Assembly: GCA_944388075.1 (NCBI GenBank)
Contig: CALXHI010000037.1
Span: forward strand, 17,363-81,362
From: an uncultured Clostridia bacterium
GTDB taxonomy: Bacteria > Bacillota > Clostridia > Oscillospirales > Ruminococcaceae
DNA length: 64,000 nt
Direction of reading: 5' to 3'
The notes beneath the pieces are model-generated. The model was given only the letters and a program-made list of their open reading frames with translations. It had not been told where the DNA came from and ran no database searches. The position numbers and the translations under genes are program-made. This document shows positions 1 through 64,000 of this stretch, piece by piece (within the stretch, counting starts at the first letter, position 1; each line of letters opens with the position of its first letter).

Positions 1-435
1 CTTGTCTGCCTTCGTCATGACAAGCGCAAACGGCATTTCCGTATCCATCAGGAAATCAATCATTTGCAGGTCGTTTTTCGTTGGCGGATGGCGAAAATCA
101 ATCAGCAGCAGCACCGCACGCAAATCCCGTTCAGATTGCAAATAGCCGTTGATCAAATCCTGCCAACGGCGCAGCTCGGACTTCGAGGTTTTCGCATAGC
201 CATAGCCCGGCAGATCGACAAACATCACATCTTGACAGCGATAACTGTTGATCGTCGCTGTTTTTCCCGGCACGGCACTGACTCTCGCCAAATTTTTGCG
301 CTGAAACAGCTTATTGATCAGCGTGGACTTTCCGACATTGGAGCGACCTGCAAAGGCAATCTCCGGCAAAGTGCCCTCCGGCAGCTGAGAGGACAAACCG
401 TATGCAGCAACAAATTCTGCAACATTCCAGTTCAT
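1..435 (-). CDS. engB: Ribosome biogenesis GTP-binding protein EngB (YsxC), C-terminus cut by window edge
   Basis: This is a small TRAFAC-class GTPase needed for 50S ribosome assembly. The 145 visible codons include the N-terminal helix, the P-loop GRSNVGKST near residue 30, the switch region with PGKT, the G3 motif DLPG, and the G4 motif TKAD at the very edge of the window. The family is about 190-200 residues, so roughly 50 C-terminal residues lie outside. The start ATG is preceded by the end of lon with a 10-bp gap, so the two are almost certainly co-transcribed, as in many Firmicutes (lon-engB). No defect is seen in the visible part. Confidence 0.95.
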   Translation of the reverse strand, partial: MNWNVAEFVAAYGLSSQLPEGTLPEIAFAGRSNVGKSTLINKLFQRKNLARVSAVPGKTATINSYRCQDVMFVDLPGYGYAKTSKSELRRWQDLINGYLQSERDLRAVLLLIDFRHPPTKNDLQMIDFLMDTEMPFALVMTKADK

Positions 436-445
436 AGGCTTCCCC

Positions 446-2920
446 TCACTGCGTCACGACAGATGCCTGTGCCGGCTGTGTTGTATCTCTGCGTTTCTTG
501 CTGGGCATCGCCAGTGTCTGCGTTTCTTCTTCCATTAACGGTTCTAGGCGCATGTCATATTCCGGTATCACCGGTTTCACGAGTGCAAGCTCAAGAACCT
601 CTTCAATATGCGCAACCGGCACAAACCGCATTGCATTTCGTACCGTCTCGTCCAATTCGACCAATTCCGGCTCATTTGCTGTTGGTATCACAAGCGTGTA
701 CACACCATTCTTGTAGGCAGCCATCGTCTTTTCGACCAATCCGCCGATCGGCAGCACATTGCCGTGAAGCGTAATCTCACCGGTCATAGCAATGTCATGG
801 CGCACAGGTCTGCCGGAAAAAGCCGAGATCAACGCCGTTGTCATCGTCACACCGGCACTCGGTCCGTCCTTCGGTACAGCACCCTCCGGCGCATGGATGT
901 GGATATCCTTCTTCTGGAAGGCCTCCGGCAAAATATCATAACGCTTTGCAACCGAGCGAGCATAGGAAATCGCAAGCTGAGCACTCTCCTTCATCACATC
1001 GCCAAGCGATCCGGTCAACTTCACCTCGCCCTTGCCATCCATCAACAGCACTTCCAACGGCATCAGTACACCACCGACACTCGTCCAAGCAAGCCCGTTG
1101 ACCAGACCAACTGTATCCGCATAGGAAAAGAAATCCCGTTGATATCGATGCGGTCCAAGCTCCCGTTCGAGCACTTCCGGTGTATACTGCACACGCTTCA
1201 CCAACTGCGTCAGCAGAGATTTTGCGCATTTGCGGCACAATGTCGCAATCTGCCGCTCAAGGGTACGCACGCCCGCTTCTTTGGTATAGTAGTCGATGAG
1301 GTCATAGATAGCGGCATCGGTAATGCGAATCTGCGTCCCTTTCAAGCCGTTCAGCTTGATTTGTTTTTTCACCAGATGCTCTCTTGCAATGTGGAACTTT
1401 TCCTCTCTGGTGTAGGAATTCAGTTCGATGATCTCCATACGGTCGAGCAGCGGTGCCGGAATGGTTTCGGTCGTATTGGCAGTCGTAATGAACATCACAC
1501 GACTCAGATCAAACGGCAGCTCAAGAAAATGATCTCGGAATGTGCTGTTCTGCTCACTGTCGAGGGCTTCGAGCAAAGCAGATGCCGGATCACCCTTGAA
1601 ATCCGACGACAGCTTGTCGATTTCATCCAGCAGAATCAGCGGATTCATAGTCTTTGCCTGTCGCATCGCTTCGAGGATACGACCGGGCATAGCGGCAACA
1701 TAGGTCTTACGGTGACCCCGAATCTCAGCCTCATCTTTGACGCCACCGAGTGCGACACGGACATAGGATCTGCCCAAGGCTTTCGCCACCGACCGGACAA
1801 TCGAGGTCTTACCGACACCGGGCGGTCCGACCAGACAGATAATTTGTCCGGTGAGTTCCGGCTGCAGCGCATGGACGCTCATACTCTCAAGAACACGTGC
1901 TTTCACACGTTTCAAGCCATAATGTTCCTTGTCGAGCAGTTCCGCTGCCTTGGTGATATCGAGTTTTTCCTTAGAGTATACGCCCCACGGCAGGTCGAGC
2001 ACAACGTCGAGATAGTTTGTAATGACATAGGCCTCCTGCGAACTCTGTGGCATCTTCGCCAGACGATCAACCTCTTTTTTGAGCTTCACCTTGACCTCAT
2101 CCGAAGCCTTCAGCGCCTGAATCCGCTCGTAATAGACACCGGTTTCCGAATCGCCTTCGCCCAAGGCCTCGGAAATGCAGTGCATTTGCTCTCGCAGAAT
2201 GGCTTCCCGCTGGTATTGCTCCATGTTCATCTGCACCTTGGACTGCAGCTCAGCTTCCACCTGCAATACCTGATTGGTGCGCAGCAGTGCCGCATACAGC
2301 ATCGTCAGGCGCAGGAACAAGCTATCCTCTTCGAGCAACTTCTGACGATCTGTATAGTCCAGTTCGACATTTGACCAAATACCTTCAAAGAGAGTCTGCG
2401 GCTGATTGGTTTTGAGAATTGTATCGGCAAACTCGGCAGGAAATCGCTGCGTCATTTTGCTGTAAACATAAAATTCATCTTTAACGGAATTGATGATGGC
2501 TTGCATTTCCACGTCAGAAACAGTTTCATCCGAAACAAGTGGCATCGGTTCATAAGCCGCACGCCAATGCAAACAGGTATTGTCCTCTTCGACCGGTGCA
2601 TAAAACTTGGTGATTTTCACCCGTTCCAAACCGATGGCCACCACACGCACCACATCTTGACGAGATATGACCTGCCGAATCTCCGCCAGGACACCAACCG
2701 AATACATATCGGATTCGACAATCCGAACCAAAGAGGCGTCCCGCTGGGTCACAAGCAACACACGGCGGTCTCTGCGCAAAGCATCGTCAACAGCCTTGCG
2801 AGATGGTACACGACCAACCTCAAATTCAACAATTACATTTGGATGTGCCACCGTACTGCGCAACGGTACCAGAGGGCACACATTCCCCACAGATTGTTCT
2901 GTGATCATCTTCTCTTTCAT
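446..2920 (-). CDS. lon: ATP-dependent endopeptidase Lon (LonA type)
   Basis: Cytosolic AAA+ serine protease that degrades misfolded and regulatory proteins. About 824 residues in the usual LonA layout: N-terminal substrate-binding domain (1-200), helical linker, AAA+ module with Walker A GPPGVGKT near 365-372 and Walker B ILLDEID, then the proteolytic domain. The catalytic Ser lies in PKDGPSAG (about 688) and the catalytic Lys in GGLVEKT (about 731). An in-frame GTG lies 24 bases upstream, but the ATG chosen here has a GGGAAG motif at good spacing. engB follows 10 bp downstream and clpX lies upstream behind a terminator, with a strong promoter just before lon. No CIRCE or clear CtsR box was seen. 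Confidence 0.97.
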   Translation of the reverse strand: MKEKMITEQSVGNVCPLVPLRSTVAHPNVIVEFEVGRVPSRKAVDDALRRDRRVLLVTQRDASLVRIVESDMYSVGVLAEIRQVISRQDVVRVVAIGLERVKITKFYAPVEEDNTCLHWRAAYEPMPLVSDETVSDVEMQAIINSVKDEFYVYSKMTQRFPAEFADTILKTNQPQTLFEGIWSNVELDYTDRQKLLEEDSLFLRLTMLYAALLRTNQVLQVEAELQSKVQMNMEQYQREAILREQMHCISEALGEGDSETGVYYERIQALKASDEVKVKLKKEVDRLAKMPQSSQEAYVITNYLDVVLDLPWGVYSKEKLDITKAAELLDKEHYGLKRVKARVLESMSVHALQPELTGQIICLVGPPGVGKTSIVRSVAKALGRSYVRVALGGVKDEAEIRGHRKTYVAAMPGRILEAMRQAKTMNPLILLDEIDKLSSDFKGDPASALLEALDSEQNSTFRDHFLELPFDLSRVMFITTANTTETIPAPLLDRMEIIELNSYTREEKFHIAREHLVKKQIKLNGLKGTQIRITDAAIYDLIDYYTKEAGVRTLERQIATLCRKCAKSLLTQLVKRVQYTPEVLERELGPHRYQRDFFSYADTVGLVNGLAWTSVGGVLMPLEVLLMDGKGEVKLTGSLGDVMKESAQLAISYARSVAKRYDILPEAFQKKDIHIHAPEGAVPKDGPSAGVTMTTALISAFSGRPVRHDIAMTGEITLHGNVLPIGGLVEKTMAAYKNGVYTLVIPTANEPELVELDETVRNAMRFVPVAHIEEVLELALVKPVIPEYDMRLEPLMEEETQTLAMPSKKRRDTTQPAQASVVTQ

Positions 2921-3041
2921 AGATTCTTCCCATCTACCCTGCACGGTGAGTCAGGGGATATCGGCCATGTGTGCAGCCATGCCGATGTTCCAAGCACAAA
3001 ACGAAAGGCCTATCGACTCTTCATCAGCCTTCTTCTACATC

Positions 3042-3070
3042 ATTATACATGATGTATCGCAAAAAAGCAA
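3042..3070 (-). promoter_or_regulatory. Sigma-A promoter of lon-engB
   Basis: On the minus strand TTGCTT (3065-3070), a 17-bp spacer and a perfect TATAAT (3042-3047). It sits about 120 bp upstream of lon and downstream of the clpX terminator, so lon-engB can be transcribed independently of clpX. Confidence 0.75.
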
Positions 3071-3097
3071 GTGGGAATGTTCGGGATATTTGTAAAC

Positions 3098-3135
3098 AAA
3101 AACCTCTCGCTGAATAACAGTGCCGAGAGGTTTTT
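3098..3135 (-). terminator. Intrinsic terminator after clpX
   Basis: Inverted repeat AACCTCTCG / CGAGAGGTT with a 13-base loop, followed on the minus strand by a T-rich run. It starts about 10 bases beyond the clpX stop codon. Confidence 0.85.
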
Positions 3136-3144
3136 GCAATTGCC

Positions 3145-4407
3145 TTATGCAACGGTAATCACTTCATTATTTGCCGTCAACAGCATCGGCGGTGTTTGGT
3201 GGCGCACGCATTCCGCCGTCACCAAAACCTTTGCCACATCCGCATGCGATGGGGCTTCAAACATCGTCTGCATCAAAATACCCTCAAGAATGGCTCGCAG
3301 ACCACGAGCACCAGTTTTCTGCTCAATGGCACGCTTTGCGATTTCCTTGAGTGCATCGCGCTCAATGTCCAGCTCAATGCTGTCGTAATGGAACAGCTTG
3401 GAATACTGCTTCAGCAAAGCATTTTTCGGCTCAGTCAGAATCCGGATCAAAGAGTCTTCGTCCATCTCATCGAGTGTTGTAATAATCGGCAGACGACCGA
3501 CCAATTCCGGCACGATGCCAAATTTGACCAAATCCTGCGGAATCACCTTGCGGAAGATATTGGCTGTCTGTTCTTTCTTCGAGAGAATCGGCGCACCGAA
3601 TCCCAATGCCGAGGACTGCGTGCGGTTCAGGATATGACGCTCGAGTCCATCAAATGCACCGCCACAGATAAAGAGAATATCCTTCGTATTGATGTGGATG
3701 AACTCCTGATTGGGGTGTTTTCTACCACCCTGTGGCGGGACATTGGAAACCGTTCCCTCAATGATTTTCAGCAAGGATTGCTGCACGCCCTCACCGCTGA
3801 CATCACGAGTTAAAGAAGTATTCTCGGATTTTCTCGCAATCTTGTCGATTTCGTCAATGTAAATGATGCCGCGCTCTGCAGCTGCCACATCAAAGTTTGC
3901 CGCCTGAATCAGGCGCAACAGCACATTCTCCACATCGTCACCGACATAGCCGGCCTCCGTGATGGTGGTGGCATCTGCAATCGCAAATGGGACATCGAGA
4001 ATTTTTGCCAGTGTCTGTGCAAGATAGGTTTTTCCGACACCGGTCGGTCCGAGCAGCAGCACATTACTCTTCTGCACCTCGACATCGTCCTCGTCCTCTC
4101 GGCTGAGGATACGCTTATAATGATTGTACACAGAAACGGAAAGCGAAATCTTGGCACTGTCCTGACCGATGACATATTCATCTAGCACAGCCTTGATCTC
4201 TGCGGGCTTGAGCAGCCGAATTTCATGCGGCGTTTCCGGTTTTGCCGTTTCTTTTTTCGCACCGGGCAGCTTGCCGCCGCTTAGCAGCTCATAGCAATAG
4301 CAAACACACTCATCGCAGATATTGGTATCGCCTGCCGAAAACAGATTTCTGACACGGTTTTCACCCTTGCCGCAGAAATTACATTTCCGAAAGCCTTTTT
4401 CTGACAT
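3145..4407 (-). CDS. clpX: ATP-dependent Clp protease ATP-binding subunit ClpX
   Basis: AAA+ unfoldase that feeds substrates into ClpP. The 420 residues begin with a treble-clef zinc finger (C9, C12, C31, C34), followed by Walker A GPTGVGKT (120-127), Walker B IIYIDEID (181-188) and a C-terminal small AAA domain ending near ARGLRAILE. This is the typical ClpX length and layout. The gene follows clpP by 28 bp on the same strand with no promoter between, so the two subunits of the protease form one operon. A terminator lies directly downstream. The start is supported by an AAAGGACAGC-type ribosome-binding site. Confidence 0.98.
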
Positions 4408-4435
4408 ATTGCTGTCCTTTCTTTGGATTCAGGAA

Positions 4436-5026
4436 TTAGCGTTTTTCGACAACCTTGTCGATCAGACCGTAGGCCTGTGCTTCGGCAGCGGTCATGAAAT
4501 AGTCACGCTCCACATCTTTTTGCAGTTCCTCAAGCGGTTTGCCGGTATTCTGTGCCAGCAGCTGATTGAGCTTGTCTTTCGTACGGAGCAGGTTGTCGGT
4601 GCGAATCTTGATATCGGTTGCCTGACCGGAAAGACCGCCGCCCATGATCAGAGGCTGATGGATCATGATCTCGCTGTTCGGCAGAGCCATACGCTTGCCT
4701 TTTGCACCGGCTGCCAGCAAGAATGCACCCATCGATGCAGCAAGACCAATACAAATGGTCGAAACATCGCACTTGATGTACTGCATGGTGTCATAAATTG
4801 CCATACCAGCTGTCACAGAGCCACCGGGGCTGTTGATATACAGCGAAATATCCTTCTCTGCATCCTGACTCTCCAGGAAAAGCAGCTGTGCAACAACAAG
4901 GCTGGCAGTCGTGTCGTTGACCTCCTCGCACAGCATAATAATACGGTCGTTGAGCAGCCGAGAGAAAATATCATAGGCACGCTCACCACGATTGGTTTGT
5001 TCGATTACGGTTGGCACAAGGCTCAT
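4436..5026 (-). CDS. clpP: ATP-dependent Clp protease proteolytic subunit ClpP
   Basis: Tetradecameric serine protease core that partners with ClpX and ClpC. At 196 residues it has family length. The catalytic Ser lies in GLAASMG (S98), the catalytic His in MIHQP (H123), and the Asp in the DVERD motif near 171-175. The oligomerisation segment with SPGGSVTAG is intact. Trigger factor lies 130 bp upstream on the same strand and clpX directly downstream, giving the common tig-clpP-clpX order of Firmicutes. Confidence 0.98.
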
Positions 5027-5157
5027 GTTCCTTCATCCTTTCTTTCTCGGATTATCAAAGATCCAAATATTGGATTTTGTCGAATTTTGCGGTTTTGCGT
5101 AGAAATGGCGAGTCCGGTCTTCATCACAAAGGACGAAAACCGGTCTACCCGTACTGT

Positions 5158-6519
5158 TTATTCTTCGGTTGCAGTCTCCGTGGTTTCTGCCTCAGCGGTT
5201 TCATCCGCTGCAGTTTCCTCCTCAAGCAAGCTATTGTCGACAACGGCGTTGTTCTTCACCAGCTCAACAGCCTTGTTAACGCACATATCCATCCGATAAT
5301 CCGCAACCGGAATGCGTGCCTTCACAGCCTCGAGCGGCATTTGATACTGTGCACCCAGATCAGTCAAAGCCTCATCGAGTTCCTCATCAGAAACAGTGAT
5401 CTGCTCAATCTCGACGATCTTCTCGAGTGCCAGTCGCAGCAGAACCTGCTTCTTGGCATCCTCCTCATAGGTATCACGCATCTGCTGAACCGTCATGCCG
5501 GTGAACTGCAGATACTCCTCCAAGCTCAGATCGCCGTACTGGTGGCGGAGCTGATGCTCGAACTCGTGCATCATCTGATCAATGCGACGCTCGTTCATGA
5601 CATTCGGAACAACTGCATCGGTGTTGGCAATCAGCTTGTCAAAGACGATATTCTCGAAGCCGTTCTGACCTGCCTGCTTGGCACGCTCGGTCAGCTTTTC
5701 ACGGATATCCGCCTTCCACTCCTCAACGGTATCGAACGTCGAAACATCCTTTGCAAACTCATCATCAACCTCCGGCAGCTCCTGTGTGGAGATGGCAAGC
5801 AACTCGATTTTGAACACAGCCGGCTTTGCAGCATACCGCTCATCGCCGTAGTTCTCCGGGAAGGTGACATTGATATCAAATTTCTCGCCGATTTCATGAC
5901 CGACAATCTGATCCTCGAAGCCGGGAATGAACTGACCGCTGCCCAGACGCAGCTGATAGTCCTCGCCCTTGCCGCCTTCAAATGCGACATCGTCAATGAA
6001 GCCCTCGAAGTTGATCTTGACCTCATCACCGAGCTGTGCAGGACGATCATCCACGTCAATCTGACGTGCCTGACGCTGACGGAACATCTCAACCTGCTGG
6101 TTGACATCCTCATCGGTAACTTCCTTGATCACCATGGGGGCACGGATGCCTTTATACTCGGAAACGGTGACCTCCGGCTTGGTGATCAGCACAGCCTTAC
6201 AGACAGCACCCTCTTCCTTCGAGCAGGAAACCAACTCCACGGAAGGACGATCCACAAGTGTAACACCCAAATCACTCACAATCTTGTCGAGTGTCTCAGG
6301 AAGCAGCTGATTGACAGCATCCTCATAGAACACATCTTCACCATAGGTGCGCTCCACCAGCTTACGGGGCGCCTTACCCTTACGGAAGCCTTTGATGGTG
6401 ATGTTCTTCTTTGCGTGCTGATAGGCTTGATCACATGCCTTTTCAAACTCTTCTGCATCAAAAGAGAAGGTAACTTCTCTCATATTGATATCTGTTTTCA
6501 CTTCGGATACCAGGTTCAT
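5158..6519 (-). CDS. tig: Trigger factor
   Basis: Ribosome-associated chaperone and peptidyl-prolyl isomerase acting on nascent chains. The ribosome-binding tail carries GFRKGKAP (matching GFRxGKxP) near residue 45. An FKBP-type PPIase domain follows (around 150-235, with LGSGQFIPGFEDQIVG), then the long helical C-terminal chaperone domain and an acidic Glu/Thr/Ala-rich tail. The open frame extends 42 codons upstream, but the ATG at 6519 follows GGAGGA at 7-base spacing and matches known trigger factor N-termini. Length 453 residues, normal. Followed by clpP. Confidence 0.97.
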   Translation of the reverse strand: MNLVSEVKTDINMREVTFSFDAEEFEKACDQAYQHAKKNITIKGFRKGKAPRKLVERTYGEDVFYEDAVNQLLPETLDKIVSDLGVTLVDRPSVELVSCSKEEGAVCKAVLITKPEVTVSEYKGIRAPMVIKEVTDEDVNQQVEMFRQRQARQIDVDDRPAQLGDEVKINFEGFIDDVAFEGGKGEDYQLRLGSGQFIPGFEDQIVGHEIGEKFDINVTFPENYGDERYAAKPAVFKIELLAISTQELPEVDDEFAKDVSTFDTVEEWKADIREKLTERAKQAGQNGFENIVFDKLIANTDAVVPNVMNERRIDQMMHEFEHQLRHQYGDLSLEEYLQFTGMTVQQMRDTYEEDAKKQVLLRLALEKIVEIEQITVSDEELDEALTDLGAQYQMPLEAVKARIPVADYRMDMCVNKAVELVKNNAVVDNSLLEEETAADETAEAETTETATEE

Positions 6520-6585
6520 AGCTTGTTCCTCCAAATTTCTTTTACGTTCATAATATCGCTGTCGATACAATGACAGATACACTTT

Positions 6586-6591
6586 ATTATA
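6586..6591 (-). promoter_or_regulatory. Extended -10 promoter of tig
   Basis: Minus-strand TGCTATAAT is an extended -10 element about 65 bp upstream of the trigger factor start. No good -35 hexamer is present, which is normal for extended -10 promoters. Confidence 0.6.
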
Positions 6592-6646
6592 GCACAAATG
6601 CAAGACTTTTTCCAGCACTTTTCCGCACTTCTTTGTTTTGCACAAA

Positions 6647-7342
6647 TTACAGAATCTGCACAGGCTTGAATTTCACGAAATCGCCGGAAATAAGCCGATA
6701 TTGCACCCCATCTCGTTCGCCATTGATCGCATAGGCATGACTGCTCATGCCATGCAGATGCCCGTAATAGCACTGCTGTACCTGATGTTTCCAGAGTACC
6801 TCCAGCAGCTCGAAATTACAGTGATTCGCAAAAATCGGCGGATAGTGCAAAAATGCAATCGGCGTCAAGCCCTCACGCTCTGCCGCACAAAGCGATACAT
6901 CCAACCGCTGCGCTTCTCGGGCATTGACCTTCGCATTTGCCGGTTCATTCGGCTCCATATTCACCCAGCCTCGTGTACCGCAAATGCCGTAGTGTTCGTA
7001 GGCATAGTGGTTATTGTGGAGAAAGTGCACCGACTGCAGGTCGTGCGCATCGAGAAAGCTCTGCATTTTCGTCATGGTCGTCCACCAATAGTCGTGATTG
7101 CCCTTAAGCAAAATCTTCCGACCCGGCAGCCGATGAACCCACTGAAAATCCGGCAAAGCATCCGCAAGCGTCATGCCCCAAGAAAAATCGCCTGCCAACA
7201 CGATGGTATCGTCCGGCTTGACACACGCAAGCCAATGCTGTTCCAGCAGCTGTGTATGGTTTTGCCAACCGCAAAATATATCCATCGGCTTATTCTGTAC
7301 GCCAAAGGACAAATGCAAATCTCCGATGACAAATAAGCTCAT
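6647..7342 (-). CDS. Metallophosphoesterase (calcineurin-like)
   Basis: Predicted cytosolic dinuclear-metal phosphoesterase of 231 residues. All metal-binding blocks are present in order: GDLHLS near residue 7, GDFSW near 51, KGNHDYWW near 79, FLHYPP near 165 and YGHLHG near 193. The sequence resembles the YkuE/SbcD-like family of Firmicutes; its substrate cannot be told from sequence. Its start overlaps the thrC stop by 4 bp (ATGA), so it is translationally coupled to threonine synthase and probably at the end of the rplS-to-thrC transcript. The tig promoter begins immediately downstream. Confidence 0.85.
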   Translation of the reverse strand: MSLFVIGDLHLSFGVQNKPMDIFCGWQNHTQLLEQHWLACVKPDDTIVLAGDFSWGMTLADALPDFQWVHRLPGRKILLKGNHDYWWTTMTKMQSFLDAHDLQSVHFLHNNHYAYEHYGICGTRGWVNMEPNEPANAKVNAREAQRLDVSLCAAEREGLTPIAFLHYPPIFANHCNFELLEVLWKHQVQQCYYGHLHGMSSHAYAINGERDGVQYRLISGDFVKFKPVQIL

Positions 7343-8835
7343 GCAATTCCCAGCTGTGCCTTCACATAGTCTACCATCGCATCCTGTGCAACGCTGTCGG
7401 TGAAACGAACCGTCTTGCTGCGCAGCTCTGCCAGAGCAGTCGGAATCTTCATGCCGGTTTTCTTCCGGAGCAAATCGAGGATCTCGTACTCATCGGCATC
7501 TGCCGGCACGCTGTCAACCGCATCGAGTACCGCTGCACCGAATTTGTAGGGATTGGCAGTCGAGGCAATCAGCATCGGCAGCTTCTCATTGGTTTGTGCC
7601 AGATAATCTCTTGCCGCACAGATACCAACTGCCGTATGTGTATCGCTCAGATAGCCATTCTCACCAAAGACCTTACCGATAATGGCTTTGGTCTGGGTAT
7701 CGTCCCAGAAGCTGCCCGAGAATTCCGCCTGAATGCGGTCACGCAGTGTACGGGGAATCGTATACGAACCGGTTTCCTTGAGTGCTGTAAACCACTCCCG
7801 AATCTGTGCATCGTCCTCATGAGTCATATGATAGAGCAAACGCTCGAGATTGCTGGAAATCAGGATATCCATCGACGGGGATACTGTTGCATGGAAGTCA
7901 CGCTTGCGGTTGTACTCGCCGGTGCGGATGAAATCAGTCAGCACATTGTTGATGTTGGAGGCACAGACCAGATGCTGAATCGGGACACCCATCTGCTTTG
8001 CATACCATGCAGCCAGAATATTGCCGAAGTTACCGGTCGGCACGGTCAATGCAAACCGCTGACCGGGCTGCAAAATATCCCGCTCGAGCATCGTCACATA
8101 GGCAGAAACATAGTACACAATCTGCGGTACCAGACGCCCCCAGTTGATGCTGTTGGCACTGGAGAACTGCATGCCGTGATCGGCAAGTGCTTTCTGCATC
8201 GCCGGATCAGTGAAGATTGCCTTGACGCCGTTCTGGCAGTCATCAAAGTTACCCTTCACGGCACAGACACGGACATTCTCGCCCTCCTGCGTCTGCATCT
8301 GCCGTTTCTGCATCGAACTGACGCCGTCTTCCGGATAGAATACCATAATGCGAGTGCCGGGGACATCTTGGAAACCTGCCAAAGCTGCTTTGCCGGTATC
8401 GCCGGAGGTTGCCGTCAGAATGACAATTTCACGGTCAACACCGCTCTTCTTTGCGGCACGGGTCAGGAAATGGGGCAGAATCTGCAATGCCATATCCTTA
8501 AAGGCACAGGTCGGACCATGCCACAGCTCCAGCAGCATACAGCCGTCCTTCAGCGTTGCAATTTCCTGCACGGCAGGCGTATCAAAATTGCCGCTCTCAT
8601 AGGCTGCCTTGGTGCATTCTCTCAGTTCTTCCGGTGTGAAGTCGGTCAGATACAGTTCAAACAGTCTTGCCGCACGCTCTGCATAGGACAGGAACATCAA
8701 CGAATTGAAATCCTCTGCGGTCAGCTCCGGAATCGATGCCGGTACAAACAGACCGCCATCATCCGCAATACCCTGTGCAATTGCCTGTGCACCGGTCACT
8801 TCCAATGCCTTATTTCTTGTACTGTGATAAACCAT
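7339..8835 (-). CDS. thrC: Threonine synthase
   Basis: PLP enzyme converting O-phosphohomoserine to threonine. About 498 residues, of the long ThrC class with N-terminal motif YHSTRN and the PLP lysine in HGPTCAFKD (near residue 110). SATSGDTGKAAL and VPTGNFGNILA provide the phosphate-binding loops. An ATG four codons upstream is possible, but GGAG sits better for the MVYHS start. The stop overlaps the following phosphoesterase by 4 bp. No other threonine-pathway gene lies nearby, so its place in the rplS-rnhB operon looks like a lineage-specific arrangement. Confidence 0.95.
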   Translation of the reverse strand: MVYHSTRNKALEVTGAQAIAQGIADDGGLFVPASIPELTAEDFNSLMFLSYAERAARLFELYLTDFTPEELRECTKAAYESGNFDTPAVQEIATLKDGCMLLELWHGPTCAFKDMALQILPHFLTRAAKKSGVDREIVILTATSGDTGKAALAGFQDVPGTRIMVFYPEDGVSSMQKRQMQTQEGENVRVCAVKGNFDDCQNGVKAIFTDPAMQKALADHGMQFSSANSINWGRLVPQIVYYVSAYVTMLERDILQPGQRFALTVPTGNFGNILAAWYAKQMGVPIQHLVCASNINNVLTDFIRTGEYNRKRDFHATVSPSMDILISSNLERLLYHMTHEDDAQIREWFTALKETGSYTIPRTLRDRIQAEFSGSFWDDTQTKAIIGKVFGENGYLSDTHTAVGICAARDYLAQTNEKLPMLIASTANPYKFGAAVLDAVDSVPADADEYEILDLLRKKTGMKIPTALAELRSKTVRFTDSVAQDAMVDYVKAQLGIA

Positions 8836-8883
8836 AGAACACTCCATTCCGCCGTCAACACGGCTTTCAGTTTCCGTTAATCT

Positions 8884-9285
8884 CTATGAAAAGGCGGCAT
8901 CATATTGCGTTGGTGTACTCCCATCAAACGCATCGACAACATAATGCACATCCAATACCGTCTGCCCCTGATAGACCACTTCTGCAACGTCAAAACGAGG
9001 CTGCAATTCTATGGGATGTTCGAGCAGATAACGTTCTGCTGCCTGCCAAATCCGTTTCTGTTTTCGGGCATCCACCGCTTCCATGCCGGATACTGCGGCA
9101 TTCGCCCGTCGGGTTTTCACCTCGACAAATAAAATCCATGTATCCAGCCTTGCAATGATGTCAATCTCGCCGCCCCGAATCGTATAGTTGCGGCAGAGAA
9201 TCTCTGCACCCTGCTGCTTCAAATAGTTACAAACAGCCTGTTCCCCGAAATCACCGATGGCACGTTTACTTTGCACGCTGCTCAT
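8884..9285 (-). CDS. YraN family (UPF0102) endonuclease-like protein
   Basis: 133-residue protein with the restriction-endonuclease-like fold typical of YraN. GDFGEQAV lies near residue 11, GGEIDIIA near 38 and FVEVKTR near 53, which together form the E-x-D-ExK catalytic signature. The family is widespread next to rnhB and is thought to act in DNA processing, but its exact role is not established. The start lies 20 bp inside the 3' end of rnhB, so translation is coupled. Confidence 0.9.
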
Positions 9286-9898
9286 AATATTTCTTTAGGA
9301 ACGAGGGGCGATGGACCGGCAATACACCATATACATCCAAAGCCGCATAGTGCGCCTTTGTGCCATAGCCCTTATGTTTGGCAAACCCATATTCGGGATA
9401 TTGGGCATCCAATTCCCGCAATGCGGCATCTCTCGCTGTTTTCGCAAGCACGGATGCTGCCGCAATACTCGCCGAAATCGCATCGCCGTGAATGACCGGC
9501 TTCACACGCTGCTGCACCGGCGGCAGTTGGTTGCCATCTACCAAAACCAAATCCGGCGGGAGCTGTAAGCTCTCCACAGCACGTTTCATGGCAAGCAAAG
9601 CTGCATGGAGAATATTCAATTCTTCGATTTCCTCGACGGTTGCCGAGGCAATCCGCCACGCCAATGCCTTCTCCTTAATGAGTGGCACGAGCGATTCCCG
9701 CCGTTTTTCGCTCAGCTTTTTGCTGTCATTCAAACCGGGAATCCGTGCATCCGGCGGCAAAATCACCGCTGCCGCATACACATCTCCCGCCAAAGGACCT
9801 CGTCCTGCTTCATCCACACCGCAGAGCAGCGGATATTTCTGCCGCCACGCAGTATCATAGGCAAACAAGGACATCTGTACAGAAGGGGTTCGGCTCAT
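9266..9898 (-). CDS. rnhB: Ribonuclease HII
   Basis: Removes RNA from RNA-DNA hybrids, including single misincorporated ribonucleotides. 210 residues with the signature [13 protein letters not shown] near residue 27 (catalytic Asp-Glu), [13 protein letters not shown], the VDG block near 121 and the [17 protein letters not shown] block near 136. GGAGGCGACACC gives a clear ribosome-binding site. The gene overlaps rbgA by 4 bp upstream and yraN by 20 bp downstream, the standard Firmicutes rbgA-rnhB-yraN string. Confidence 0.97.
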
Positions 9899-10785
9899 GG
9901 TGTCGCCTCCTCTGCATATGGTCGCTCCAGCGTAATCCGTCCGAGCTTTGCCGCACGAAATTCATCGAGCAGCGTAATGGCGGCTCGTTCGATATTCGCC
10001 ACACCGCCTGAGAGCAGCATACTGCGATTGCGCGCCATCATCTCAAGCAGGTCAAAGCCGCTGCCCTCGGCATCGAGCGGAATTTTGTACCGTTCGAGCA
10101 ATGCCTGCGGATACTCCTCATGCAGCAATCGCAGTAGCTTTGCCGCCAATGCCTCCTGATCGAGAATCGAATCCCGAATCGCACCGGTAAATGCCAATCG
10201 GCAAGCGACCTCCTGATCATCGAGCTTCGGCCACAGCACACCGGGGGTATCGAGCAGTTCTACGCCATTCGCCACCCGAATCCATTGCTGTGTACGGGTG
10301 ACGCCGGCACGATCCTCCGCCTTGGCACGCTTGCCGCCTGCCAAACGGTTGATTAGCGAGGATTTTCCAACATTCGGAATCCCCAGAATCATCACACGAA
10401 TCGGTCTGCCCTTCATGCCCTTTGCGGCATAGGCAGCCAATTGCGGTTGCAGCAGCGTTCGCAATGCCGGTTCAAACTGCTTCAAGCCCTTGCCCGATTT
10501 GGAATCGGCAGTGATCACGGCAGCACCCTGCTTGCGAAAATACTGCAGCCACTGTGCAGTGAGATTGGGGTCAGCCATATCGGCTTTGTTGAGTATCACG
10601 AGCCGAGGTTTCCGACCGGTCATGCGGCCGAGTTCGGGATTCCGACTGCTCAGCGGTACTCTTGCATCCAGCAGTTCCGCCACGGCATCCACCAGACTCA
10701 GACTTTTGGTAATCATGCGTCTGGTTTTCGCCATATGACCGGGAAACCACTGTATATCCTTCATATCTTCCATAGCACCATCCAT
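9895..10785 (-). CDS. rbgA: Ribosome biogenesis GTPase RbgA (YlqF)
   Basis: Circularly permuted GTPase that acts late in 50S subunit assembly. 296 residues: WFPGHMAK near residue 13, G4 motif NKAD (66-69) preceding the G1 P-loop GIPNVGKSS (135-143), and G3 DTPG (179-182), showing the permuted order. The C-terminal RNA-binding ANTAR-like domain follows. Several ATGs are clustered at the start (10785, 10773, 10764), so the exact initiation codon is uncertain by a few residues. It lies 15 bp after the first signal peptidase gene and is translationally coupled to rnhB. Confidence 0.95.
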
Positions 10786-10800
10786 TTCCGGTCGCCGGAT

Positions 10801-11649
10801 TTATTCAATCCGTTCAAACGCCGAGCCGAATGACGATACGGTTCCGATACGCATCCAAACCTTCCCGATGATATCGGATTCCGGTACCAGACCCACATCC
10901 GGATGCCGGCTGTCCTTTGAAATATTGCGGTTGTCGCCGAGGACAAAGACATAGCCCTCCGGCACGGTAATCGGGTACTCGAATGCACCCTCATCCCGAT
11001 GGGTAGGGGTATTGACATACGGCTCATCCAGTGCTTGATCGTCTACATACACAATGCCGGACTCAAAATCAATGCGCACGGTCTGACCGCCGGTGGCAAT
11101 CAGCCGTTTCACAATGCGTTTGTCCAAACCGTTCCCCTCGACAAGAGCACCGTTCTCATCCAATGTATAAGCCTCATCGCTTTCGAGAATCAGCACATCG
11201 CCATTCTCATAGTCCCGATCCATACGCAGGACAAGCAAACGGTCGCCGTTATTGAGTGTCGGCACCATCGAATCGCCATCCACATTCGCAAAGCAGAACA
11301 CAAATGTAAACAGCATCAGCACCACAAACACCGATACCGCCACCGATTCCAGTAAATCCAATACATCATCCAAAAAGCCGGATTTGTGCGTTGCTTCCTG
11401 CTTTGCCGATTCTTCCGGCTGTGCGGTTTCTTCTGCCTGTACGGATTCTTCCGGCTGTACGGTCTCCTCTGTCTGTGCGGATTCTTCCGGCTGTATGGTC
11501 TCCTCTGTCTGTACAGATTCCTCCGATTGTACGGGGTCAGCCGTCCGCATCATTTCCGTAACTTCCGCAGCCGGTACAGTTGATTCTGCCGTTGTCGGAG
11601 TTTGCGCCGGCACTTGCGGTTCTACCGGCTTATTCTCTTTCTTCTTCAT
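10801..11649 (-). CDS. lepB: Signal peptidase I with acidic repetitive N-terminal extension
   Basis: Membrane serine protease that removes signal peptides. 282 residues: a cytoplasmic low-complexity acidic stretch (about 20-85) containing three 12-residue repeats, one transmembrane segment (about 103-121), catalytic Ser in GDSMVP (S127), catalytic Lys in IVKRLIATGG (K181), and GDNRNISKDSR near 245. Typical Firmicutes enzymes lack such an N-terminal extension. It follows a second lepB by 9 bp, and the two catalytic domains are clearly paralogous. Start supported by AAGGAGG. Confidence 0.93.
   Translation of the reverse strand: MKKKENKPVEPQVPAQTPTTAESTVPAAEVTEMMRTADPVQSEESVQTEETIQPEESAQTEETVQPEESVQAEETAQPEESAKQEATHKSGFLDDVLDLLESVAVSVFVVLMLFTFVFCFANVDGDSMVPTLNNGDRLLVLRMDRDYENGDVLILESDEAYTLDENGALVEGNGLDKRIVKRLIATGGQTVRIDFESGIVYVDDQALDEPYVNTPTHRDEGAFEYPITVPEGYVFVLGDNRNISKDSRHPDVGLVPESDIIGKVWMRIGTVSSFGSAFERIE
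11410..11517 (-). repeat. Three in-frame 36-bp repeats encoding S-x-Q-x-EET-x-QPEE
   Basis: Inside the upstream part of lepB, residues 45-80 read as three 12-residue units of the pattern S[VA]Q[TA]EET[IVA]QPEE. The flanking sequence continues with partial units. Copy number could vary by slippage. Confidence 0.85.
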
Positions 11650-11658
11650 ATGCCCTCC

Positions 11659-12306
11659 TTACGACAGAACGCCAAACCGATCGCTCCAAGACATACACAG
11701 CTCTTCATTTCGACCGTAACGCAAAATTACCTGTCCCATCACCTGTTCTTCCGGCACAAGTGCTACATTCGAGCTGCGGCTGTCGGTGCTGTTCTGGCGG
11801 TTGTCACCCATCACAAAGACATAACCCTCCGGCACGGTCAACGGATAGGTGAACGCCCCGTCATTTCGTGTGGTGGGAGCGGCAATATACGGCTCGTCCT
11901 GCAAGACACCGTCCACCGTCACCGCACCGGTATCGAAATCAATATCGAGCATTTGCCCGCCCGTTGCAATCACACGCTTTACCAGTACAATTCCCATGCC
12001 TGCTTTGTGAGCAACCTGTGTCTGTGCGGCATCGGTGAAATAACCGGCTTCAATATCGTTAATGATGACAATATCGCCGGGCTGCGGTTCATAAAACAGG
12101 CTGACCATCAGCAATTTATCTCCATGGTAAAGCGTTGGTTTCATGGAAGAACCGTCAACCGTAGCCGGACGCAGCACAAAGGTGAACAGCATCAGAATGA
12201 CAAATATCGTTGTCGCCGCCGTTTCGAGCAGATCAATGATATCTCGCCACGAAAATCTTTCTGTATTCGCTTGTATTTTTTTGGATGTATGTTCGAGTGC
12301 AGCCAT
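11659..12306 (-). CDS. lepB: Signal peptidase I
   Basis: Second type I signal peptidase, 215 residues, with a short cytoplasmic N-terminus, one transmembrane segment (about 29-46), catalytic Ser in VDGSSMKP (S54), catalytic Lys in LVKRVIATGG (K110) and the C-terminal GDNRQNSTDSR box. It lies directly between rplS and the extended lepB paralogue. Both copies retain the catalytic dyad, so both should be active; different substrate preference is possible but unproven. AAAGGGGAG precedes the start. Confidence 0.95.
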   Translation of the reverse strand: MAALEHTSKKIQANTERFSWRDIIDLLETAATTIFVILMLFTFVLRPATVDGSSMKPTLYHGDKLLMVSLFYEPQPGDIVIINDIEAGYFTDAAQTQVAHKAGMGIVLVKRVIATGGQMLDIDFDTGAVTVDGVLQDEPYIAAPTTRNDGAFTYPLTVPEGYVFVMGDNRQNSTDSRSSNVALVPEEQVMGQVILRYGRNEELCMSWSDRFGVLS

Positions 12307-12342
12307 TTTACGCTCCCCTTTTCAGCACATTTCTGCCCATAT

Positions 12343-12380
12343 AAAACAAAAAGGGACATAGCGTCCCCCCTTGTTTTTTG
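12343..12380 (-). terminator. Terminator or attenuator after rplS
   Basis: GGGAC-GCTAT-GTCCC stem followed by TTTTTGTTTT on the minus strand, a few bases after the rplS stop and before lepB. It may partially terminate, giving more L19 than LepB message. Confidence 0.75.
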
Positions 12381-12382
12381 CT

Positions 12383-12727
12383 TCAGCGAACCAGACCCTT
12401 GACCTTTGCAGCCTTACCGACTCTGTCACGCAGGTAGTAGAGCTTTGCTCTGCGAACAACGCCTCTGCGGACGATCTCGACCTTCTCCACTGCCGGAGAG
12501 TGAACCGGGAACACACGCTCAATACCGCAGCCATGTGCGACACGGCGAACGGTAAAGGTTTCATTGATGCCGCCGTGCTTCTTGGCGATGATCGTACCCT
12601 CAAAGACCTGGATACGGCTCTTGTCACCTTCCTTGATGTTGACATGCACCTTGACGGTGTCACCAACACACAGATCCGGGACATTTTCCTTCATGCTGGA
12701 CTTGCTGATTTGCTCCAATGCGTTCAT
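12383..12727 (-). CDS. rplS: 50S ribosomal protein L19
   Basis: 114-residue ribosomal protein at the 30S-50S interface. Typical L19 motifs are present: [30 protein letters not shown] and the C-terminal [18 protein letters not shown]. Very strong ribosome-binding site AAGGAGG. It is the first gene of the lepB-lepB-rbgA-rnhB-yraN-thrC run. A 170-base untranslated leader and a consensus promoter precede it. Confidence 0.98.
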
Positions 12728-12966
12728 AGGGATAACCTCCTTGATTGTTTATGGATGTTCATATGCAGCGTCATAGTATGCGGCAATCGCATCAGACGAA
12801 TGTCTGTGAGCAAACAGACCTGCCAGCGGACCATCCTTTGTCAGAATGTGTATTTTCGGCAAAAAAGCCACAGCTACGCCGAAAACCTGCATTTTGACCA
12901 CGCCGATCAAGACCGGCGGATATTCAAATGCTGTATCATTATATCACATTTCCATCTAAAATGCAA
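12728..12966 (-). promoter_or_regulatory. rplS promoter and structured 5' leader (likely L19 leader)
   Basis: On the minus strand TTGCAT (12961-12966), 17-bp spacer, TATAAT (12938-12943). The transcript then has roughly 200 bases before the rplS start, including a stem CGCCG / CGGCG around 12901-12918 and further G-C rich pairings. A cis-regulatory L19 leader is known in Firmicutes; assignment to it is by position and structure only. Positions 12967-13047 hold nothing recognisable. Confidence 0.6.
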
Positions 12967-13047
12967 GCTTTTTCCGAAATTTTTCTGTTTTTGCGAATCC
13001 AAGCCGTCTGTGCATATGCTTTCTGTACGCTTTGGCGAATGCTGCAT

Positions 13048-13566
13048 TCATTCGTGCAGCGTAAACAGCCATTTGCAGCAGCAGCTTGCATCGGTGATAT
13101 CGGGATAGCAACTGACGCATTCGCAGGTAAAGCGGTCATCAATCGTCTGCGCAAAGCCTGTATACTCAACCAAGCCCACGGATTTACACGGATGCAGCGC
13201 CATGCCCTTTCGCTTACGAGCGGTCTGCACTCGGCAGTCAATCGCTGTATAGGTCAACGTATTGCCGACAATTTCAATATCGTCCCGATTGATATGCGCA
13301 TAGAATCGCAATTGCAAGGCTTTCGCCAAGCCTTCCAAGCCGGCATGTTCGGGCAGCTTCAGAAATTCCTTGATGCGCTTTGCCTCAATGACCGTAAACC
13401 GCCGCCATGCCTCGGCATCATGCTGCATCGCCGCATCCATGCCAAGTTCTCGCTCGACCGACTGAAACCATACGCCATCCATCGCCAACCAGTTTTTGGA
13501 ATAGAGCGTGATCAGCTCGATCAGCTCTTCTTTTGAGTATTGCGACAAATTCAATTTGGACTCCAT
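13048..13566 (-). CDS. DUF6125-like protein with Cys-rich C-terminus
   Basis: 172-residue soluble protein. The frame is open 32 codons upstream through the tRNA, but the ATG at 13566 follows AGAGGTG and starts the conserved region. Visible features are MDGVWFQSVE near residue 30, GMDAAMQHDAEAW near 42, an IEAKRIKEFL helix, and a Cys-dense C-terminus (CECVSC and SCCCKW). The pattern matches the DUF6125 group, possibly related to ATC-hydrolase-type proteins; no function is established. It lies just downstream of tRNA-Val on the same strand and may share its transcript. Confidence 0.65.
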   Translation of the reverse strand: MESKLNLSQYSKEELIELITLYSKNWLAMDGVWFQSVERELGMDAAMQHDAEAWRRFTVIEAKRIKEFLKLPEHAGLEGLAKALQLRFYAHINRDDIEIVGNTLTYTAIDCRVQTARKRKGMALHPCKSVGLVEYTGFAQTIDDRFTCECVSCYPDITDASCCCKWLFTLHE

Positions 13567-13629
13567 AATCCACACCTCTTTATATAAAATAAAAATCCGA
13601 ATGATTCCGTCAGAACCACTCGGATTGGA

Positions 13630-13703
<74 letters not shown>

Positions 13704-13720
13704 GTAGCTGTTACCAGTAC

Positions 13721-13749
13721 AGTATACCACATCTTTATCGATTTGTCAA
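13721..13749 (-). promoter_or_regulatory. tRNA-Val promoter
   Basis: Minus-strand TTGACA (13744-13749), 17-bp spacer, TATACT (13721-13726), ending about 17 bp before the tRNA 5' end. Near-consensus, as expected for a stable RNA gene. Confidence 0.85.
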
Positions 13750-13765
13750 GACCTCGGTACAATTT

Positions 13766-13810
13766 TTTTCAAAGAAGCCCCATGAACAGAATCTGCCATC
13801 CATGGGGCGT
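13766..13810 (-). terminator. Terminator after the LRR gene
   Basis: GCCCCATG / CATGGGGC stem with a 16-base loop just beyond the stop codon at 13816, followed on the minus strand by TTCTTTG. The U-tract is poor, so termination may be incomplete. Confidence 0.55.
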
Positions 13811-13815
13811 GAACA

Positions 13816-14652
13816 TTAGCGATACAGGGCATTGATTTCCTCGCTCTGATGACCTGCCGCACCGGCACAGTCATAGTCCTCCTTGAACAACTGTGTCAGC
13901 GTGCCGAACGGAACCGTATGGCGGCCGCCTGCATAACGATACTGCGAGATACGGAACATAATCTGCGAATCGTCACAGGCATCCAGCACAATCGACATGT
14001 CCCGATCGGTCTGCTCAATGCCGTAGTAACGGGGCGAAGTCGAGAACTGGAACAGCTCCTGCGTACCGAACGATGAGGTATGGACAATCGTCAGAATCGG
14101 CTTACGGTTTTTCCACATCTCCTCCTGCTTTGGGGTATCCCAAAACGCATCGGCAGCAATCAGCTCCGGTGTCACAGGCATATCCAAGGTTTCGAGTCTG
14201 GCACAGCCGGAAAATGCACCCATATGAATGGCACGAATGGTACGGGGCAGCTTCACAGATTCCAATGCAGCACAGTTACGGAACGCATTCGTCTCGATGG
14301 TCGAAATGCCCTCTGGAATGATAATGCGGCGCAGCAAGCCACAACCTTCAAAGCAGCCCCTGCCGATTTTACCATAGCTGCCATCGGGGTAGCGCATGGT
14401 ATCGGGGAAATTGAATTCCTCCATGACGTCACAGTCCCGAAAGGCATAGTCTCCAATCTCACAAACCCGTTCGGGCAGCAGTACCCGCTTCAGACTGCGG
14501 CATTCCCGAAATGCGTTTGCGCCGATGACCAGCACCGTGGGTATCAGCTGTACCTCAACCACCGACTGACCCTGAAATTCGCCCATTTCCACACGGTCTT
14601 TGTTCTTTGTTTTCAGAACATCGCTATTGTTTTTCTTGGAAAACAGTCCCAT
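13816..14652 (-). CDS. BspA-type leucine-rich repeat protein (LRR_5), cytoplasmic
   Basis: 278-residue protein with four or five LRR_5 units between about 35 and 175. Each has the pattern IxxxAFxxCxxLxxVxLPxxVxxIGxxAF; examples are ANAFRECRSL, DYAFRDCDVM, TNAFRNCAAL and GAFSGCARL. There is no signal peptide or membrane segment, so unlike most BspA proteins it appears to be cytosolic. The C-terminal 80 residues are unrelated to the repeats. It is the last gene of the minus-strand run that begins with the Dlt-like operon. AAAGGAGGATACTGCA supports the start. Probably a protein-interaction scaffold; function unknown. Confidence 0.75.
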   Translation of the reverse strand: MGLFSKKNNSDVLKTKNKDRVEMGEFQGQSVVEVQLIPTVLVIGANAFRECRSLKRVLLPERVCEIGDYAFRDCDVMEEFNFPDTMRYPDGSYGKIGRGCFEGCGLLRRIIIPEGISTIETNAFRNCAALESVKLPRTIRAIHMGAFSGCARLETLDMPVTPELIAADAFWDTPKQEEMWKNRKPILTIVHTSSFGTQELFQFSTSPRYYGIEQTDRDMSIVLDACDDSQIMFRISQYRYAGGRHTVPFGTLTQLFKEDYDCAGAAGHQSEEINALYR

Positions 14653-14707
14653 TGCAGTATCCTCCTTTGCAATATCGTTCAGCCGGTCTCGGCCACCGGC
14701 ATAACGG

Positions 14708-15643
14708 TTACGAAAAATACTTCTGCTTTCTGGTCAACCGCAGCAGCAGCTCCAGACGCATTTCATTTTGGTATTCGGGTTTCACCATATAGTAGATGTA
14801 GCTTTCCAGTACATTGATATCCGGCAGCGAACGTCCCTCCAGCTTGAAATTGCGATAGCCTGCCGGCACATACTGCTCATAGATGGCTTCCGGTGTCACA
14901 TGCGTGCGGAAACCGGTTGTCGCATAGAGCGGCAGCTCCATGTACTTGCAGGTAAAGGATTGTACATCGAGTCTCGGCGGTGTTGCACCGGGCTTGGCGG
15001 TTTTCGCCCATTTGGCATATTGCAGCTGCGACTTACCGATACAGCGATAATGATCGCCGCGGCGTGGGCAATCCGGATCGCAGCAGGCATCCACCAAAAT
15101 CTCACAGCGTTCCGGTGCGGAAATCTTGGACAAAACCTCCCAATTGTTATTGTGCCGATAGTCCAGCACTACCAGCTGATAGGGCTTTGCCAATTCCGCC
15201 TCCAACGCCTGCGCATCGGTCAACTCCTTGCAGGTAGACGAAATAATCGGAAAATTCGGGTAGTTTGTGCGGATATAGTCCTCCAGAATCGGCGATGCCA
15301 CAATGACCTCATTCAGCCCATTGTCAGCAAGCTTCAGCAAGCGATTGCAAAAGCCGTCCTGCAAATGCTTCTCCTCAATCAAGGGATTGGTGAAGGTGTA
15401 GCGACAGGGAATGCCCTGGTCATTGAAGGACTTCAGCACCGCCTTCATGACACGCTCATCGCACTGTCCCTGAAAGAATCTGCCGCCATTCCAAAGTGCC
15501 GTCGGGAACACACCGTAAACCGAGCCGATCGTGACATTGTCCCGAAACTTTTCCGGGTGGTTGTGCATCGCCTGCACCAACAGCATGTTCAGCGTAAAAT
15601 GCTTGAGGAAATCCGGAATATGAAAACGAATCTGCTCGCTCAT
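14708..15643 (-). CDS. Uncharacterised protein, possibly peptidase U32/UbiV-like TIM barrel
   Basis: 311 residues, no signal peptide. The stretch around 80-170 (FTNPL, CNRLLKLADNGLNEVIVASP, PIISSTCKEL) reads like the strand-helix order of U32-type TIM barrels. Next comes a Cys cluster CCDPDC...RC near 190-205 that could bind metal or an iron-sulfur cluster. The canonical U32 signature is not seen, so this is a fold-level guess. The ATG at 15643 is preferred over the GTG at 15652 because of AAGGG spacing. It lies 11 bp after the lipoprotein gene, and so is probably in the same operon. Confidence 0.5.
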   Translation of the reverse strand: MSEQIRFHIPDFLKHFTLNMLLVQAMHNHPEKFRDNVTIGSVYGVFPTALWNGGRFFQGQCDERVMKAVLKSFNDQGIPCRYTFTNPLIEEKHLQDGFCNRLLKLADNGLNEVIVASPILEDYIRTNYPNFPIISSTCKELTDAQALEAELAKPYQLVVLDYRHNNNWEVLSKISAPERCEILVDACCDPDCPRRGDHYRCIGKSQLQYAKWAKTAKPGATPPRLDVQSFTCKYMELPLYATTGFRTHVTPEAIYEQYVPAGYRNFKLEGRSLPDINVLESYIYYMVKPEYQNEMRLELLLRLTRKQKYFS

Positions 15644-15654
15644 CACAGTCACCC

Positions 15655-16224
15655 TTACATTTTATAGGTATAGACAATCGAAGTGACCTTGCCGCCCTCG
15701 AGGAAGAATTGCAGTGCCACGCCCTCACCGTTATAGGAAGCATAGGCAGCAGTCTGCTGAGACGGTTCGCCGCAGACAGCAGTCACGGCCTCAAGCGTAT
15801 CACCGACCTTCACGCCCTCATTGGTTTGTACCGTCGCATCGGTCAGCGTGACCGCATATACCTTATTGAGATTGTCCTGCGGATAGGTTTCGATGGTAAA
15901 GCCATCGTAGGTGTAGGTATAGCTTGTACCCTCAAACGCACAGGAGGGTGCGTCAAATGTCGATTTCGGCTCACCGAGTGCCTTGACGATGGCATCCGCA
16001 TCGGCATTGATGGCAATTTCCGTGCCGTTTATCTTCCAAGCATAGCTGACCGTGCCGGGCTTCACGCTGCTCTGCTCTGCCATATAAGCCGGATCACTGG
16101 TTTCAATCGTGCCGGTCATGGGTGCTTTGGAATCGGTGCTTGTGACGGACTCTCCACAAGCGGTCAAGGCTGCCGTCAGGGTCAATGCCGTCAGGACAGC
16201 GGCAACTTTATGATTGCATTTCAT
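15655..16224 (-). CDS. Putative lipoprotein
   Basis: 189-residue exported lipoprotein. The N-terminal signal has a basic start (MKCNHK), a hydrophobic core and the lipobox LTAC, so acylation is expected at C23. The mature part is Ser/Thr/Asp-rich, then forms a mixed region with KALGEPKSTF near 85 and VGDTLEAVTAVCGEPS near 145. This resembles the repeated beta-rich segments of SmpA/DUF4309-type lipoproteins. Its place 18 bp after the SGNH protein and 11 bp before the U32-like gene suggests a cell-surface role linked to the Dlt-like pathway, which is inference. Confidence 0.75.
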   Translation of the reverse strand: MKCNHKVAAVLTALTLTAALTACGESVTSTDSKAPMTGTIETSDPAYMAEQSSVKPGTVSYAWKINGTEIAINADADAIVKALGEPKSTFDAPSCAFEGTSYTYTYDGFTIETYPQDNLNKVYAVTLTDATVQTNEGVKVGDTLEAVTAVCGEPSQQTAAYASYNGEGVALQFFLEGGKVTSIVYTYKM

Positions 16225-16242
16225 ATGCGTCTTCCTTTCTGT

Positions 16243-17316
16243 TTATGTGGTTTCGGGTTCGTGAATGCTGCCGTATTGCTCGAGGTTTTGCAATTGACGT
16301 GCCAGCTCCGCATCATAGCGTTCGGCAATCTCTGCCCAGTATGCGTCCAATGCCGCATCTCCACGGCGGTCAGACAAAGCATACTGTTCCTGCATATAAG
16401 CCCCGAGCCAATCGCTCAGCTTTTCCGCACCATAGACATTCAGGTGCAAGCCTGCGTCATAGGTATCGGTTGCAAAATCAATACCGGTTTGCGCAAGCAG
16501 TTTTTCCTCAAGGAAATTGATGTATACCAAGCCGTGCTGCTCGGCATATGCAACGATTTGCTCGTTCCACTCGTCATACCAATACGGATAGAGCGACGGT
16601 GCTTTCATCAGCACCAACTTCACACCCTTTTCTTCACAGAGCATCCGCATTTTGTCAAGATATTCCCAACAGACATCGCCAAACCCGTAATCCTCGAGCG
16701 GCCGTCCGGTCGGAACATTCTCTGCCGACTTGACATCGGCACGCAGGTAATAGCCGCTGAAGAAGTTCGGTTCAACCCCAAAGTAATACCGAAAATCGTC
16801 TGCCGTCAATTCACTCCAACGGGAATGATAGCGCAAAATCGGGAATACATACGAGGCAAAATTCTCCTCTTCGGTCATGGACGCTTGAATGGCATGGACT
16901 TTCGAGGGCGACCATTTCATGCCCTCAAGCGACATACGATTATACGCCTCATTCTGCGGTGTATCGTACTTCATCGACAGCACATTGAAGAACACGACCT
17001 TTGGTGTTTCGTAACGCAGAGCATCTTCGAGCAGGTAATAGGACTGCCAAATCAGCTGCTGCGCCGAGCCTCGAATATAGGAGGGAATGCCGTACTGCTC
17101 CCAGAGCCGCACCGGCGAGACATTTTCATACACCTCACAGTCTCCGACAAAGAGTACATCGTGGGTATAGTTGCTTTCATAATAGTCCGCAATGAGATTG
17201 CCCTCGACCACATCGGACATATACTTTGGCTGCAAGAGCCGCTGTGCCGCAGCAGCCAAAACGATGGCGGAGATCAGCATCGCAGCACCCGAAAGCACAA
17301 TTCGTTTGGTTGTCAT
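16243..17316 (-). CDS. Membrane-anchored SGNH-hydrolase-like protein (DltD/AlgJ-like)
   Basis: 357 residues: one N-terminal transmembrane anchor (about 7-25), then an extracellular SGNH-type domain. The nucleophile block reads VGDCEVYENV near 56-65, where GDSE is usual, so Cys replaces the Ser position. The GN/GS region is around 82, and the C-terminal DAGLHLNVYGAEKLS supplies the D-x-x-H pair. It sits 17 bp after the MBOAT gene, where DltD or AlgJ/PatB would be expected, and likely helps transfer the acyl or alanyl group to an envelope polymer. The GDCE motif should be checked against homologues. Confidence 0.7.
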   Translation of the reverse strand: MTTKRIVLSGAAMLISAIVLAAAAQRLLQPKYMSDVVEGNLIADYYESNYTHDVLFVGDCEVYENVSPVRLWEQYGIPSYIRGSAQQLIWQSYYLLEDALRYETPKVVFFNVLSMKYDTPQNEAYNRMSLEGMKWSPSKVHAIQASMTEEENFASYVFPILRYHSRWSELTADDFRYYFGVEPNFFSGYYLRADVKSAENVPTGRPLEDYGFGDVCWEYLDKMRMLCEEKGVKLVLMKAPSLYPYWYDEWNEQIVAYAEQHGLVYINFLEEKLLAQTGIDFATDTYDAGLHLNVYGAEKLSDWLGAYMQEQYALSDRRGDAALDAYWAEIAERYDAELARQLQNLEQYGSIHEPETT

Positions 17317-17333
17317 GATATGCCGCCTTTCGC

Positions 17334-18926
17334 TCAGAACTGGTTATAGATAAACTGACTGGAATCGTAGCCAATGCCGTATGCGCCGAAAATCAGCACA
17401 ATCAAGAACAGTGCAACCGTCATGGCGCAGCTGAGCACCGGCGACTTCTCGAGAATCCGCTGCCGCACACTGCCCTTGCGTCCGAGCATACTGGCAACGA
17501 ACAGCAACACCATTCCCACAGCCAATACGATATAGTCCGATACGGACAAGGAAAGCTCGAGCAGACTGCCGTCCCACAGCACCGAAAAATTGCCTTTCGT
17601 AAACATACTGCCGAACATCCGAAAGGTCAGCGGTACATCTCGATAGCAGTCAAACATACGCAGACAGCCCATCAGCAATGTAGTACGAAGTGCCTGAAAA
17701 CCGCCATAGGCATGGGTATTGCTCCAGGCGAATCGTTTGTGGAAGCGATCATAGAGCGGCGTCAATCGCTCCGAAATGAGAATGATCACCGCATTCATCA
17801 AGCCCCAGACAATAAAATTCCATGCCGCACCATGCCACAAGCCGGTCGTGAACCAGACGATCAGCGTGGCGGCATAGACCGGCACGTATTTGCCGATGGT
17901 CTTGCCCAAGGTCTTGCGGCTCCACTTCGAGAGATTGAGCATCGGGGCACAAACGCTGATGGGATAGAACAGATAGTCCTTGAACCATGTACCCAAGGTG
18001 ATATGCCATCTGCGCCAGTATTCGGTGATATTCTTCGAGAAGAACGGCCGCTCAAAATTTTCTGCCATCGGTATGCCCAGCACCTGCCCGATACCAATCG
18101 TAATATCAATGCCACCGGTAAAATCGGCATAGAGATTGAGCGTGTAATAGAGAATGCCGATGAAGGCATACACGCCGTCATACTGTGCCGGATCGGAAAT
18201 TAAGGTTGTGACGGCAGGCAGAATACGGTCAGCCAATACCATCTTTTTCAGGTAGCCCCACAAAATCCGCTGTGTCCCGAACAGGACTCGTCCGGCCTGA
18301 AAGCCATTGCCGGCGAACAGTCCCTGTGCCAATTGATCATAGCGGCTGATCGGACCTTGAATGAGCTGCGGAAAGAACGATACAAACAGTGCAAGCCTTG
18401 CCGGGTTCTTTTCGCAGGCATATTTCTCCCAGTATACGTCAATGGCATAGCCCATGGTCTGGAAAGTATAGAACGAAATGCCCATCGGCAGCAGCAGCTG
18501 TGGTACGGCGAACACATCGCCCTGCCCGAACCAGCCTGCGATACTATTGATGTTACGCAGCGTAAACGCACCGTATTTGAGTACCGCCAGAATGCCGAAA
18601 TTCAGCAGCAAGCAACAGACAAGCAGCCAAAAGCGTTTCTTCTGCATCTGCTCCTTGTATGCCTTTTTCTCATCCCGGCTCCAGACGGATTTGTTTGCCG
18701 CCAAGGTTTCCTTGCGTTGGTCGGCAATCCGTTCCATGGCACAGGTCAACAGGTAGGTGCTGATGGTTGTTGTCAGGATAAAGAGCAGATTCTCAAGTCC
18801 CGAACAGGCATAAAAGCCATAGCTTGCCGCCAACAGCAGCATCCAGCGAAACCGCTGCGGTATCACGAAATAGACGATGCACAGGATCGGCAATCCAACT
18901 AAGAATGCGCCCGATGTAAACAGCAT
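17334..18926 (-). CDS. MBOAT-family O-acyltransferase (AlgI/DltB-like)
   Basis: 530-residue polytopic membrane enzyme that moves an activated acyl or alanyl group across the membrane. Typical AlgI/DltB elements are present: ADFTGGIDITIGIGQ near 265, FFSKNITEYWRRWHITLGTWFKDYL near 285 and the catalytic His in GLWHGAAWNF near 365. It is longer than classical DltB (about 400) and closer to AlgI in size. Its start overlaps the carrier-protein stop by one base (TGATG), so expression is coupled. Membership of the Dlt-like operon is clear; the acceptor polymer is not. Confidence 0.88.
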   Translation of the reverse strand: MLFTSGAFLVGLPILCIVYFVIPQRFRWMLLLAASYGFYACSGLENLLFILTTTISTYLLTCAMERIADQRKETLAANKSVWSRDEKKAYKEQMQKKRFWLLVCCLLLNFGILAVLKYGAFTLRNINSIAGWFGQGDVFAVPQLLLPMGISFYTFQTMGYAIDVYWEKYACEKNPARLALFVSFFPQLIQGPISRYDQLAQGLFAGNGFQAGRVLFGTQRILWGYLKKMVLADRILPAVTTLISDPAQYDGVYAFIGILYYTLNLYADFTGGIDITIGIGQVLGIPMAENFERPFFSKNITEYWRRWHITLGTWFKDYLFYPISVCAPMLNLSKWSRKTLGKTIGKYVPVYAATLIVWFTTGLWHGAAWNFIVWGLMNAVIILISERLTPLYDRFHKRFAWSNTHAYGGFQALRTTLLMGCLRMFDCYRDVPLTFRMFGSMFTKGNFSVLWDGSLLELSLSVSDYIVLAVGMVLLFVASMLGRKGSVRQRILEKSPVLSCAMTVALFLIVLIFGAYGIGYDSSQFIYNQF

Positions 18927-19165
18927 CAGTCTTCCTCAAGCGACTCGACGAGAGCCGCCAATGCCGCTGCGGAATTGAAGTTTTCCGGAACGATCCGGTC
19001 TGCCGGGATCTTGACATCAAATTCATTGCTGATTTCAGTAATGACCGTAATAATGTCAAACGAATCGAGAATTTCATCGTCAATCAGCGTCGTGCAGTTC
19101 TCAAAATCCACATCCTCATGCAAATCCTTGAGAATGCTCAAAATGGTTTCCATGGTTTCGCTCAT
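18926..19165 (-). CDS. dltC: Acyl/D-alanyl carrier protein
   Basis: 79-residue four-helix carrier protein. The phosphopantetheine attachment Ser is in the DSFDIITVI motif (S35); DltC proteins use a similar ILDSF(x)(x) context. Ends in an acidic tail. It lies between the adenylation enzyme and the MBOAT protein, which supports the name DltC over a fatty-acid ACP. Strong AAAGGATG ribosome-binding site. Confidence 0.85.
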   Translation of the reverse strand: MSETMETILSILKDLHEDVDFENCTTLIDDEILDSFDIITVITEISNEFDVKIPADRIVPENFNSAAALAALVESLEED

Positions 19166-19185
19166 GGGAATATCATCCTTTCACA

Positions 19186-20697
19186 TCATGCTTCTTCATA
19201 AATCGCTCGCAATGCGGTACGATTGAGTTTTCCGTTGGGGGTATGGGGCATCTCGTCCAGCTTGCGAATGAGATTGGGCTGCATATAGCGTGGCAGCCGC
19301 TGCTTGAGGTATGCCGCCAGCGCCGGTTTCTCTGCCGCTCCGGTATAGAACAGCACAATCTTGCCCTTTTGGTTGTCATAGATACAGCCAACTGTTTCCA
19401 CGCCATCGAACAGACCGCAGTTGATCTCGATCTCGCCCAGCTCAATGCGATGTCCCATATGCTTGATCTGGTAGTCCTTTCGGGACACAAATACCAAATC
19501 ACCGTCCTCATTATAGCGGCCGATATCACCGGTACGGTAAATCAGCTCCGGATATCGGGTTTGCAGGGGATTTTGCACGAATACCTCTGCGGTTTTCTCC
19601 GGCTGTCCGTAATAGCCCATCGTCAGGCAAGTGCCTCGAATGCAAATTTCACCGGGTTCACCGTCCTTGACCGGTCGGTTCTCCGCATCGAGCAGGAGAA
19701 TGCCGGTATTGCGGAACGGCTTGCCAATCGGAATGGCATCCGTATCGGCAAATTCCCGATTGACATGGTAATAGCAGCTCATGCCGGTCGCTTCAGTCGG
19801 ACCATAAAGATTGGTAAATTTTGCATGCGGGAGCACCGACTTCCAGATACGGAACTGCTTAACCGGAAAGACCTCGCTGCCAAAGGCAATCGTGTGCAGC
19901 GCTTCGGGCTTAACAGTATCGAATGTGCCGGTGGCAGAAATCATCGTCAATGCCGACACAACCCAGCAAATCGTGTTAATGCGGTGCGCATTGAGATACT
20001 CCACCAGCTTGATCGGGAACGAGAAGCAGGATTTCGGCACAAGATAAGTCGTAGCACCAAATTTCAAAGTCGGGTACATCTCTTTCAGACAAGCATCGAA
20101 GTAAAGCGGTGCCTGATTGCCGAATACGGTTTCCTCAGAGAAATCCAAGGTTTCCGACAGCGTTTCGATATAGTCAATCACCGAACGGTGGCATGCCAGA
20201 ATACCTTTCGGAATCCCGGTCGAGCCGGAGGTGAATACAATATAAATCGGGTCGGTATCGATTTGGCGATTGCGAATCGCCTGCAAAGCAGCATCATCGG
20301 GTGTCGTCTTGATGATGGCATCAAAGCGCAGTACCGCATCGGCATAGCCATATTGCACAAGCAAAGGCTCGGTCACGGCATCGCAAATCACCGCACGGGG
20401 TTTGAGCTGCTCGAGAATCCGCTCAATGCGAAATGCCGGCATCTCTACATCAAGCGGCACATAATAGCAGCCCGCATAGACAACACCGAAAAACGCATTG
20501 ATTGCCGACGGTGATTTCTCCATAAACACCACAATCGGCTCACCGAAAAAGCCGCATTGACTGAGCTTTGTGCCAATGGCTCTGGCATTGCAATAGACCT
20601 CCGCAAAGGTCAAGGCTTCTGCGTCATTGGCAAAGGCAATTTTATCGGGACAGCGTGGTGCAGTCTGCTCCAAATATTCGAGTACATTCGTTTGCAT
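19186..20697 (-). CDS. dltA: D-alanine--carrier protein ligase-like adenylation enzyme
   Basis: ANL-superfamily adenylating enzyme, about 503 residues, expected to charge the neighbouring carrier protein. The phosphate-binding loop FTSGSTGIPKG lies near 157, YGPTEATG near 290, YRTGDIGRYNEDGDLVFVSRKDYQIKHMGHRIEL is around 395-425, and the catalytic Lys is in PNGKLNR near the end. The frame runs 12 codons further up into the MITE, but the ATG at 20697 follows AGAGGATGAGAGC. First gene of the Dlt-like operon. The amino acid specificity (D-Ala is usual) cannot be read with certainty here. Confidence 0.85.
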   Translation of the reverse strand: MQTNVLEYLEQTAPRCPDKIAFANDAEALTFAEVYCNARAIGTKLSQCGFFGEPIVVFMEKSPSAINAFFGVVYAGCYYVPLDVEMPAFRIERILEQLKPRAVICDAVTEPLLVQYGYADAVLRFDAIIKTTPDDAALQAIRNRQIDTDPIYIVFTSGSTGIPKGILACHRSVIDYIETLSETLDFSEETVFGNQAPLYFDACLKEMYPTLKFGATTYLVPKSCFSFPIKLVEYLNAHRINTICWVVSALTMISATGTFDTVKPEALHTIAFGSEVFPVKQFRIWKSVLPHAKFTNLYGPTEATGMSCYYHVNREFADTDAIPIGKPFRNTGILLLDAENRPVKDGEPGEICIRGTCLTMGYYGQPEKTAEVFVQNPLQTRYPELIYRTGDIGRYNEDGDLVFVSRKDYQIKHMGHRIELGEIEINCGLFDGVETVGCIYDNQKGKIVLFYTGAAEKPALAAYLKQRLPRYMQPNLIRKLDEMPHTPNGKLNRTALRAIYEEA

Positions 20698-20718
20698 GCT
20701 CTCATCCTCTTTATTTAT

Positions 20719-20889
20719 GGCGACACCGCACAAAGATTGTGCGTCAGATGCGCAGTCGATTTTTTCGTCAGATGAAACAAAAGGCGCAGGAAATACTCTG
20801 TGTATTTTCGAGCATTTTTGTGAAATACGACGAAAAAGCGCAAGCAGATGGCGTACAAAACCGTCAGGCGGGCTTTGTGCGGTGTTGCC
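20719..20889. mobile_element. MITE-like element, long copy (171 bp)
   Basis: Terminal inverted repeats GGCGACACCGCACAAAG (left) and CTTTGTGCGGTGTTGCC (right) match at 16 of 17 positions. TTAT flanks both sides, a possible 4-bp target duplication. No coding capacity. A 119-bp relative with the same ends and sub-terminal sequence is at 54577-54695; this copy has about 50 extra internal bases. It sits directly upstream of the dltA ribosome-binding site and could carry or displace regulatory sequence for that operon. Confidence 0.8.
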
Positions 20890-20902
20890 TTATATGTAAC
20901 GC

Positions 20903-21616
20903 TCACAGCAGCCGATAATCCGGACGCACCGAATAGCCGCACGCCCGAATGGCAGAGGTTGCCAGTACCGCCATCGCATCGAGATAGCCCTCGCCAATGG
21001 CTTGCTGCTGCTGTACCACGGACAATTCCGTACAGCCCAAAATCACACGTTCTGCGCCCTGCTGCCGCAGACCATTGGCAACCGCATGAAACGAACGCAG
21101 CGAAACAGGCTGTCCGCATTTGACCTGGTCATAAATCATACGCATGACAATGCGCTGATGCTTTGGCATGGGCACAACACAGTGAATGCCCTCCGCTTCC
21201 AATGCCGCCTGAAACAAGCCGGCTTGCAGCGTACCATCCGTTGCCATGATGCCGGCAGTGCGGATACCATGAGCGGAAAGTACCCTTGCAGTTTCCCGAA
21301 TCGGGTGCAGCAGTTCCGCCGAAAACGTCTCTGCCATGACATCATAAAAGCCATATGCCGTCATACAGGGAATGGCAAGCACTTTAGCTCCCATCTGTTC
21401 CAGACATTTGCCCGTATCGAGCAGATTGGGCAATGGGCTTTCCGTGCTTTGCCCAAGCAAGCAGGCAGTGCGGTCGGGCGTATCCGGTCGGCTGTACAAA
21501 ATCGCTTCGATATGCTCCTGATCACGCTTGGCATCGGTCAATGCCGTCAGCAGCGAGAGGAACTGTGCCGAAGCCATCGGACCCAAACCGCCGATGATGC
21601 CGAGTTTCTTTTTCAT
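20903..21616 (-). CDS. Aspartate/glutamate racemase family protein
   Basis: 237-residue PLP-independent amino acid racemase. The start block GIIGGLGPMAS near residue 7 is typical. The two catalytic cysteines are expected in AIPCMTAYG (C84) and LGCTELS (C195). The usual CNTAH around the first Cys is CMTAY here, a double substitution that may shift specificity. The frame is open 33 codons upstream inside the transglutaminase gene, but GAGGGG places the start at 21616. It follows the transglutaminase by 19 bp and is probably co-transcribed with it. Confidence 0.85.
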   Translation of the reverse strand: MKKKLGIIGGLGPMASAQFLSLLTALTDAKRDQEHIEAILYSRPDTPDRTACLLGQSTESPLPNLLDTGKCLEQMGAKVLAIPCMTAYGFYDVMAETFSAELLHPIRETARVLSAHGIRTAGIMATDGTLQAGLFQAALEAEGIHCVVPMPKHQRIVMRMIYDQVKCGQPVSLRSFHAVANGLRQQGAERVILGCTELSVVQQQQAIGEGYLDAMAVLATSAIRACGYSVRPDYRLL

Positions 21617-21635
21617 AGGCATTCCCCTCGTATCC

Positions 21636-23120
21636 TCAGGGCGTTGCCGGATACAGGCTGGTATCCCGCTTGAAACAATTGCCGTTGCGTGCGGAGTAGG
21701 CATCCATCTCCGCATCGGTCAACAGGAAGAAGTCGGATCGTCCCACACGGGGTGTTGTGTCAAAGTGATACCATTCTCCGTCCACCTTCACCAGATTCCA
21801 AAAATGCTTGGCTGAATTTTCTGTTGGCGGAATATGCTCGACCAGCATATTCTCCACACCGGCACATTCCAGCAGCAGCCATGCAAAACCATAATAGTTC
21901 CGGCAGTCGCCATAGCCGCGTTGAATGGCAACCGCAGCCGCATATTTCCAGTCGAGCACATCCTTGTTATCTTTGTAGAACATATGATCCTGCACATAGC
22001 GATAAAGCTTCCAAGCCCGTTCCCGTTCATCGAGATCCTCGGTAAGGATTTGTTCGGTAATCGCATAGCCCATGCGATAGATGGTATCGTCGGTCAGGGT
22101 GGTGACATCGGTATCAAACGGCAGCACCGTCAGTGTAACCGGTACTTCTGCCGTATTGCCCGCCGCATCGGTTGCTACATAGGTCAGCGTATGCTCCCCT
22201 TCGTCATACTGTGCAGGCGTCATATCGTCCTGAAGCTTGACCGCAACCGCACCGTCATTCGTGTCCTTTGCCGTCACGCCGTGCAGATAGGAAATTTCCA
22301 CGCCCTTGAGAGTCACCAAATCCACCGCACCGGTAATCACCGGCGGCTCTGCATCGCCCACCACCGAATATGCCACCTCCACTGTTGTCTGATTGTCGGC
22401 TTCATCCGTCAGAAGAATCTGCACCGTCCGATCGCCCAAGCTGCTGACATCCGGTTCTGTGACAAATGTCATCGTCACGGCACTTGCATCCTCGCAGGAC
22501 GCAAAGAAATCCTCACAGGTAATCGGCTGATTGACATAGAAACGGCATGGGTTTTTCGGCTCTGCCTGCGGCGGCAGCGTATCCGTAATCATCAGCGTAA
22601 AGGGATAGGTGCCGCTCGCCATCGTTACCGAAATATCAAACGATCCCAAGGTATCAAAGTCGGTCGGTGCTTCGGAAAATATCGCATCGGCATAGTTTTC
22701 TCCCAAAATGGCAGCTGCCGTAGCATCCGTTCCCTTTTCCCATTGCAGAACGGATTCCTGAATGGTCAGCGTTGCATTTTCCACCCGCAGTGTGCCATCT
22801 GTCATTTCCAGTTGAATGGCGATCGGCTGTGTGCCAACTTCCGCTTTCGGGGCTGCGACATAAGATGCCTTTCGCACCAGACCGTTTGCCTGCTCCGTTA
22901 AATAGGCATTGGCATCGGGAATCGGTTCTACGCTCCAGAGCGTTTTTGCATCTGCCACATAATCCGGACCTTTGAGCAAAGACGGCGTTTCAGCCCCCCG
23001 TGGCACTAAGAGCCAAATCAGCAGCAAAATCAGCAGAGCACATCCCAGCAGCCCTGCCAGTCCATATACAACAGAAAGCAGTTTCTGACTATTGCGTTTC
23101 GGCGTTGCAGTTCGTTTCAT
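21636..23120 (-). CDS. Membrane-anchored transglutaminase-like protein with HYR/Big-like domains
   Basis: 494 residues. A cytoplasmic basic N-terminus and one transmembrane helix (about 17-38) place the rest outside the cell. Two or three Ig-like repeats follow (about 190-345; DEADNQTTVEVAYSV and TLTYVATDAAGNTAEV are typical HYR/DUF5011 ends). A transglutaminase-like domain then has the catalytic Cys in GYGDCRNYYG (near 405), His in HFWNLVKVDG (near 446) and Asp in HFDTTP (near 460). Such proteins act on the cell surface as proteases or cross-linking enzymes. A consensus promoter lies about 70 bp upstream. Confidence 0.85.
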   Translation of the reverse strand: MKRTATPKRNSQKLLSVVYGLAGLLGCALLILLLIWLLVPRGAETPSLLKGPDYVADAKTLWSVEPIPDANAYLTEQANGLVRKASYVAAPKAEVGTQPIAIQLEMTDGTLRVENATLTIQESVLQWEKGTDATAAAILGENYADAIFSEAPTDFDTLGSFDISVTMASGTYPFTLMITDTLPPQAEPKNPCRFYVNQPITCEDFFASCEDASAVTMTFVTEPDVSSLGDRTVQILLTDEADNQTTVEVAYSVVGDAEPPVITGAVDLVTLKGVEISYLHGVTAKDTNDGAVAVKLQDDMTPAQYDEGEHTLTYVATDAAGNTAEVPVTLTVLPFDTDVTTLTDDTIYRMGYAITEQILTEDLDERERAWKLYRYVQDHMFYKDNKDVLDWKYAAAVAIQRGYGDCRNYYGFAWLLLECAGVENMLVEHIPPTENSAKHFWNLVKVDGEWYHFDTTPRVGRSDFFLLTDAEMDAYSARNGNCFKRDTSLYPATP

Positions 23121-23191
23121 GACGAAAAGCGTCCTTTCTTTATGTGTAAGGGGACAGCATTCCCATCTGCGCCCCTGATGTCGTATCTTAC

Positions 23192-23220
23192 ATTATAACC
23201 CGTAACCGAATATCTGTCAA
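23192..23220 (-). promoter_or_regulatory. Promoter of the transglutaminase-racemase operon
   Basis: Minus-strand TTGACA (23215-23220), 17-bp spacer, TATAAT (23192-23197): perfect consensus hexamers and spacing. Confidence 0.88.
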
Positions 23221-23356
23221 GACATTTTGCACAGCCAACCGCAAAAGATTCCGTTCTGCTTTATTTTTCTGTTGTATTCTCGGAAAATAAAGTGCAATTT
23301 GCTCATTGCCGCTGCGACCTTCAGCAAATCTTCATCTTTCCTTACAGGTTTTGCAC

Positions 23357-23385
23357 TTGCATCCCATGCACAAACTATGTATAAT
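23357..23385 (+). promoter_or_regulatory. Promoter of the OmpR-type two-component operon
   Basis: TTGCAT (23357-23362), 17-bp spacer, TATAAT (23380-23385), about 50 bp before the response regulator start. Confidence 0.78.
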
Positions 23386-23436
23386 AAAATCATACCGAGC
23401 AGAAGCTCAGCCGTAAAACAAAAAGGATGTGATTGC

Positions 23437-24129
23437 ATGGAACGTATTTTGATTTGTGATGATGAGCGAGATATTGTTTCTGCCCTCAGCATTTACCTTG
23501 CCGCAGAGGGCTGGGAACCGGTCGCAGCCTATTCCGGTGCAGAAGCCGTCACATTGGCTCAGTCCGGCACAATTCAGCTGATTTTGATGGATATCATGAT
23601 GCCCGAAATGGATGGCATTACCGCTATGGCAGAGATTCGCACATTCAGCAATGTGCCGATTATCCTGCTGACTGCCAAATCCGAGGACTCCGATAAAATT
23701 CTCGGACTGAATGTCGGTGCAGATGATTACATCACCAAGCCCTTCTCCCCTGCTGAGGTGGTCGCAAGGGTACGCTCGCAGCTGCGGCGGTATCTCAAGC
23801 TCGGCTCTGCTGCACCGAGCAGTGCCGATGTGCTGACCGTTGGCGACATCACGCTCGATTTGCAGGCGAAATCCGCAACCCTCAGCGGCGTACCGGTCAA
23901 CCTAACCCCCATCGAATACCACATCCTCCTGCTCCTCATGCAACATCCGGGCAAGGTGTTTCCACCCAAGGAAATCTACCAATCCGTCTGGAAAACCAAT
24001 CCGGAAGGCTCGGAAAATACCGTTGCCGTCCACATTCGGCATCTGCGGGAAAAACTCGAAATCAATCCGCAAGAGCCAAGGCAAATCAAAGTAGTCTGGG
24101 GACAGGGCTACAAAATCGAAAAGGCTTAA
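23437..24129 (+). CDS. OmpR/PhoB-family response regulator
   Basis: 230-residue DNA-binding regulator. The receiver domain (1-120) has acidic residues DDE at 8-10, phosphoacceptor D52 in LILMDIMMPEMDG, and Lys in TKPF near 103. The C-terminal winged helix (about 135-228) has LTPIEYHILLLLMQHPGKVF and the recognition-helix region VAVHIRHLREKLE. The frame is open 70 codons upstream, but the ATG at 23437 follows AAAGGATG and starts the receiver fold exactly. It lies 10 bp before its histidine kinase; the regulated genes are unknown. Confidence 0.95.
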   Translation: MERILICDDERDIVSALSIYLAAEGWEPVAAYSGAEAVTLAQSGTIQLILMDIMMPEMDGITAMAEIRTFSNVPIILLTAKSEDSDKILGLNVGADDYITKPFSPAEVVARVRSQLRRYLKLGSAAPSSADVLTVGDITLDLQAKSATLSGVPVNLTPIEYHILLLLMQHPGKVFPPKEIYQSVWKTNPEGSENTVAVHIRHLREKLEINPQEPRQIKVVWGQGYKIEKA

Positions 24130-24139
24130 GGTGACGCAT

Positions 24140-26554
24140 ATGGCAAACGAACGCCGATACTCCCCCGCCTGCAAGTGGTTGGCGATTTTGATGACAGTCG
24201 TATGTCTTTGGGGTACTCTGCTGACAGCATTCGCTGCGGTCTTGGGGCTCATCTACGGCGTCTTTGATTCCAAAAGCACAGCGCAGCAGAGTAAAATGTT
24301 CTTTACGGAACATGTCAATTTCGATGATCTGTCACAATACATTGCAACCGTGCATAAGCAAGCCAATTCGCAAACCCTGAGCGACAGCGAACAAATCGCA
24401 CTGTCACAATGGGAAGAACGTTACAGTCCACAAAACACCAATCTGCGCTTCATTGGACAGGACAAAAACATGAACGAGATTCTCTCCAATGTGCCGGAAG
24501 GAGAATCTGCGGAGCATCCCCGGCTTTCCGCCTCTTTTCTCCGAAATATCACCGTACAGGGCGAGAGTTACTATGTCGATGCCCATTTTGACGACTACAC
24601 CATATTGAAACACACGGACCTTTCTTCCCTGTTGAACGAACCCGATGACTACGATTTATGGTACTATAAAGATGATGCGCTGGCATTGGCGAATGAAAAC
24701 GGATTTCCGGTTGTCGTGCGCTATGTCAACGACCGCTTTACCATAACCATGCCCTATGCCACTGCAAGCACCATCGACTTTACAACAAAATACGGCCGCT
24801 GCGAATGGAGCATCGAAGCCGATTCCAATACCGCCGCACCCAACGATCCGGTAACAGTGCATATCCTCACCTATACAGAAGAAATTAGAACCATGGACAT
24901 TTCGGAATACTATGTGCACAAAGCAGATGCGGCGTCCGAATTCTATTCCGATTGGACGAATGCCGAAACACTGCCCGATACCGATGTGCCCTACTATGTG
25001 ACAGCGCAAACCCCTGCCATTGAATCCAAACTGCAAGAGGGCTTTGATATCCGAATTGTCGGCACGCCATCCACAACCAGTCTCTGCCACATCATCGTGT
25101 ATCTGCCGGAAACTCTGACCGTTCAGGATACCTTAGCCGCTGACTGCCGACTGTATCAATGGCTGATTGCCTACAGCGACAGAATTCTGGTGGCTTTCTT
25201 TGTCTTCGTCGCTTTGACCGTTCTGTTCGCCATTCTCATGGGTCGGTATGCCGGTCATACAGCCGATTCTGTTGCCATCACGCCGGGCAAGCTGCATACT
25301 CTGCCCTATGAATTATTTTGGCTTCTGCCGACGCTGCTGATGCTGCTGTTTTTCGCCATGTTTCTCGGTTTGTATGGCTATACATGGAATTTCATGTTCT
25401 CCGCATTCACCGGAACGATGCTCTTTTTCAGCGGGCTTCTGACGCTGTTGCTGTATACAAGTGTCGTGCGGATCAAGACCGGCACGCTTTGCAGCAGTTG
25501 TTTCATTCTGCAATGTTTCCGGCATCTATTTCACTTTATGTTCCACACAAAATGGCGCAGTCTATTTCTCATTATCAGCTGTCTGCTGCTGTTTATACTC
25601 AATGTGGGACGGCTGCCGTACACCGCTGCATTCAATCGGTTTATCATCGTTCTGATTGATATTGCTGCACTGCTTTATCTGCTGTATAAACAGTATGCCT
25701 ATGCCATGCTGCACAAGCGGGTACAACGCATGGAACAGGGCGATTTCCGGACCAAAGATACCCCCGTTCCCCTCTACGGCTTGGATCGGGATTTTGACAA
25801 CCGTCTGGATCACATCACAGCATCGCTGCACCAAATCGTCGAGAACCAAACCAAAGCCGAACGCATGCGTGCCGAACTGATCACCAATGTCTCCCACGAC
25901 CTCAAGACGCCGCTGACCTCCATCGTCAACTATGTCGATTTGCTCAGCCGTGAGCCGCTTCCCACTGAGCAGTCCGTAGAATATGTCGAGGTGCTCAAGC
26001 GACAGTCCGCACGGCTCAAAAAGCTGACGATGGATTTGGTCGAAGCATCCAAGGCATCGTCCGGGTCGCTGCAATTGAATTTGCAGCCAACCGATATGCA
26101 GGTCTTGCTCACACAGCTGATCGGCGAATATTCCGATAAGCTTGAGAAAAGTCATTTAGCTTTAGTTGCCGATATTCCCGAAACGCCGATGACGATTCTG
26201 GCAGACGGCCGCTATCTCTGGCGCATCTTCGACAACCTGATGAACAACATCTACAAATATGCCATGCCCAATACCCGTGTTTATGCTGATGTAGCGGCGA
26301 CGGATACGCAGGTGACCATCGTGCTGAAGAATGTTTCCAATCATGCCCTGAACATCTCACCCGATGAACTGACCGAACGATTTGTGCGTGGAGATGGCTC
26401 GCGTAATTCCGAGGGCAGTGGTTTGGGATTGTCCATTGCAAAAGATTTGACGCATCTGCAAAACGGCACCTTGCAGCTGGAAATCGACGGCGATTTGTTC
26501 AAGGCAGCACTGCAATTCCCACTTTACACACCGCCGCAATCGGAATCCTCATAA
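24140..26554 (+). CDS. Large membrane sensor histidine kinase
   Basis: About 804 residues. A transmembrane helix near 14-38 is followed by a 300-residue extracellular region. A cluster of five or six transmembrane helices follows (roughly 345-370, 390-440, 475-520), then a dimerisation domain with phospho-His in NVSHDLKTPLTS (H586) and an ATPase domain with NLMNNIYKYA and GSGLGLSIAKDL. There is no HAMP domain; the linker follows directly after the last helix. Its mixed architecture (periplasmic-type sensor plus multi-pass region) resembles kinases that sense envelope stress. GTG at 24131 is an alternative start; ATG 24140 has better spacing from AAGG. Partner of the preceding response regulator. 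Confidence 0.93.
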   Translation: MANERRYSPACKWLAILMTVVCLWGTLLTAFAAVLGLIYGVFDSKSTAQQSKMFFTEHVNFDDLSQYIATVHKQANSQTLSDSEQIALSQWEERYSPQNTNLRFIGQDKNMNEILSNVPEGESAEHPRLSASFLRNITVQGESYYVDAHFDDYTILKHTDLSSLLNEPDDYDLWYYKDDALALANENGFPVVVRYVNDRFTITMPYATASTIDFTTKYGRCEWSIEADSNTAAPNDPVTVHILTYTEEIRTMDISEYYVHKADAASEFYSDWTNAETLPDTDVPYYVTAQTPAIESKLQEGFDIRIVGTPSTTSLCHIIVYLPETLTVQDTLAADCRLYQWLIAYSDRILVAFFVFVALTVLFAILMGRYAGHTADSVAITPGKLHTLPYELFWLLPTLLMLLFFAMFLGLYGYTWNFMFSAFTGTMLFFSGLLTLLLYTSVVRIKTGTLCSSCFILQCFRHLFHFMFHTKWRSLFLIISCLLLFILNVGRLPYTAAFNRFIIVLIDIAALLYLLYKQYAYAMLHKRVQRMEQGDFRTKDTPVPLYGLDRDFDNRLDHITASLHQIVENQTKAERMRAELITNVSHDLKTPLTSIVNYVDLLSREPLPTEQSVEYVEVLKRQSARLKKLTMDLVEASKASSGSLQLNLQPTDMQVLLTQLIGEYSDKLEKSHLALVADIPETPMTILADGRYLWRIFDNLMNNIYKYAMPNTRVYADVAATDTQVTIVLKNVSNHALNISPDELTERFVRGDGSRNSEGSGLGLSIAKDLTHLQNGTLQLEIDGDLFKAALQFPLYTPPQSESS

Positions 26555-26610
26555 CGCAATTGTTTCATCGCATTGGCTGCATTTTAGCGATATGTGAATT
26601 CCCCCGCAAT

Positions 26611-26647
26611 CAAAAACGCTCGTGTACCAACATACACGAGCGTTTGC
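26611..26647. terminator. Bidirectional terminator between histidine kinase and glyQS
   Basis: Near-perfect stem AAACGCTCGTGTA / TACACGAGCGTTT with a 6-base loop, lying between convergent genes. Each arm provides A/T-rich flanks, so it can serve both strands. Confidence 0.88.
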
Positions 26648-26663
26648 GTTCTTTGATAGAATA

Positions 26664-28082
26664 TCAAGTCGAAATCTTGCCGAAGTTGACACGCTCCTGC
26701 AGGTAGGCAACAAGCGAATCAATCGGAATGCGCACCTGCCCCATCGTGTCACGATCACGCACGGTGACACAGTTGTCGCTCTCGGCACTCTCGAAGTCAT
26801 AGGTAATGCAATAGGGCGTACCGATTTCGTCCTCACGGCGATACCGCTTGCCGATCGAACCGGTTTCGTCGAAGTCGACCATGAAGTACTGCGACAGCAT
26901 ATCGTATACCTCTCTTGCCTTGTCGGAGAGCTTTTTCGACAACGGCAGGACCGCACACTTGAACGGTGCCAGTGCCGGATGCAACCGCAAGACGGTACGG
27001 CTTTCGGTTTTCTCCTTACCGTTGGCATCGGCAGAGGTCAGCGTTTCCTCATCATATGCCTCAACCAACACTGACAGAAACAGACGCTCTACACCCAAAG
27101 ACGGCTCGATAACATACGGAATGTACTTCTCGTTGGTTTCCGGATCGAAATATTCGAGAGACTTGCCACTGGTCTTAATGTGCTGGGTCAGGTCATAGTC
27201 GGTACGGTCTGCCACGCCCCACAGCTCACCCCAGCCAAACGGGAAGCGATACTCAAAGTCAGTCGTTGCTTTAGAATAGAAGCAAAGCTCCTCCGGTGAG
27301 TGGTCACGCAGACGCAGGTTCTCCTCCTTCAGGCCGATGGTCAGCAGGAAATTCTTGCAATAGTTTCTCCAGTACCGGAACCATTCCAAATCCGTGCCGG
27401 GCTTGCAGAAAAATTCAAGCTCCATCTGCTCGAATTCACGCACACGGAAAATGAAGTTTCCCGGTGTAATCTCATTACGGAAAGATTTCCCGATTTGACC
27501 CACGCCAAACGGCACTTTGCGGCGTGTTGTACGCTGGATATTGGCGAAGTTGACGAAGATACCCTGTGCGGTTTCCGGACGCAGATACAGCTCGGACTTG
27601 CTGTCCTCGGTGACACCTTGGAAGGTCTTGAACATCAGGTTGAACTGACGAATGTCGGTAAAGTTTTCCTTCCCACAGTTCGGGCAGGGAATATGGTTTT
27701 CACGGATGTACGCCATCATCTGCTCATTGGTCCAGCCGGCAACATTTGTACCGTCAAATTCCTCAATGAGGTTATCGGCACGATGACGGGTCTGGCATTC
27801 CTTACAGTCCATCAGCGGATCGGCAAACCCGCCGATATGACCGGAAGCAACCCAAGTCTGCGGATTCATCAGAATGGCACTGTCCAGACCGACGTTATAG
27901 GGATTGGCATGGACAAAGAAATGCCACCATGCCTTTTTGATATTATTCTTCAGCTCGACGCCCAAAGGACCGTAATCCCAAGTATTCGCCAGACCGCCGT
28001 AAATCTCGGAACCGGCATAGACAAAGCCTCTGCCTTGACAGAGAGAAACCAATGTATCCATTGTTTTTTCGGTATTGTTCAT
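26664..28082 (-). CDS. glyQS: Glycyl-tRNA synthetase (homodimeric class II)
   Basis: 472-residue alpha2-type GlyRS that charges tRNA-Gly. Motifs: [17 protein letters not shown] near residue 25, [17 protein letters not shown] near 82, motif 2 [25 protein letters not shown] near 205, and motif 3 [10 protein letters not shown] near 330. The C-terminal anticodon-binding domain carries FKCAVLPL and [15 protein letters not shown]. Length is typical. A perfect promoter lies 60 bp upstream. No T-box was found in the short leader, unlike many Firmicutes glyQS genes. Confidence 0.97.
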
Positions 28083-28140
28083 AGCAAAACCGCCTTTCCA
28101 TTCTGTTCTCCGTGCATGATTGGCACAGTATGACTTCTAT

Positions 28141-28169
28141 ATTATAATGCAGATTGGTGGAAATGTCAA
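28141..28169 (-). promoter_or_regulatory. glyQS promoter
   Basis: Minus-strand TTGACA (28164-28169), 17-bp spacer, TATAAT (28141-28146). Only about 50 bases of leader separate it from the start codon. Confidence 0.88.
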
Positions 28170-28353
28170 GCGTATTTTATCATGGGTCGCCGCCCCAAGC
28201 CCTGCGAAGGGGACATTGAACCCTGCATCACCCATTTTACAGTGCCATAGCCGATACAAGCGGTGTGTTGGCTTTCGTCAACACAGTCTTGCCAAGAAAC
28301 ACATCTGTCTCGATTTTCTTTCCCGATATACCATTTCGGCATAAACTGTGGTA
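28170..28353. other. Intergenic stretch with no recognised gene
   Basis: Between the divergent glyQS and ArsR promoters. It contains some G-C-rich short inverted segments (around 28186-28236) but no convincing frame, repeat family or RNA motif. Confidence 0.5.
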
Positions 28354-28359
28354 TAATGG
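28354..28359 (+). promoter_or_regulatory. Extended -10 promoter of the arsR-nitroreductase pair
   Basis: TGGTATAAT is an extended -10 element about 35 bp before the translation start. No clear -35 hexamer is present. Confidence 0.6.
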
Positions 28360-28395
28360 TTCTAAGATTTGAACCTATGAATGGAGGTGCTGTCC

Positions 28396-28803
28396 TTGGA
28401 ACCCTGTATGACCAATCGAAACCATCTGGCACAAAGCTTTCAACGCTATCCGAAAGTATTCCTCGCCCTTGGCGATGAAACCCGACAGCAGATCATTCTC
28501 GCATTGCTCACGCATGAAACCATTGGCATGCGTGTCCCCGAATTGGCACAAAAGACGCGTTTATCCCGTCCTGCCGTTTCTCACCACTTGAAAATCCTGC
28601 GAGATGCAGGGCTCATTCAAATGCACAAGGTCGGCACGATGCACTATTACTATCTCGATGCCAATGCAAGCTGCTGGTCGGGGCTGAAAGCTCTGGTTGA
28701 CCACATCAACGAACTGGTGCTGAAAAGTGCCGAGGCCGGCTATCCCATTTGGGAACAGGAACTGTTTACCACGAAAGGAGAATTACAAGATGACCATTCA
28801 TGA
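28396..28803 (+). CDS. ArsR-family winged-helix transcriptional regulator
   Basis: About 135 residues with a single HTH_5 domain: FLALGDETRQQIILALL near 22, the recognition helix LSRPAVSHHLKILRDAGLI near 56-74 and the wing MHYYYLD. No CxC-type metal site is seen in the helix, so a metal effector is not evident. The start is unclear: ATG 28381 would lie on top of the GGAGG motif (28384-28388), whereas the TTG at 28396 has ideal 7-base spacing and is preferred. It overlaps the nitroreductase gene by 14 bp and probably autoregulates the pair. Confidence 0.85.
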   Translation: MEPCMTNRNHLAQSFQRYPKVFLALGDETRQQIILALLTHETIGMRVPELAQKTRLSRPAVSHHLKILRDAGLIQMHKVGTMHYYYLDANASCWSGLKALVDHINELVLKSAEAGYPIWEQELFTTKGELQDDHS

Positions 28804-29461
28804 AGCAATCCAAGCCCGTCACAGTGTACGGCAATACCAAAGCAAGCCCATTCCCACCGAAGTCATGCAGGCACTCGATGCGGAAATCACCGCTTGCAAT
28901 GCAGAAGGCAATCTGCATATCCAAGCGGTCTACAACGAACCCAAAGCCTTCTCCGGCTTTTTGGCGCATTACGGCAAATTCACCGGTGTCACAAACTATA
29001 TCGCCCTCATCGGCAAGAAAGCTCCGGATCTCGACGAACGCATCGGCTACTACGGAGAACGCATTGTCCTCAAAGCACAGATGTTCGGACTCAACACCTG
29101 CTGGGTTGCCATGACCATGAAAAAGGGCGTGGTCAAAGCCAATTGCAAGTTCAATGCCGATGAAGCACTGGTCTGCGTCTTGACACTGGGCTACGGCACA
29201 ACCCAAGGGACTGCACAGAAATCCAAGCCCATGGATGCACTCTGTCAAGCTGCCGCAAAGCCCGATTGGTTTGTCAAGGGCATGGAGGCAGCCATGCTCG
29301 CACCCACTGCCATGCACCAGCAAAAATTCCGTATGACCTTAAACGGCGATTGCGTACATGCAGAGTCGCTCGGCGGTTTTTATTCCAAAGTCGATCTCGG
29401 CATTGTCAAGTATCACTTTGAAATCGGTGCGGATGGTCATCCGTTCCGTTGGGCAAAGTGA
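28790..29461 (+). CDS. Nitroreductase-family flavoprotein
   Basis: 223 residues. The N-terminus AIQARHSVRQYQSKPIP is the FMN-phosphate-binding signature of nitroreductases. YGERIVLKAQMFGLNTCWV near 80-100 and AAMLAPTAMHQQKF near 165 are further family blocks. It resembles the two-lobe TM1586-like subgroup, in which two half-domains occur in one chain. The ATG at 28790 follows AAAGGAG. Expected to reduce nitro or quinone compounds with NAD(P)H, perhaps in redox stress. Coupled to the upstream ArsR regulator. Confidence 0.85.
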   Translation: MTIHEAIQARHSVRQYQSKPIPTEVMQALDAEITACNAEGNLHIQAVYNEPKAFSGFLAHYGKFTGVTNYIALIGKKAPDLDERIGYYGERIVLKAQMFGLNTCWVAMTMKKGVVKANCKFNADEALVCVLTLGYGTTQGTAQKSKPMDALCQAAAKPDWFVKGMEAAMLAPTAMHQQKFRMTLNGDCVHAESLGGFYSKVDLGIVKYHFEIGADGHPFRWAK

Positions 29462-29477
29462 TATGCACAAATACCAG

Positions 29478-29509
29478 CACCCCTCTGTGACAGCAGCCAC
29501 AGAGGGGTG
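29478..29509 (+). terminator. Terminator after nitroreductase
   Basis: CACCCCTCTGTG / CACAGAGGGGTG, a perfect 12-bp stem with an 8-base loop, between convergent genes. The sequence after it (TTGCTTGTGCGG) is only moderately T-rich. Confidence 0.7.
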
Positions 29510-29540
29510 TTGCTTGTGCGGTATTGCCTTTCGTGTCGCC

Positions 29541-30707
29541 TTAGGCATTGGACTGCGTTTGCCGTTTGTTACGGGCAATCAGCAGCGTAATACAGAACAG
29601 GGCAATCGCAAAGCCCAGCTGCAAGCATACACACATGGCATAGTCGGTTGCGTTCCACGGCTCGCCGTTGTAGCCCGTGGCAAGATACAGCCCTCGTACA
29701 TACCAGTAGGTCGGCAAGAACCGGCTGAACCGCAACACCGTTTCGCTCAAAAATTCCTGCGGTACAAAAACACCGCCCAGAAAGCACAGCAACAGATTCG
29801 CAGTTGTGACAATCATGTTCAAGACAAGGGTATTCGGTGCGGTTTGCGACAGGAACATGGTCAATACCGTACAGAACAGCATGAATACCAAGCTGTTCAG
29901 GTTGACATACCAACTGTTCCACGTCCAAAAATCCGAACCGAACAGCAATGCAGCAATGCCGGTCAGTAATGCGTAAACACCCAAAGATACCACAATGATA
30001 CCAAGCGAAATTTGTGCGGTCTGGGACGAAGTGGAAATCGCAGAGCAGTTCATGCGGTTGCGGATCTCCTTCGACATCAACACCAAAACGGTCGGTGATA
30101 TGGCAGATACCAACACACCAATCAGAATATAAGGCAAGTAACGGAAATACCCGATCATACCATTGCCCACAGTTCCGGCAGTTGTTTTCTCATCTTGCAG
30201 CGTTTCGACGGCAATTTGCGGTTTTGCGGTTTCCAATGCCTTCTGCGCTGCGGCATTGATTTCCAAGCCGCTGACCAGATAACCCGATACGGCAGTCAGA
30301 TAGCGTTCCAGCTGGGCATCGAAAAGAGCTGCCGAATAGCTGTCCGGCACACGATAATCTGTCAGCAGAGGCTCGGTTTCCCCTGCTGCCAACCGTTCGG
30401 CATAGCCCTCTTCAATCGTCAGCACAAGGTCAACGCTGCGGAAATACAGCTGATCGAGTACGGCATCCTTCCCTATGATCGGTGCGGCAATTTCGTTGTA
30501 TGCACTGATATACGCAATCAACGCCTTGCTCGCTGCGGTTTGGTCAAGGTCTGAAACGCTGATGGTCAGGCGTTCCGCTTCAAATCCGGTGTCCTGCTTG
30601 TCAAACTTGATCAACCCGATGGAAAGCGATACGAAAATTGCGATGTACATGAACATCACTATGCGGTATTTCTTCAATATCCGCAGAAACACCTTAAAGA
30701 CTGGCAT
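29541..30707 (-). CDS. ABC-2 type transporter permease (second subunit)
   Basis: 388 residues with one N-terminal transmembrane helix (about 17-34), a large extracellular region (35-180) and five or six C-terminal helices (190-385), the standard layout of ABC-2 exporters of the YhgE/NatB-like group. LPTYWYVRGLYLATG near 330 is typical of the family. It overlaps the first permease gene by 14 bp and follows the ATPase, so the three form one exporter operon. AAGGAGG precedes the start. The substrate is unknown. Confidence 0.88.
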   Translation of the reverse strand: MPVFKVFLRILKKYRIVMFMYIAIFVSLSIGLIKFDKQDTGFEAERLTISVSDLDQTAASKALIAYISAYNEIAAPIIGKDAVLDQLYFRSVDLVLTIEEGYAERLAAGETEPLLTDYRVPDSYSAALFDAQLERYLTAVSGYLVSGLEINAAAQKALETAKPQIAVETLQDEKTTAGTVGNGMIGYFRYLPYILIGVLVSAISPTVLVLMSKEIRNRMNCSAISTSSQTAQISLGIIVVSLGVYALLTGIAALLFGSDFWTWNSWYVNLNSLVFMLFCTVLTMFLSQTAPNTLVLNMIVTTANLLLCFLGGVFVPQEFLSETVLRFSRFLPTYWYVRGLYLATGYNGEPWNATDYAMCVCLQLGFAIALFCITLLIARNKRQTQSNA

Positions 30708-31821
30708 GTCGTTTCCTCCTTGTCATCAAAAATCCGGCAAACAGAAAGACCAATGTCATGATACCGAGAATCAGCAGCTTCTGCAAAAAGCGGTCATAGT
30801 CCTCATACATCGACAGACAGTAAAACAAATCGACAACGACCGCTGTCGGATTGATATCATTGAGCAGCGGGCAGGATGTCATGATCGCAGCCTTGATTTC
30901 TGCCACATACAAACCGCTGAACAAGCTGCTGCCGAGCGTCACGCCAATCGAAATCCCCACCTTGACAGTCTCCGAGAGTCCCGGAATCGCACCAATACAA
31001 TATCCCATCGCAACACCCGTGAGCGTGCCTGCCAGTCCAGCAACATAGAGCATCGCAATCCGCTCACCCATATCAACACGCAGCACAAACAAAATATAGC
31101 TGATGCACACGCACATACTGAGCGACTGCACCAGAAAGGAAGACAGCGTATGTGCCGCAACGCATTGAAATTTGTGAATGGGCGATACAGTTTTTCTTGC
31201 CCCAATCGGCGAAAGATTGGCTTGATTGCTGACCGATGCCTGCAAGCCTCTCGAGCTGCCCATCATGGCTACCATGGCAAGCAGCGCAAAGAAATAATGG
31301 GCATACGGATCCATACTGCCCTGTGTCAACGGCTCTGTTTTGAGACAGTTCAGATCCTGCGACATGGCAGCCATGACCACATCGAGCCGTTCGGGCTGCT
31401 GTGCGGCAATGTCCTTGATGACTGCCTCCTGTACAGCATATTGCTCGAGAAAGGACTGAAGGATGGACGGTGCGACTCCACTGCCTCGAACCGTCAACGA
31501 AAGCGTTTTCCCCACAAAGACGATACCCTCAACCCGTTTGTCCTGCAAGAGCGTCTCAGCTTCGGCACGGTCGGCTTCCGTCACCGCAAACAGCGCATCC
31601 TCGCCCTCACTCACGGACTCCAATGCCATCGAAAACCATTCGTTTTCTGTTTGCGCCACAACTGCAATCGGGATTGTTTGAAACACTTCATGATCTTCAT
31701 AAAGATTCCCGAATGCGCTATAAAAGGCTGTACTCAGCAGCAGCGGAAAGCAGAACAGCCAAAACAAAGACTGCTTTTCCCGCAATTGCGTCAGCAGGGA
31801 ATATTTGAATTCATGCAGCAT
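30694..31821 (-). CDS. ABC-2 type transporter permease (first subunit)
   Basis: 375 residues, with the same topology as its neighbour: N-terminal helix (about 20-37), extracellular loop, then a cluster of helices from about 190 onward. MVAMMGSSRGLQASVSNQANLSPIGARKTVSP near 205 is characteristic of ABC-2 permeases. The GTG at 31830 would also be in frame, but the ATG at 31821 has AAGGAG at 8-base spacing. Two different permeases suggest a heterodimeric exporter core. Confidence 0.88.
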   Translation of the reverse strand: MLHEFKYSLLTQLREKQSLFWLFCFPLLLSTAFYSAFGNLYEDHEVFQTIPIAVVAQTENEWFSMALESVSEGEDALFAVTEADRAEAETLLQDKRVEGIVFVGKTLSLTVRGSGVAPSILQSFLEQYAVQEAVIKDIAAQQPERLDVVMAAMSQDLNCLKTEPLTQGSMDPYAHYFFALLAMVAMMGSSRGLQASVSNQANLSPIGARKTVSPIHKFQCVAAHTLSSFLVQSLSMCVCISYILFVLRVDMGERIAMLYVAGLAGTLTGVAMGYCIGAIPGLSETVKVGISIGVTLGSSLFSGLYVAEIKAAIMTSCPLLNDINPTAVVVDLFYCLSMYEDYDRFLQKLLILGIMTLVFLFAGFLMTRRKRHASL

Positions 31822-31826
31822 GGCGT

Positions 31827-32774
31827 TCACTCCTTATCCCGCAATTCTCGTCCGGTAATTTCCAGAAACACATCGTTCAGCGACGGCCGTTCGGAATAGA
31901 CCCGTCCGAACGCAATATCCGCCTGTGCAAATATCTCCAGCAGCTTGACCAGATTGTGCTTGCCGCCGCTGCACAATACGGTCAGCGTATTATCTGCAAA
32001 GGCAGCCTCGTACACATATTCCAATGCACAAATCTGTTTCAGTACGGCATCGGGCAATTCTGCGGTTTCTACGGTAATGTTTTCGGTTCTGTGAATCATC
32101 CGGCGCAGTTCATCGCAGGTACCCATCGCAATGTTCTTGCCTTTGTCGATGATGGCGATGCGGGTACAAATCTGCTCGACCTCCTCCATATAGTGCGAGG
32201 TATAGATAATGGTTGCGCCCTGCCGATTGAGTTCCGTAATGCCCTCAAGAATTTTGTTACGACTCTGCGGATCAACCGCTACGGTCGGCTCATCGAGGAT
32301 AATCAGCTTCGGCTTATGCGCAATGCCACACGCAATATTCAGTCGCCGCAGCAAACCGCCCGAGAGCTTTTTCGGATAGAATTTCTCAAACTCCTCCAGC
32401 CCGACAAACGCAATCGCTTCGTTGACATACTGCTTACGCTTTGCTTTATCGGTAATGTACAGACCGCAGAAATAGTCAATGTTCTCTCGCACGGTCAATT
32501 CCTGCAGCACGGCAACATTCTGCATGATGACACCGATCTGTGCCTTAATGGCATACTGCTCCGGATTCATCGGCTGCCCGAAGATCGCAATGCTGCCCTT
32601 GTCATAGCGCAGCAGCGACAGCAGGCAGTTAATTACCGTTGTCTTGCCCGAACCATTCGGACCGAGCAGACCGAATACCTCACCTTCTTGAATTTTCAGA
32701 TTGAAATGATCCAGTGCAATCAGCTCCTGATACCGTTTGACCAAGTTTTCGATTTGGACTACGGTGTTTCCCAT
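31827..32774 (-). CDS. ABC transporter ATP-binding protein
   Basis: 315-residue ATPase energising the ABC-2 permeases. Walker A GPNGSGKTT near 39, Q-loop IMQN near 84, signature LSGGLLRRLNIA near 138 (LSGG, with RR for the usual Q-R), Walker B LIILDEP near 158 and the switch His in YTSHYMEE. A C-terminal 80-residue extension is usual for this drug/peptide-export group. The start follows AAAGGAG. Expressed divergently from the NarL-type kinase gene, which suggests control by that two-component system. Confidence 0.92.
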   Translation of the reverse strand: MGNTVVQIENLVKRYQELIALDHFNLKIQEGEVFGLLGPNGSGKTTVINCLLSLLRYDKGSIAIFGQPMNPEQYAIKAQIGVIMQNVAVLQELTVRENIDYFCGLYITDKAKRKQYVNEAIAFVGLEEFEKFYPKKLSGGLLRRLNIACGIAHKPKLIILDEPTVAVDPQSRNKILEGITELNRQGATIIYTSHYMEEVEQICTRIAIIDKGKNIAMGTCDELRRMIHRTENITVETAELPDAVLKQICALEYVYEAAFADNTLTVLCSGGKHNLVKLLEIFAQADIAFGRVYSERPSLNDVFLEITGRELRDKE

Positions 32775-32850
32775 AAGATACTCCTTTCGGCATAGCCATT
32801 GTTTTCTGATGATAGCATACCATATTCCGGGCAATTGCGGTAGTGTATCC

Positions 32851-32911
32851 TGTCATTAATCCCTATGACATTTGTCATATGCTGGACAAATCTCCGATTT
32901 TGTGATATGAT
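32851..32911 (+). promoter_or_regulatory. Kinase promoter with TGTCAT/ATGACA half-sites
   Basis: TGGACA (32883-32888), 17-bp spacer, TATGAT (32906-32911) form the plus-strand promoter. Directly upstream are TGTCAT (32851-32856), ATGACA (32865-32870) and TGTCAT (32873-32878). The last two lie in the perfect inverted repeat TATGACATTTGTCATA (32864-32879). On the other side, a weak extended -10 TGGTATGCT on the minus strand could serve the ABC operon. This looks like an operator for the neighbouring response regulator. Confidence 0.6.
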
Positions 32912-32949
32912 AGAAGCAAACAATCCTACCTTCCGAAAAGGAGAATGCC

Positions 32950-34014
32950 ATGCCGCTCTTGCTCGACAAACTGATTTTGCTGCTAGGCTGTTTCGGGCTG
33001 ATTGCCGGCGAATCCGATTGGCTTGCCGTTGGTCTGCCATTGGTCGCTGTCACATCCTCTGCCATCGCACAGCTTGCCAACCGCAATCGCCTGTCATGGA
33101 CCATCGAACTCGGCTTTCTGGCGACCTGTATTGCTGTGCCGGAACTTTGCTGTTTCCTGCCGCTGCTGCTTTACGATATGCGCAGCAACCGCCATACCGT
33201 TCTTTGCTATGCCGCAAGCCTGCCGCTCCTTTTTGCTGTATATTTAGAATATTGGGCTTACCTGCCGCAAATTGCCCTCTTGCTGCTGCTTGCGCTGCTG
33301 CTCCACTACAAAACCGCCCGTATTCGTCAGCTGACCGAAACGCTTGTGCAAACCCGTGACCAATACGCCGGTGACAATTTCCGTCTGGAACGGGAACGGC
33401 AACAGCTACGGGAGAATCAAGACAATGCCGTTTACCTTGCAACTTTGCAAGAACGAAGCCGAATTGCACGGGATATTCATGACAATGTCGGACACTTGCT
33501 GACCCGTTCCATTCTGCAAGTCGGAGCATTGCAAATGATTTCCGATGAAACCCTCCGCACGCAAGGCTTGCAAGAGGTCGACAATACCCTCAATACCGCT
33601 ATGACCACCATCCGCAACAGCGTCCATGATCTGCATAACGATGCCATTGATCTGCAAGCCCTGTTGGAGGATGCTGTTCAGCCCTTGCGGGATCATGGCA
33701 TACAATTGCGCTGCGAATGGGATTTCTCTCAGCATATCCCCGAACCGCTCAAGCTCTGCTGTATTGCGATTGTCAAAGAAGGCGTTTCCAATATCCTCAA
33801 ATACAGCAACGCCGATCGGGTGACAGCCATTTTGCGAGAGCAGCCGGCATTCTATCAGCTGGTGCTTGAGGACAATGGATATGGTGCTGCCATCAGAGAC
33901 AGCGGCATTGGGTTATCCAATATCAAACGCCGTGTCGAGGATCAAAACGGCATTCTCAATCTCACAGCCGGCGAAACCGGATTCCGAATCTTCATTACCA
34001 TACCAAAGAGGTGA
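32950..34014 (+). CDS. Sensor histidine kinase (HisKA_3, DesK/NarX type)
   Basis: 354 residues. Four or five short transmembrane helices occupy 1-118, followed by a coiled coil (120-165). The HisKA_3 dimerisation helix has phospho-His in RSRIARDIHDNVGHLL (H177), and an HATPase domain carries EGVSNILKYSNA and DNGYGAAIRDSGIGLSNIKRR. There is no separate sensory domain, so it probably senses membrane state or a partner transporter, as in bacitracin/lantibiotic-type modules. AAAAGGAG supports the start. The response regulator begins 3 bp later. Confidence 0.93.
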   Translation: MPLLLDKLILLLGCFGLIAGESDWLAVGLPLVAVTSSAIAQLANRNRLSWTIELGFLATCIAVPELCCFLPLLLYDMRSNRHTVLCYAASLPLLFAVYLEYWAYLPQIALLLLLALLLHYKTARIRQLTETLVQTRDQYAGDNFRLERERQQLRENQDNAVYLATLQERSRIARDIHDNVGHLLTRSILQVGALQMISDETLRTQGLQEVDNTLNTAMTTIRNSVHDLHNDAIDLQALLEDAVQPLRDHGIQLRCEWDFSQHIPEPLKLCCIAIVKEGVSNILKYSNADRVTAILREQPAFYQLVLEDNGYGAAIRDSGIGLSNIKRRVEDQNGILNLTAGETGFRIFITIPKR

Positions 34015-34017
34015 CCT

Positions 34018-34644
34018 ATGCGTATTCTGATTATTGATGATGACAGCATCGTTGCCGCATCGCTCAAGACCATTCTCGAGGCAGGCGGCAGTATTACCGT
34101 TCTTGCAACCGGTCACAGCGGCACACAAGCCATTGAACTGTATCGGCAGTACAAGCCCGATGTGTTGCTGATGGATATTCGCATGGAGGGCATGAGCGGA
34201 CTGGAGGCAGGCGAACAAATCCTTGCGGAGGACAAGAACGCCAAAATTCTCTACCTCACAACCTTTTCCGATGACGAATACATTGTCAAGGCTCTGCGAA
34301 TCGGTGCAAAGGGCTATATCCTCAAGCAGGACTTTCAGAGCATTGCACCGGCACTGGAATCAGTTTGTGCCGGACAAAGTGTGTTCGGATCGGCGGTTCT
34401 GAAACGCCTGCCGGATCTGCTGCGGCAAGCACCTGTCCAAAACATGACAGAAACGGCGTTGACCGAAAAGGAAAAGAAGCTGACCGCCTTGATCGCACAG
34501 GGCATGAGCAATCGGGAAATTGCCGCCGCACTCTATTTGAGCGAGGGTACGGTGCGAAACTATATCAGCACGATTCTGGACAAGCTTGCCCTGCGAGATC
34601 GCACGCAATTGGCGGTGTACTATTACAATCATATAGCAGAATGA
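34018..34644 (+). CDS. NarL/LuxR-family response regulator
   Basis: 208 residues: receiver domain with DDD at 7-9, phosphoacceptor D53 in VLLMDIRMEGMSG and Lys in KGYILK near 102. A linker follows, then a LuxR-type HTH (ALTEKEKKLTALIAQGMSNREIA and LSEGTVRNYISTILDKL near 147-190). Partner of the upstream kinase. The likely target is the divergent ABC exporter, through the half-site array between the two operons. Confidence 0.95.
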   Translation: MRILIIDDDSIVAASLKTILEAGGSITVLATGHSGTQAIELYRQYKPDVLLMDIRMEGMSGLEAGEQILAEDKNAKILYLTTFSDDEYIVKALRIGAKGYILKQDFQSIAPALESVCAGQSVFGSAVLKRLPDLLRQAPVQNMTETALTEKEKKLTALIAQGMSNREIAAALYLSEGTVRNYISTILDKLALRDRTQLAVYYYNHIAE

Positions 34645-34679
34645 GCCATGCCGTTGCAGGGTGCGTCCCATACAAGAAA

Positions 34680-34716
34680 CGCCCACCGTGTTTTCCTGCA
34701 CGATGGGCATTTTGAT
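34680..34716 (+). terminator. Terminator after NarL-type regulator
   Basis: GCCCA...TGGGC stem extended by CGTG/CACG pairing, followed by ATTTTG, about 35 bp after the stop codon. Confidence 0.65.
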
Positions 34717-34830
34717 ATCACAGCTTGAATTCCTCTGCCGGATCGGCGAAAAATCCGAATCTCTCTTTACGGCAAGCACCAAATGCCGGTTGCTCCGCAC
34801 TTCCACACCAATCTATCTGCGCCATAACAA

Positions 34831-34865
34831 CACAACCCCAAGCCTCGAAGGATTGGGGCTTTTTC
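34831..34865 (+). terminator. Second terminator
   Basis: CCCCAA / TTGGGG stem with a short loop followed by CTTTTTC. It lies just before the promoter of the lipoprotein pair. Confidence 0.75.
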
Positions 34866-34877
34866 GGCAGAAACAGC

Positions 34878-34906
34878 TTGACAGAACCGTCATTTTGTGG
34901 TATGTT
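34878..34906 (+). promoter_or_regulatory. Promoter of the lipoprotein pair
   Basis: TTGACA (34878-34883), 17-bp spacer, TATGTT (34901-34906), about 40 bp before the first start codon. Confidence 0.75.
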
Positions 34907-34944
34907 TAAAGTGATCCTGTATACAGGAAAGGAGCGAATGCACT

Positions 34945-35583
34945 ATGAATACCAAAAAAAATGCCGCCTTGATGGCATGTGGTCTGATGCTGGCCGTCTG
35001 CACCGCATGCGGCGAAAGCAGCGGCATAACGATTGCCGAAAAGGATTTGCCCTATGGCGCAACCCTGACACGAAACGATAAGGACTATGCGATGGGTATC
35101 CAATATGACCATCGATTCATTCCGGAGGACTGTCTGCACACGGTCATTGACTACTACACCGCCATCCAAACACAGGATGTGGAACTGTTTCTCTCGTTAC
35201 AGCTGCCGCTGTATCACGATTATCAAATGAACGAGGTTCTGGGCGGAGAATATACTGATGAAGAACTGGTCAAAAACAGCTATGAAGCCATCAAGGCGTT
35301 CTATGGATCGGACTTCATATACTCGATGATCGACATCACGGACGGTATTGCCGGAACGGAATACTCCACCAGTGCCAATCTGCTGGAGCTGCTCGATGAT
35401 TTGGCGGAAGATGCGAACCAAGACAAAATTTCCGATGACATTGACGCATTCTATGAGCTGACGATTGACCGCTATCTGACCGATGTCGGCTCGGATGTGC
35501 GCTCCGAAACCGATTCGGCATTGCTCGAAGAGAAGCTGTTTGTGTTCCATTACGCAGATGATTGGTATATCATCTACAATTGA
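34945..35583 (+). CDS. Putative lipoprotein
   Basis: 212 residues with a lipoprotein signal (basic MNTKK start, hydrophobic core, lipobox VCTAC, lipidation at C22). The mature domain is acidic and alpha-helical in appearance, with DCLHTVIDYYTAIQTQD near 62-78 and a C-terminal FVFHYADDWYIIYN. This resembles the NTF2-like/DUF-type folds of small secreted Clostridia lipoproteins. It is paired with a second lipoprotein 8 bp downstream that shares a similar pattern, so the two probably arose by duplication. Function unknown. Confidence 0.75.
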   Translation: MNTKKNAALMACGLMLAVCTACGESSGITIAEKDLPYGATLTRNDKDYAMGIQYDHRFIPEDCLHTVIDYYTAIQTQDVELFLSLQLPLYHDYQMNEVLGGEYTDEELVKNSYEAIKAFYGSDFIYSMIDITDGIAGTEYSTSANLLELLDDLAEDANQDKISDDIDAFYELTIDRYLTDVGSDVRSETDSALLEEKLFVFHYADDWYIIYN

Positions 35584-35591
35584 GGTGACCT

Positions 35592-36173
35592 ATGAAACGC
35601 ATCTATGCCCTGCCCCTTGTGCTGCTGATGCTGACCGCCTGTGGCACATCGGCAACGGATTCCGAAAGCAACCGCAATATTTCCATGACATCCGAACTGG
35701 TAGTGTCGATTTCGGATGAGAATTTCTATGAGCCATACGGTGACTGCATCAAGCGTTATTTTGAGGCGATTGAAGCAGGAGATTTCTCCGGCTATACCGA
35801 AACGGTCTACGCACCTTATCAGACCGCCTATGCCGAATTTCTCCAATCGAAAGGTGATGCCACACTCGAATCGAACTTCAAGAGCCTGCAACAGCAATTC
35901 GATGAAGATGGCTATGCGGACTGGCATTTCACCAACCTCGAGCTGTCCTACCATGCCAACGAGGATATCGACGCCTTTTTCGATGATTATGTCGAGTTTG
36001 GCGTATTCGACGAAGCCTTCGTCACCGCCTGCAAAGAAGATGCCATCGAAATTCGAGACGTACAGTTTACGCTCTATGCGCTCTATACGGGCGATACCGA
36101 AGCCACGCCGGTTGTTCGAGATAGTGAAATGATTGTCATTCGTACCGATGAGGGCTGCTATTTGTTCGGCTAA
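35592..36173 (+). CDS. Putative lipoprotein, paralogue-like neighbour
   Basis: 193 residues. Lipobox MLTAC gives lipidation at C17. The mature region is rich in Asp/Glu and aromatic residues. DCIKRYFEAIEAGDFSGY near 51 parallels the DYYTAIQTQD segment of the gene before it, and the C-terminus ends in a similar short beta-rich stretch. Together they look like a surface pair expressed from one promoter and closed by one terminator. No known family could be named. Confidence 0.72.
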   Translation: MKRIYALPLVLLMLTACGTSATDSESNRNISMTSELVVSISDENFYEPYGDCIKRYFEAIEAGDFSGYTETVYAPYQTAYAEFLQSKGDATLESNFKSLQQQFDEDGYADWHFTNLELSYHANEDIDAFFDDYVEFGVFDEAFVTACKEDAIEIRDVQFTLYALYTGDTEATPVVRDSEMIVIRTDEGCYLFG

Positions 36174-36190
36174 ACAGAATATCGGTAACA

Positions 36191-36228
36191 CAAAGCGGTT
36201 AGAGCCTCGCTATTCTAACCGCTTTTGC
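36191..36228. terminator. Bidirectional terminator between convergent genes
   Basis: AAAGCGGTTAGA / TCTAACCGCTTTT with a 10-base loop between the lipoprotein stop and the minus-strand small membrane protein. Confidence 0.9.
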
Positions 36229-36246
36229 CGATATTGAAATGGTATC

Positions 36247-36570
36247 TTATGGTGTATCCTTAGTATCCGATGGTGTATCTTCGGTATCGAAATCGGAGGC
36301 ATCCGTATCCGGTGTTTTTGGTTGCTGCGCATCATAAATGCCCTTGACCGCCTTGCAGCGTGGATCTTCCGGCGAAGTTTCCTTCTTGGGCAATTTCGCA
36401 AGAATCGCATCCACTTTCTTTGCAAGCCACGGTGTCAGAACCGTCACCAATGCGATCACGCCGAAAATCAGCAGAAACTTGACACAAAACCGTATCAGCG
36501 TTGGTGTGATGTTCACCATTTCTTCCTCTGTTTCCAACAAGCATGTCAAGAACAACGGTACTATATTCAT
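36247..36570 (-). CDS. Small single-pass membrane protein with acidic tail
   Basis: 107 residues: short N-terminus, one hydrophobic helix (about 28-45, CVKFLLIFGVIALVTVLT), then KK-rich and finally Asp/Thr/Pro-rich acidic C-terminus with DTEDTPSDTKDTP-type repeats. The open frame is much longer upstream, but the ATG at 36570 follows AAAAGGAG and overlaps the MnmM-like stop by 4 bp. Probably a cytoplasmic-tail membrane protein; no family recognised. Confidence 0.65.
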   Translation of the reverse strand: MNIVPLFLTCLLETEEEMVNITPTLIRFCVKFLLIFGVIALVTVLTPWLAKKVDAILAKLPKKETSPEDPRCKAVKGIYDAQQPKTPDTDASDFDTEDTPSDTKDTP

Positions 36571-37175
36571 CTGGCACTCTCCTTTTCCGATATCGGCTCG
36601 GCATCCTTCGTGACAAATACCGCAAACGGCGGGCATCCGGTGCGGTTCGGGAACTGGCATTGCAAGACCGTATAATACCGACTGTCCAGACTGCGCAAAA
36701 ATGCAAGCAGGGCATCTCGTTCCGTGAAGCCGTTTGCACCGCCATAGTAGACACAGAGCGACAATGCCCCACCCACTTTCAGCAGCCGCAGACCGGCATC
36801 CAATGCCGCAATGCTCGATTCGGCAAGGGTAAAGATTTCGTGATTGCCCTTCGGCAGCCAACCGAAATTGAATACGATGCAGGAAACCGTTCCGGCTTCG
36901 GCATACTGTTCGAGATTGGCATGGCTGTCGAGATGCAGCTCGGCACGATAGCCTGCCTGTGCAAGCCGTTCAGCCGTGCTGTCAAGGGCTTCCTGCTGGA
37001 TATCAAATGCCAAAACGTTGCCGCTTTCCCCAACCAATTCGCAGAGCAAAACCGTATCGAACCCCCGTCCTGCCGTTGCATCGATGCAAAGATCGCCGGA
37101 CTGTACATGCCGCCGCAGAAAATCATGCGACAAGTCCAATACGCCCAGCTGCCGCTTTCCCTTTTGCTTTGTCAT
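36567..37175 (-). CDS. mnmM: tRNA methyltransferase MnmM-like (YtqB family)
   Basis: 202-residue class I SAM methyltransferase. SAM-binding loop DATAGRGFDT near 33, then FDIQQEAL near 58, and the family-specific NFGWLPKGNHE near 103. The size and blocks match YtqB, which has been shown in Bacillus to complete mnm5s2U synthesis in tRNA. It overlaps both neighbours by 4 bp in a tight four-gene minus-strand operon ending with the small membrane protein. Confidence 0.85.
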   Translation of the reverse strand: MTKQKGKRQLGVLDLSHDFLRRHVQSGDLCIDATAGRGFDTVLLCELVGESGNVLAFDIQQEALDSTAERLAQAGYRAELHLDSHANLEQYAEAGTVSCIVFNFGWLPKGNHEIFTLAESSIAALDAGLRLLKVGGALSLCVYYGGANGFTERDALLAFLRSLDSRYYTVLQCQFPNRTGCPPFAVFVTKDAEPISEKESAR

Positions 37176-37882
37176 ACATAAAACACCTTTCGATCATCGA
37201 GCCGCAAACAGGCAAGCCGACCTCCGGCTTCTGGAAAGACTGCACCGCAGTCGATGTTGATATAGTCCTCGGAGAAAAACACCTCCGCACGTTCCGCATT
37301 CGGCGCATAGAACATCGTCGGCGTATGCCCGAATACCATCTTGCGATCAGAATAGAACCGCTCATGGGGTTCCGGCCGTGCAAACAAAAACGCATCAAAC
37401 GGATACTTCTCCAACGGACACTCGGGTACAAAATTCTCAATGCCGCTGTGCGTCAATACATAGCGTTCCCCGTTCACTTCCACCTCATCATAGAGCATGA
37501 ATTCCCGCAAATAATCGAGCACCGCTTCCCGTTGCTCGGCAGACAATGCCAGATATTGCTTGATCGTTACCGTACCGCCATTGTGCATCCAGTCATGATA
37601 GATGGCACGGCCATCCTCTGTATAGAAAGACAGGATATTCTCAAGCGTTGCCTCTGCCGGCAAGCCGTTAATGCAGGGCAGCATCATCGCCTCATGATTG
37701 CCCAATAACGGGTAAACATTAGAACGATACATGCAATCCTGCAACAGCGGAATCGGCTCATCGCCTCGATCGATCAAATCGCCGAGCAGGTAGAGGTCAT
37801 CCGCATCCGTAAACGAAATCCGTTCGAGCATCTGCTTGAATTTTCGATAACATCCATGGAGGTCACTCATGACATAAATCAT
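37172..37882 (-). CDS. Metallophosphoesterase (PPP/Ap4A-hydrolase-like)
   Basis: 236 residues with the full phosphoesterase set: DLHGCYRKF near 7, GDLIDRGDEP near 34, LLGNHEAM near 59 and LTHSG near 143, plus FGHTPT near 185. The RGDE/GNHE blocks resemble the serine/threonine phosphatase and bis(5'-nucleosyl)-tetraphosphatase (ApaH/PrpE) group more than the YfcE group. Cytosolic. Overlaps mnmM by 4 bp and follows rsmE by 12 bp. Confidence 0.85.
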   Translation of the reverse strand: MIYVMSDLHGCYRKFKQMLERISFTDADDLYLLGDLIDRGDEPIPLLQDCMYRSNVYPLLGNHEAMMLPCINGLPAEATLENILSFYTEDGRAIYHDWMHNGGTVTIKQYLALSAEQREAVLDYLREFMLYDEVEVNGERYVLTHSGIENFVPECPLEKYPFDAFLFARPEPHERFYSDRKMVFGHTPTMFYAPNAERAEVFFSEDYINIDCGAVFPEAGGRLACLRLDDRKVFYV

Positions 37883-37894
37883 CGGTTTCTCCTT

Positions 37895-38623
37895 TCACGC
37901 ATCGAAATTGCCCGTATGGAACATCAGAATCGACAATGCCGCAAGCGGTGCGGTTTCACAACGCAAAATCCGCTTACCCAGCCAAACGGGTTGTACCCCT
38001 TGTTCCCGCAGCTGTGCAATTTCCTCCGGATCAAAGCCACCCTCGCTGCCAATCATCACCGCATAGGATTTGGCATCTCGGCGCACTGCCGAGAACGAGC
38101 ATCCGCCACAGGATTCCTCATAGAGTACAATCGGTACCTCTGCCTCCTGCATCCGCTTTGCCGCATCGGCAAATTTCAGCAGCGGTGTGATCGTGGGAAT
38201 GATACCCCGTCCGGACTGCTGTGCAGCAGCTTGCGCAATCTTTTGCAGACGTGGCAGTTTTTTTTGAAATTCTGTTTGACTCATGCGGGCAATGCAGCGG
38301 CGTGTCAGAACCGGTACAATCTCCGTCACACCCAGCTCTATGCTTTTCTGGATAATTTGCTCGAGCTTATCCGATTTCGGCAATGCCTGATACAGCGTCA
38401 CACGAATGCTCGGCTCGGTACAGCAGGGTGCAGAATCGAGAATGTTCAGCATGACCGTATCACTGCTGATGGACGCAATCTCGCATTCGTAATCCACACC
38501 GCAGGCACATATCGTCAGCACTTCCCCCGGCCGCATTCGCAGCGCATAGCCGATATGCCGGCAGTGTTCCCCCCTCAAATAGGGCTTATCCGGCGAAAAC
38601 CCGTCATCAAAAAATCTTGGCAT
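37895..38623 (-). CDS. rsmE: 16S rRNA m3U1498 methyltransferase RsmE
   Basis: 242-residue SPOUT-class enzyme that methylates U1498 of 16S rRNA. The N-terminal PUA-like domain (1-70) starts PRFF. SPOUT motifs follow: LPKSDKLEQIIQKSIELGV near 80, MIGSEGGFDPEEI near 190 and LGKRILRCETAPLAAL near 217, which forms the knot. First gene of a four-gene operon, with AAAAGGGGGG as ribosome-binding site and a good promoter upstream. Confidence 0.95.
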   Translation of the reverse strand: MPRFFDDGFSPDKPYLRGEHCRHIGYALRMRPGEVLTICACGVDYECEIASISSDTVMLNILDSAPCCTEPSIRVTLYQALPKSDKLEQIIQKSIELGVTEIVPVLTRRCIARMSQTEFQKKLPRLQKIAQAAAQQSGRGIIPTITPLLKFADAAKRMQEAEVPIVLYEESCGGCSFSAVRRDAKSYAVMIGSEGGFDPEEIAQLREQGVQPVWLGKRILRCETAPLAALSILMFHTGNFDA

Positions 38624-38677
38624 ATTGGATTCTCCCCCTTTTTTTATGATTCGTCACAATGTCTGTTTTCCCCTATC

Positions 38678-38706
38678 AGTATAACACAATTCGCCGGGAA
38701 TTGCAA
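38678..38706 (-). promoter_or_regulatory. Promoter of the rsmE operon
   Basis: Minus-strand TTGCAA (38701-38706), 17-bp spacer, TATACT (38678-38683). Confidence 0.75.
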
Positions 38707-38811
38707 GACATATACCAGTATGCAGCAAGCAAACGATATCCCATGCGACCGGCATACCGAAGCTTCGACAATCTTCTCATCCGTATCTGTGGAAAAATGC
38801 GGGTGAAACGA

Positions 38812-39027
38812 TTGACAAAACGAAGATTTTGAGGTATACTATAGGCGATACCGTGCCGTAAAAACGGCATTTTCGGGTGAAAACGCAAGATGAAACAAGA
38901 ACTTTCTCTGTATGTTGAAAGCTTTGGCGATATCCATACAAAGCACCCGTCAAACTGTCTGCGGCATACGGAACAATTGGGGGTCTTTATGACCCGGACT
39001 GTCAAAACGAAAGGAAACCTGATACCT
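38812..39027 (+). promoter_or_regulatory. alaS promoter and 5' leader with two hairpins
   Basis: TTGACA (38812-38817), 17-bp spacer, TATACT (38835-38840). The leader of about 180 bases contains TGCCGT-AAAA-ACGGCA followed by TTTTC at 38854-38873, a terminator-like hairpin very close to the expected transcription start. A second hairpin, GGGTC-TTTAT-GACCC (38981-38995), lies nearer the start codon. No T-box sequence (GGTGGNACCGCG) is present. An in-frame upstream ATG at 38890 would extend alaS by 46 residues that do not look like AlaRS. Confidence 0.6.
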
Positions 39028-41664
39028 ATGAAATGGACCGGTTTGAATGACCTGCGTGAACAATATCTCGCTTTCTTTGAAAGCAAGCAGCATACCCGTA
39101 TGGACAGCTCCTCTCTGATTCCGAAGGGCGATAACAGCTTGCTGCTGATCAACTCCGGCATGGCACCACTGAAGAAATACTTCCTCGGTCAGGCAGTTCC
39201 GCCGAATGTGCGTATGACCACCTGCCAGAAGTGCATCCGCACCCCCGACATCGAGCGTGTTGGTAAGACCTCCCGCCACGGGACTTTCTTCGAGATGCTT
39301 GGCAACTTCTCCTTCGGTGACTATTTCAAGCAGGAAGCGATTGCTTGGGCATGGGAGTTTTTGACGAAGGTGCTGGAAATTCCGGCAAGCCGCCTTTGGA
39401 TCACCATCTTTGAAAGCGATGATGAAGCAGAGCAGATCTGGGAACAGGAAATCGGTATCCCCCATGATCGCATCATCCGTCTGGGCAAAGCCGATAACTT
39501 CTGGGAGCACGGCTCCGGTCCTTGCGGTCCTTGTTCGGAAATTCACTTTGACCGCGGCGACAGCTATGGCCCGTTCGTGAGCTTTGAGCAGGCAAGCGAT
39601 AACGACCGCATCATCGAAATCTGGAATTTGGTGTTCTCCCAATTCGACAGCGACGGTAAGGGCAACTACACCGAGATGAAAAACAAGAACATCGATACCG
39701 GCATGGGTTTGGAGCGTTTGGCATGCGTCATGCAGGGCGTGGACAACCTTTTTGAGGTCGATACCATCCAGAATATCATGAAGCATATCAGCCGCATTGC
39801 CAATGTGCGCTACCACGACAACGAGAAAACCGATATCTCGCTCCGTGTCATCACCGACCATGTGCGTTCGACGGTCTTTATGGTCGGTGACGGCATTACC
39901 CCTGCCAACGAGGGCAGAGGCTATGTGCTGAAGCGTTTGCTGCGCCGTGCGGCTCGTCACGGCAGACTGCTCGGTATCCGTGAGCCGTTCCTGTATCAGG
40001 TTGCGGAAACCGTCATTCAGGAAAGCTGCGGCGCCTATCCGGAACTCAAAGAAAAGCAGGATCTGATTACCCAAATCATCCGTCATGAGGAAGAGAGCTT
40101 TGCCCGTACCGTTGATCGTGGCACGGAAATGCTCAATGCCGCCATCGAAGCTTGCAAAAAGCACGGCGAAACCGTCCTGTCGGGCAAAGACGCATTCTTG
40201 CTGAGCGATACCTACGGTTTCCCGATTGACCTGACCATCGAGATGGCAGGCGAGCAGGGCTTGACTGTCGATGAGGACGGATTCCATGCCTGCATGGACG
40301 AGCAGAAGAAGCGTGCCCGTGCCGACCGTCTGTCCAAGGTCAAGACCTCTTGGGGCGGCGAGCTGAATATCCCGAAGGGGACGGCACAGACCGTGTTCAC
40401 CGGCTATACTACGCTTGAGGGCGATGCGGAAATCCTTGCCATTCTCGTAAACGGCGAACCCGTGCAGACCGTAGAAGCCGGACAGGATGCCATTATCGTA
40501 CTGTCGGAAACCCCGTTCTATGCAGAGAGCGGCGGTCAGGTCGGCGATCAGGGTGAACTCCGTGGGGATGGCGTCTTTGCGGTTGCCGATACCCAAAAGG
40601 GCGGCGATGGCTGCTACATCCATGTCGGTACGCTCGAGGAAGGTGCGCTCAAGGTTGGCGATACCGTTACGGCGGCTGTTGACGCAGAACGCCGTCATGC
40701 GATTATGCGCAACCATACCGCAGCCCACCTGCTGCAATCGGCACTGCGTAAGGTACTGGGTGACCATGTCCATCAGGCAGGTCAGCTGGTCAATGCCGAG
40801 CGTTGCCGGTTCGACTTCTCTCACTTCTCCGGCATGAGTGCCGAGGAATTGCAAACGGTCGAAGCTATCCTCAATGCGGAAATTCTCGCCGCATTGCCCG
40901 TCACCACCGAAGAAATGTCGATTGATGCGGCAAAGAAGATCGGTGCGATGGCTCTGTTCGGCGAAAAATATGGTGATGTGGTGCGTGTTGTGCGATCCGG
41001 CAGCGATTCCATCGAGTTTTGCGGCGGTACGCATGTGTCCAATACCGCACAGCTCGGTCTGTGCAAGATTATCTCCGAAAGCTCCGTGGCAGCCGGTGTG
41101 CGCCGTATCGAATTGGCAACGGGTGCTCATGTCCTCGAACTGCTCCATACGGCAGAGGATATGATTGCACGTTCCGCCAAGGCACTCAAGCTGAACAACA
41201 TCACCGAACTGCCCGACCGCTGTGTGGCACTGTCCAACGAATTGCGAGAGCAGGCAAAGGAAATCGAACGTCTGAACCAGAGGATGGCAGGTAGTCAGCT
41301 TGACACCATCTTTGCCGATGCACAGGAAATCGATGGCATTAAGGTCGTATCGGCGATGTTCTCCGATGTCAAGCCCGATTCGCTGCGCGTGATGGGTGAC
41401 AAGATTCGTGACCGGGAAGCCAATGTCATTGCCCTGCTCGCCGGCGTCAACGGCGAAAGCGGCAACTTCTACTGCATCTGCTCGAAGCAGGCCGTCGTAC
41501 AGGGTGCCCATGCCGGACGCATTATTCAGCGCATTGCCCCGATTACCGGTGGCAAGGGCGGCGGCAGACCGGATTCTGCCATGGGCGGCATCGGCAAGAG
41601 TTATATGGTCGATGAGGCATTGGGTATGCTGCCAAGCGTCGTTGCCGAATTGCTGAATCCCTGA
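39028..41664 (+). CDS. alaS: Alanyl-tRNA synthetase
   Basis: 878-residue class II enzyme with its editing domain. The catalytic core begins LREQYLAFFESKQHTRM; further blocks are NSGMAPLKKYF, GTFFEMLGNFSFGDYF and GSGPCGPCSEI. The editing site HTAAHLLQSAL (HxxxH) lies near 565 and CGGTHVSNTAQLG near 665, together the zinc-binding set. The C-Ala domain ends with GGKGGGRPDSAMGG. The start ATG at 39028 matches the known N-terminus (MKWTGLNDLR). First gene of a nine-gene plus-strand run. Confidence 0.97.
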   Translation: MKWTGLNDLREQYLAFFESKQHTRMDSSSLIPKGDNSLLLINSGMAPLKKYFLGQAVPPNVRMTTCQKCIRTPDIERVGKTSRHGTFFEMLGNFSFGDYFKQEAIAWAWEFLTKVLEIPASRLWITIFESDDEAEQIWEQEIGIPHDRIIRLGKADNFWEHGSGPCGPCSEIHFDRGDSYGPFVSFEQASDNDRIIEIWNLVFSQFDSDGKGNYTEMKNKNIDTGMGLERLACVMQGVDNLFEVDTIQNIMKHISRIANVRYHDNEKTDISLRVITDHVRSTVFMVGDGITPANEGRGYVLKRLLRRAARHGRLLGIREPFLYQVAETVIQESCGAYPELKEKQDLITQIIRHEEESFARTVDRGTEMLNAAIEACKKHGETVLSGKDAFLLSDTYGFPIDLTIEMAGEQGLTVDEDGFHACMDEQKKRARADRLSKVKTSWGGELNIPKGTAQTVFTGYTTLEGDAEILAILVNGEPVQTVEAGQDAIIVLSETPFYAESGGQVGDQGELRGDGVFAVADTQKGGDGCYIHVGTLEEGALKVGDTVTAAVDAERRHAIMRNHTAAHLLQSALRKVLGDHVHQAGQLVNAERCRFDFSHFSGMSAEELQTVEAILNAEILAALPVTTEEMSIDAAKKIGAMALFGEKYGDVVRVVRSGSDSIEFCGGTHVSNTAQLGLCKIISESSVAAGVRRIELATGAHVLELLHTAEDMIARSAKALKLNNITELPDRCVALSNELREQAKEIERLNQRMAGSQLDTIFADAQEIDGIKVVSAMFSDVKPDSLRVMGDKIRDREANVIALLAGVNGESGNFYCICSKQAVVQGAHAGRIIQRIAPITGGKGGGRPDSAMGGIGKSYMVDEALGMLPSVVAELLNP

Positions 41665-41703
41665 GCGAACCCAAATATACAACAGCAAAGGAGGTCAAAT
41701 GCC

Positions 41704-42147
41704 ATGCGTGTAAAAATTCGAGCGGCACAGCCGAGTGATGCCAAAGCCATTTCCAAACTCATTCGAGAGGAACTCGCAACCCCCGTTTCCGCTTCGGATA
41801 CCGCACAGAAACTGGCACAACTCTGTGTCAGTCCCCGACACCGTATCTTTGTAGCGGATGTCGACACGGTTGTCGTCGGATTTCTGCACGCATGCGATTT
41901 TGACTCCATTTTGATGGTGCAGCAGATGAAATACATCACCGCTATGGCGGTCGGCACATCCTATCGGCGCATCGGCATCGGTACGACACTCATGCACCGT
42001 GCGGAACGATGGGCTGCCGAGAGCGGTGCTGCCGGTGTGCGTCTGGACATCGAGCAGGATTCCGAGATCGCACACGCATTTCTGCGCAAATGCGGCTATA
42101 CCGTTGACCAAAGCCAAATGCGATATCAAAAACAATTCAATGTGTAA
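41704..42147 (+). CDS. GNAT-family N-acetyltransferase
   Basis: 147-residue single-domain acetyltransferase. Motif A appears as ITAMAVGTSYRRIGIGTTLMHRAERWA near 80-105 (acetyl-CoA pyrophosphate loop), followed by the ALDxxxxN-like C-terminal strands with AHAFLRKCGYTV. The partner substrate is unknown. AAAGGAGG lies 8 bases before the ATG. 39 bp after alaS and 13 bp before the HIT gene. Confidence 0.88.
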   Translation: MRVKIRAAQPSDAKAISKLIREELATPVSASDTAQKLAQLCVSPRHRIFVADVDTVVVGFLHACDFDSILMVQQMKYITAMAVGTSYRRIGIGTTLMHRAERWAAESGAAGVRLDIEQDSEIAHAFLRKCGYTVDQSQMRYQKQFNV

Positions 42148-42160
42148 AGGAGCGTTCCCT

Positions 42161-42508
42161 ATGGACTGCCTGTTTTGCAAAATCATTGCCGGAGCAATTC
42201 CGAGCACAAAGATCTACGAAGACGAATTCGTGTATGCCTTTCAGGATATCAACCCAATTGCGCCGCTGCACTACCTCTTTATCCCGAAGCAGCATATTTC
42301 CGGCGCATCTGCCATTACTGCGGAAAATGCTGAGATTGTCGGCAAGATTTTCACAGCGATTGCCAAGGTCGCTGCCGAAGAGAAACTCGACAGCGGTTTC
42401 CGTGTCATCACGAATTGCGGTGCGGATGCCGGTCAAACCGTTCCCCATCTGCACTTCCATCTGCTGGCAGGCATCGAAATGGGTTGGTCTGCAAACAGCG
42501 GTGTGTAA
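42161..42508 (+). CDS. HIT-family (HINT-type) nucleotide-binding protein
   Basis: 115 residues. N-terminal MDCLFCKIIAGAIPS with CxxC (C3, C6) and the histidine triad HLHFH (H96, H98, H100), typical of HINT purine-nucleoside phosphoramidase-type proteins. The frame is open upstream over GNAT, but the ATG at 42161 has AAAGGAG. Probably hydrolyses adenylated or phosphoramidate metabolites, such as lysyl- or alanyl-AMP; that link to alaS is inference. Confidence 0.93.
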   Translation: MDCLFCKIIAGAIPSTKIYEDEFVYAFQDINPIAPLHYLFIPKQHISGASAITAENAEIVGKIFTAIAKVAAEEKLDSGFRVITNCGADAGQTVPHLHFHLLAGIEMGWSANSGV

Positions 42509-42526
42509 ATCGCTGCGTCATACGGC

Positions 42527-44653
42527 ATGAACGCCGATCACGCAAAGCATTCAAACAAAGCCGACAGTGGTGTTTGTATCCGAGGCGTGGAATATTTCAC
42601 GTTTGCGTGGATCGCGGGACTGCTGCTGGCTTTTGTTTCATCTGATTGGGCATTCCGGCTGCCGCTTTTGCTTGGCATTTGGGCAGGCGGTCTGACGGGC
42701 TTATGCCTGATGAAACTGCTGCACCGCAAGACGCTCTTGCTTTGTACGCTTGCAGCGATACTGGCAACCGGGGCATGGTTTGGCTATGAACGAAACATTC
42801 TGCGCCCGTTGGAAGCGTTGGATGGTCAGCGTTTGCTGTGCAGTGGGACGGTCAAGCAAATTCGTGTGCTGGACAACGACCGCATTCGCTATACGCTCTC
42901 CATGCGCATAAACGGCATTCCGACGACCGTCGATTGGTATATCAGTGACATTGCCGGTATCGAGATTGGGGACGAAGTAACCCTTGATGCCGAATTTACT
43001 CGTATCGAATCCGACTATCGCTATCAATCGCTCAGCGGTTCGATTGGCAACGGCAAAATTCTGCGTATCTATGACAGCACGCTCTGCGACCATCGACCGG
43101 ATACCGGCTTTTCGCTGCGGCGCACCTTGCACGACTACCGCCAATCCATCACGCAAATCATTCGGGAGACATTGCCCGTAGAAGAAGCAGGTCTGTTGCT
43201 GGGGATGCTGTTCGGCGAAAAGCAGGCTCTCTCCGAAACGGTGACAACCGCACTCTTTCACACCGGGATCGGGCATATCACATCGGTATCGGGTCTGCAT
43301 TTGGTCTTTTTCTGCACCCTGCTCGGACTCATCCTCAATCGCTTTCATCTACCGCCAAAAGCGATGTTTGCGGCGACATTCTGCAGCATTCTCATCTTTT
43401 CCCTGATGGTAGACAGCTCTGTTGCGGTCTATCGTTCCGGCTTAATGCTGCTGTTGGCAGCAGCCGCACCGCTGTTTGGTCGCTATCCGGATACCCTGCG
43501 TTCGCTTTGCTGGGCAATGCTGATCTGTACAGTCTTCACGCCCTATGTCATCGTATCGGCATCGTTTTGGCTGTCGGTATCTGGTGTGTTCGGCATTGGC
43601 ATTGCAGCACCTTGGATAACCCGGCATCTGCCCAAACGCCTGCGCTCGTTTGCCTCGCTCTGCTGCGTTTCCATCGCTGTATTTCCGGCATCGATCGTAC
43701 TTTGCGGCGAATCCTCGCTCCTGTCGCCCATCGGCAATTTGATCTTGCTGCCGTTGAGCGTTGGAGCATTGTATATCGGGCTGCTCGTGGTCTGCACCGG
43801 CGGATTGACCGCATTCCTGCTGCCGATTGCCGGCTTGCTCTGCCGCCTGACAACCGAACTTGCGGTATGGATGGCAAAGCTGCCCTTTGCGTTTTTGACG
43901 ATCTCCTCCGCACAGATGCAGGCGTTTGTGGTATTGGCAGCAGGCTGTGTATTGCTGGTCGCATGGAAAACCAAACGCCAAGCCCCGACCGCTGTCATGG
44001 CTGCCGTCTTGACTGGTATGCTGGCAATCGGTCTGTTTCTCGAATCACGGCAGAATGCGTCAAGATTGCAGATTGCCGTTCTGGGTACAGAAACACAATC
44101 CACCGTTGTCCTCACCGCTGACCGTCACACTTGGGTCATTGACCTGACCGATGCGGCAAAGAATGCGGAATATGTCAGCCAATATCTCGAAGACTACGGC
44201 ATTCGTCACATCGATGGCTTGACGCTGTCCGGCGGCAGAGCAGCGGCAGCTTATCAGGAACTGCTGCAAACCGTCGAGGTGCAAGAGATTTGGATGCCGG
44301 AGGACGTAGTTTGGCGGGATGATATGCAGCTATTCGGGCAAACACCGCAGAAACTGACTGCGGAACAAACTGTCAGTGTCGGCAATGCCTTGCTGACCCT
44401 TGATATGGAGCGGCATCGGATTCAATGGCAGGGCTATGATGTCATCTTGCTCGACCATGCCTGCGAAGCGTCTGTCGAAGCACTGATAGTTCTGCGATAT
44501 GGCGGAGAACCTGCCGTGAGCGATACCTGTGGTATTTGGATTGTCCCTGCCGTAGATGCCGCAAAGCTCGATGCACAATCCTATGCCGGCAGCAATTACC
44601 TGCTGACCGTTTGGCCCGATGGTCGCATTCGGGTCACAGATTTGGAATCTTGA
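42527..44653 (+). CDS. comEC: ComEC/Rec2-like competence membrane protein with degenerate C-terminal domain
   Basis: 708 residues. Two N-terminal membrane helices and an OB-like DUF4131 domain (about 30-170), then the competence domain with LLLGMLFGEK and HTGIGHITSVSGLHLVFF near 225-270 and about eight helices. The C-terminal 170 residues occupy the place of the metallo-beta-lactamase domain, but the HxHxDH metal motif of active ComEC nucleases is absent (DGLTLSGGRAAA instead). It would therefore form the DNA channel without the C-terminal nuclease. The ribosome-binding site is weak. Confidence 0.88.
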   Translation: MNADHAKHSNKADSGVCIRGVEYFTFAWIAGLLLAFVSSDWAFRLPLLLGIWAGGLTGLCLMKLLHRKTLLLCTLAAILATGAWFGYERNILRPLEALDGQRLLCSGTVKQIRVLDNDRIRYTLSMRINGIPTTVDWYISDIAGIEIGDEVTLDAEFTRIESDYRYQSLSGSIGNGKILRIYDSTLCDHRPDTGFSLRRTLHDYRQSITQIIRETLPVEEAGLLLGMLFGEKQALSETVTTALFHTGIGHITSVSGLHLVFFCTLLGLILNRFHLPPKAMFAATFCSILIFSLMVDSSVAVYRSGLMLLLAAAAPLFGRYPDTLRSLCWAMLICTVFTPYVIVSASFWLSVSGVFGIGIAAPWITRHLPKRLRSFASLCCVSIAVFPASIVLCGESSLLSPIGNLILLPLSVGALYIGLLVVCTGGLTAFLLPIAGLLCRLTTELAVWMAKLPFAFLTISSAQMQAFVVLAAGCVLLVAWKTKRQAPTAVMAAVLTGMLAIGLFLESRQNASRLQIAVLGTETQSTVVLTADRHTWVIDLTDAAKNAEYVSQYLEDYGIRHIDGLTLSGGRAAAAYQELLQTVEVQEIWMPEDVVWRDDMQLFGQTPQKLTAEQTVSVGNALLTLDMERHRIQWQGYDVILLDHACEASVEALIVLRYGGEPAVSDTCGIWIVPAVDAAKLDAQSYAGSNYLLTVWPDGRIRVTDLES

Positions 44654-44666
44654 AGGAGAGAGTCGA

Positions 44667-45749
44667 ATGCCAAAGCAAACATCCACCGAAACCTTTCGCA
44701 TGCTGACGGGCGAACATCCGCCGAAATGCGCCTATCTCTGCGGTGAGGACGGTGCCGCTGTTGCACAGCTTGAGCAGCGCATCATCAAAAAGCTGACCGG
44801 CGGCGATGTGCTTGCCTATACCGTTTTTGATGGGCGTGATTTGGATTTGGAACGTCTGGCAGAATCCAGTGCATTCTGTTCGATGTTCCAGCCTGTTAAT
44901 CTGCTGATCATTCGAGATTTGGATGCCGATCTGCTCCCTCCATCCGCTATGAATACGCTGATGGAAATTCTCGAAGGGCTGGGCGATCGGGTACTGCTCC
45001 TGATCGTCATTCGCTCCTTGAACGACTATACCATCAAACGAGGTGAGCCGGTATTCGCCCCGAAGGTGCAAACACTGGTGCGCTATATCGAGAAAAACGG
45101 AGTGCTGTGTATCTGCGAGAAAAAAAGCCCCCAGCAAATCGGCAAGCAGATTCAAGAGCGTGCTAAACGCCATGGCTGTGAGATTGCACCGGCAGATGCA
45201 GAGGAGTTGGCAAACCGCTGTCTGTGTGATTCGATACTTGTCCATACGGAGCTGGACAAGCTGATGGCGTGTGCCGATGGTAGTACCATTACGCCGGACA
45301 TGATCGATGCGCTCACCGCACCGCAGCTCGAAAGCGATGCCTTTCAGCTGGCACGAGCGGTTGCCAACCGCAATCGCACCGGTGCGTTGCAAGCACTTGC
45401 TGTTCTGACAGCACGGAGTGAAGATTCCAAAACAATTTTGGGACTCCTCGCCATCCTCAGCGGCACATTCACCGATTTGTATCGTGCCAAAGCCGCACAG
45501 GAAGCAGCCAAACAGGCAAGCGATTTGATACTGGATTTTGGATATCCGAAAAATCGGGAGTTTGCTGTTCGCAATGCACTGCAAAGCTGCCGCAGTATAA
45601 CCATGCCACAATTGCGTACCTGCATTCAGATTCTGAGAGAAACCGACCGTGCCTGTAAATCTAGCCGCACCCCACCGAAATTGCTGCTCGAACAGGCCAT
45701 TGTGCGCATGCTCCATGTGCAGAAAGATGGCTCGGAGGTTTTGCGATGA
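44667..45749 (+). CDS. holA: DNA polymerase III subunit delta
   Basis: 360-residue clamp-loader subunit that opens the beta sliding clamp. N-terminal AAA-like domain with YLCGEDGAAVAQLEQRI near 22, DLEIIRDLDADLL-type strand near 95 (here LLIIRDLDADLLPPS) and the conserved C-terminal collar region with DRACKSSRTPPKLLLEQAIVRM. It follows comEC by 13 bp, a very common pairing in Firmicutes, and overlaps the next gene by 4 bp. Confidence 0.93.
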   Translation: MPKQTSTETFRMLTGEHPPKCAYLCGEDGAAVAQLEQRIIKKLTGGDVLAYTVFDGRDLDLERLAESSAFCSMFQPVNLLIIRDLDADLLPPSAMNTLMEILEGLGDRVLLLIVIRSLNDYTIKRGEPVFAPKVQTLVRYIEKNGVLCICEKKSPQQIGKQIQERAKRHGCEIAPADAEELANRCLCDSILVHTELDKLMACADGSTITPDMIDALTAPQLESDAFQLARAVANRNRTGALQALAVLTARSEDSKTILGLLAILSGTFTDLYRAKAAQEAAKQASDLILDFGYPKNREFAVRNALQSCRSITMPQLRTCIQILRETDRACKSSRTPPKLLLEQAIVRMLHVQKDGSEVLR

Positions 45750-46372
45750 AGCAAAAGCGTACCGTTGTGCCTGCCATCGTTGTGGAAGGGAAGTATGACA
45801 AAATCCGTCTGGATTCGGTTGTCGATGCGGTGATTCTGGTGACAGACGGCTTTCGCATTTATCACCGCCCCGATCAGCTCGACCTGATGCGTCACTATGC
45901 CAAAACAACCGGACTGGTCATTTTAACTGATGCCGATGCCGCCGGATTCCAAATTCGTGGCTTTCTCAAAGGTGCAATCCCCGAAGGGAAGCTCTACCAT
46001 GTCTACATTCCCGGCATTCACGGGAAGGAACGCCGCAAACGGCAGCCCTCTGCGGAAGGGCTGCTCGGTGTGGAGGGCATGGACAATGCACAGCTGCTAG
46101 CTGCACTCGAACGAGCAGGCATTTTCGATTTAGAAGCAAAGGCTGCGCTGCCCCATGATATCACACCGGCAACGCTTTATGAACTCGGGCTGACCGGTCA
46201 TCCCAATGCCAATGCCCGCCGACAAGAGCTGCTTGCCGCCATGCAGCTTCCAACGCATTTGTCGGTCAGCGGTCTGTGTGAAGTGTTATGCACCCTCACA
46301 TCAGCGGCGAAGCTGCCCGATTATCTCGAACAAGTCCTCGCACAGGCAGGAGGTAACACCCCATGCCGATAG
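45746..46372 (+). CDS. rnmV: Ribonuclease M5 (TOPRIM endonuclease)
   Basis: 208 residues; trims both ends of precursor 5S rRNA. TOPRIM acidic residues: Glu in VVEGKYD (E14), DxD in LTDADAAG (D62, D64), followed by IRGFLKGAIP. The C-terminal half is the RNase M5 extension (GVEGMDNAQLLAALERAG near 107). Overlaps holA by 4 bp and the downstream membrane gene by 10 bp, so translation is coupled on both sides. Length is normal for the family. Confidence 0.93.
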   Translation: MKQKRTVVPAIVVEGKYDKIRLDSVVDAVILVTDGFRIYHRPDQLDLMRHYAKTTGLVILTDADAAGFQIRGFLKGAIPEGKLYHVYIPGIHGKERRKRQPSAEGLLGVEGMDNAQLLAALERAGIFDLEAKAALPHDITPATLYELGLTGHPNANARRQELLAAMQLPTHLSVSGLCEVLCTLTSAAKLPDYLEQVLAQAGGNTPCR

Positions 46373-47664
46373 ATTCCCTGTCATTTCTGCTGTTTGGACT
46401 GCCACTCTTGACAATTGCCGTTCTCGCAACACCGGCAAACCATCGGTGCGTGACATGGGGCATTGGCGGCTTGGTGCTCTGTCTGTGCTGTGGTTGGCAG
46501 GTGCTTGCATGGACAGCGGCTGCGGTGTTACTGGCATGGGCGACTATGCGCTGTATGCCCGAAACACTTCGCTTAGCATTTACGGTGTCCGGAATCGGTA
46601 TAGGCTTGCAAGCACTTTGCTTGCTGCTTGGCGTTTGGCAGCAAGACGGTATCCGATTGCCGTTGTTGATTGCCATTATGCAGAATATGCTCTGTATTTT
46701 GCAGCGAATGCGGCGGAAAATCGAAACGCCAACATTGCCGCACTACCTGTTGTACGCCGTTTCGGCATTGGCGTTGCTCAGCGGCAATGTGCAAGCCCAC
46801 ACGGACAGCGTACCGCAATGTCATCCATATACGCTTCAACAAAAGGGCAAGGCAGTCAGTGATGCAGTTACGGGGATATTTCAAATCGTTATCGTCAGCA
46901 TTCCCATGCAGACCATTTGGAATGTATTTGCCGAACAAATTCCACTGACACAATGGCGTGCCATCGATGTTTGGATTGTGCTGCTGGTCTTTCATCTCTC
47001 CATACTTTACGGTCTCAGCGGTATTTCTCATATCGCCGCTGCCATTGCTGTTTGGACCGAACAGCCACCAATCCATCGCTTTGCCATTCCCGATTTGCGC
47101 ATGGGATTGCAGTACTATCTGCGGCATTGCCTGTGCCCGTTCCATCTCTGGGTCAAACGGATTATCGCACTGGTTCCACAGCGATATCGTACCGTCACGC
47201 ATCTGCTTTGCTGCATGCTGCTCGGCACCGGACTTGCCTCCAGCCGGATTGGCAGTCTGTGGGGTGCGGCAATTTTCGGACTGCTCCGGTTTGAGGACTT
47301 TGCCGCCAAACGTTGGCCCAACAGCAAACTGCGTCCGACACTCCAGTACCTGCTTGCTCATCTGATGCTGCTGCTTTGTGCCATTCCGCTCTGCTGCCGC
47401 ACCAATGCACAATGGCTTGGCATGACTACGGCTTTACTGACACGCCACGGTCTGCTCTGCCATGAAACATTGCGGTATCTTTGTAACCAACAGTGGTATG
47501 TGTTTCTGCTCTGCATTGCAGGGCTGTTTCCTATTCGCCTATGGCTGCAAAACCGCCTGCGCACGAGCAAATCTGCTACCGTGGCGGGCGTCATTCTGAT
47601 CCCCGCAGTTCAGCTGTTTGTGATTCTGCTCTGCATCACACAGCTGCTTGCATATTCCAGATAG
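46363..47664 (+). CDS. Polytopic membrane protein, apparently a divergent MBOAT (AlgI-like) lacking catalytic motifs
   Basis: 433 residues with about 10 hydrophobic segments. The order resembles AlgI: N-terminal LLFGLPLLTIAVLA and CCGWQVLAW, then a segment YGLSGISHIAAAIAVW near 225 that lines up with the ADFSGYSDIAIGLG block. It continues with LQYYLRHCLCPFHLWVKR near 250 where active enzymes have FWRRWHISLxxWF. The WHG catalytic His block is missing. So the fold may be MBOAT-like but acyl transfer by the usual mechanism is unlikely. It sits in a DNA/RNA-processing operon, which is an odd context. Confidence 0.5.
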   Translation: MPIDSLSFLLFGLPLLTIAVLATPANHRCVTWGIGGLVLCLCCGWQVLAWTAAAVLLAWATMRCMPETLRLAFTVSGIGIGLQALCLLLGVWQQDGIRLPLLIAIMQNMLCILQRMRRKIETPTLPHYLLYAVSALALLSGNVQAHTDSVPQCHPYTLQQKGKAVSDAVTGIFQIVIVSIPMQTIWNVFAEQIPLTQWRAIDVWIVLLVFHLSILYGLSGISHIAAAIAVWTEQPPIHRFAIPDLRMGLQYYLRHCLCPFHLWVKRIIALVPQRYRTVTHLLCCMLLGTGLASSRIGSLWGAAIFGLLRFEDFAAKRWPNSKLRPTLQYLLAHLMLLLCAIPLCCRTNAQWLGMTTALLTRHGLLCHETLRYLCNQQWYVFLLCIAGLFPIRLWLQNRLRTSKSATVAGVILIPAVQLFVILLCITQLLAYSR

Positions 47665-47681
47665 AAAGGCTTGTGAACCCC

Positions 47682-48500
47682 ATGAATACTTTAGCCCTTG
47701 ATACATTCACCATCGCCGATATGCATGCACATATCTTTCCTTCCAAAATCAGCGAAAAGGCGACCGAAGCCATCGGTAAATTCTACGATATTCCGATGTA
47801 TTTTGCCGTTGGTGAATCCGAAAAGCTGCTCGAAGCCGAACGTGCCATCCATGCGAAAACCATGTTGGTCTGCTCGGTTGCGACCACACAGAAGCAGGTG
47901 GAATCCATCAACAACTTTATCGCAGCAGAATGCGATGTGCATCCCGAATTCTATGGCTTTGCAGCACTGCACGGGGACTATCCCGATATCGCCGGTGAAG
48001 TCGACCGTGCCATCAAGCTGGGACTACACGGCATCAAGCTCCATCCCGATTTTCAGCGTACCGCCATTGACAGCCGGGCATCCTATCGCATTTACGAAGC
48101 CATCGAAGGTCGACTGCCTGTGCTGATTCATCTGGGTGATTATCGCCATGATTTTTCGCATCCTCGTATGCTTGCCAAAGTCCTGAAGGATTTCCCGAAG
48201 CTCAAGGTGTTGGCATCGCATTTGGGCGGCTATGCTGCATGGGACGAAGCAGAGGATGTACTCTACGGCTGTGAAAATGTCCGATTCGATACCAGCAGCA
48301 CCATTGGTATGATGTCGCCGGAGCGTGCAGTGCGCCTGATTCGGCATTACGGCATTGAAAACTGCATGTTTGGTTCGGATTTCCCGATGTGGAGTCCCAA
48401 ACAAGAAGCGGAACGCCTGCTCTCTCTTGGCTTTACCTATGATGACTACCGCAAGCTGTTTTACGAGAATGCAAAAGCATTCCTCGGCTTGCCCGATTGA
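47682..48500 (+). CDS. Amidohydrolase-family metal-dependent hydrolase
   Basis: 272-residue TIM-barrel hydrolase of the Amidohydro_2 type. Metal ligands HAH (H15, H17) in IADMHAHIFPSK, LHPDFQ near 118, His in LIHLGDYRHDF near 142, His in LASHLGG near 170 and Asp in FGSDFPMW near 232. The frame is open further upstream, but the ATG at 47682 starts the fold and has an AAAGG motif. Substrate unknown; perhaps decarboxylase or dihydro-cyclic hydrolase. Confidence 0.85.
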   Translation: MNTLALDTFTIADMHAHIFPSKISEKATEAIGKFYDIPMYFAVGESEKLLEAERAIHAKTMLVCSVATTQKQVESINNFIAAECDVHPEFYGFAALHGDYPDIAGEVDRAIKLGLHGIKLHPDFQRTAIDSRASYRIYEAIEGRLPVLIHLGDYRHDFSHPRMLAKVLKDFPKLKVLASHLGGYAAWDEAEDVLYGCENVRFDTSSTIGMMSPERAVRLIRHYGIENCMFGSDFPMWSPKQEAERLLSLGFTYDDYRKLFYENAKAFLGLPD

Positions 48501-48509
48501 GGACAACCC

Positions 48510-50435
48510 ATGTTAATTTCATGCAGCAATATCTCGAAATTCTATCAGGGAAATCAAGTGCTCAACAATATTGCACTTACCATTGAAAACCAAGACCGTA
48601 TCGGTTTGGTCGGCAATAACGGATGCGGAAAAAGTACATTTTTGAGAATCCTGATGGAGGAAGAACTGCCCGATGCCGCAAGCCATCTCGAACCGATCAT
48701 TGCAAAGGTACCCCATTTGCGTATCGGCTATCTGGCACAGAATGCAGGTTTGGACGGCAGCAAAACCGTGCAGGAGGAAATGCAGGACGCATTTCGCCCG
48801 CTGCTCGAAGCACAGGACCGTATGCGGCAGCTGGAAACGCAAATGCAAACGGGTCTTTCGGAATCCGAAACCGATGAATATTCCCGTCTGTCCACTTATT
48901 TCGAGAACAATGACGGCTATCAGACCGATGTGCTGATTCGCACAGTGTTGTTCGGTATGGGCTTTTCCGAAACGGATTTTACCCGTGTGATATCAGGCTT
49001 TTCCGGCGGTGAGAAAACCCGTTTGGCACTCTGCAAACTGCTTTTGTCAAAACCGGATCTGCTGATTCTCGACGAACCGACCAACCATCTGGATTTCCAG
49101 ACGGTCGGCTGGCTAGAAACCTACCTCAAGGACTGGAAGGGCGCATTGCTGATTGTCAGCCACGACCGATTCTTTCTCGATCGGCTCTGCACGAGCATCT
49201 GCGAACTCGAACACGGCATTCTCACACGCTATCGAGGCAATTATACCGCCTTTACCCATCTGCGTGCCGAATCTCGAGAGCGGCAACAAAGAGAATATGA
49301 AGCACAGCAACGAGAAATCGCAAAACTTGAGGACTACATCGCCCGCAATCAAACCCGTGCCTCTACCGCAAAAAGTGCGAAAAGCCGTGCCAAGCAGCTG
49401 GAAAAAATGGAGCGTATCGACCGACCGTTTTCCGAGGCGAAATCCGCAAGGTTGTCTTTTACCTATGCGATCACCCCGCCGATTGATGTGCTCGAGGTCA
49501 AGCAAATCGACCTGACCGTCGGGCAGGGCAGTACCCAAAAAACGCTGATGGACGGCATTTCATTCACCGTGCGTCGGGGCGAAAAAATCGGTATCATCGG
49601 TGAAAACGGTGCCGGTAAGTCTACGCTGCTGAGAGTGCTGCGCAATATCATTCCCCACAAGGGGGTCGTGCGTTGGGCGGCAGGCACAAGGCTTGGCTGC
49701 TTCGAGCAGGAAAGCGAAAGCCTAGACCCACACGCAAAAGTATTCGACGAGCTGCACGGCCGCTACCCGATGCTCAGTGATTTTGAGGTGCGCAGCCTGC
49801 TCGGACAGGTGCGTCTGACCGGTGAGAATGTATTCAAGGAAACCGGTGTCATCTCCGGCGGCGAGCGTGCAAAGCTGTGTTTTGCCATTTTGATGATGGA
49901 GCATGGCAATGTGCTGCTGCTCGATGAGCCAACCAACCATCTCGACCTTGCCACCAAGGAAATCCTCGAGCAGGCACTTGCCGAATTCGATGGCACAATC
50001 CTGTTCGTCAGCCATGACCGCTATCTGCTCGACCGTCTGGCAAGCAGCCTATTTGTGCTGCAGGATGGCAAACTCGAACGCTTTGCCGGACGCTTTTCCG
50101 CCTATCAGGAACTGATTCGCCGTAAAACCGAAGCCGAAGCACAGACCGCTGCCCTCGAAAAGGCGAAAAAAGCAGAAGAATCCGCAAAAGCCGGTTTCCG
50201 TACCAAGGAACAGCGTAGCCAAATGGCAAAGCTGCGGCAGGAGCAAAAGCAAATCGAGCAGCAAATGGATGTGCTGCAACAGGAAGAAACCGCTGTACAA
50301 ACCGCCATGACGGAGGAAGCCGTTTGCAGCGATTACGAGAAAATGCAGCAGCTCTGCAATCGATTGGAGGAAATCCATCAAACACTCGATGCCTTGCTCG
50401 AACGGCTCATCAAAATCGAAATGGAGTTATCCTAA
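48510..50435 (+). CDS. ABC-F family ATPase (ribosome-acting)
   Basis: 641-residue soluble protein with two ATPase domains: Walker A GNNGCGKST (35-43) with signature FSGGEKTRLALC and Walker B LLILDEPTNHLDF; then Walker A GENGAGKST near 364, signature ISGGERAKLCFA near 450 and LLLDEPTNHLDL. The linker (about 250-320) is long and charged, and the C-terminus (550-640) is a coiled coil rich in Gln/Glu/Lys. No membrane segments. Closest to the Uup/YdiF subgroup; ribosome rescue or tuning of translation is likely, drug resistance less so. Confidence 0.92.
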   Translation: MLISCSNISKFYQGNQVLNNIALTIENQDRIGLVGNNGCGKSTFLRILMEEELPDAASHLEPIIAKVPHLRIGYLAQNAGLDGSKTVQEEMQDAFRPLLEAQDRMRQLETQMQTGLSESETDEYSRLSTYFENNDGYQTDVLIRTVLFGMGFSETDFTRVISGFSGGEKTRLALCKLLLSKPDLLILDEPTNHLDFQTVGWLETYLKDWKGALLIVSHDRFFLDRLCTSICELEHGILTRYRGNYTAFTHLRAESRERQQREYEAQQREIAKLEDYIARNQTRASTAKSAKSRAKQLEKMERIDRPFSEAKSARLSFTYAITPPIDVLEVKQIDLTVGQGSTQKTLMDGISFTVRRGEKIGIIGENGAGKSTLLRVLRNIIPHKGVVRWAAGTRLGCFEQESESLDPHAKVFDELHGRYPMLSDFEVRSLLGQVRLTGENVFKETGVISGGERAKLCFAILMMEHGNVLLLDEPTNHLDLATKEILEQALAEFDGTILFVSHDRYLLDRLASSLFVLQDGKLERFAGRFSAYQELIRRKTEAEAQTAALEKAKKAEESAKAGFRTKEQRSQMAKLRQEQKQIEQQMDVLQQEETAVQTAMTEEAVCSDYEKMQQLCNRLEEIHQTLDALLERLIKIEMELS

Positions 50436-50479
50436 GACACAAACGTCACCACGGCGTTCAGCCCTTATATGCAAAGAAG

Positions 50480-50520
50480 CAGACGGCATCCAACCGAAGC
50501 GGATCGCCGTCTGTTTTGGT
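50480..50520 (+). terminator. Terminator after the ABC-F gene
   Basis: CAGACGGCATCC / GGATCGCCGTCTG stem with a 9-base loop followed by TTTTGGTTT, about 45 bp beyond the stop codon. Ends the long alaS-to-ABC-F run. Confidence 0.82.
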
Positions 50521-50609
50521 TTCCGATCCTGCTTGACAGTGCCGATTTCATGCGCTTCCGATTACTGTCTTATCGGCACAGGAGTCACCAAGCGCATTGC
50601 GCTGTTCGC

Positions 50610-50889
50610 TCAAAAAGATTCCACATCGGAGATGCGGATCAGAATCCGACGCAGGTCAAATATGTCAACACCTTCCGTACCGTCACAATTGAAATCGCCG
50701 AACAGTTAAATTCCTGTTGTGGCAGTCGTTGTTGTGACTTCCGGTTCTGATCCGGAGCGGAACACAATCATTGCGTCGGTGAGCGGTTCGTTATGGTACA
50801 TTGGAAAGGATAGGCTGTGATACCCGTTTCTTGACACGCTCAGATAAGCATAGTATAATGTAAATAAGGTACAAATCGCTCTCTTATGT
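50610..50889 (-). pseudogene. Remnant of a dockerin-bearing protein (cellulosome component)
   Basis: Read on the minus strand, 50705-50610 encodes LFGDFNCDGTEGVDIFDLRR followed by ILIRISDVESF and a stop. That is a single dockerin repeat with the calcium-loop pattern D-x-N-x-D-G, and VDIFDLRR as its helix. The usual loop is two residues shorter, and the second repeat is absent. An in-frame TAA (50706-50708) separates it from an upstream open stretch (to about 50889) ending in a Thr-rich linker, SEPEVTTTTATTG. No start codon or ribosome-binding site was found. It looks like the tail of a decayed cellulosomal gene. Confidence 0.65.
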
Positions 50890-50987
50890 CATTGCATGCA
50901 GCCAACATGAGATGTATGTGTATCTGCCGAATACAAACCCGAATCGAGATGTTTCGTGGATCCGGAAGATGCGTGCAAGCTCTGATA
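50890..50987. other. Unassigned sequence upstream of the dockerin remnant
   Basis: No gene supported. A plus-strand frame reads EMYVYLPNTNPNRDVSWIRK but has no start signal and runs into the terminator, so it is not called. Confidence 0.4.
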
Positions 50988-51023
50988 CAAAAACGCCCGC
51001 CGTGCTGTCAAACCACGGCGGGC
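50988..51023 (-). terminator. Terminator after the PAP2 gene
   Basis: GCCCGCCGTG / CACGGCGGGC perfect 10-bp stem, followed on the minus strand by TTTTTG. Confidence 0.9.
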
Positions 51024-51040
51024 AATTTTCTATCCGCAAA

Positions 51041-51595
51041 TCACTGTCCGGACCGCGCATCGAGCCATGCGCCGCATTTGCGCTCCAACACCTTCGTCAC
51101 AATCAACCAGCCGATTGCCGCATATAGAATGCCAAAGCCAATGCCTGCCAGCACATCGGTCGGATAGTGTACATAGAGATACAATCTCGAAAATGCAATC
51201 AAGGTTGCCAGCACCACCGCCGCTATGCCATACGACCGCTTCCAAAAACAAACCGCAATCGCTGCTGCAAACGATGCCTGTGTATGCCCCGACGGGAACG
51301 AATAGTCATGCGGTGCTTCAATCAGCAGTGAAACCGTCTGATTGATGTCAAAGGGCCGAATGCGTGCGATGCCCGGTTTCAAAATCAGGTTGCCGATCAC
51401 CAGACACAGCACTAGCGCCATCCCCGACATCATTGCATACCGCCGAGTCCTGCGAAAGAACAGCCCCACCAGCGTCAACGCAATCCAAAACCATCCGCCG
51501 TTTCCAAGAAACGTGATCAGCGGAAAAATCGTATCCAGTACATCACTGCGGACATTGTTTTGAATCCAATCTAAAAACGTAAATTCCCATTCCAT
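51041..51595 (-). CDS. PAP2-family membrane phosphatase
   Basis: 184-residue integral membrane phosphatase with five or six helices. Family motifs are complete: KPGIARIRP near 73, PSGHTQA near 100 and SRLYLYVHYPTDVL near 137. Such enzymes remove phosphate from undecaprenyl pyrophosphate or phospholipids at the outer membrane face. Single gene with its own terminator. Length and motif spacing are normal. Confidence 0.92.
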   Translation of the reverse strand: MEWEFTFLDWIQNNVRSDVLDTIFPLITFLGNGGWFWIALTLVGLFFRRTRRYAMMSGMALVLCLVIGNLILKPGIARIRPFDINQTVSLLIEAPHDYSFPSGHTQASFAAAIAVCFWKRSYGIAAVVLATLIAFSRLYLYVHYPTDVLAGIGFGILYAAIGWLIVTKVLERKCGAWLDARSGQ

Positions 51596-51685
51596 GATAT
51601 GTGTTCACTCCCCTTCTGAATAGGTATTGTTATGATTATATCATGGTTTTGGGAATTTGTCAACACCACGGCGTGTCGGATCATG

Positions 51686-51961
51686 TCACAGCCATTGCAG
51701 CAATGCCATCAGCAGGACGCCCGGTACGCCACCCACCAGCGATACGCTAACCGTGAACAGATTGAGCGGTGGCGAAAAGCCAATCGCAGCACCATAGCAA
51801 TGTGCCAATACCAGTGTCGCAATGCCGCTGCCCATACCGATGATCACGGCAAGCAACCGCCGTTTGCAGCGCAAGTATTCAATCAGCATCCACAGTACCG
51901 CCGCAATCCCAAGCACGCAGAGCACATACGGCGGCGACAGCCATGTCAAAAACCTGTCCAT
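51686..51961 (-). CDS. bofA: BofA-family protein (pro-sigma-K processing regulator)
   Basis: 91 residues with two or three hydrophobic segments. The C-terminal NLFTVSVSLVGGVPGVLLMALLQ matches the BofA signature (N-x-x-T-V-x-x-x-G-x-x-G-x-P-G), which in Bacillus inhibits the SpoIVFB protease during sporulation. GGAGGGAAAGCGC precedes the ATG. It lies downstream of three small proteins on the same strand. The presence of BofA suggests sporulation capacity or ancestry. Confidence 0.8.
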   Translation of the reverse strand: MDRFLTWLSPPYVLCVLGIAAVLWMLIEYLRCKRRLLAVIIGMGSGIATLVLAHCYGAAIGFSPPLNLFTVSVSLVGGVPGVLLMALLQWL

Positions 51962-51973
51962 GCGCTTTCCCTC

Positions 51974-52225
51974 CTAAAGCAGAATGTACAGCAATGCCAA
52001 CAGCAGCGTTTTATCAGCTTTTTCCCGATAGAGCAACCACAGAAACGCCAGCAGCAGCAAAGTTTCGCCATCCTGCAAACGTGACAGAAGCTGCGCCCCG
52101 ATGGGCAATGGTATTTCCTGCCTAGGTGGCGGTTTCTCCTGCATGGGTGGCGGTGTCGGGTGTGCTGACCGCTGCGGATGGGGCGGCATACCGCTCTGCG
52201 GTCGCCGATTGGCGTTTGAATTCAC
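51974..52225 (-). CDS. Small proline-rich membrane protein
   Basis: 83 residues. The N-terminal 45 are Pro/Gln/His-rich (PPHPQRSAHPTPPP), followed by an amphipathic stretch (GAQLLSRLQDGETLLLLAFLWLLYREKADKTLLLALLYILL) with two short hydrophobic helices. Starts with GTG preceded by GGGGAGG. It lies between bofA and the next small gene with short gaps, so it belongs to that cluster. The pattern resembles small sporulation-related proteins of Clostridia, but no family is certain. Confidence 0.65.
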   Translation of the reverse strand: MNSNANRRPQSGMPPHPQRSAHPTPPPMQEKPPPRQEIPLPIGAQLLSRLQDGETLLLLAFLWLLYREKADKTLLLALLYILL

Positions 52226-52243
52226 AGTATGCCTCCCCTTTCT

Positions 52244-52621
52244 TCAGCTTCCCAGCAAATCGCCGAGTATACCCTGTTCCCGCAATACCATTGCGATGCG
52301 ATAGATCCGCAGCAGCTTGACGGCGGTATCCACCCGCTTGGCACGTTCTTCTCGCAAATGCGGTTTGAGTGCCAGCAGCAGTGCCGTGTTCTCATCATCC
52401 TGCATCTGCCCGATGACGCTTGCCATTGCCATCAGCTTGCCGAAATCCATGCCCGGCATCTCTGCGGTACTGCCATCGGCATCCGGCGGCACATCAACGG
52501 TTTCTGTTGCTTCTGCGGTCGGCTGCTCCGGCTGTTGCAGCATCGCTGCCAATTCCGAAAGATTGCGCATGCTTTCCGGATCTGAGAGCAGAGCACTCAG
52601 TTTTCCCATGAGATCGTCCAT
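52244..52621 (-). CDS. Small acidic helical protein
   Basis: 125 residues, soluble. Helical N-terminus (MGKLSALLSDPESMRNLSELAAMLQQ), an acidic Pro/Glu/Thr linker (about 30-55), then a helical C-terminal half with ENTALLLALKPHLREERAKRVDTAVKLLRI. This is the pattern of short hypothetical proteins found beside similar partners in Oscillospiraceae. No catalytic motif. GAAGGAG before the ATG. Second gene of a minus-strand set of four, ending with bofA. Confidence 0.65.
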   Translation of the reverse strand: MDDLMGKLSALLSDPESMRNLSELAAMLQQPEQPTAEATETVDVPPDADGSTAEMPGMDFGKLMAMASVIGQMQDDENTALLLALKPHLREERAKRVDTAVKLLRIYRIAMVLREQGILGDLLGS

Positions 52622-52640
52622 CCCATGCGCTCCTTCCGTA

Positions 52641-52886
52641 TCAGCTCTGCGTCAATTTTTCGTATAGGGCTTTTGCCTGCTTCGAACTCATCACCTGATT
52701 CAAACGCTGCGGATTGGCAAGCAGCTGCTGAAACATGGCAGCCTCCTGCGGTTTCATGCCTGCCAATGCCTTGTCGAACGTGCCGGCTTCCAACTCCTGC
52801 TTGAGTGTCTCCGCAGGAATGCCAAGTTTGCCACTCACCACCTTCAACAGGGCATCCACTTGCGAATTCGGATTGGGTCTTTGCAT
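52641..52886 (-). CDS. Small helical protein
   Basis: 81 residues beginning MQRPNPNSQVDALLKVVSGK. The rest is helical, with EAGTFDKALAGMKPQEAAMFQQLLANPQRLNQVMSS. There are no membrane segments and no cysteines. The open frame runs further upstream, but AAGGAGGG places the start at 52886. First gene of the four-gene minus-strand set; divergent from the phosphodiesterase gene. Its Leu-rich partner-like helices suggest it binds another protein of the set, which is inference. Confidence 0.65.
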   Translation of the reverse strand: MQRPNPNSQVDALLKVVSGKLGIPAETLKQELEAGTFDKALAGMKPQEAAMFQQLLANPQRLNQVMSSKQAKALYEKLTQS

Positions 52887-52916
52887 GTATGCTCCCTCCT
52901 TCATAAAACATTGGGA

Positions 52917-52945
52917 TTGACTCTGTTCTATTTCTATGCTATAAT
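52917..52945 (+). promoter_or_regulatory. Promoter of the YfcE-like phosphodiesterase gene
   Basis: TTGACT (52917-52922), 17-bp spacer ending in TGC, TATAAT (52940-52945): near-consensus with extended -10. Confidence 0.85.
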
Positions 52946-52977
52946 AGAAGAAAACAGAACGAAAGGATGCGATTCTC

Positions 52978-53472
52978 ATGCAGATTGTTGTACTTTCCGA
53001 CACCCACGGCAACAGCACAGCACTGAAAGCCATCGTGGACATCCACCGAAATGCCGATTGGTTTATCCACTGTGGTGACGGCGAACGGGAAACCGCTGCG
53101 TTTCTGACACAGCATCCGGAGTACAGTTCCCGTTTCTATTTTGTCAAGGGGAACTGCGACTTGGGTTCGATCAGCCCGCCGATTCTGACGCTGGATATGC
53201 CGTTTGGCCATCGTCTGGTTGCGATACATGGGCATCAGTATGCCTACGGAGATGTACAGAAAAATCTCGTTGCCCTTGCCAAGCAAAATGAAGCGGATTT
53301 ACTGCTGTTCGGACATTTTCATGCTCGAGAGGATACCACGGTTGACGGTATTCATCTGTTCAGTCCGGGAAGTGCCGCACGCCCGAGAGATGGCAAACCC
53401 GCCGCCTACGGTCTGATTACCGTCTATGAATCCGACTATCTGACGAGCCATGGTGCGGTACCGCAGTGCTGA
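52978..53472 (+). CDS. YfcE/MJ0936-family phosphodiesterase
   Basis: 164-residue metallophosphoesterase. Metal motifs: LSDTHGN near 7, HCGDGE near 33, VKGNCD near 56, AIHGHQYAYG near 83 and FGHFHARED near 112. This is the short single-domain type that hydrolyses phosphodiesters such as p-nitrophenyl substrates in vitro. In many Firmicutes it is next to rdgB, which is not found here. Strong promoter, short leader and clear terminator make it a single-gene unit. Confidence 0.9.
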   Translation: MQIVVLSDTHGNSTALKAIVDIHRNADWFIHCGDGERETAAFLTQHPEYSSRFYFVKGNCDLGSISPPILTLDMPFGHRLVAIHGHQYAYGDVQKNLVALAKQNEADLLLFGHFHAREDTTVDGIHLFSPGSAARPRDGKPAAYGLITVYESDYLTSHGAVPQC

Positions 53473-53528
53473 TGAGAATCGCCTCAATATAACCTATGCC
53501 ATCGTGACATCTTTTGTTCCCTGCAGTT

Positions 53529-53570
53529 CAGCGTATCGAACGCCGTTGGGCGTTTCGATATGCTGTTTTT
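53529..53570 (+). terminator. Terminator after the YfcE-like gene
   Basis: CAGCGTATCGAACGCC / GGCGTTTCGATATGCTG stem with a GTTG loop followed by TTTTTG; strong intrinsic terminator. Another hairpin-poor stretch follows before the next promoter. Confidence 0.93.
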
Positions 53571-53676
53571 GTCGTTTTGACGCATGATTAAGCGATGTGT
53601 TCGATATACCGATTCACAATTCGACAATCTTCGACGCACTTCGCTGCTGCTTTCTCATTTTTCCTTCCATGAATCC

Positions 53677-53705
53677 TTGTATTTCGCAAATTAATATGGT
53701 ATAAT
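53677..53705 (+). promoter_or_regulatory. Promoter of the Spo0A-like gene
   Basis: TTGTAT (53677-53682), 17-bp spacer ending in TGG, TATAAT (53700-53705). The -35 is imperfect but the extended -10 is strong. No Spo0A box (TGTCGAA) was seen next to it, though TTCGAC-like sequences (around 53600-53635) are present. Confidence 0.7.
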
Positions 53706-53766
53706 AGAATAATCATTCCGGTTTATGAAATGGATACCCTCCCCGCATCCAAAAGGAGTTCCCCTT

Positions 53767-54576
53767 ATGAGTCACCAATTGCGCATTCTTCTCAATATCC
53801 CAATCTTTCTTCGGTCTGCCGCTATCATGCAGGTCATTCAAAACGCAAACTTCTGGCACTGTGTCTGCGAAAACAATGCCCACAGCATCCGAACCAACTA
53901 TCAACGCATCCAACCGGACTGCGTTTTGCTTTGCGTCAACCAATTGAATGACGATATGAAGGAAACGCTCTGCCACATTCATAAGGAGATCGGCAATCGC
54001 CTGTTTTTGCTATACGCACAATGTACATCTATCTCCCAATTCGTGGCTATGGCATTACCGGAAGCGCAGCAGCTGCCCTGTGATGCACGGCTGCTGCTCG
54101 ACCGCATCATCGGCGTGAGTGCCACCCATTTGCCATTTTCACATGACTATGCTTTCGGTCGATCGGCGGCAGTCGCATTGAGCAATGCCACAACCCATAT
54201 CCTAACAGAGTTTCACATCAATCCGCAGATGCAAGGCTACTATTTTTTACGTTCGGCATTACAGTACATATTTTGCAGTTCCATCCAAAAGCCCAATATG
54301 AGTCGGGACATTTATCCAAAACTCTCCGCACATTATTGCAGTTCGCCACAGCGAGTGGAACACTCCATGCGTACCGCCTTGCATCATGCCTATTCATTGC
54401 ACAACGCCACCGATGATACGGTATACGGGAAATCTCCTGCGAAAAATCGGCAAGCTCCGTCCAATCGAGAATTTTTATTGAACGCACATGCGCTGCTGCG
54501 ACAGACATTGCAGGAACAGGGAATTTTAGAAGGTATGCTGCTCTTACTGGCACCGCAAACAGAGGATTGCCGCTAG
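53767..54576 (+). CDS. Spo0A-like transcription factor with degenerate receiver domain
   Basis: 269 residues. The C-terminal part (about 140-246) matches the Spo0A DNA-binding domain: QGYYFLRSALQYI near 156, DIYPKLSAHY near 181, the recognition helix PQRVEHSMRTALHHAY (194-209) and PSNREFL near 231. The N-terminal part (1-110) has receiver-like strand order but none of the needed residues: the DD pair at 10-11 is NI, and the phosphoacceptor position is C56 in DCVLLC. The switch Thr and conserved Lys are also missing. It therefore cannot be activated by phosphorylation and may act as a constitutive, ligand-controlled or antagonistic regulator. ATG 53767 has AAAAGGAG upstream. Confidence 0.85.
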   Translation: MSHQLRILLNIPIFLRSAAIMQVIQNANFWHCVCENNAHSIRTNYQRIQPDCVLLCVNQLNDDMKETLCHIHKEIGNRLFLLYAQCTSISQFVAMALPEAQQLPCDARLLLDRIIGVSATHLPFSHDYAFGRSAAVALSNATTHILTEFHINPQMQGYYFLRSALQYIFCSSIQKPNMSRDIYPKLSAHYCSSPQRVEHSMRTALHHAYSLHNATDDTVYGKSPAKNRQAPSNREFLLNAHALLRQTLQEQGILEGMLLLLAPQTEDCR

Positions 54577-54695
54577 GGCGACACCGCACAAAGATTGTGC
54601 GTCAGATGCACAGTCGTTTTTTTTGTGAAATATGACGGAAAAAGCGCAAACAGATGGCGTGCAAAGCCGTCAGGCGGTCTTTGTGCGGTGTTGCC
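54577..54695. mobile_element. MITE-like element, short copy (119 bp)
   Basis: Same terminal inverted repeats as 20719-20889 (GGCGACACCGCACAAAG / CTTTGTGCGGTGTTGCC). The sub-terminal sequence is shared, but about 50 internal bases are missing. The left end abuts the TAG stop of the Spo0A-like gene and the right end abuts the reverse-strand stop (TTA) of the AI-2E-family gene. It can fold back on itself and so may act as a bidirectional terminator. Confidence 0.8.
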
Positions 54696-55805
54696 TTAGA
54701 CATCCTGCTCGGAAAACAGCAGCGCATAGAGCACAGCCGTCAGCGGTACGCCGATCAGCATGCCGCCGATACCGAAAAATCCGCCGCCAATCACAATCGC
54801 AGCCAATACCCATGCCGGCGGCAAGCCAATCGAATGCCCAACAATGCGCGGATAAATCAGATTGCTTTCGATTTGTTGGAGTACCAGCACGAACAGCAAA
54901 AACCACAGAACCGATTTGGGCTGTGCCAACAGCAGAATCAAGGCGCAGGGAATCGTTCCGAGAATCGGCCCGACATAGGGAACAATATTCGTAATGCCCA
55001 AAATCACACTGATCAGCACCGGATACGAAAACCCAAACAACCGCATACCGCCATAACACAATCCACCCAAGATCAGCGATTCCATACACTGAGAAGTCAG
55101 GAATCCGGCAAAGGTATGGCATGCCATGCGAGCCGTTTTTGCAAGACGATCGACGGTTGCCGTTCCGCACAGCCGTTCGCCGATTTGCCGCAGCTGTCGT
55201 TTCAGACGCACTTGATCGGCAAGCAGGTAGAACGAAAAAATCGCCCCGATGCCGATATCCACCACGCAGGCAAGCCAATCGGCTGTCACATCATAGGTTT
55301 TCAGCAGCAGTTCTGGCACATAGCCCTGTATCGACTGCAACAGACTGCGTACCCATTCGGTTTGCAGCCAGTCCGGCCAGAGCCATTGCCGATAGCGTTG
55401 CAGCCATGCCGTCAAATTCTGCCGATAGAATGCAAAGTTGTCAATCAATGCCTGCACCGATGCCACCAGCTCCGGCACGAGAATACAGATCAACCCCGTG
55501 AGGGCTAGTCCCACCAATAACACCGTTGCCGACAGCGCGAGAAGCCGGCAAAGACGTTCCGAGAGATGCAGACGGGATGCGGCAATATCTCGCTCAAATC
55601 GTCGAAACGGTCGATTCAATACCGTCGCATACAGCAACCCCAGCAGCAGTGGCCGCAGCGTACATAACACCGCACTGAACGCAGACAAAAAACCCTCATA
55701 CCGTAACAATAAAAACGCAAGGAGCAGCAAAATCGTTCCGCTTGTGACAATCGGCAGCACCCATGGATGCCGCAGTAAATCCAGCGGACGGGGTCGTTTT
55801 GACAT
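54696..55805 (-). CDS. AI-2E family membrane transporter/permease
   Basis: 369 residues with seven or eight helices. Family blocks: LGLLYATVLNRPFRRFE near 54 and, in the C-terminal half, GGLCYGGMRLFGFSYPVLISVILGITNIVPYVGPILGTIP near 246-285 and PRIVGHSIGLPPAWVLAAIVIGG near 317-340. The central region (110-230) is largely soluble. Called AI-2E by family name only; transport of a signal molecule is not shown. GAAAGGAG precedes the ATG. Confidence 0.9.
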   Translation of the reverse strand: MSKRPRPLDLLRHPWVLPIVTSGTILLLLAFLLLRYEGFLSAFSAVLCTLRPLLLGLLYATVLNRPFRRFERDIAASRLHLSERLCRLLALSATVLLVGLALTGLICILVPELVASVQALIDNFAFYRQNLTAWLQRYRQWLWPDWLQTEWVRSLLQSIQGYVPELLLKTYDVTADWLACVVDIGIGAIFSFYLLADQVRLKRQLRQIGERLCGTATVDRLAKTARMACHTFAGFLTSQCMESLILGGLCYGGMRLFGFSYPVLISVILGITNIVPYVGPILGTIPCALILLLAQPKSVLWFLLFVLVLQQIESNLIYPRIVGHSIGLPPAWVLAAIVIGGGFFGIGGMLIGVPLTAVLYALLFSEQDV

Positions 55806-55834
55806 AGGCTGCTCCTTTCGTATTGCGATTGCGT

Positions 55835-56347
55835 TCAGATTTGCAGGCGCAGCTGACTAATCAGCGATGCCATGCGATCCCAGGTTTCCTGATTGACCTT
55901 ACCGGTTTCCGGCAGACCGCTAATGGTTTGCAGCTGCATGATCGCATCGGCGGTCGGGATTTCATAGATACCGGATACCGTCACCGTTGCCAAATTGCCA
56001 TAGCGGCCTGCCAACAGATTCAGCAGTACCTGCACGATGTATACGAGTTCGCCGCTGTCGCCCTGTTGCAGCACAAAGCCCCCGTTCGGGAACAGCACCA
56101 AAGGCTTGGGCGGATTGATCTGCCGCTGATATGCCCATACAATCGCATCCCATGTCGCATCGTCAATTTCTCCGGTCACCGGCAAACCATACGCCTGTTG
56201 AAAGGCTCTGACTGCAAGGGCTGCCTCTGCGGTCATTTGATTGGTCGGCACAACAATCGGAATGCGTGCATCCTGCAACGCTATGACATAGAGATAGTGC
56301 AGAATCTCTTTTACATGCTCCTGCTGCTGTTGTTTGGAATAGATCAT
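55835..56347 (-). CDS. Peptidoglycan-binding (PG_binding_1) protein, short
   Basis: 170 residues with two PG_binding_1 repeats: the first is about 10-80 (AVRAFQQAYGLPVTGEIDDATWDAI) and the second about 95-165 (DAIMQLQTISGLPETGKVNQETWDRM). No signal peptide or catalytic domain. GAGGAGG lies just before the ATG. It follows the SpoIID-like protein by 10 bp in the same operon. Such short proteins bind cell-wall glycans and often work with spore cortex or coat proteins, which is inference here. Confidence 0.83.
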   Translation of the reverse strand: MIYSKQQQQEHVKEILHYLYVIALQDARIPIVVPTNQMTAEAALAVRAFQQAYGLPVTGEIDDATWDAIVWAYQRQINPPKPLVLFPNGGFVLQQGDSGELVYIVQVLLNLLAGRYGNLATVTVSGIYEIPTADAIMQLQTISGLPETGKVNQETWDRMASLISQLRLQI

Positions 56348-56357
56348 GGTATCCTCC

Positions 56358-57752
56358 TCACGACGCTGTAATAGTATAGCCCGGTGCCTGGTACGGCCGC
56401 TTGCCCGAACCACAGCGAATATCCGAATACACGCCGGCAATTGCATCCCATGTCGCTGCATTGACCACACCCGTGACCGGCAGCCCGTATTCTTTCTGAA
56501 ATGCCTGCACAGCGGATTTGGTAATCGGTCCGAAATAGCCGGTGTCGGAAACAGCCGGTATCGCCGGATCATGCTGCGACAAATAGGTCAGGTATTGCTG
56601 GATTGTCCTCACATTCTCACTGGTCACGCCTTCACGCAATATCTCCTGTGGAAACAGCCTGCCGCAGCCCGTATCCGGTTCCGACTCCAATATGCCCTGA
56701 TAGGCGGCATATAATTCATTCCATGTTTCACGATCCATGATACCGGTTTGCGGCAATCCAAACGTTTTCTGAAAACTACGTACCGATGCGGTTGTCTGTT
56801 CATCGTATTGTCCGGTGATCTGTATGGGAGTCACCGAAGCATAGTATGCCCCGACAACCGCCAAATAATATTGAAAGGATCGGACAAATGGTCCGGAATC
56901 GCCCGGCTGTAAAAGACTCGGATGATCCTGCGGAATTTCGCCGTAGGTCACACCCTCCGATTCCAATTCCGCAAGCTGCTTGACACTCGCATAAATATAG
57001 GAAATCTGATACCATGTCGCCTCATCGACTGCGCCGGTCGGATTAAGGTTGAAGTTACGCTGAAATGCCTCGACTGCCTCCTGTGTCTGTGTATCAAAAA
57101 CACCGTCCACGGCTGCAATCTTTGGAATGTTCGGGAAATTGTTGGAGATGCGGTTCAGCTGTGTCTGGATGATCTGCACATCATTGCTGACCTCTCCATA
57201 GGTAAGCACACGATCGGGATAGGATTCGGTCGTGTTGCGAATATCGGTCGCCTTGACCAGCTCGATGTCCTCCCCGTAGTAATGCTGCAAAATCTCAAAC
57301 GGCGTATAGCCTTGCTCTGCCAATTCCACCGTGCCCCACTGCGACAATCCGGCACAGGTCACGGTCGTACCATTGCAAAACGAGGTGAACATTGGCTCAA
57401 TCGAACCGATTCTTCGCACATAATAGGTGTACAGTTCATCGACCAATCGGCTGATGTTGTCGAAAATTTCTCTGCCGTATACAAATGCCTGATCATATTG
57501 TGTCGAGTTGGTAATGTCAAAGTCAAAGCCGCGAGAGCGATACCATTCCGTATAAATGCGGTTGAGTACAAAGCTCGTAATGACATAGATATTCGCCCGC
57601 AGCGCATTCTCCGGCCAGGTCGGATACAGTTCACTCGAGGCAACATTCTTGATGTAGTGCGGAAACGATACCGTCACATTCTCCGCATCGGATTTCGGTG
57701 CACCCAGATGGACGGTAATGGTTTCCGGAATAAAAGGTGGTCCGGTCAGCAT
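56358..57752 (-). CDS. SpoIID-like protein with three peptidoglycan-binding repeats
   Basis: 464 residues. The N-terminal part (about 20-180) resembles SpoIID/LytB: ENALRANIYVITSFVLNRIY near 48, QYDQAFVYGR near 90 and CAGLSQWGTVELAEQGYTPFEILQHYYGE near 135-163. It lacks a visible catalytic Glu in the usual place, so activity is uncertain. Three PG_binding_1 units follow (roughly 190-265, 285-360, 385-455), each ending in TWxxI. There is no signal peptide, so export would need another route, or it acts inside the mother cell as in spore morphogenesis. AAAGGAG supports the ATG at 57752. Confidence 0.8.
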   Translation of the reverse strand: MLTGPPFIPETITVHLGAPKSDAENVTVSFPHYIKNVASSELYPTWPENALRANIYVITSFVLNRIYTEWYRSRGFDFDITNSTQYDQAFVYGREIFDNISRLVDELYTYYVRRIGSIEPMFTSFCNGTTVTCAGLSQWGTVELAEQGYTPFEILQHYYGEDIELVKATDIRNTTESYPDRVLTYGEVSNDVQIIQTQLNRISNNFPNIPKIAAVDGVFDTQTQEAVEAFQRNFNLNPTGAVDEATWYQISYIYASVKQLAELESEGVTYGEIPQDHPSLLQPGDSGPFVRSFQYYLAVVGAYYASVTPIQITGQYDEQTTASVRSFQKTFGLPQTGIMDRETWNELYAAYQGILESEPDTGCGRLFPQEILREGVTSENVRTIQQYLTYLSQHDPAIPAVSDTGYFGPITKSAVQAFQKEYGLPVTGVVNAATWDAIAGVYSDIRCGSGKRPYQAPGYTITAS

Positions 57753-57766
57753 GGCGGCTCCTTTCG

Positions 57767-58375
57767 TCAATACTGCTGCATCGGATTGTAAAACCGAACG
57801 CCCTCATTCATCTGTGCATCGGGCGTTCCGAGTGGCAGCGGAATCAGGTCAAAGGTTTGCATCGAGATAATATTCGGGAATACCGGTATGTTCGAACTGT
57901 GCTCCCGATAATAGCCCGGCGCATAAACCTCAATGTCATAGTAATATGCGGTCGGGTGTCGCTGATCCGGCGTCGGCGGCGGTGCTTCCACCTGCACTGC
58001 CGGCACATAGCCACTGCTGTCCGTCACCTGTACCGCAATCAAATGCTGTGCATCACCTACAGTGCGATAGACCATCAAGGTCGCATCGGCCACCGGTCGT
58101 GCGCCCCTCGCCGTTGTGACGTTCAACCGCAGCGTACCGTAATAGCGCTCCCCATTCTCCGGCATCGGCTGCTCATCGGTTGCATCCGGCACCACAATCG
58201 GTGCTTGATCCTCCGGCAAGGGCATGGGGCTGCTCTGCGGCGGTGGGGTCGGCATGGGAAACTCCGGCGGCGGTGGAGTCGGTCTTGGCGGCACAGTCTG
58301 CCCGGACTGCCCATACATCTGCTCCATCTGCTCCCGATATCGGCGTGCAGTTTCTGCAAATTCCTGCTGATTCAT
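57767..58375 (-). CDS. Proline-rich protein with carboxypeptidase-regulatory-like domain
   Basis: 202 residues. A coiled/Glu-rich start (MNQQEFAETARRYREQMEQM) is followed by a Pro-rich linker (about 38-75) and one beta-sandwich domain (about 85-175) with GTLRLNVTTARGARPVADATLMVYR and SSGYVPAVQVEAP. This resembles CarboxypepD_reg/Big-like folds. The end is Gln/Tyr-rich. First of the three-gene minus-strand cluster with the SpoIID-like and PG-binding proteins, so probably part of a cell-wall or spore structure. ACGGAGG precedes the ATG. Confidence 0.72.
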   Translation of the reverse strand: MNQQEFAETARRYREQMEQMYGQSGQTVPPRPTPPPPEFPMPTPPPQSSPMPLPEDQAPIVVPDATDEQPMPENGERYYGTLRLNVTTARGARPVADATLMVYRTVGDAQHLIAVQVTDSSGYVPAVQVEAPPPTPDQRHPTAYYYDIEVYAPGYYREHSSNIPVFPNIISMQTFDLIPLPLGTPDAQMNEGVRFYNPMQQY

Positions 58376-58457
58376 GTGAAATTCCTCCGTTTCGCTGTGC
58401 AATTTGCGCTCAAAAGCGGTATTTCATGTTGTATTGTATGCGTTTGCCGTCCGTAAC

Positions 58458-58486
58458 TTGACAATTCACCAAAATTTGTGTATAAT
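58458..58486 (+). promoter_or_regulatory. Promoter of the CPBP protease gene
   Basis: TTGACA (58458-58463), 17-bp spacer, TATAAT (58481-58486), a perfect consensus about 48 bp before the start codon. Confidence 0.88.
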
Positions 58487-58533
58487 AATCGTACTATCTA
58501 TTTGCAAATCAATTCACGAAAGGACTGCCAATC

Positions 58534-59490
58534 ATGAACAGAGAACAATTCACCCTGCAAAACACCGTTGACATCTTCAGCCGCCTGCGCTGCCATGCCA
58601 AATTTCGCACACCAAAAAATCTCTTTCTTCAGCTTTTCATTGCCTGCGGTGTGTATATCGCTACGTTCATCCAGCAAATCGAGTTTGTGTTTGCCATCAC
58701 GCTCATCGTGCAAATTGTACTCCAAGGCAGCGGCATGTCCATGGAAGCAGCATCGGCATGGTTGGATGAAAACTCGATGCTCCTGTTTTTGTTTTCGACT
58801 GTGGCAACCATTGTCGCAGTTGCCCTCTACTGTTTCCTGATCGAACGGCGTACCCCTCGCAATATGGGCTTTTCCCGTTATCATGTGTTCTCGGATTATC
58901 TCATTGGCATGATTGCCGGTGTGGGTACGCTGAGTGCGGCGTTACTGATTGCATGGTTAGGCGGCAGCATGGAATATGTCGGCATGAATCCGAATATTGC
59001 ATGGGGGACGCTTGGACTGTTCTTCCTTGGCTGGATGATTCAGGGGTTCAGTGAGGAGTTTCTCTGCCGCAGCTATCTGATGATGAGCGTTGGCGCACAT
59101 CATCGTCCATGGGTTGCCGTATTCATCAATGCAATCATCTTTGCGGCACTCCATCTGGGCAATGACAATATTTCCGTTCTTGCCATTCTCAATCTCACCC
59201 TTTACGGTATTGTTGCCTCGCTCTACTACCTGCGCACCGACAGTGTTTGGGGGATTGCAGCCATGCACTCCATGTGGAACTGCGCACAGGGCAATCTGTT
59301 CGGCATCGAGGTCAGCGGCAATGCCATCGACGATGTCATCTGGAAATTCCAACCAACCGGCGAACATCTCTGGCTCAGCGGCGGCAGCTTTGGTTTGGAG
59401 GGCGGTCTGGGCGTCACAATTGTAGAACTTTTGAGCATTCTCGTGCTGCTTTGTATCCCCCAGCGCAAAGTTTGGGGTGAACGCCAATAA
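58534..59490 (+). CDS. CPBP-family intramembrane metalloprotease
   Basis: 318 residues, eight predicted helices. The CPBP catalytic blocks are present: EE in SEEFLCRSY near 182, ALHLGN near 210 and the HSMWN block near 251. These proteases cleave in the membrane and can give bacteriocin self-immunity or prenyl-protein processing. There is a single gene with its own promoter; the target is unknown. No bacteriocin gene was seen next to it. Confidence 0.87.
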   Translation: MNREQFTLQNTVDIFSRLRCHAKFRTPKNLFLQLFIACGVYIATFIQQIEFVFAITLIVQIVLQGSGMSMEAASAWLDENSMLLFLFSTVATIVAVALYCFLIERRTPRNMGFSRYHVFSDYLIGMIAGVGTLSAALLIAWLGGSMEYVGMNPNIAWGTLGLFFLGWMIQGFSEEFLCRSYLMMSVGAHHRPWVAVFINAIIFAALHLGNDNISVLAILNLTLYGIVASLYYLRTDSVWGIAAMHSMWNCAQGNLFGIEVSGNAIDDVIWKFQPTGEHLWLSGGSFGLEGGLGVTIVELLSILVLLCIPQRKVWGERQ

Positions 59491-59511
59491 GCATACTGCA
59501 CAAGAACAGTC

Positions 59512-59525
59512 GCATAAATTTATGC
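59512..59525. promoter_or_regulatory. 14-bp palindrome upstream of the T-box promoter
   Basis: GCATAAATTTATGC is a perfect palindrome 10 bp upstream of the -35 hexamer of the trpB2 transcript. It could be an operator or simply an AT-rich symmetric site; no matching regulator is known here. Confidence 0.4.
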
Positions 59526-59535
59526 AAGATAACGC

Positions 59536-59565
59536 TTGACAACAGCGGAATGTCGATGTTATAAT
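59536..59565 (+). promoter_or_regulatory. Promoter of the T-box/trpB2 transcript
   Basis: TTGACA (59536-59541), 18-bp spacer, TATAAT (59560-59565). Confidence 0.85.
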
Positions 59566-59574
59566 GAACACATA

Positions 59575-59837
59575 AACCGTTGATGCGGAGATAACGGTGA
59601 TGATGGTCCCACAGAGAGTCCGAGGTGCTGGAAATCGGATGGAATCCCTGTCATCAAATGGCCCGCGGAGGGCGCAGTCGGCAGGAGTCGGTAAAACTGC
59701 GACGTTGGAACTGGCGTGATCAGTCAAGGATATGTCTGTATCCGAATGAGGGCACGGGTTACCCGTGAATCAAGGTGGCACCGCGAGCGTTCTGCTCGTC
59801 CTTGACGAAGCTTTTGTCAAGGGCGAGTTGTTTTTAT
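59575..59837 (+). promoter_or_regulatory. T-box riboswitch, presumably tryptophan-specific
   Basis: The conserved T-box sequence AAGGTGGCACCGCG is at 59772-59785. It is followed by the terminator CTCGTCCTTGAC (59795-59806) / GTCAAGGGCGAG (59816-59827) and a T run. Stem I occupies roughly 59580-59680. Uncharged tRNA binding should open the terminator and allow trpB2 expression. A TGG codon occurs in the stem I region, which fits tryptophan, but the specifier loop was not folded by computation. Confidence 0.88.
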
Positions 59838-59898
59838 ATGCCCTTGACGATCCGAACCGGGGAATCCATTCCCCCAGATCCGAAAGGAGTGCATCCCA

Positions 59899-61272
59899 AT
59901 GTCCATTGAAAAAACCATCCCCTACAAGATCTATCTGCGTGAAGCCGATATGCCCAAGCAATGGTACAACCTGCGTGCAGATATGCAGAAGAAACCCGCA
60001 CCGCTGCTCAATCCGCAAACCCATGCGCCTGCCACACTCGATGATCTGACACCGGTATTCTGTCGGGAACTTGCCGAGCAGGAGCTCAACACCACCGATG
60101 CCTATATCGATATTCCCGAGGACGTGCGAAAGTTTTACATGATGTATCGCCCGTCTCCGCTGGTGCGTGCCTACTGCCTTGAGCAGGCACTCGGCACACC
60201 GGCACATATCTACTACAAGTTTGAGGGCAATAACACCAGCGGCAGCCATAAGCTGAACTCCGCAATCGCACAGGCATACTATGCGAAGAAGGAAGGTCTC
60301 AAGGGCGTGACCACCGAAACCGGTGCCGGCCAGTGGGGAACTGCGCTGTCCATGGCTTGCTCGTACTTTGGTCTGGACTGTCAGGTCTACATGGTCAAGT
60401 GCAGCTATGAGCAGAAGCCCTTCCGCCGTGAGGTCATGCGTACCTATGGCGCATCGGTCACGCCGTCCCCGTCCAATACTACGGAAGTCGGCCGCCGCAT
60501 CCTCGAAGCCCATCCCGGTACAACCGGAAGCCTTGGCTGTGCCATCTCCGAAGCAGTCGAAGTGGCTGTCAAGAAGGACGGCTATCGCTATGTGCTTGGC
60601 AGCGTCCTCAATCAGGTACTGCTGCATCAGTCCATCATCGGTCTGGAAACAAAAACCGCACTCGACCAGTACGGCATCAAGCCGGATATCATCATCGGCT
60701 GTGCCGGCGGCGGCTCGAATTTGGGCGGTCTGATTGCACCGTTCATGGGTGAAAAGCTCCGTGGCGAAGCAGATTATCGCTTTATCGCCGTCGAACCGGC
60801 ATCCTGCCCGAGCCTGACTCGCGGTAAGTACGCCTATGACTTCTGCGATACCGGCATGGTCTGCCCGCTTGCCAAGATGTATACGCTCGGCTGTGACTTC
60901 ATCCCGTCTGCCAACCACGCCGGCGGTCTGCGCTACCATGGCATGAGCAGCACACTCTCCGAGCTCTACGATCAGGGCTTGATGGAGGCAACCAGCGTCG
61001 AACAGACCCATGTGTTTGAGGCGGCAACGCAGTTTGCCCGCATTGAAGGCATTTTGCCGGCACCGGAAAGCTCTCATGCCATCCGTGTCGCCATTGATGA
61101 GGCACTCAAGTGCAAAGAAACCGGCGAAGCTAAGACCATTGTCTTTGGTCTGACCGGTACCGGCTACTTCGACATGGTCGCCTACGAGAAGTATAATAAC
61201 GGCGAGATGAGCGACTATATTCCGACCGATGCGGAGCTGGAAGCTTCTTTTGCAAAACTGCCGAAAATTTGA
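59899..61272 (+). CDS. trpB: Tryptophan synthase beta subunit, TrpB2 type (standalone)
   Basis: 457-residue PLP enzyme joining indole and serine. TrpB2-type features: a long N-terminus (MSIEKTIPYKIYLREADMPK), the PLP Lys in GSHKLNSAI near 113, ETGAGQWG near 138, CAGGGSNLGG near 274 and the C-terminal SANHAGGLRYHG near 335. No trpA or other trp gene is adjacent, which is usual for TrpB2 working from imported or salvaged indole. It is under T-box control. Strong AAAGGAG. Confidence 0.93.
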   Translation: MSIEKTIPYKIYLREADMPKQWYNLRADMQKKPAPLLNPQTHAPATLDDLTPVFCRELAEQELNTTDAYIDIPEDVRKFYMMYRPSPLVRAYCLEQALGTPAHIYYKFEGNNTSGSHKLNSAIAQAYYAKKEGLKGVTTETGAGQWGTALSMACSYFGLDCQVYMVKCSYEQKPFRREVMRTYGASVTPSPSNTTEVGRRILEAHPGTTGSLGCAISEAVEVAVKKDGYRYVLGSVLNQVLLHQSIIGLETKTALDQYGIKPDIIIGCAGGGSNLGGLIAPFMGEKLRGEADYRFIAVEPASCPSLTRGKYAYDFCDTGMVCPLAKMYTLGCDFIPSANHAGGLRYHGMSSTLSELYDQGLMEATSVEQTHVFEAATQFARIEGILPAPESSHAIRVAIDEALKCKETGEAKTIVFGLTGTGYFDMVAYEKYNNGEMSDYIPTDAELEASFAKLPKI

Positions 61273-61324
61273 TCCCGGATACTGCAAGGGCTTTTGCGAT
61301 TGAGATAGAAATGAGGTGAATGCT

Positions 61325-61513
61325 GTGGAGGCATTCTTTACCCTACCGGATGGTTCGGTGTATTTGGTGATGGCTGCCGTGGCACTGATTGCGTTGTTCG
61401 TACTGCGCACAATCAAGAAAACCGTTTGCAGAGCCATTGCCATCGTGGCAGTACTTGCGCTTCTGGCATATTTCGGCGGGCAGCTGGGCATTTCGTTTCC
61501 CTTCTTCTCGTAA
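61325..61513 (+). CDS. Small two-helix membrane protein
   Basis: 62 residues with two hydrophobic helices separated by a basic turn (IKKTVCRAI). GTG start preceded by GAGGTG. It lies between trpB2 and the degV-like gene, with 52 bp on the upstream side and about 48 bp on the downstream side, and no own promoter, so it likely belongs to the same transcript. No family recognised. Translation is plausible but unproven. Confidence 0.6.
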   Translation: MEAFFTLPDGSVYLVMAAVALIALFVLRTIKKTVCRAIAIVAVLALLAYFGGQLGISFPFFS

Positions 61514-61560
61514 GCACCGATTGATTCCGCATGATACCATTCCCGTTGAAAGGAGCTTAT

Positions 61561-62436
61561 ATGGCTGACTATATCATCGCTACGGCATCCACTGCGGACT
61601 TGCCGGACACCTATCTCACTGCACACAAAATCCCCGTCATTCGCTATACCTATACCGTCGGTATGAACGTGGTCGAGGACGACTGCAAGGAATCTTCCCG
61701 TGAGAAAGCGTATGCCGATATGCGTAGCGGCACGGTCTATGCTACCTCCATGATCAATTCCGCTGTCTATTACCAATTCTTCCGCAAGCTGCTCGAAACC
61801 GGCAAGCATGTCATTTATTTGGATATGTCCAAGGAAATGTCCAGTTCGTATGTGGCTGCCCAAGAAGCGGCAGAGCAAGCCCGAGAAGAATTCCCAAACC
61901 AAACGCTCTACTGCATGGATACACTCTGTATCTCCGGTGGTCTGGGGCTGCTGGTCGAGGAAATGGTCAAGCGTATGGAGGACGGTATGTCCTTTGACGA
62001 TGTCATCGCATGGGGCGAGGAAAACAAGCTTCGCATCATGCACCGTTTTACGGTCGATGACTTACACTACTTGAAACGAGGCGGGCGTGTTTCCAACGCT
62101 TCGGCATTGGTCGGTTCGATGCTGTCCATCAAGCCGGTACTCTATGTGCCGGACGACGGCAAGCTGACCGTCAGTGCCAAGGTGCGTGGCAGAAAAGCAG
62201 CATTGCAAGGCATTTGGGAGGGCATCAAGCGTGACATGATCGCACCGGACGGTCAGACTGTGCATATTCTGCATGCGGATTGTCTTGACGACGCACAATG
62301 GCTGAAAGACCAACTGCTGGTCGCCTATCCGTCGATCGGTACGGTCGTCATCAGCAGCCTTGGCATCATCATCGGCGCCCACTGCGGACCGGGACTCTTG
62401 ACCGTGTTCTACTTTGGTGATCAGCGCAAACCCTAA
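61561..62436 (+). CDS. DegV-family fatty-acid-binding protein
   Basis: 291 residues. DegV family blocks: IIATASTADLPDTYL near 5-18, SMINSAVYYQFF near 61, LDMSKEMSSSY near 85, HYLKRGGRVSNASALVGSMLSIKPVL near 165-190 and AHCGPGLLTVFY at the end. These proteins bind fatty acids and support the FakA kinase in phospholipid synthesis. AAAGGAG precedes the ATG. It is followed by a strong terminator. Confidence 0.93.
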   Translation: MADYIIATASTADLPDTYLTAHKIPVIRYTYTVGMNVVEDDCKESSREKAYADMRSGTVYATSMINSAVYYQFFRKLLETGKHVIYLDMSKEMSSSYVAAQEAAEQAREEFPNQTLYCMDTLCISGGLGLLVEEMVKRMEDGMSFDDVIAWGEENKLRIMHRFTVDDLHYLKRGGRVSNASALVGSMLSIKPVLYVPDDGKLTVSAKVRGRKAALQGIWEGIKRDMIAPDGQTVHILHADCLDDAQWLKDQLLVAYPSIGTVVISSLGIIIGAHCGPGLLTVFYFGDQRKP

Positions 62437-62447
62437 TCATATTCCAA

Positions 62448-62490
62448 AACACATCCCTTTCGACGCCGGGTCGAAAGGGATGTTTATTTT
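62448..62490 (+). terminator. Terminator after degV-like gene
   Basis: CATCCCTTTCGAC / GTCGAAAGGGATG perfect 13-bp stem with a 5-base loop followed by TTTATTTT. Marks the right end of the chromosomal-type block. Confidence 0.93.
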
Positions 62491-62536
62491 ATTGTTTTAT
62501 TTTTGATACATCTGCGACCGGATCGCGGAAAAGGAC

Positions 62537-62566
62537 TTGACAGTACCGCATGAATTGTGTTATAAT
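62537..62566 (+). promoter_or_regulatory. Promoter with no assigned gene
   Basis: TTGACA (62537-62542), 18-bp spacer, TATAAT (62561-62566). No gene starts within the next 100 bp. Confidence 0.7.
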
Positions 62567-62666
62567 TGTTTCATGGGGAATGACATGAAATGTGTTATGG
62601 TATGCCGTAAAATATAGAGAATATTCCTATGCAGCAAAAAAATCTTTAGAATTTGTACAAATAGAC

Positions 62667-62695
62667 TTGACAAAACTCCAAATATGTGATATAAT
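62667..62695 (+). promoter_or_regulatory. Second orphan promoter
   Basis: TTGACA (62667-62672), 17-bp spacer, TATAAT (62690-62695), perfect hexamers. What it transcribes is unknown; an untranslated RNA or a long leader to tnpV is possible. Confidence 0.75.
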
Positions 62696-63184
62696 AAAAA
62701 ACAAAAAGAATCATGCAAAAGAGCATAGGACATGAACCTAAAGGTGTCGGTTACAGAAGCTCACTGGCAAGCCTACAGAGTATCCGAGCCGAGTATGCTT
62801 TGAGTAATTCGCAAAACATATTATTTCTGTTAAAAAGAATCTGCTTTATATATAAACAAAGCGGCCCTATTGCCCGTTTATCCGCAATTATACTGACTAA
62901 AAAGGGGTTTCACGAAAAATCAAAATTTGAACATCAGTAAATTATGACCTCTCAACAGATGTTACAGTGTTTTAATAAAATCCTCCAAAAGCCTTGAAAA
63001 TAAAGGATTTATCGCAATGTGTTCGCCTTATCTCTTTATACGGTTACATACAAGTTTATTCTTTCCCTCTTTGCTCATAAGGGCAAATACAAGGGCAAGA
63101 AAATCTCATAACAAGATATAACAGAGTGTGGCAATTGGAGAACTGTGATGTATGTGCGAATATATTATAACGGAGGATTTTTCA

Positions 63185-63562
63185 ATGGACAAGTATATTT
63201 GCGATTATAAAAATGGTCTGTGGTATGAACTGCAAGGAGATTATTATATTCCTTGTCTTATCTTACCAACCGAAAAAGAACAGCCTATCGGTTTGTGGGG
63301 ACAGCGGCATTTGCACTATCTGAAAGAATATCACAGGCTTACATATACCAATTTGCTCACAAGCGGAAGGCTGAACGAATACCTTGCCGAGATAGACAAA
63401 CAGGCAAAGGATATGTTCCTTCGGTTGATAAAACAGATGTCGGAGCGTGAGGGCGTAACCGAGCAACTAAAGACAGAAAATCAAATGGAGTGGGTTGGCA
63501 GGATGAATAATATTCGCAGTAGAGCGGTGGAGATTGTAAATGCAGAACTGATTTACAGTTAA
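63185..63562 (+). CDS. tnpV: TnpV-like transposon-associated protein
   Basis: 125 residues. The conserved core GLWGQRHLHYLKEYHRLTYTNLLTSGRLNEYLAEIDKQAKDM (45-86) and the C-terminal MEWVGRMNNIRSRAVEIV match the TnpV family encoded by Tn4451-like elements of Clostridia. Its function there is not known. GGAGG precedes the ATG at 63185. Codon and base use (AT-rich) differ from the genes to the left, which suggests transfer. Confidence 0.82.
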   Translation: MDKYICDYKNGLWYELQGDYYIPCLILPTEKEQPIGLWGQRHLHYLKEYHRLTYTNLLTSGRLNEYLAEIDKQAKDMFLRLIKQMSEREGVTEQLKTENQMEWVGRMNNIRSRAVEIVNAELIYS

Positions 63563-63569
63563 GCCGGAG

Positions 63570-63602
63570 CGGCGGCGAGGAAAACCTTGCCGCCGTTTTT
63601 AT
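63570..63602 (+). terminator. Terminator after tnpV
   Basis: CGGCGGCGAGG / CCTTGCCGCCG stem with an AAAA loop followed by TTTTTAT; notably GC-rich inside AT-rich surroundings. Confidence 0.9.
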
Positions 63603-63632
63603 GTATATGACCGAAAAATCAAAGATTTATGG

Positions 63633-63638
63633 TATAAT
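63633..63638 (+). promoter_or_regulatory. Extended -10 promoter of the sigma-factor-like gene
   Basis: TGGTATAAT (extended -10; hexamer 63633-63638), about 90 bp before the start codon. Confidence 0.6.
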
Positions 63639-63728
63639 TCTAAAAGGGTTATTTTTTAAGACCATCGCCTCAAAAAACGTACTTAATAGGTGAAAGCGCT
63701 TTTAGGTCAAATGAGGGAGGTGAACAAC

Positions 63729-64000
63729 ATGGATGATCTGAGAATCATAGAACTCTACTTTAATAGAGATGAACAGGCGATCAAGGAGACGGATACAAAG
63801 TACGGAAAACTCTGCCACAGTATTGCCTATAACATTCTAAATAATCACGAAGATTCTGAGGAATGCGTTAATGATACTTATGTGAGTGTGTGGAACACCA
63901 TTCCGCCTACAAGACCGCACAATTTCATGTCCTTTATCTGCAAGATTGCACGAAATCTCTCTTTGAAGCGACTGGAGTTTATGAAGCGAAAGAAACGGTC
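63729..64000 (+). CDS. Sigma-70-family (ECF-like) RNA polymerase sigma factor, C-terminus cut by window edge
   Basis: 90 visible codons. Starts MDDLRIIELYFNRDEQAI, then region 2-type sequence: YGKLCHSIAYNIL and DSEECVNDTYVSVWNTIPP, with FICKIARNLSLKRLEFMKRKK. GGGAGG precedes the ATG. Only region 2 is seen; whether it has region 4 (full ECF factor) is outside the window. Such genes occur in mobile elements of Clostridia beside tnpV-like genes. Confidence 0.8.
   Translation, partial: MDDLRIIELYFNRDEQAIKETDTKYGKLCHSIAYNILNNHEDSEECVNDTYVSVWNTIPPTRPHNFMSFICKIARNLSLKRLEFMKRKKR

Follow-up and report, generated by a model that had tools for sequence, protein, structure and literature searches.

A Spo0A paralogue lacking the phosphorylation residues of its receiver, with putative tandem 0A boxes at its own promoter, and a clade of related copies across its genus

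In this paper we describe a computational analysis of a single gene, P0001, and of its relatives. The gene lies in a window of 64,000 nucleotides (64 kb), by which we mean the whole stretch of DNA that was analysed, and its host bacterium is likely an uncultured relative of Ruminococcus champanellensis from the gut. The encoded protein is a diverged relative of Spo0A, a textbook developmental switch thrown by phosphorylation. The following elements were assigned to the gene, with positions referring to the window.

53600..53606, minus strand: possible third 0A box, reading TTCGATA on the plus strand, 1 mismatch, offset -100 from the -10 element and in 10-bp phase
53620..53626, minus strand: putative 0A box, reading TTCGACA on the plus strand, the exact reverse complement of TGTCGAA, at -80 from the -10 element and -147 from the ATG
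53630..53636, minus strand: putative second tandem 0A box, reading TTCGACG on the plus strand with 1 mismatch, at a distance of 10 bp from the box at 53620 and at -70 from the -10 element
53677..53682, plus strand: weak -35 element TTGTAT (3/6), read from the sequence and absent from the list of the generic promoter scan
53700..53705, plus strand: -10 element TATAAT (6/6), 17 bp after the -35 element
53754..53758, plus strand: ribosome-binding site AGGAG, read from the sequence
53767..54576, plus strand: coding sequence of P0001, a Spo0A paralogue whose receiver is degenerate, 269 amino acids plus stop
53767..54129, plus strand: receiver-derived domain, residues 1-121, with 5/5 phosphorylation residues replaced
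54193..54480, plus strand: Spo0A_C DNA-binding domain, residues 143-238, with Pfam, PDB and structure matches
54346..54399, plus strand: residues 194-211, forming the predicted recognition helix, with counterparts of E213 and R217 preserved, R214 replaced by His and H218 by Thr
54593..54615, plus strand: stem-loop resembling a terminator, with a T run behind it, from the terminator scan

As the original prediction had it, P0001 is an isolated gene. The phosphoesterase gene upstream of it, on the same strand, ends 294 bp away, and the gene downstream is on the opposite strand. The promoter of its own that had also been proposed has a perfect -10 element, but the -35 element is weak, and it is because of the 3/6 score of the latter that the TTGTAT/TATAAT pair is missing from the list of the generic promoter scan, which gave no excess. 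Terminator-like sites numbered 3 in the scanned region versus 1.4 expected from shuffles. Among the neighbours thought to be of sporulation type, BofA was recovered above cut-off (PF07441, 35.3 bits), whereas the SpoIID-like match fell short of it (20.6 versus 23 bits). The protein with this sub-threshold stretch, encoded at 56358-57770 on the minus strand, carries three peptidoglycan-binding repeats and is possibly related to the spore envelope. No kinase was found in a scan of the 10 ORFs neighbouring P0001. GC content by codon position in P0001 is of the coding type, and its codon score, 0.09 versus 0.23-0.42 for the neighbours scored in the correct frame, is above zero in the frame of the gene and below zero in the two remaining plus-strand frames. 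The protein cluster of P0001 comprises 3 member sequences on 3 contigs, no close homologues were found beyond this cluster, and a search of named contigs with P0001 gave none.

The Spo0A-type DNA-binding domain, whose proposal hung on a match of the C-terminal region to Spo0A_C, is borne out by the profile search. Spo0A_C (PF08769, residues 143-238) is the sole Pfam domain above cut-off in P0001 (E 4.6e-14, 52.7 bits, cut-off 25). The best PDB matches of the protein are the Spo0A structures 1fc3 and 1lq1, and the latter reaches a TM-score of up to 0.85, by target length, with the P0001 model.

For the N-terminus a receiver-shaped domain had been proposed, with another known sensor domain as the possibility to be examined. 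Pfam gave no match to residues 1-121, not even with the receiver family PF00072, and neither Pfam nor NCBIfam gave any other sensor domain there. When a two-sequence profile of P0001 and its sister copy L069 was aligned by hhalign with the receivers of 15 relatives, both canonical Spo0As and members of the paralogue clade described below, a probability of 96.9 and an E value of 1.4e-10 were obtained over 118 columns. The AlphaFold model (pLDDT 77.6), for which a 16-row alignment including canonical Spo0As was used, consists of five beta-alpha units followed by the Spo0A_C helices, and with it Foldseek retrieved 1lq1/1fc3 and CheY-like receivers; a single-sequence prediction (pLDDT 42.6), meant to test the fold separately, was uninformative. 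By profile alignment and model the N-terminus is receiver-derived, with a predicted (beta-alpha)5 fold, in agreement with the proposed shape.

In the alignment, the place of the acidic pair is taken by I11-P12, that of the phosphoacceptor by C56, and those of the switch Thr and of the Lys by Leu in both cases. The earlier statement that every phosphorylation residue is missing is right in this respect, including C56 and the loss of Thr and Lys, but the acidic pair had been read as N-I and aligns to I11-P12 instead. From the missing Asp we infer that P0001 probably functions independently of Asp phosphorylation. We also considered Cys56 as a conserved redox switch and rejected it. The expected conservation is not there: the residue is Thr in the sister copy and Asn in 12/22 rows of the clade, and the 29 other genus genomes searched gave no close orthologue.

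The search for a canonical Spo0A elsewhere in the genome, which had been suggested along with the prediction, found one. The genome of the window (2.2 Mb, 99.9% complete) includes SpoIVA and encodes 3 proteins with a Spo0A_C domain: the canonical Spo0A (153 bits), with all phosphorylation residues present and 73% identity to Spo0A of Ruminococcus champanellensis; a second degenerate copy, L069 (105 bits), in which Thr replaces the phosphoacceptor; and P0001 (54.5 bits), about 20% identical to the canonical copy.

Spo0A_C proteins were then sought in 41 genomes, 25 of them from the genus, with a match in 38, and a tree of 61 rows was built; the truncated canonical copy of one genome (G016, L014) was excluded from the tree and from the counts of residue conservation. 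In this tree 22 rows from 20/25 genus genomes form a paralogue clade, which we named Spo0A2 for this analysis, with support of 100/99 and apart from the 21 canonical copies of the genus that are full-length. P0001 is no lone oddity: the clade to which it belongs, a family absent from the original prediction, spans the genus and has at least 22 members. It pairs with L069 (support 96/84), on branches of 4.18 and 1.85 changes per column, respectively; both are long, so this sister pairing can be a long-branch artefact. P0001 has the longest branch in the tree and is a composition outlier. L069 is also the best match of P0001 in the 30 genus genomes searched, several of them incomplete (25% identity, E 6e-18), and no close orthologue was found there outside its own genome.

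The phosphoacceptor Asp is absent from 15/22 Spo0A2 rows versus 0/21 canonical rows of the genus, with 12 Asn, 1 Cys, 1 Thr and 1 Ile in its place. Four Spo0A2 rows (L072, L073, L074, L087) retained the acidic pair, the Asp and the Lys, and because none of the four falls within the clade's core of 15 rows, the loss of these residues looks stepwise. Seven alignment columns are invariant over 19 Spo0A2 rows, P0001 included. The copy of G013 (L074:5604-6260), in which the phosphorylation residues are kept, is interrupted by an in-frame TAG.

SpoIVA was matched in 26/30 genus genomes. In this set, where several genomes are incomplete, G015 and G017 had neither SpoIVA nor any Spo0A_C match, in G041 and G045 SpoIVA was not found though Spo0A_C proteins were present, and in G004, G007 and G018 Spo0A2 was not found though SpoIVA was present. 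With the Spo0A2 protein of a genus member as query, relatives were detected at 4 loci on named contigs, 2 from uncultured Ruminococcus sp. and 2 from Oscillospiraceae bacterium (water-buffalo, sheep rumen).

Two stretches of the DNA-binding domain differ in how far they are preserved in Spo0A2. V212, E213, R214 and R217 are retained at 95-100% in the clade, and E213, R214 and R217 are residues which we take to contact the bases of the 0A box. R214 is present in 21/22 rows, the remaining one being P0001 with His; P0001 also carries Thr for H218, while the equivalents of E213 and R217 are retained. Residues 223-242, presumably the stretch with the sigma-A contact and activating segment (227-240), have the canonical letter in 17% of Spo0A2 rows on average versus 63% for the recognition stretch 206-222, with F236 present in 36% of rows and V240 absent throughout. 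In a set of 15 Spo0As from other families, which includes one second copy, R226, G227, F236, G237 and Y238 are invariant. Within 227-240, P0001 has lost G227, Y238 and V240, has Tyr for F236 and keeps G237. In Bacillus subtilis Spo0A, mutations in 227-240 reportedly abolish sigma-A-dependent activation while DNA binding stays, although our literature search for a paper on such mutations and sigma-A activation found none. Since 223-242 is lost and the recognition core kept, Spo0A2 proteins would bind 0A boxes without activating, and so compete, provided that the presumed role of the segment holds here.

The core of the 0A box is TGTCGAA according to the part of PMC3485338 accessible to us. TTCGACA-atc-TTCGACG, upstream of P0001, is the only 10-bp tandem in the window at no more than 1 mismatch per box, and the boxes at this promoter are predicted Spo0A sites, as matches to the binding-site sequence. 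A looser tandem pattern gave no excess in the same genome (5 matches versus 3 for the reversed control).

Other members of the clade share the tandem pattern. The upstream regions (250 bp) of 21 Spo0A2 genes were collected, including that of P0001, where the pair was first spotted, and leaving out L087 (G011), whose start is unsure. In 14/21 of them two 0A boxes follow each other at 10 bp and depart from the consensus in no more than 2 of 14 bases, whereas dinucleotide-preserving shuffles (200 rounds) gave 0.05 on average and never more than 1, control spacings of 7-9 and 11-15 bp at most 1/21, and the other strand 0. Seven upstream regions have no such pair (L069, L072, L073, L074, L081, L035, L054); the one of L069 has a pair with 3 mismatches in which one box is exact, and a box at -80. 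For 22 genes, i.e. the 21 and L125, the position of the boxes was counted from predicted -10 elements. Of the boxes with at most 1 mismatch located between -110 and -40, 38/39 deviated by no more than 1 bp from a multiple of 10 bp, and a box started at -82 to -78 in 13/22 genes compared with a mean of 0.2 genes and a maximum of 6 for 200 permuted 7-mers; the 22 genes are not independent cases, because close orthologues inherit promoters by descent. That the phase of the boxes stayed while the P0001 protein fell to about 20% identity argues for selection on the 0A sites. The Spo0A2 gene of L125 has four 0A boxes in series (L125:1501-1537) in 10-bp steps, 3 exact and 1 with a mismatch.

A scan of the 30 genus genomes for the exact tandem pair gave 10 places in 7 genomes, versus 2 for the reversed control pattern. 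Seven of the places were assigned: three are by Spo0A2 genes, three by short genes encoding Spo0A_C only, and one by L120; as some tandem pairs sit between divergent genes, it is in some cases uncertain which gene is regulated. Start codons of the extracted genus loci were assigned automatically and not always correctly. The Spo0A_C-only proteins, of about 110 amino acids, are encoded at L056:5909-6238, L058:2855-3184 and L059:1287-1595, and a perfect TGTCGAA-N3-TGTCGAA pair is located just 5' of the -35 element at each of them. L120:1601-1924 encodes a stand-alone receiver-like protein of 108 amino acids behind its exact tandem pair. A classical Spo0A target is spoIIA/spoIIAA. Upstream of spoIIAA-like genes an exact box was present in the same orientation at 9/25 genus loci and in the opposite orientation at 0/25, the genes being named by similarity because their matches fall below the SpoIIAA family cut-off.

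In our preferred reading, to which we assign a probability of about 0.45, P0001 would be induced by Spo0A~P and, acting independently of phosphorylation, would compete at 0A boxes and damp the output of Spo0A. Canonical Spo0A~P would bind the boxes at the P0001 promoter and activate the gene. The product would dimerise or bind DNA without phosphorylation, and would occupy 0A boxes, or pair with Spo0A or L069, without activating sigma-A RNA polymerase. Its abundance, rather than phosphorylation, would set the effect, and a negative feedback would arise in which Spo0A~P raises the paralogue and the paralogue damps the 0A regulon. Such feedback is suggested by the loss of the putative activating segment together with the 0A boxes in front of the gene itself, neither of which figured in the original prediction, and it is for these two reasons that, of the constitutive, ligand-gated and antagonist modes of action offered by the original prediction, we favour the antagonist. 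Induction is preferred over repression because the boxes lie upstream of the -35 element in helical phase and the -35 of P0001 is weak. As 0A boxes at the B. subtilis spo0A promoter are reported to be mainly repressive (PMC12090719), those of P0001 could repress instead. Also counting against this reading are the very long branch of P0001, its low codon score, the lack of a close orthologue in the 29 other genus genomes searched, the four Spo0A2 rows with acidic pair, Asp and Lys, the seven upstream regions without the pair, the loose pattern that showed no excess in the same genome, and the genomes in which SpoIVA was found without Spo0A2 or Spo0A_C without SpoIVA; the joint absence of SpoIVA and Spo0A_C matches in G015 and G017 speaks for it. 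The exchanges of R214 for His and of H218 for Thr would weaken the DNA-binding step, which leaves room for an altered target or for action through mixed dimers.

The divergence of residues 223-242 also bears on the opposite sign of regulation, in which the Spo0A~P-induced paralogue would be constitutively active and keep the 0A regulon, in whole or in part, switched on, its own gene included. This we consider unlikely, as the presumed sigma-A contact is canonical in so much smaller a share of Spo0A2 rows than the recognition stretch, with F236 seldom and V240 never kept. The boxes would nevertheless permit autoregulation, their helical phasing 5' of the -35 element suits activation, and PMC12632262 describes several atypical response regulators that are active, or form dimers, in the unphosphorylated state.

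The same substitutions that would weaken binding raise the question of what P0001 recognises, and by sequence it may read another sequence or none. It is improbable, in our opinion, that P0001 reads a changed box and controls a small gene set of its own, with the receiver serving as a structural or protein-interaction module. The two exchanges, one of them at an R214 which all other Spo0A2 rows keep, and the very long branch speak for such a shift of specificity, but E213 and R217 are retained, and no target set was found in a search covering 0A boxes. Still less probable is that P0001 is a formerly useful paralogue decaying under relaxed selection and with no present function: its long branch and deviating composition, its codon score, weaker than those of the neighbours, the lack of a close orthologue in the genus genomes searched and the in-frame TAG in the copy of G013 are outweighed in our view by an intact frame of 269 codons with ribosome-binding site, -10 element, terminator-like hairpin and boxes in the phase of the clade, by the 3 member sequences on 3 contigs, by GC content and codon score of the coding type in its own frame, and by the seven columns invariant over 19 rows.

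Compared with known systems, P0001 resembles canonical Spo0A (TIGR02875) in domain order, length, Spo0A_C fold, E213/R217 and 0A-box biology. It differs in having no Pfam receiver match, in the replacement of 5/5 phosphorylation residues, in scoring 39.6 bits versus a cut-off of 200 with the NCBIfam equivalog model TIGR02875, in the diverged stretch 223-242 and in that a canonical Spo0A is encoded elsewhere in the same genome. Two Spo0As of 56% identity are described for Clostridium thermocellum in the accessible part of PMC4890492, Clo1313_0637 being the second one beside the sporulation-essential copy. P0001 is likewise an extra Spo0A homologue in its genome but, unlike that pair, is only about 20% identical to its canonical counterpart. 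With atypical response regulators whose receivers lack the aspartate or are pseudo-receivers, such as ChxR, RitR, HP1043 and GlnR, as presented in PMC4395418 and PMC12632262, it shares a receiver fold that is devoid of catalytic residues and joined to a DNA-binding domain, and also the lack of a kinase, here in the 10 ORFs around the gene. It is unlike them in its Spo0A_C output domain, in coexisting with a phosphorylatable Spo0A and in bearing Spo0A-type sites at its promoter.

Pseudo-receivers are common, the estimates being about 4%, 6% and 13% of receivers in the portion of PMC12632262 seen. Their mode of action is described as poorly understood in the accessible text of this source and of PMC4395418, and the former, a review of 2025, calls their mechanisms of activation and inactivation a major unknown. 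The portions of PMC6136694, PMC11536998, PMC11210211 and PMC3416734 open to us make no mention of a degenerate Spo0A paralogue, and our literature search, with most subscription journals outside its reach, gave no description of phospho-dead Spo0A paralogues or of such feedback in sporulation. The pseudo-receiver of P0001 is in itself ordinary; the unusual thing is the combination of a phospho-dead Spo0A paralogue, Spo0A boxes at its own promoter and a genus-wide clade. Spo0A2 offers a set of pseudo-receivers for which the parent, the likely target DNA and the output domain are known, and the occurrence of this clade, with Spo0A-type sites at its promoters, in species that keep a canonical Spo0A suggests a level of feedback in the control of sporulation, a process which in the gut matters for commensal transmission.

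Finally, the phosphoacceptor was surveyed across the order. From 147 genomes of the order, 138 of them with a match, and from the set of 41 genomes, the best Spo0A per genome was taken, one per genus bar two exceptions. The count rests on 88 resolved proteins from 86 genera. G065 was left out as ambiguous, G034 is cut by a contig end, three extra paralogue rows were excluded, Glu in G132 and Asp in G161 were read by eye, and G038 has Ser. The best Spo0A has the Asp in 65/88 cases, and in 23/88 it is absent, with 12 Glu, 7 Asn, 2 Thr, 1 Ser and 1 Trp in its place (L004, L005, L008, L009, L010, L013, L066, L129, L130, L131, L139, L140, L143, L154, L160, L167, L171, L174, L182, L187, L194, L197 and L200). 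Of these residues Glu may act as a phosphate mimic, which would not be expected of Asn, Ser, Thr or Trp. All of these genomes (23/23) have a SpoIVA match, and 18/23 have a single Spo0A_C match.

A wider proposal, which we regard as doubtful, is that in these gut Clostridia the control of sporulation has moved from phosphorylation of Spo0A to competition between its copies. Phospho-dead paralogues and Spo0A_C-only proteins, induced by Spo0A via tandem 0A boxes, would occupy 0A boxes and set the threshold, and, the best Spo0A having no phosphoacceptor in about one quarter of the sampled genera, the switch would run there without Asp phosphorylation.

Degenerate copies of Spo0A are not confined to the genus of P0001, since a paralogue with a degenerate receiver and Ser at the phosphoacceptor, the latter read by eye, occurs in a sister genus of the same family (L199, genome G177).
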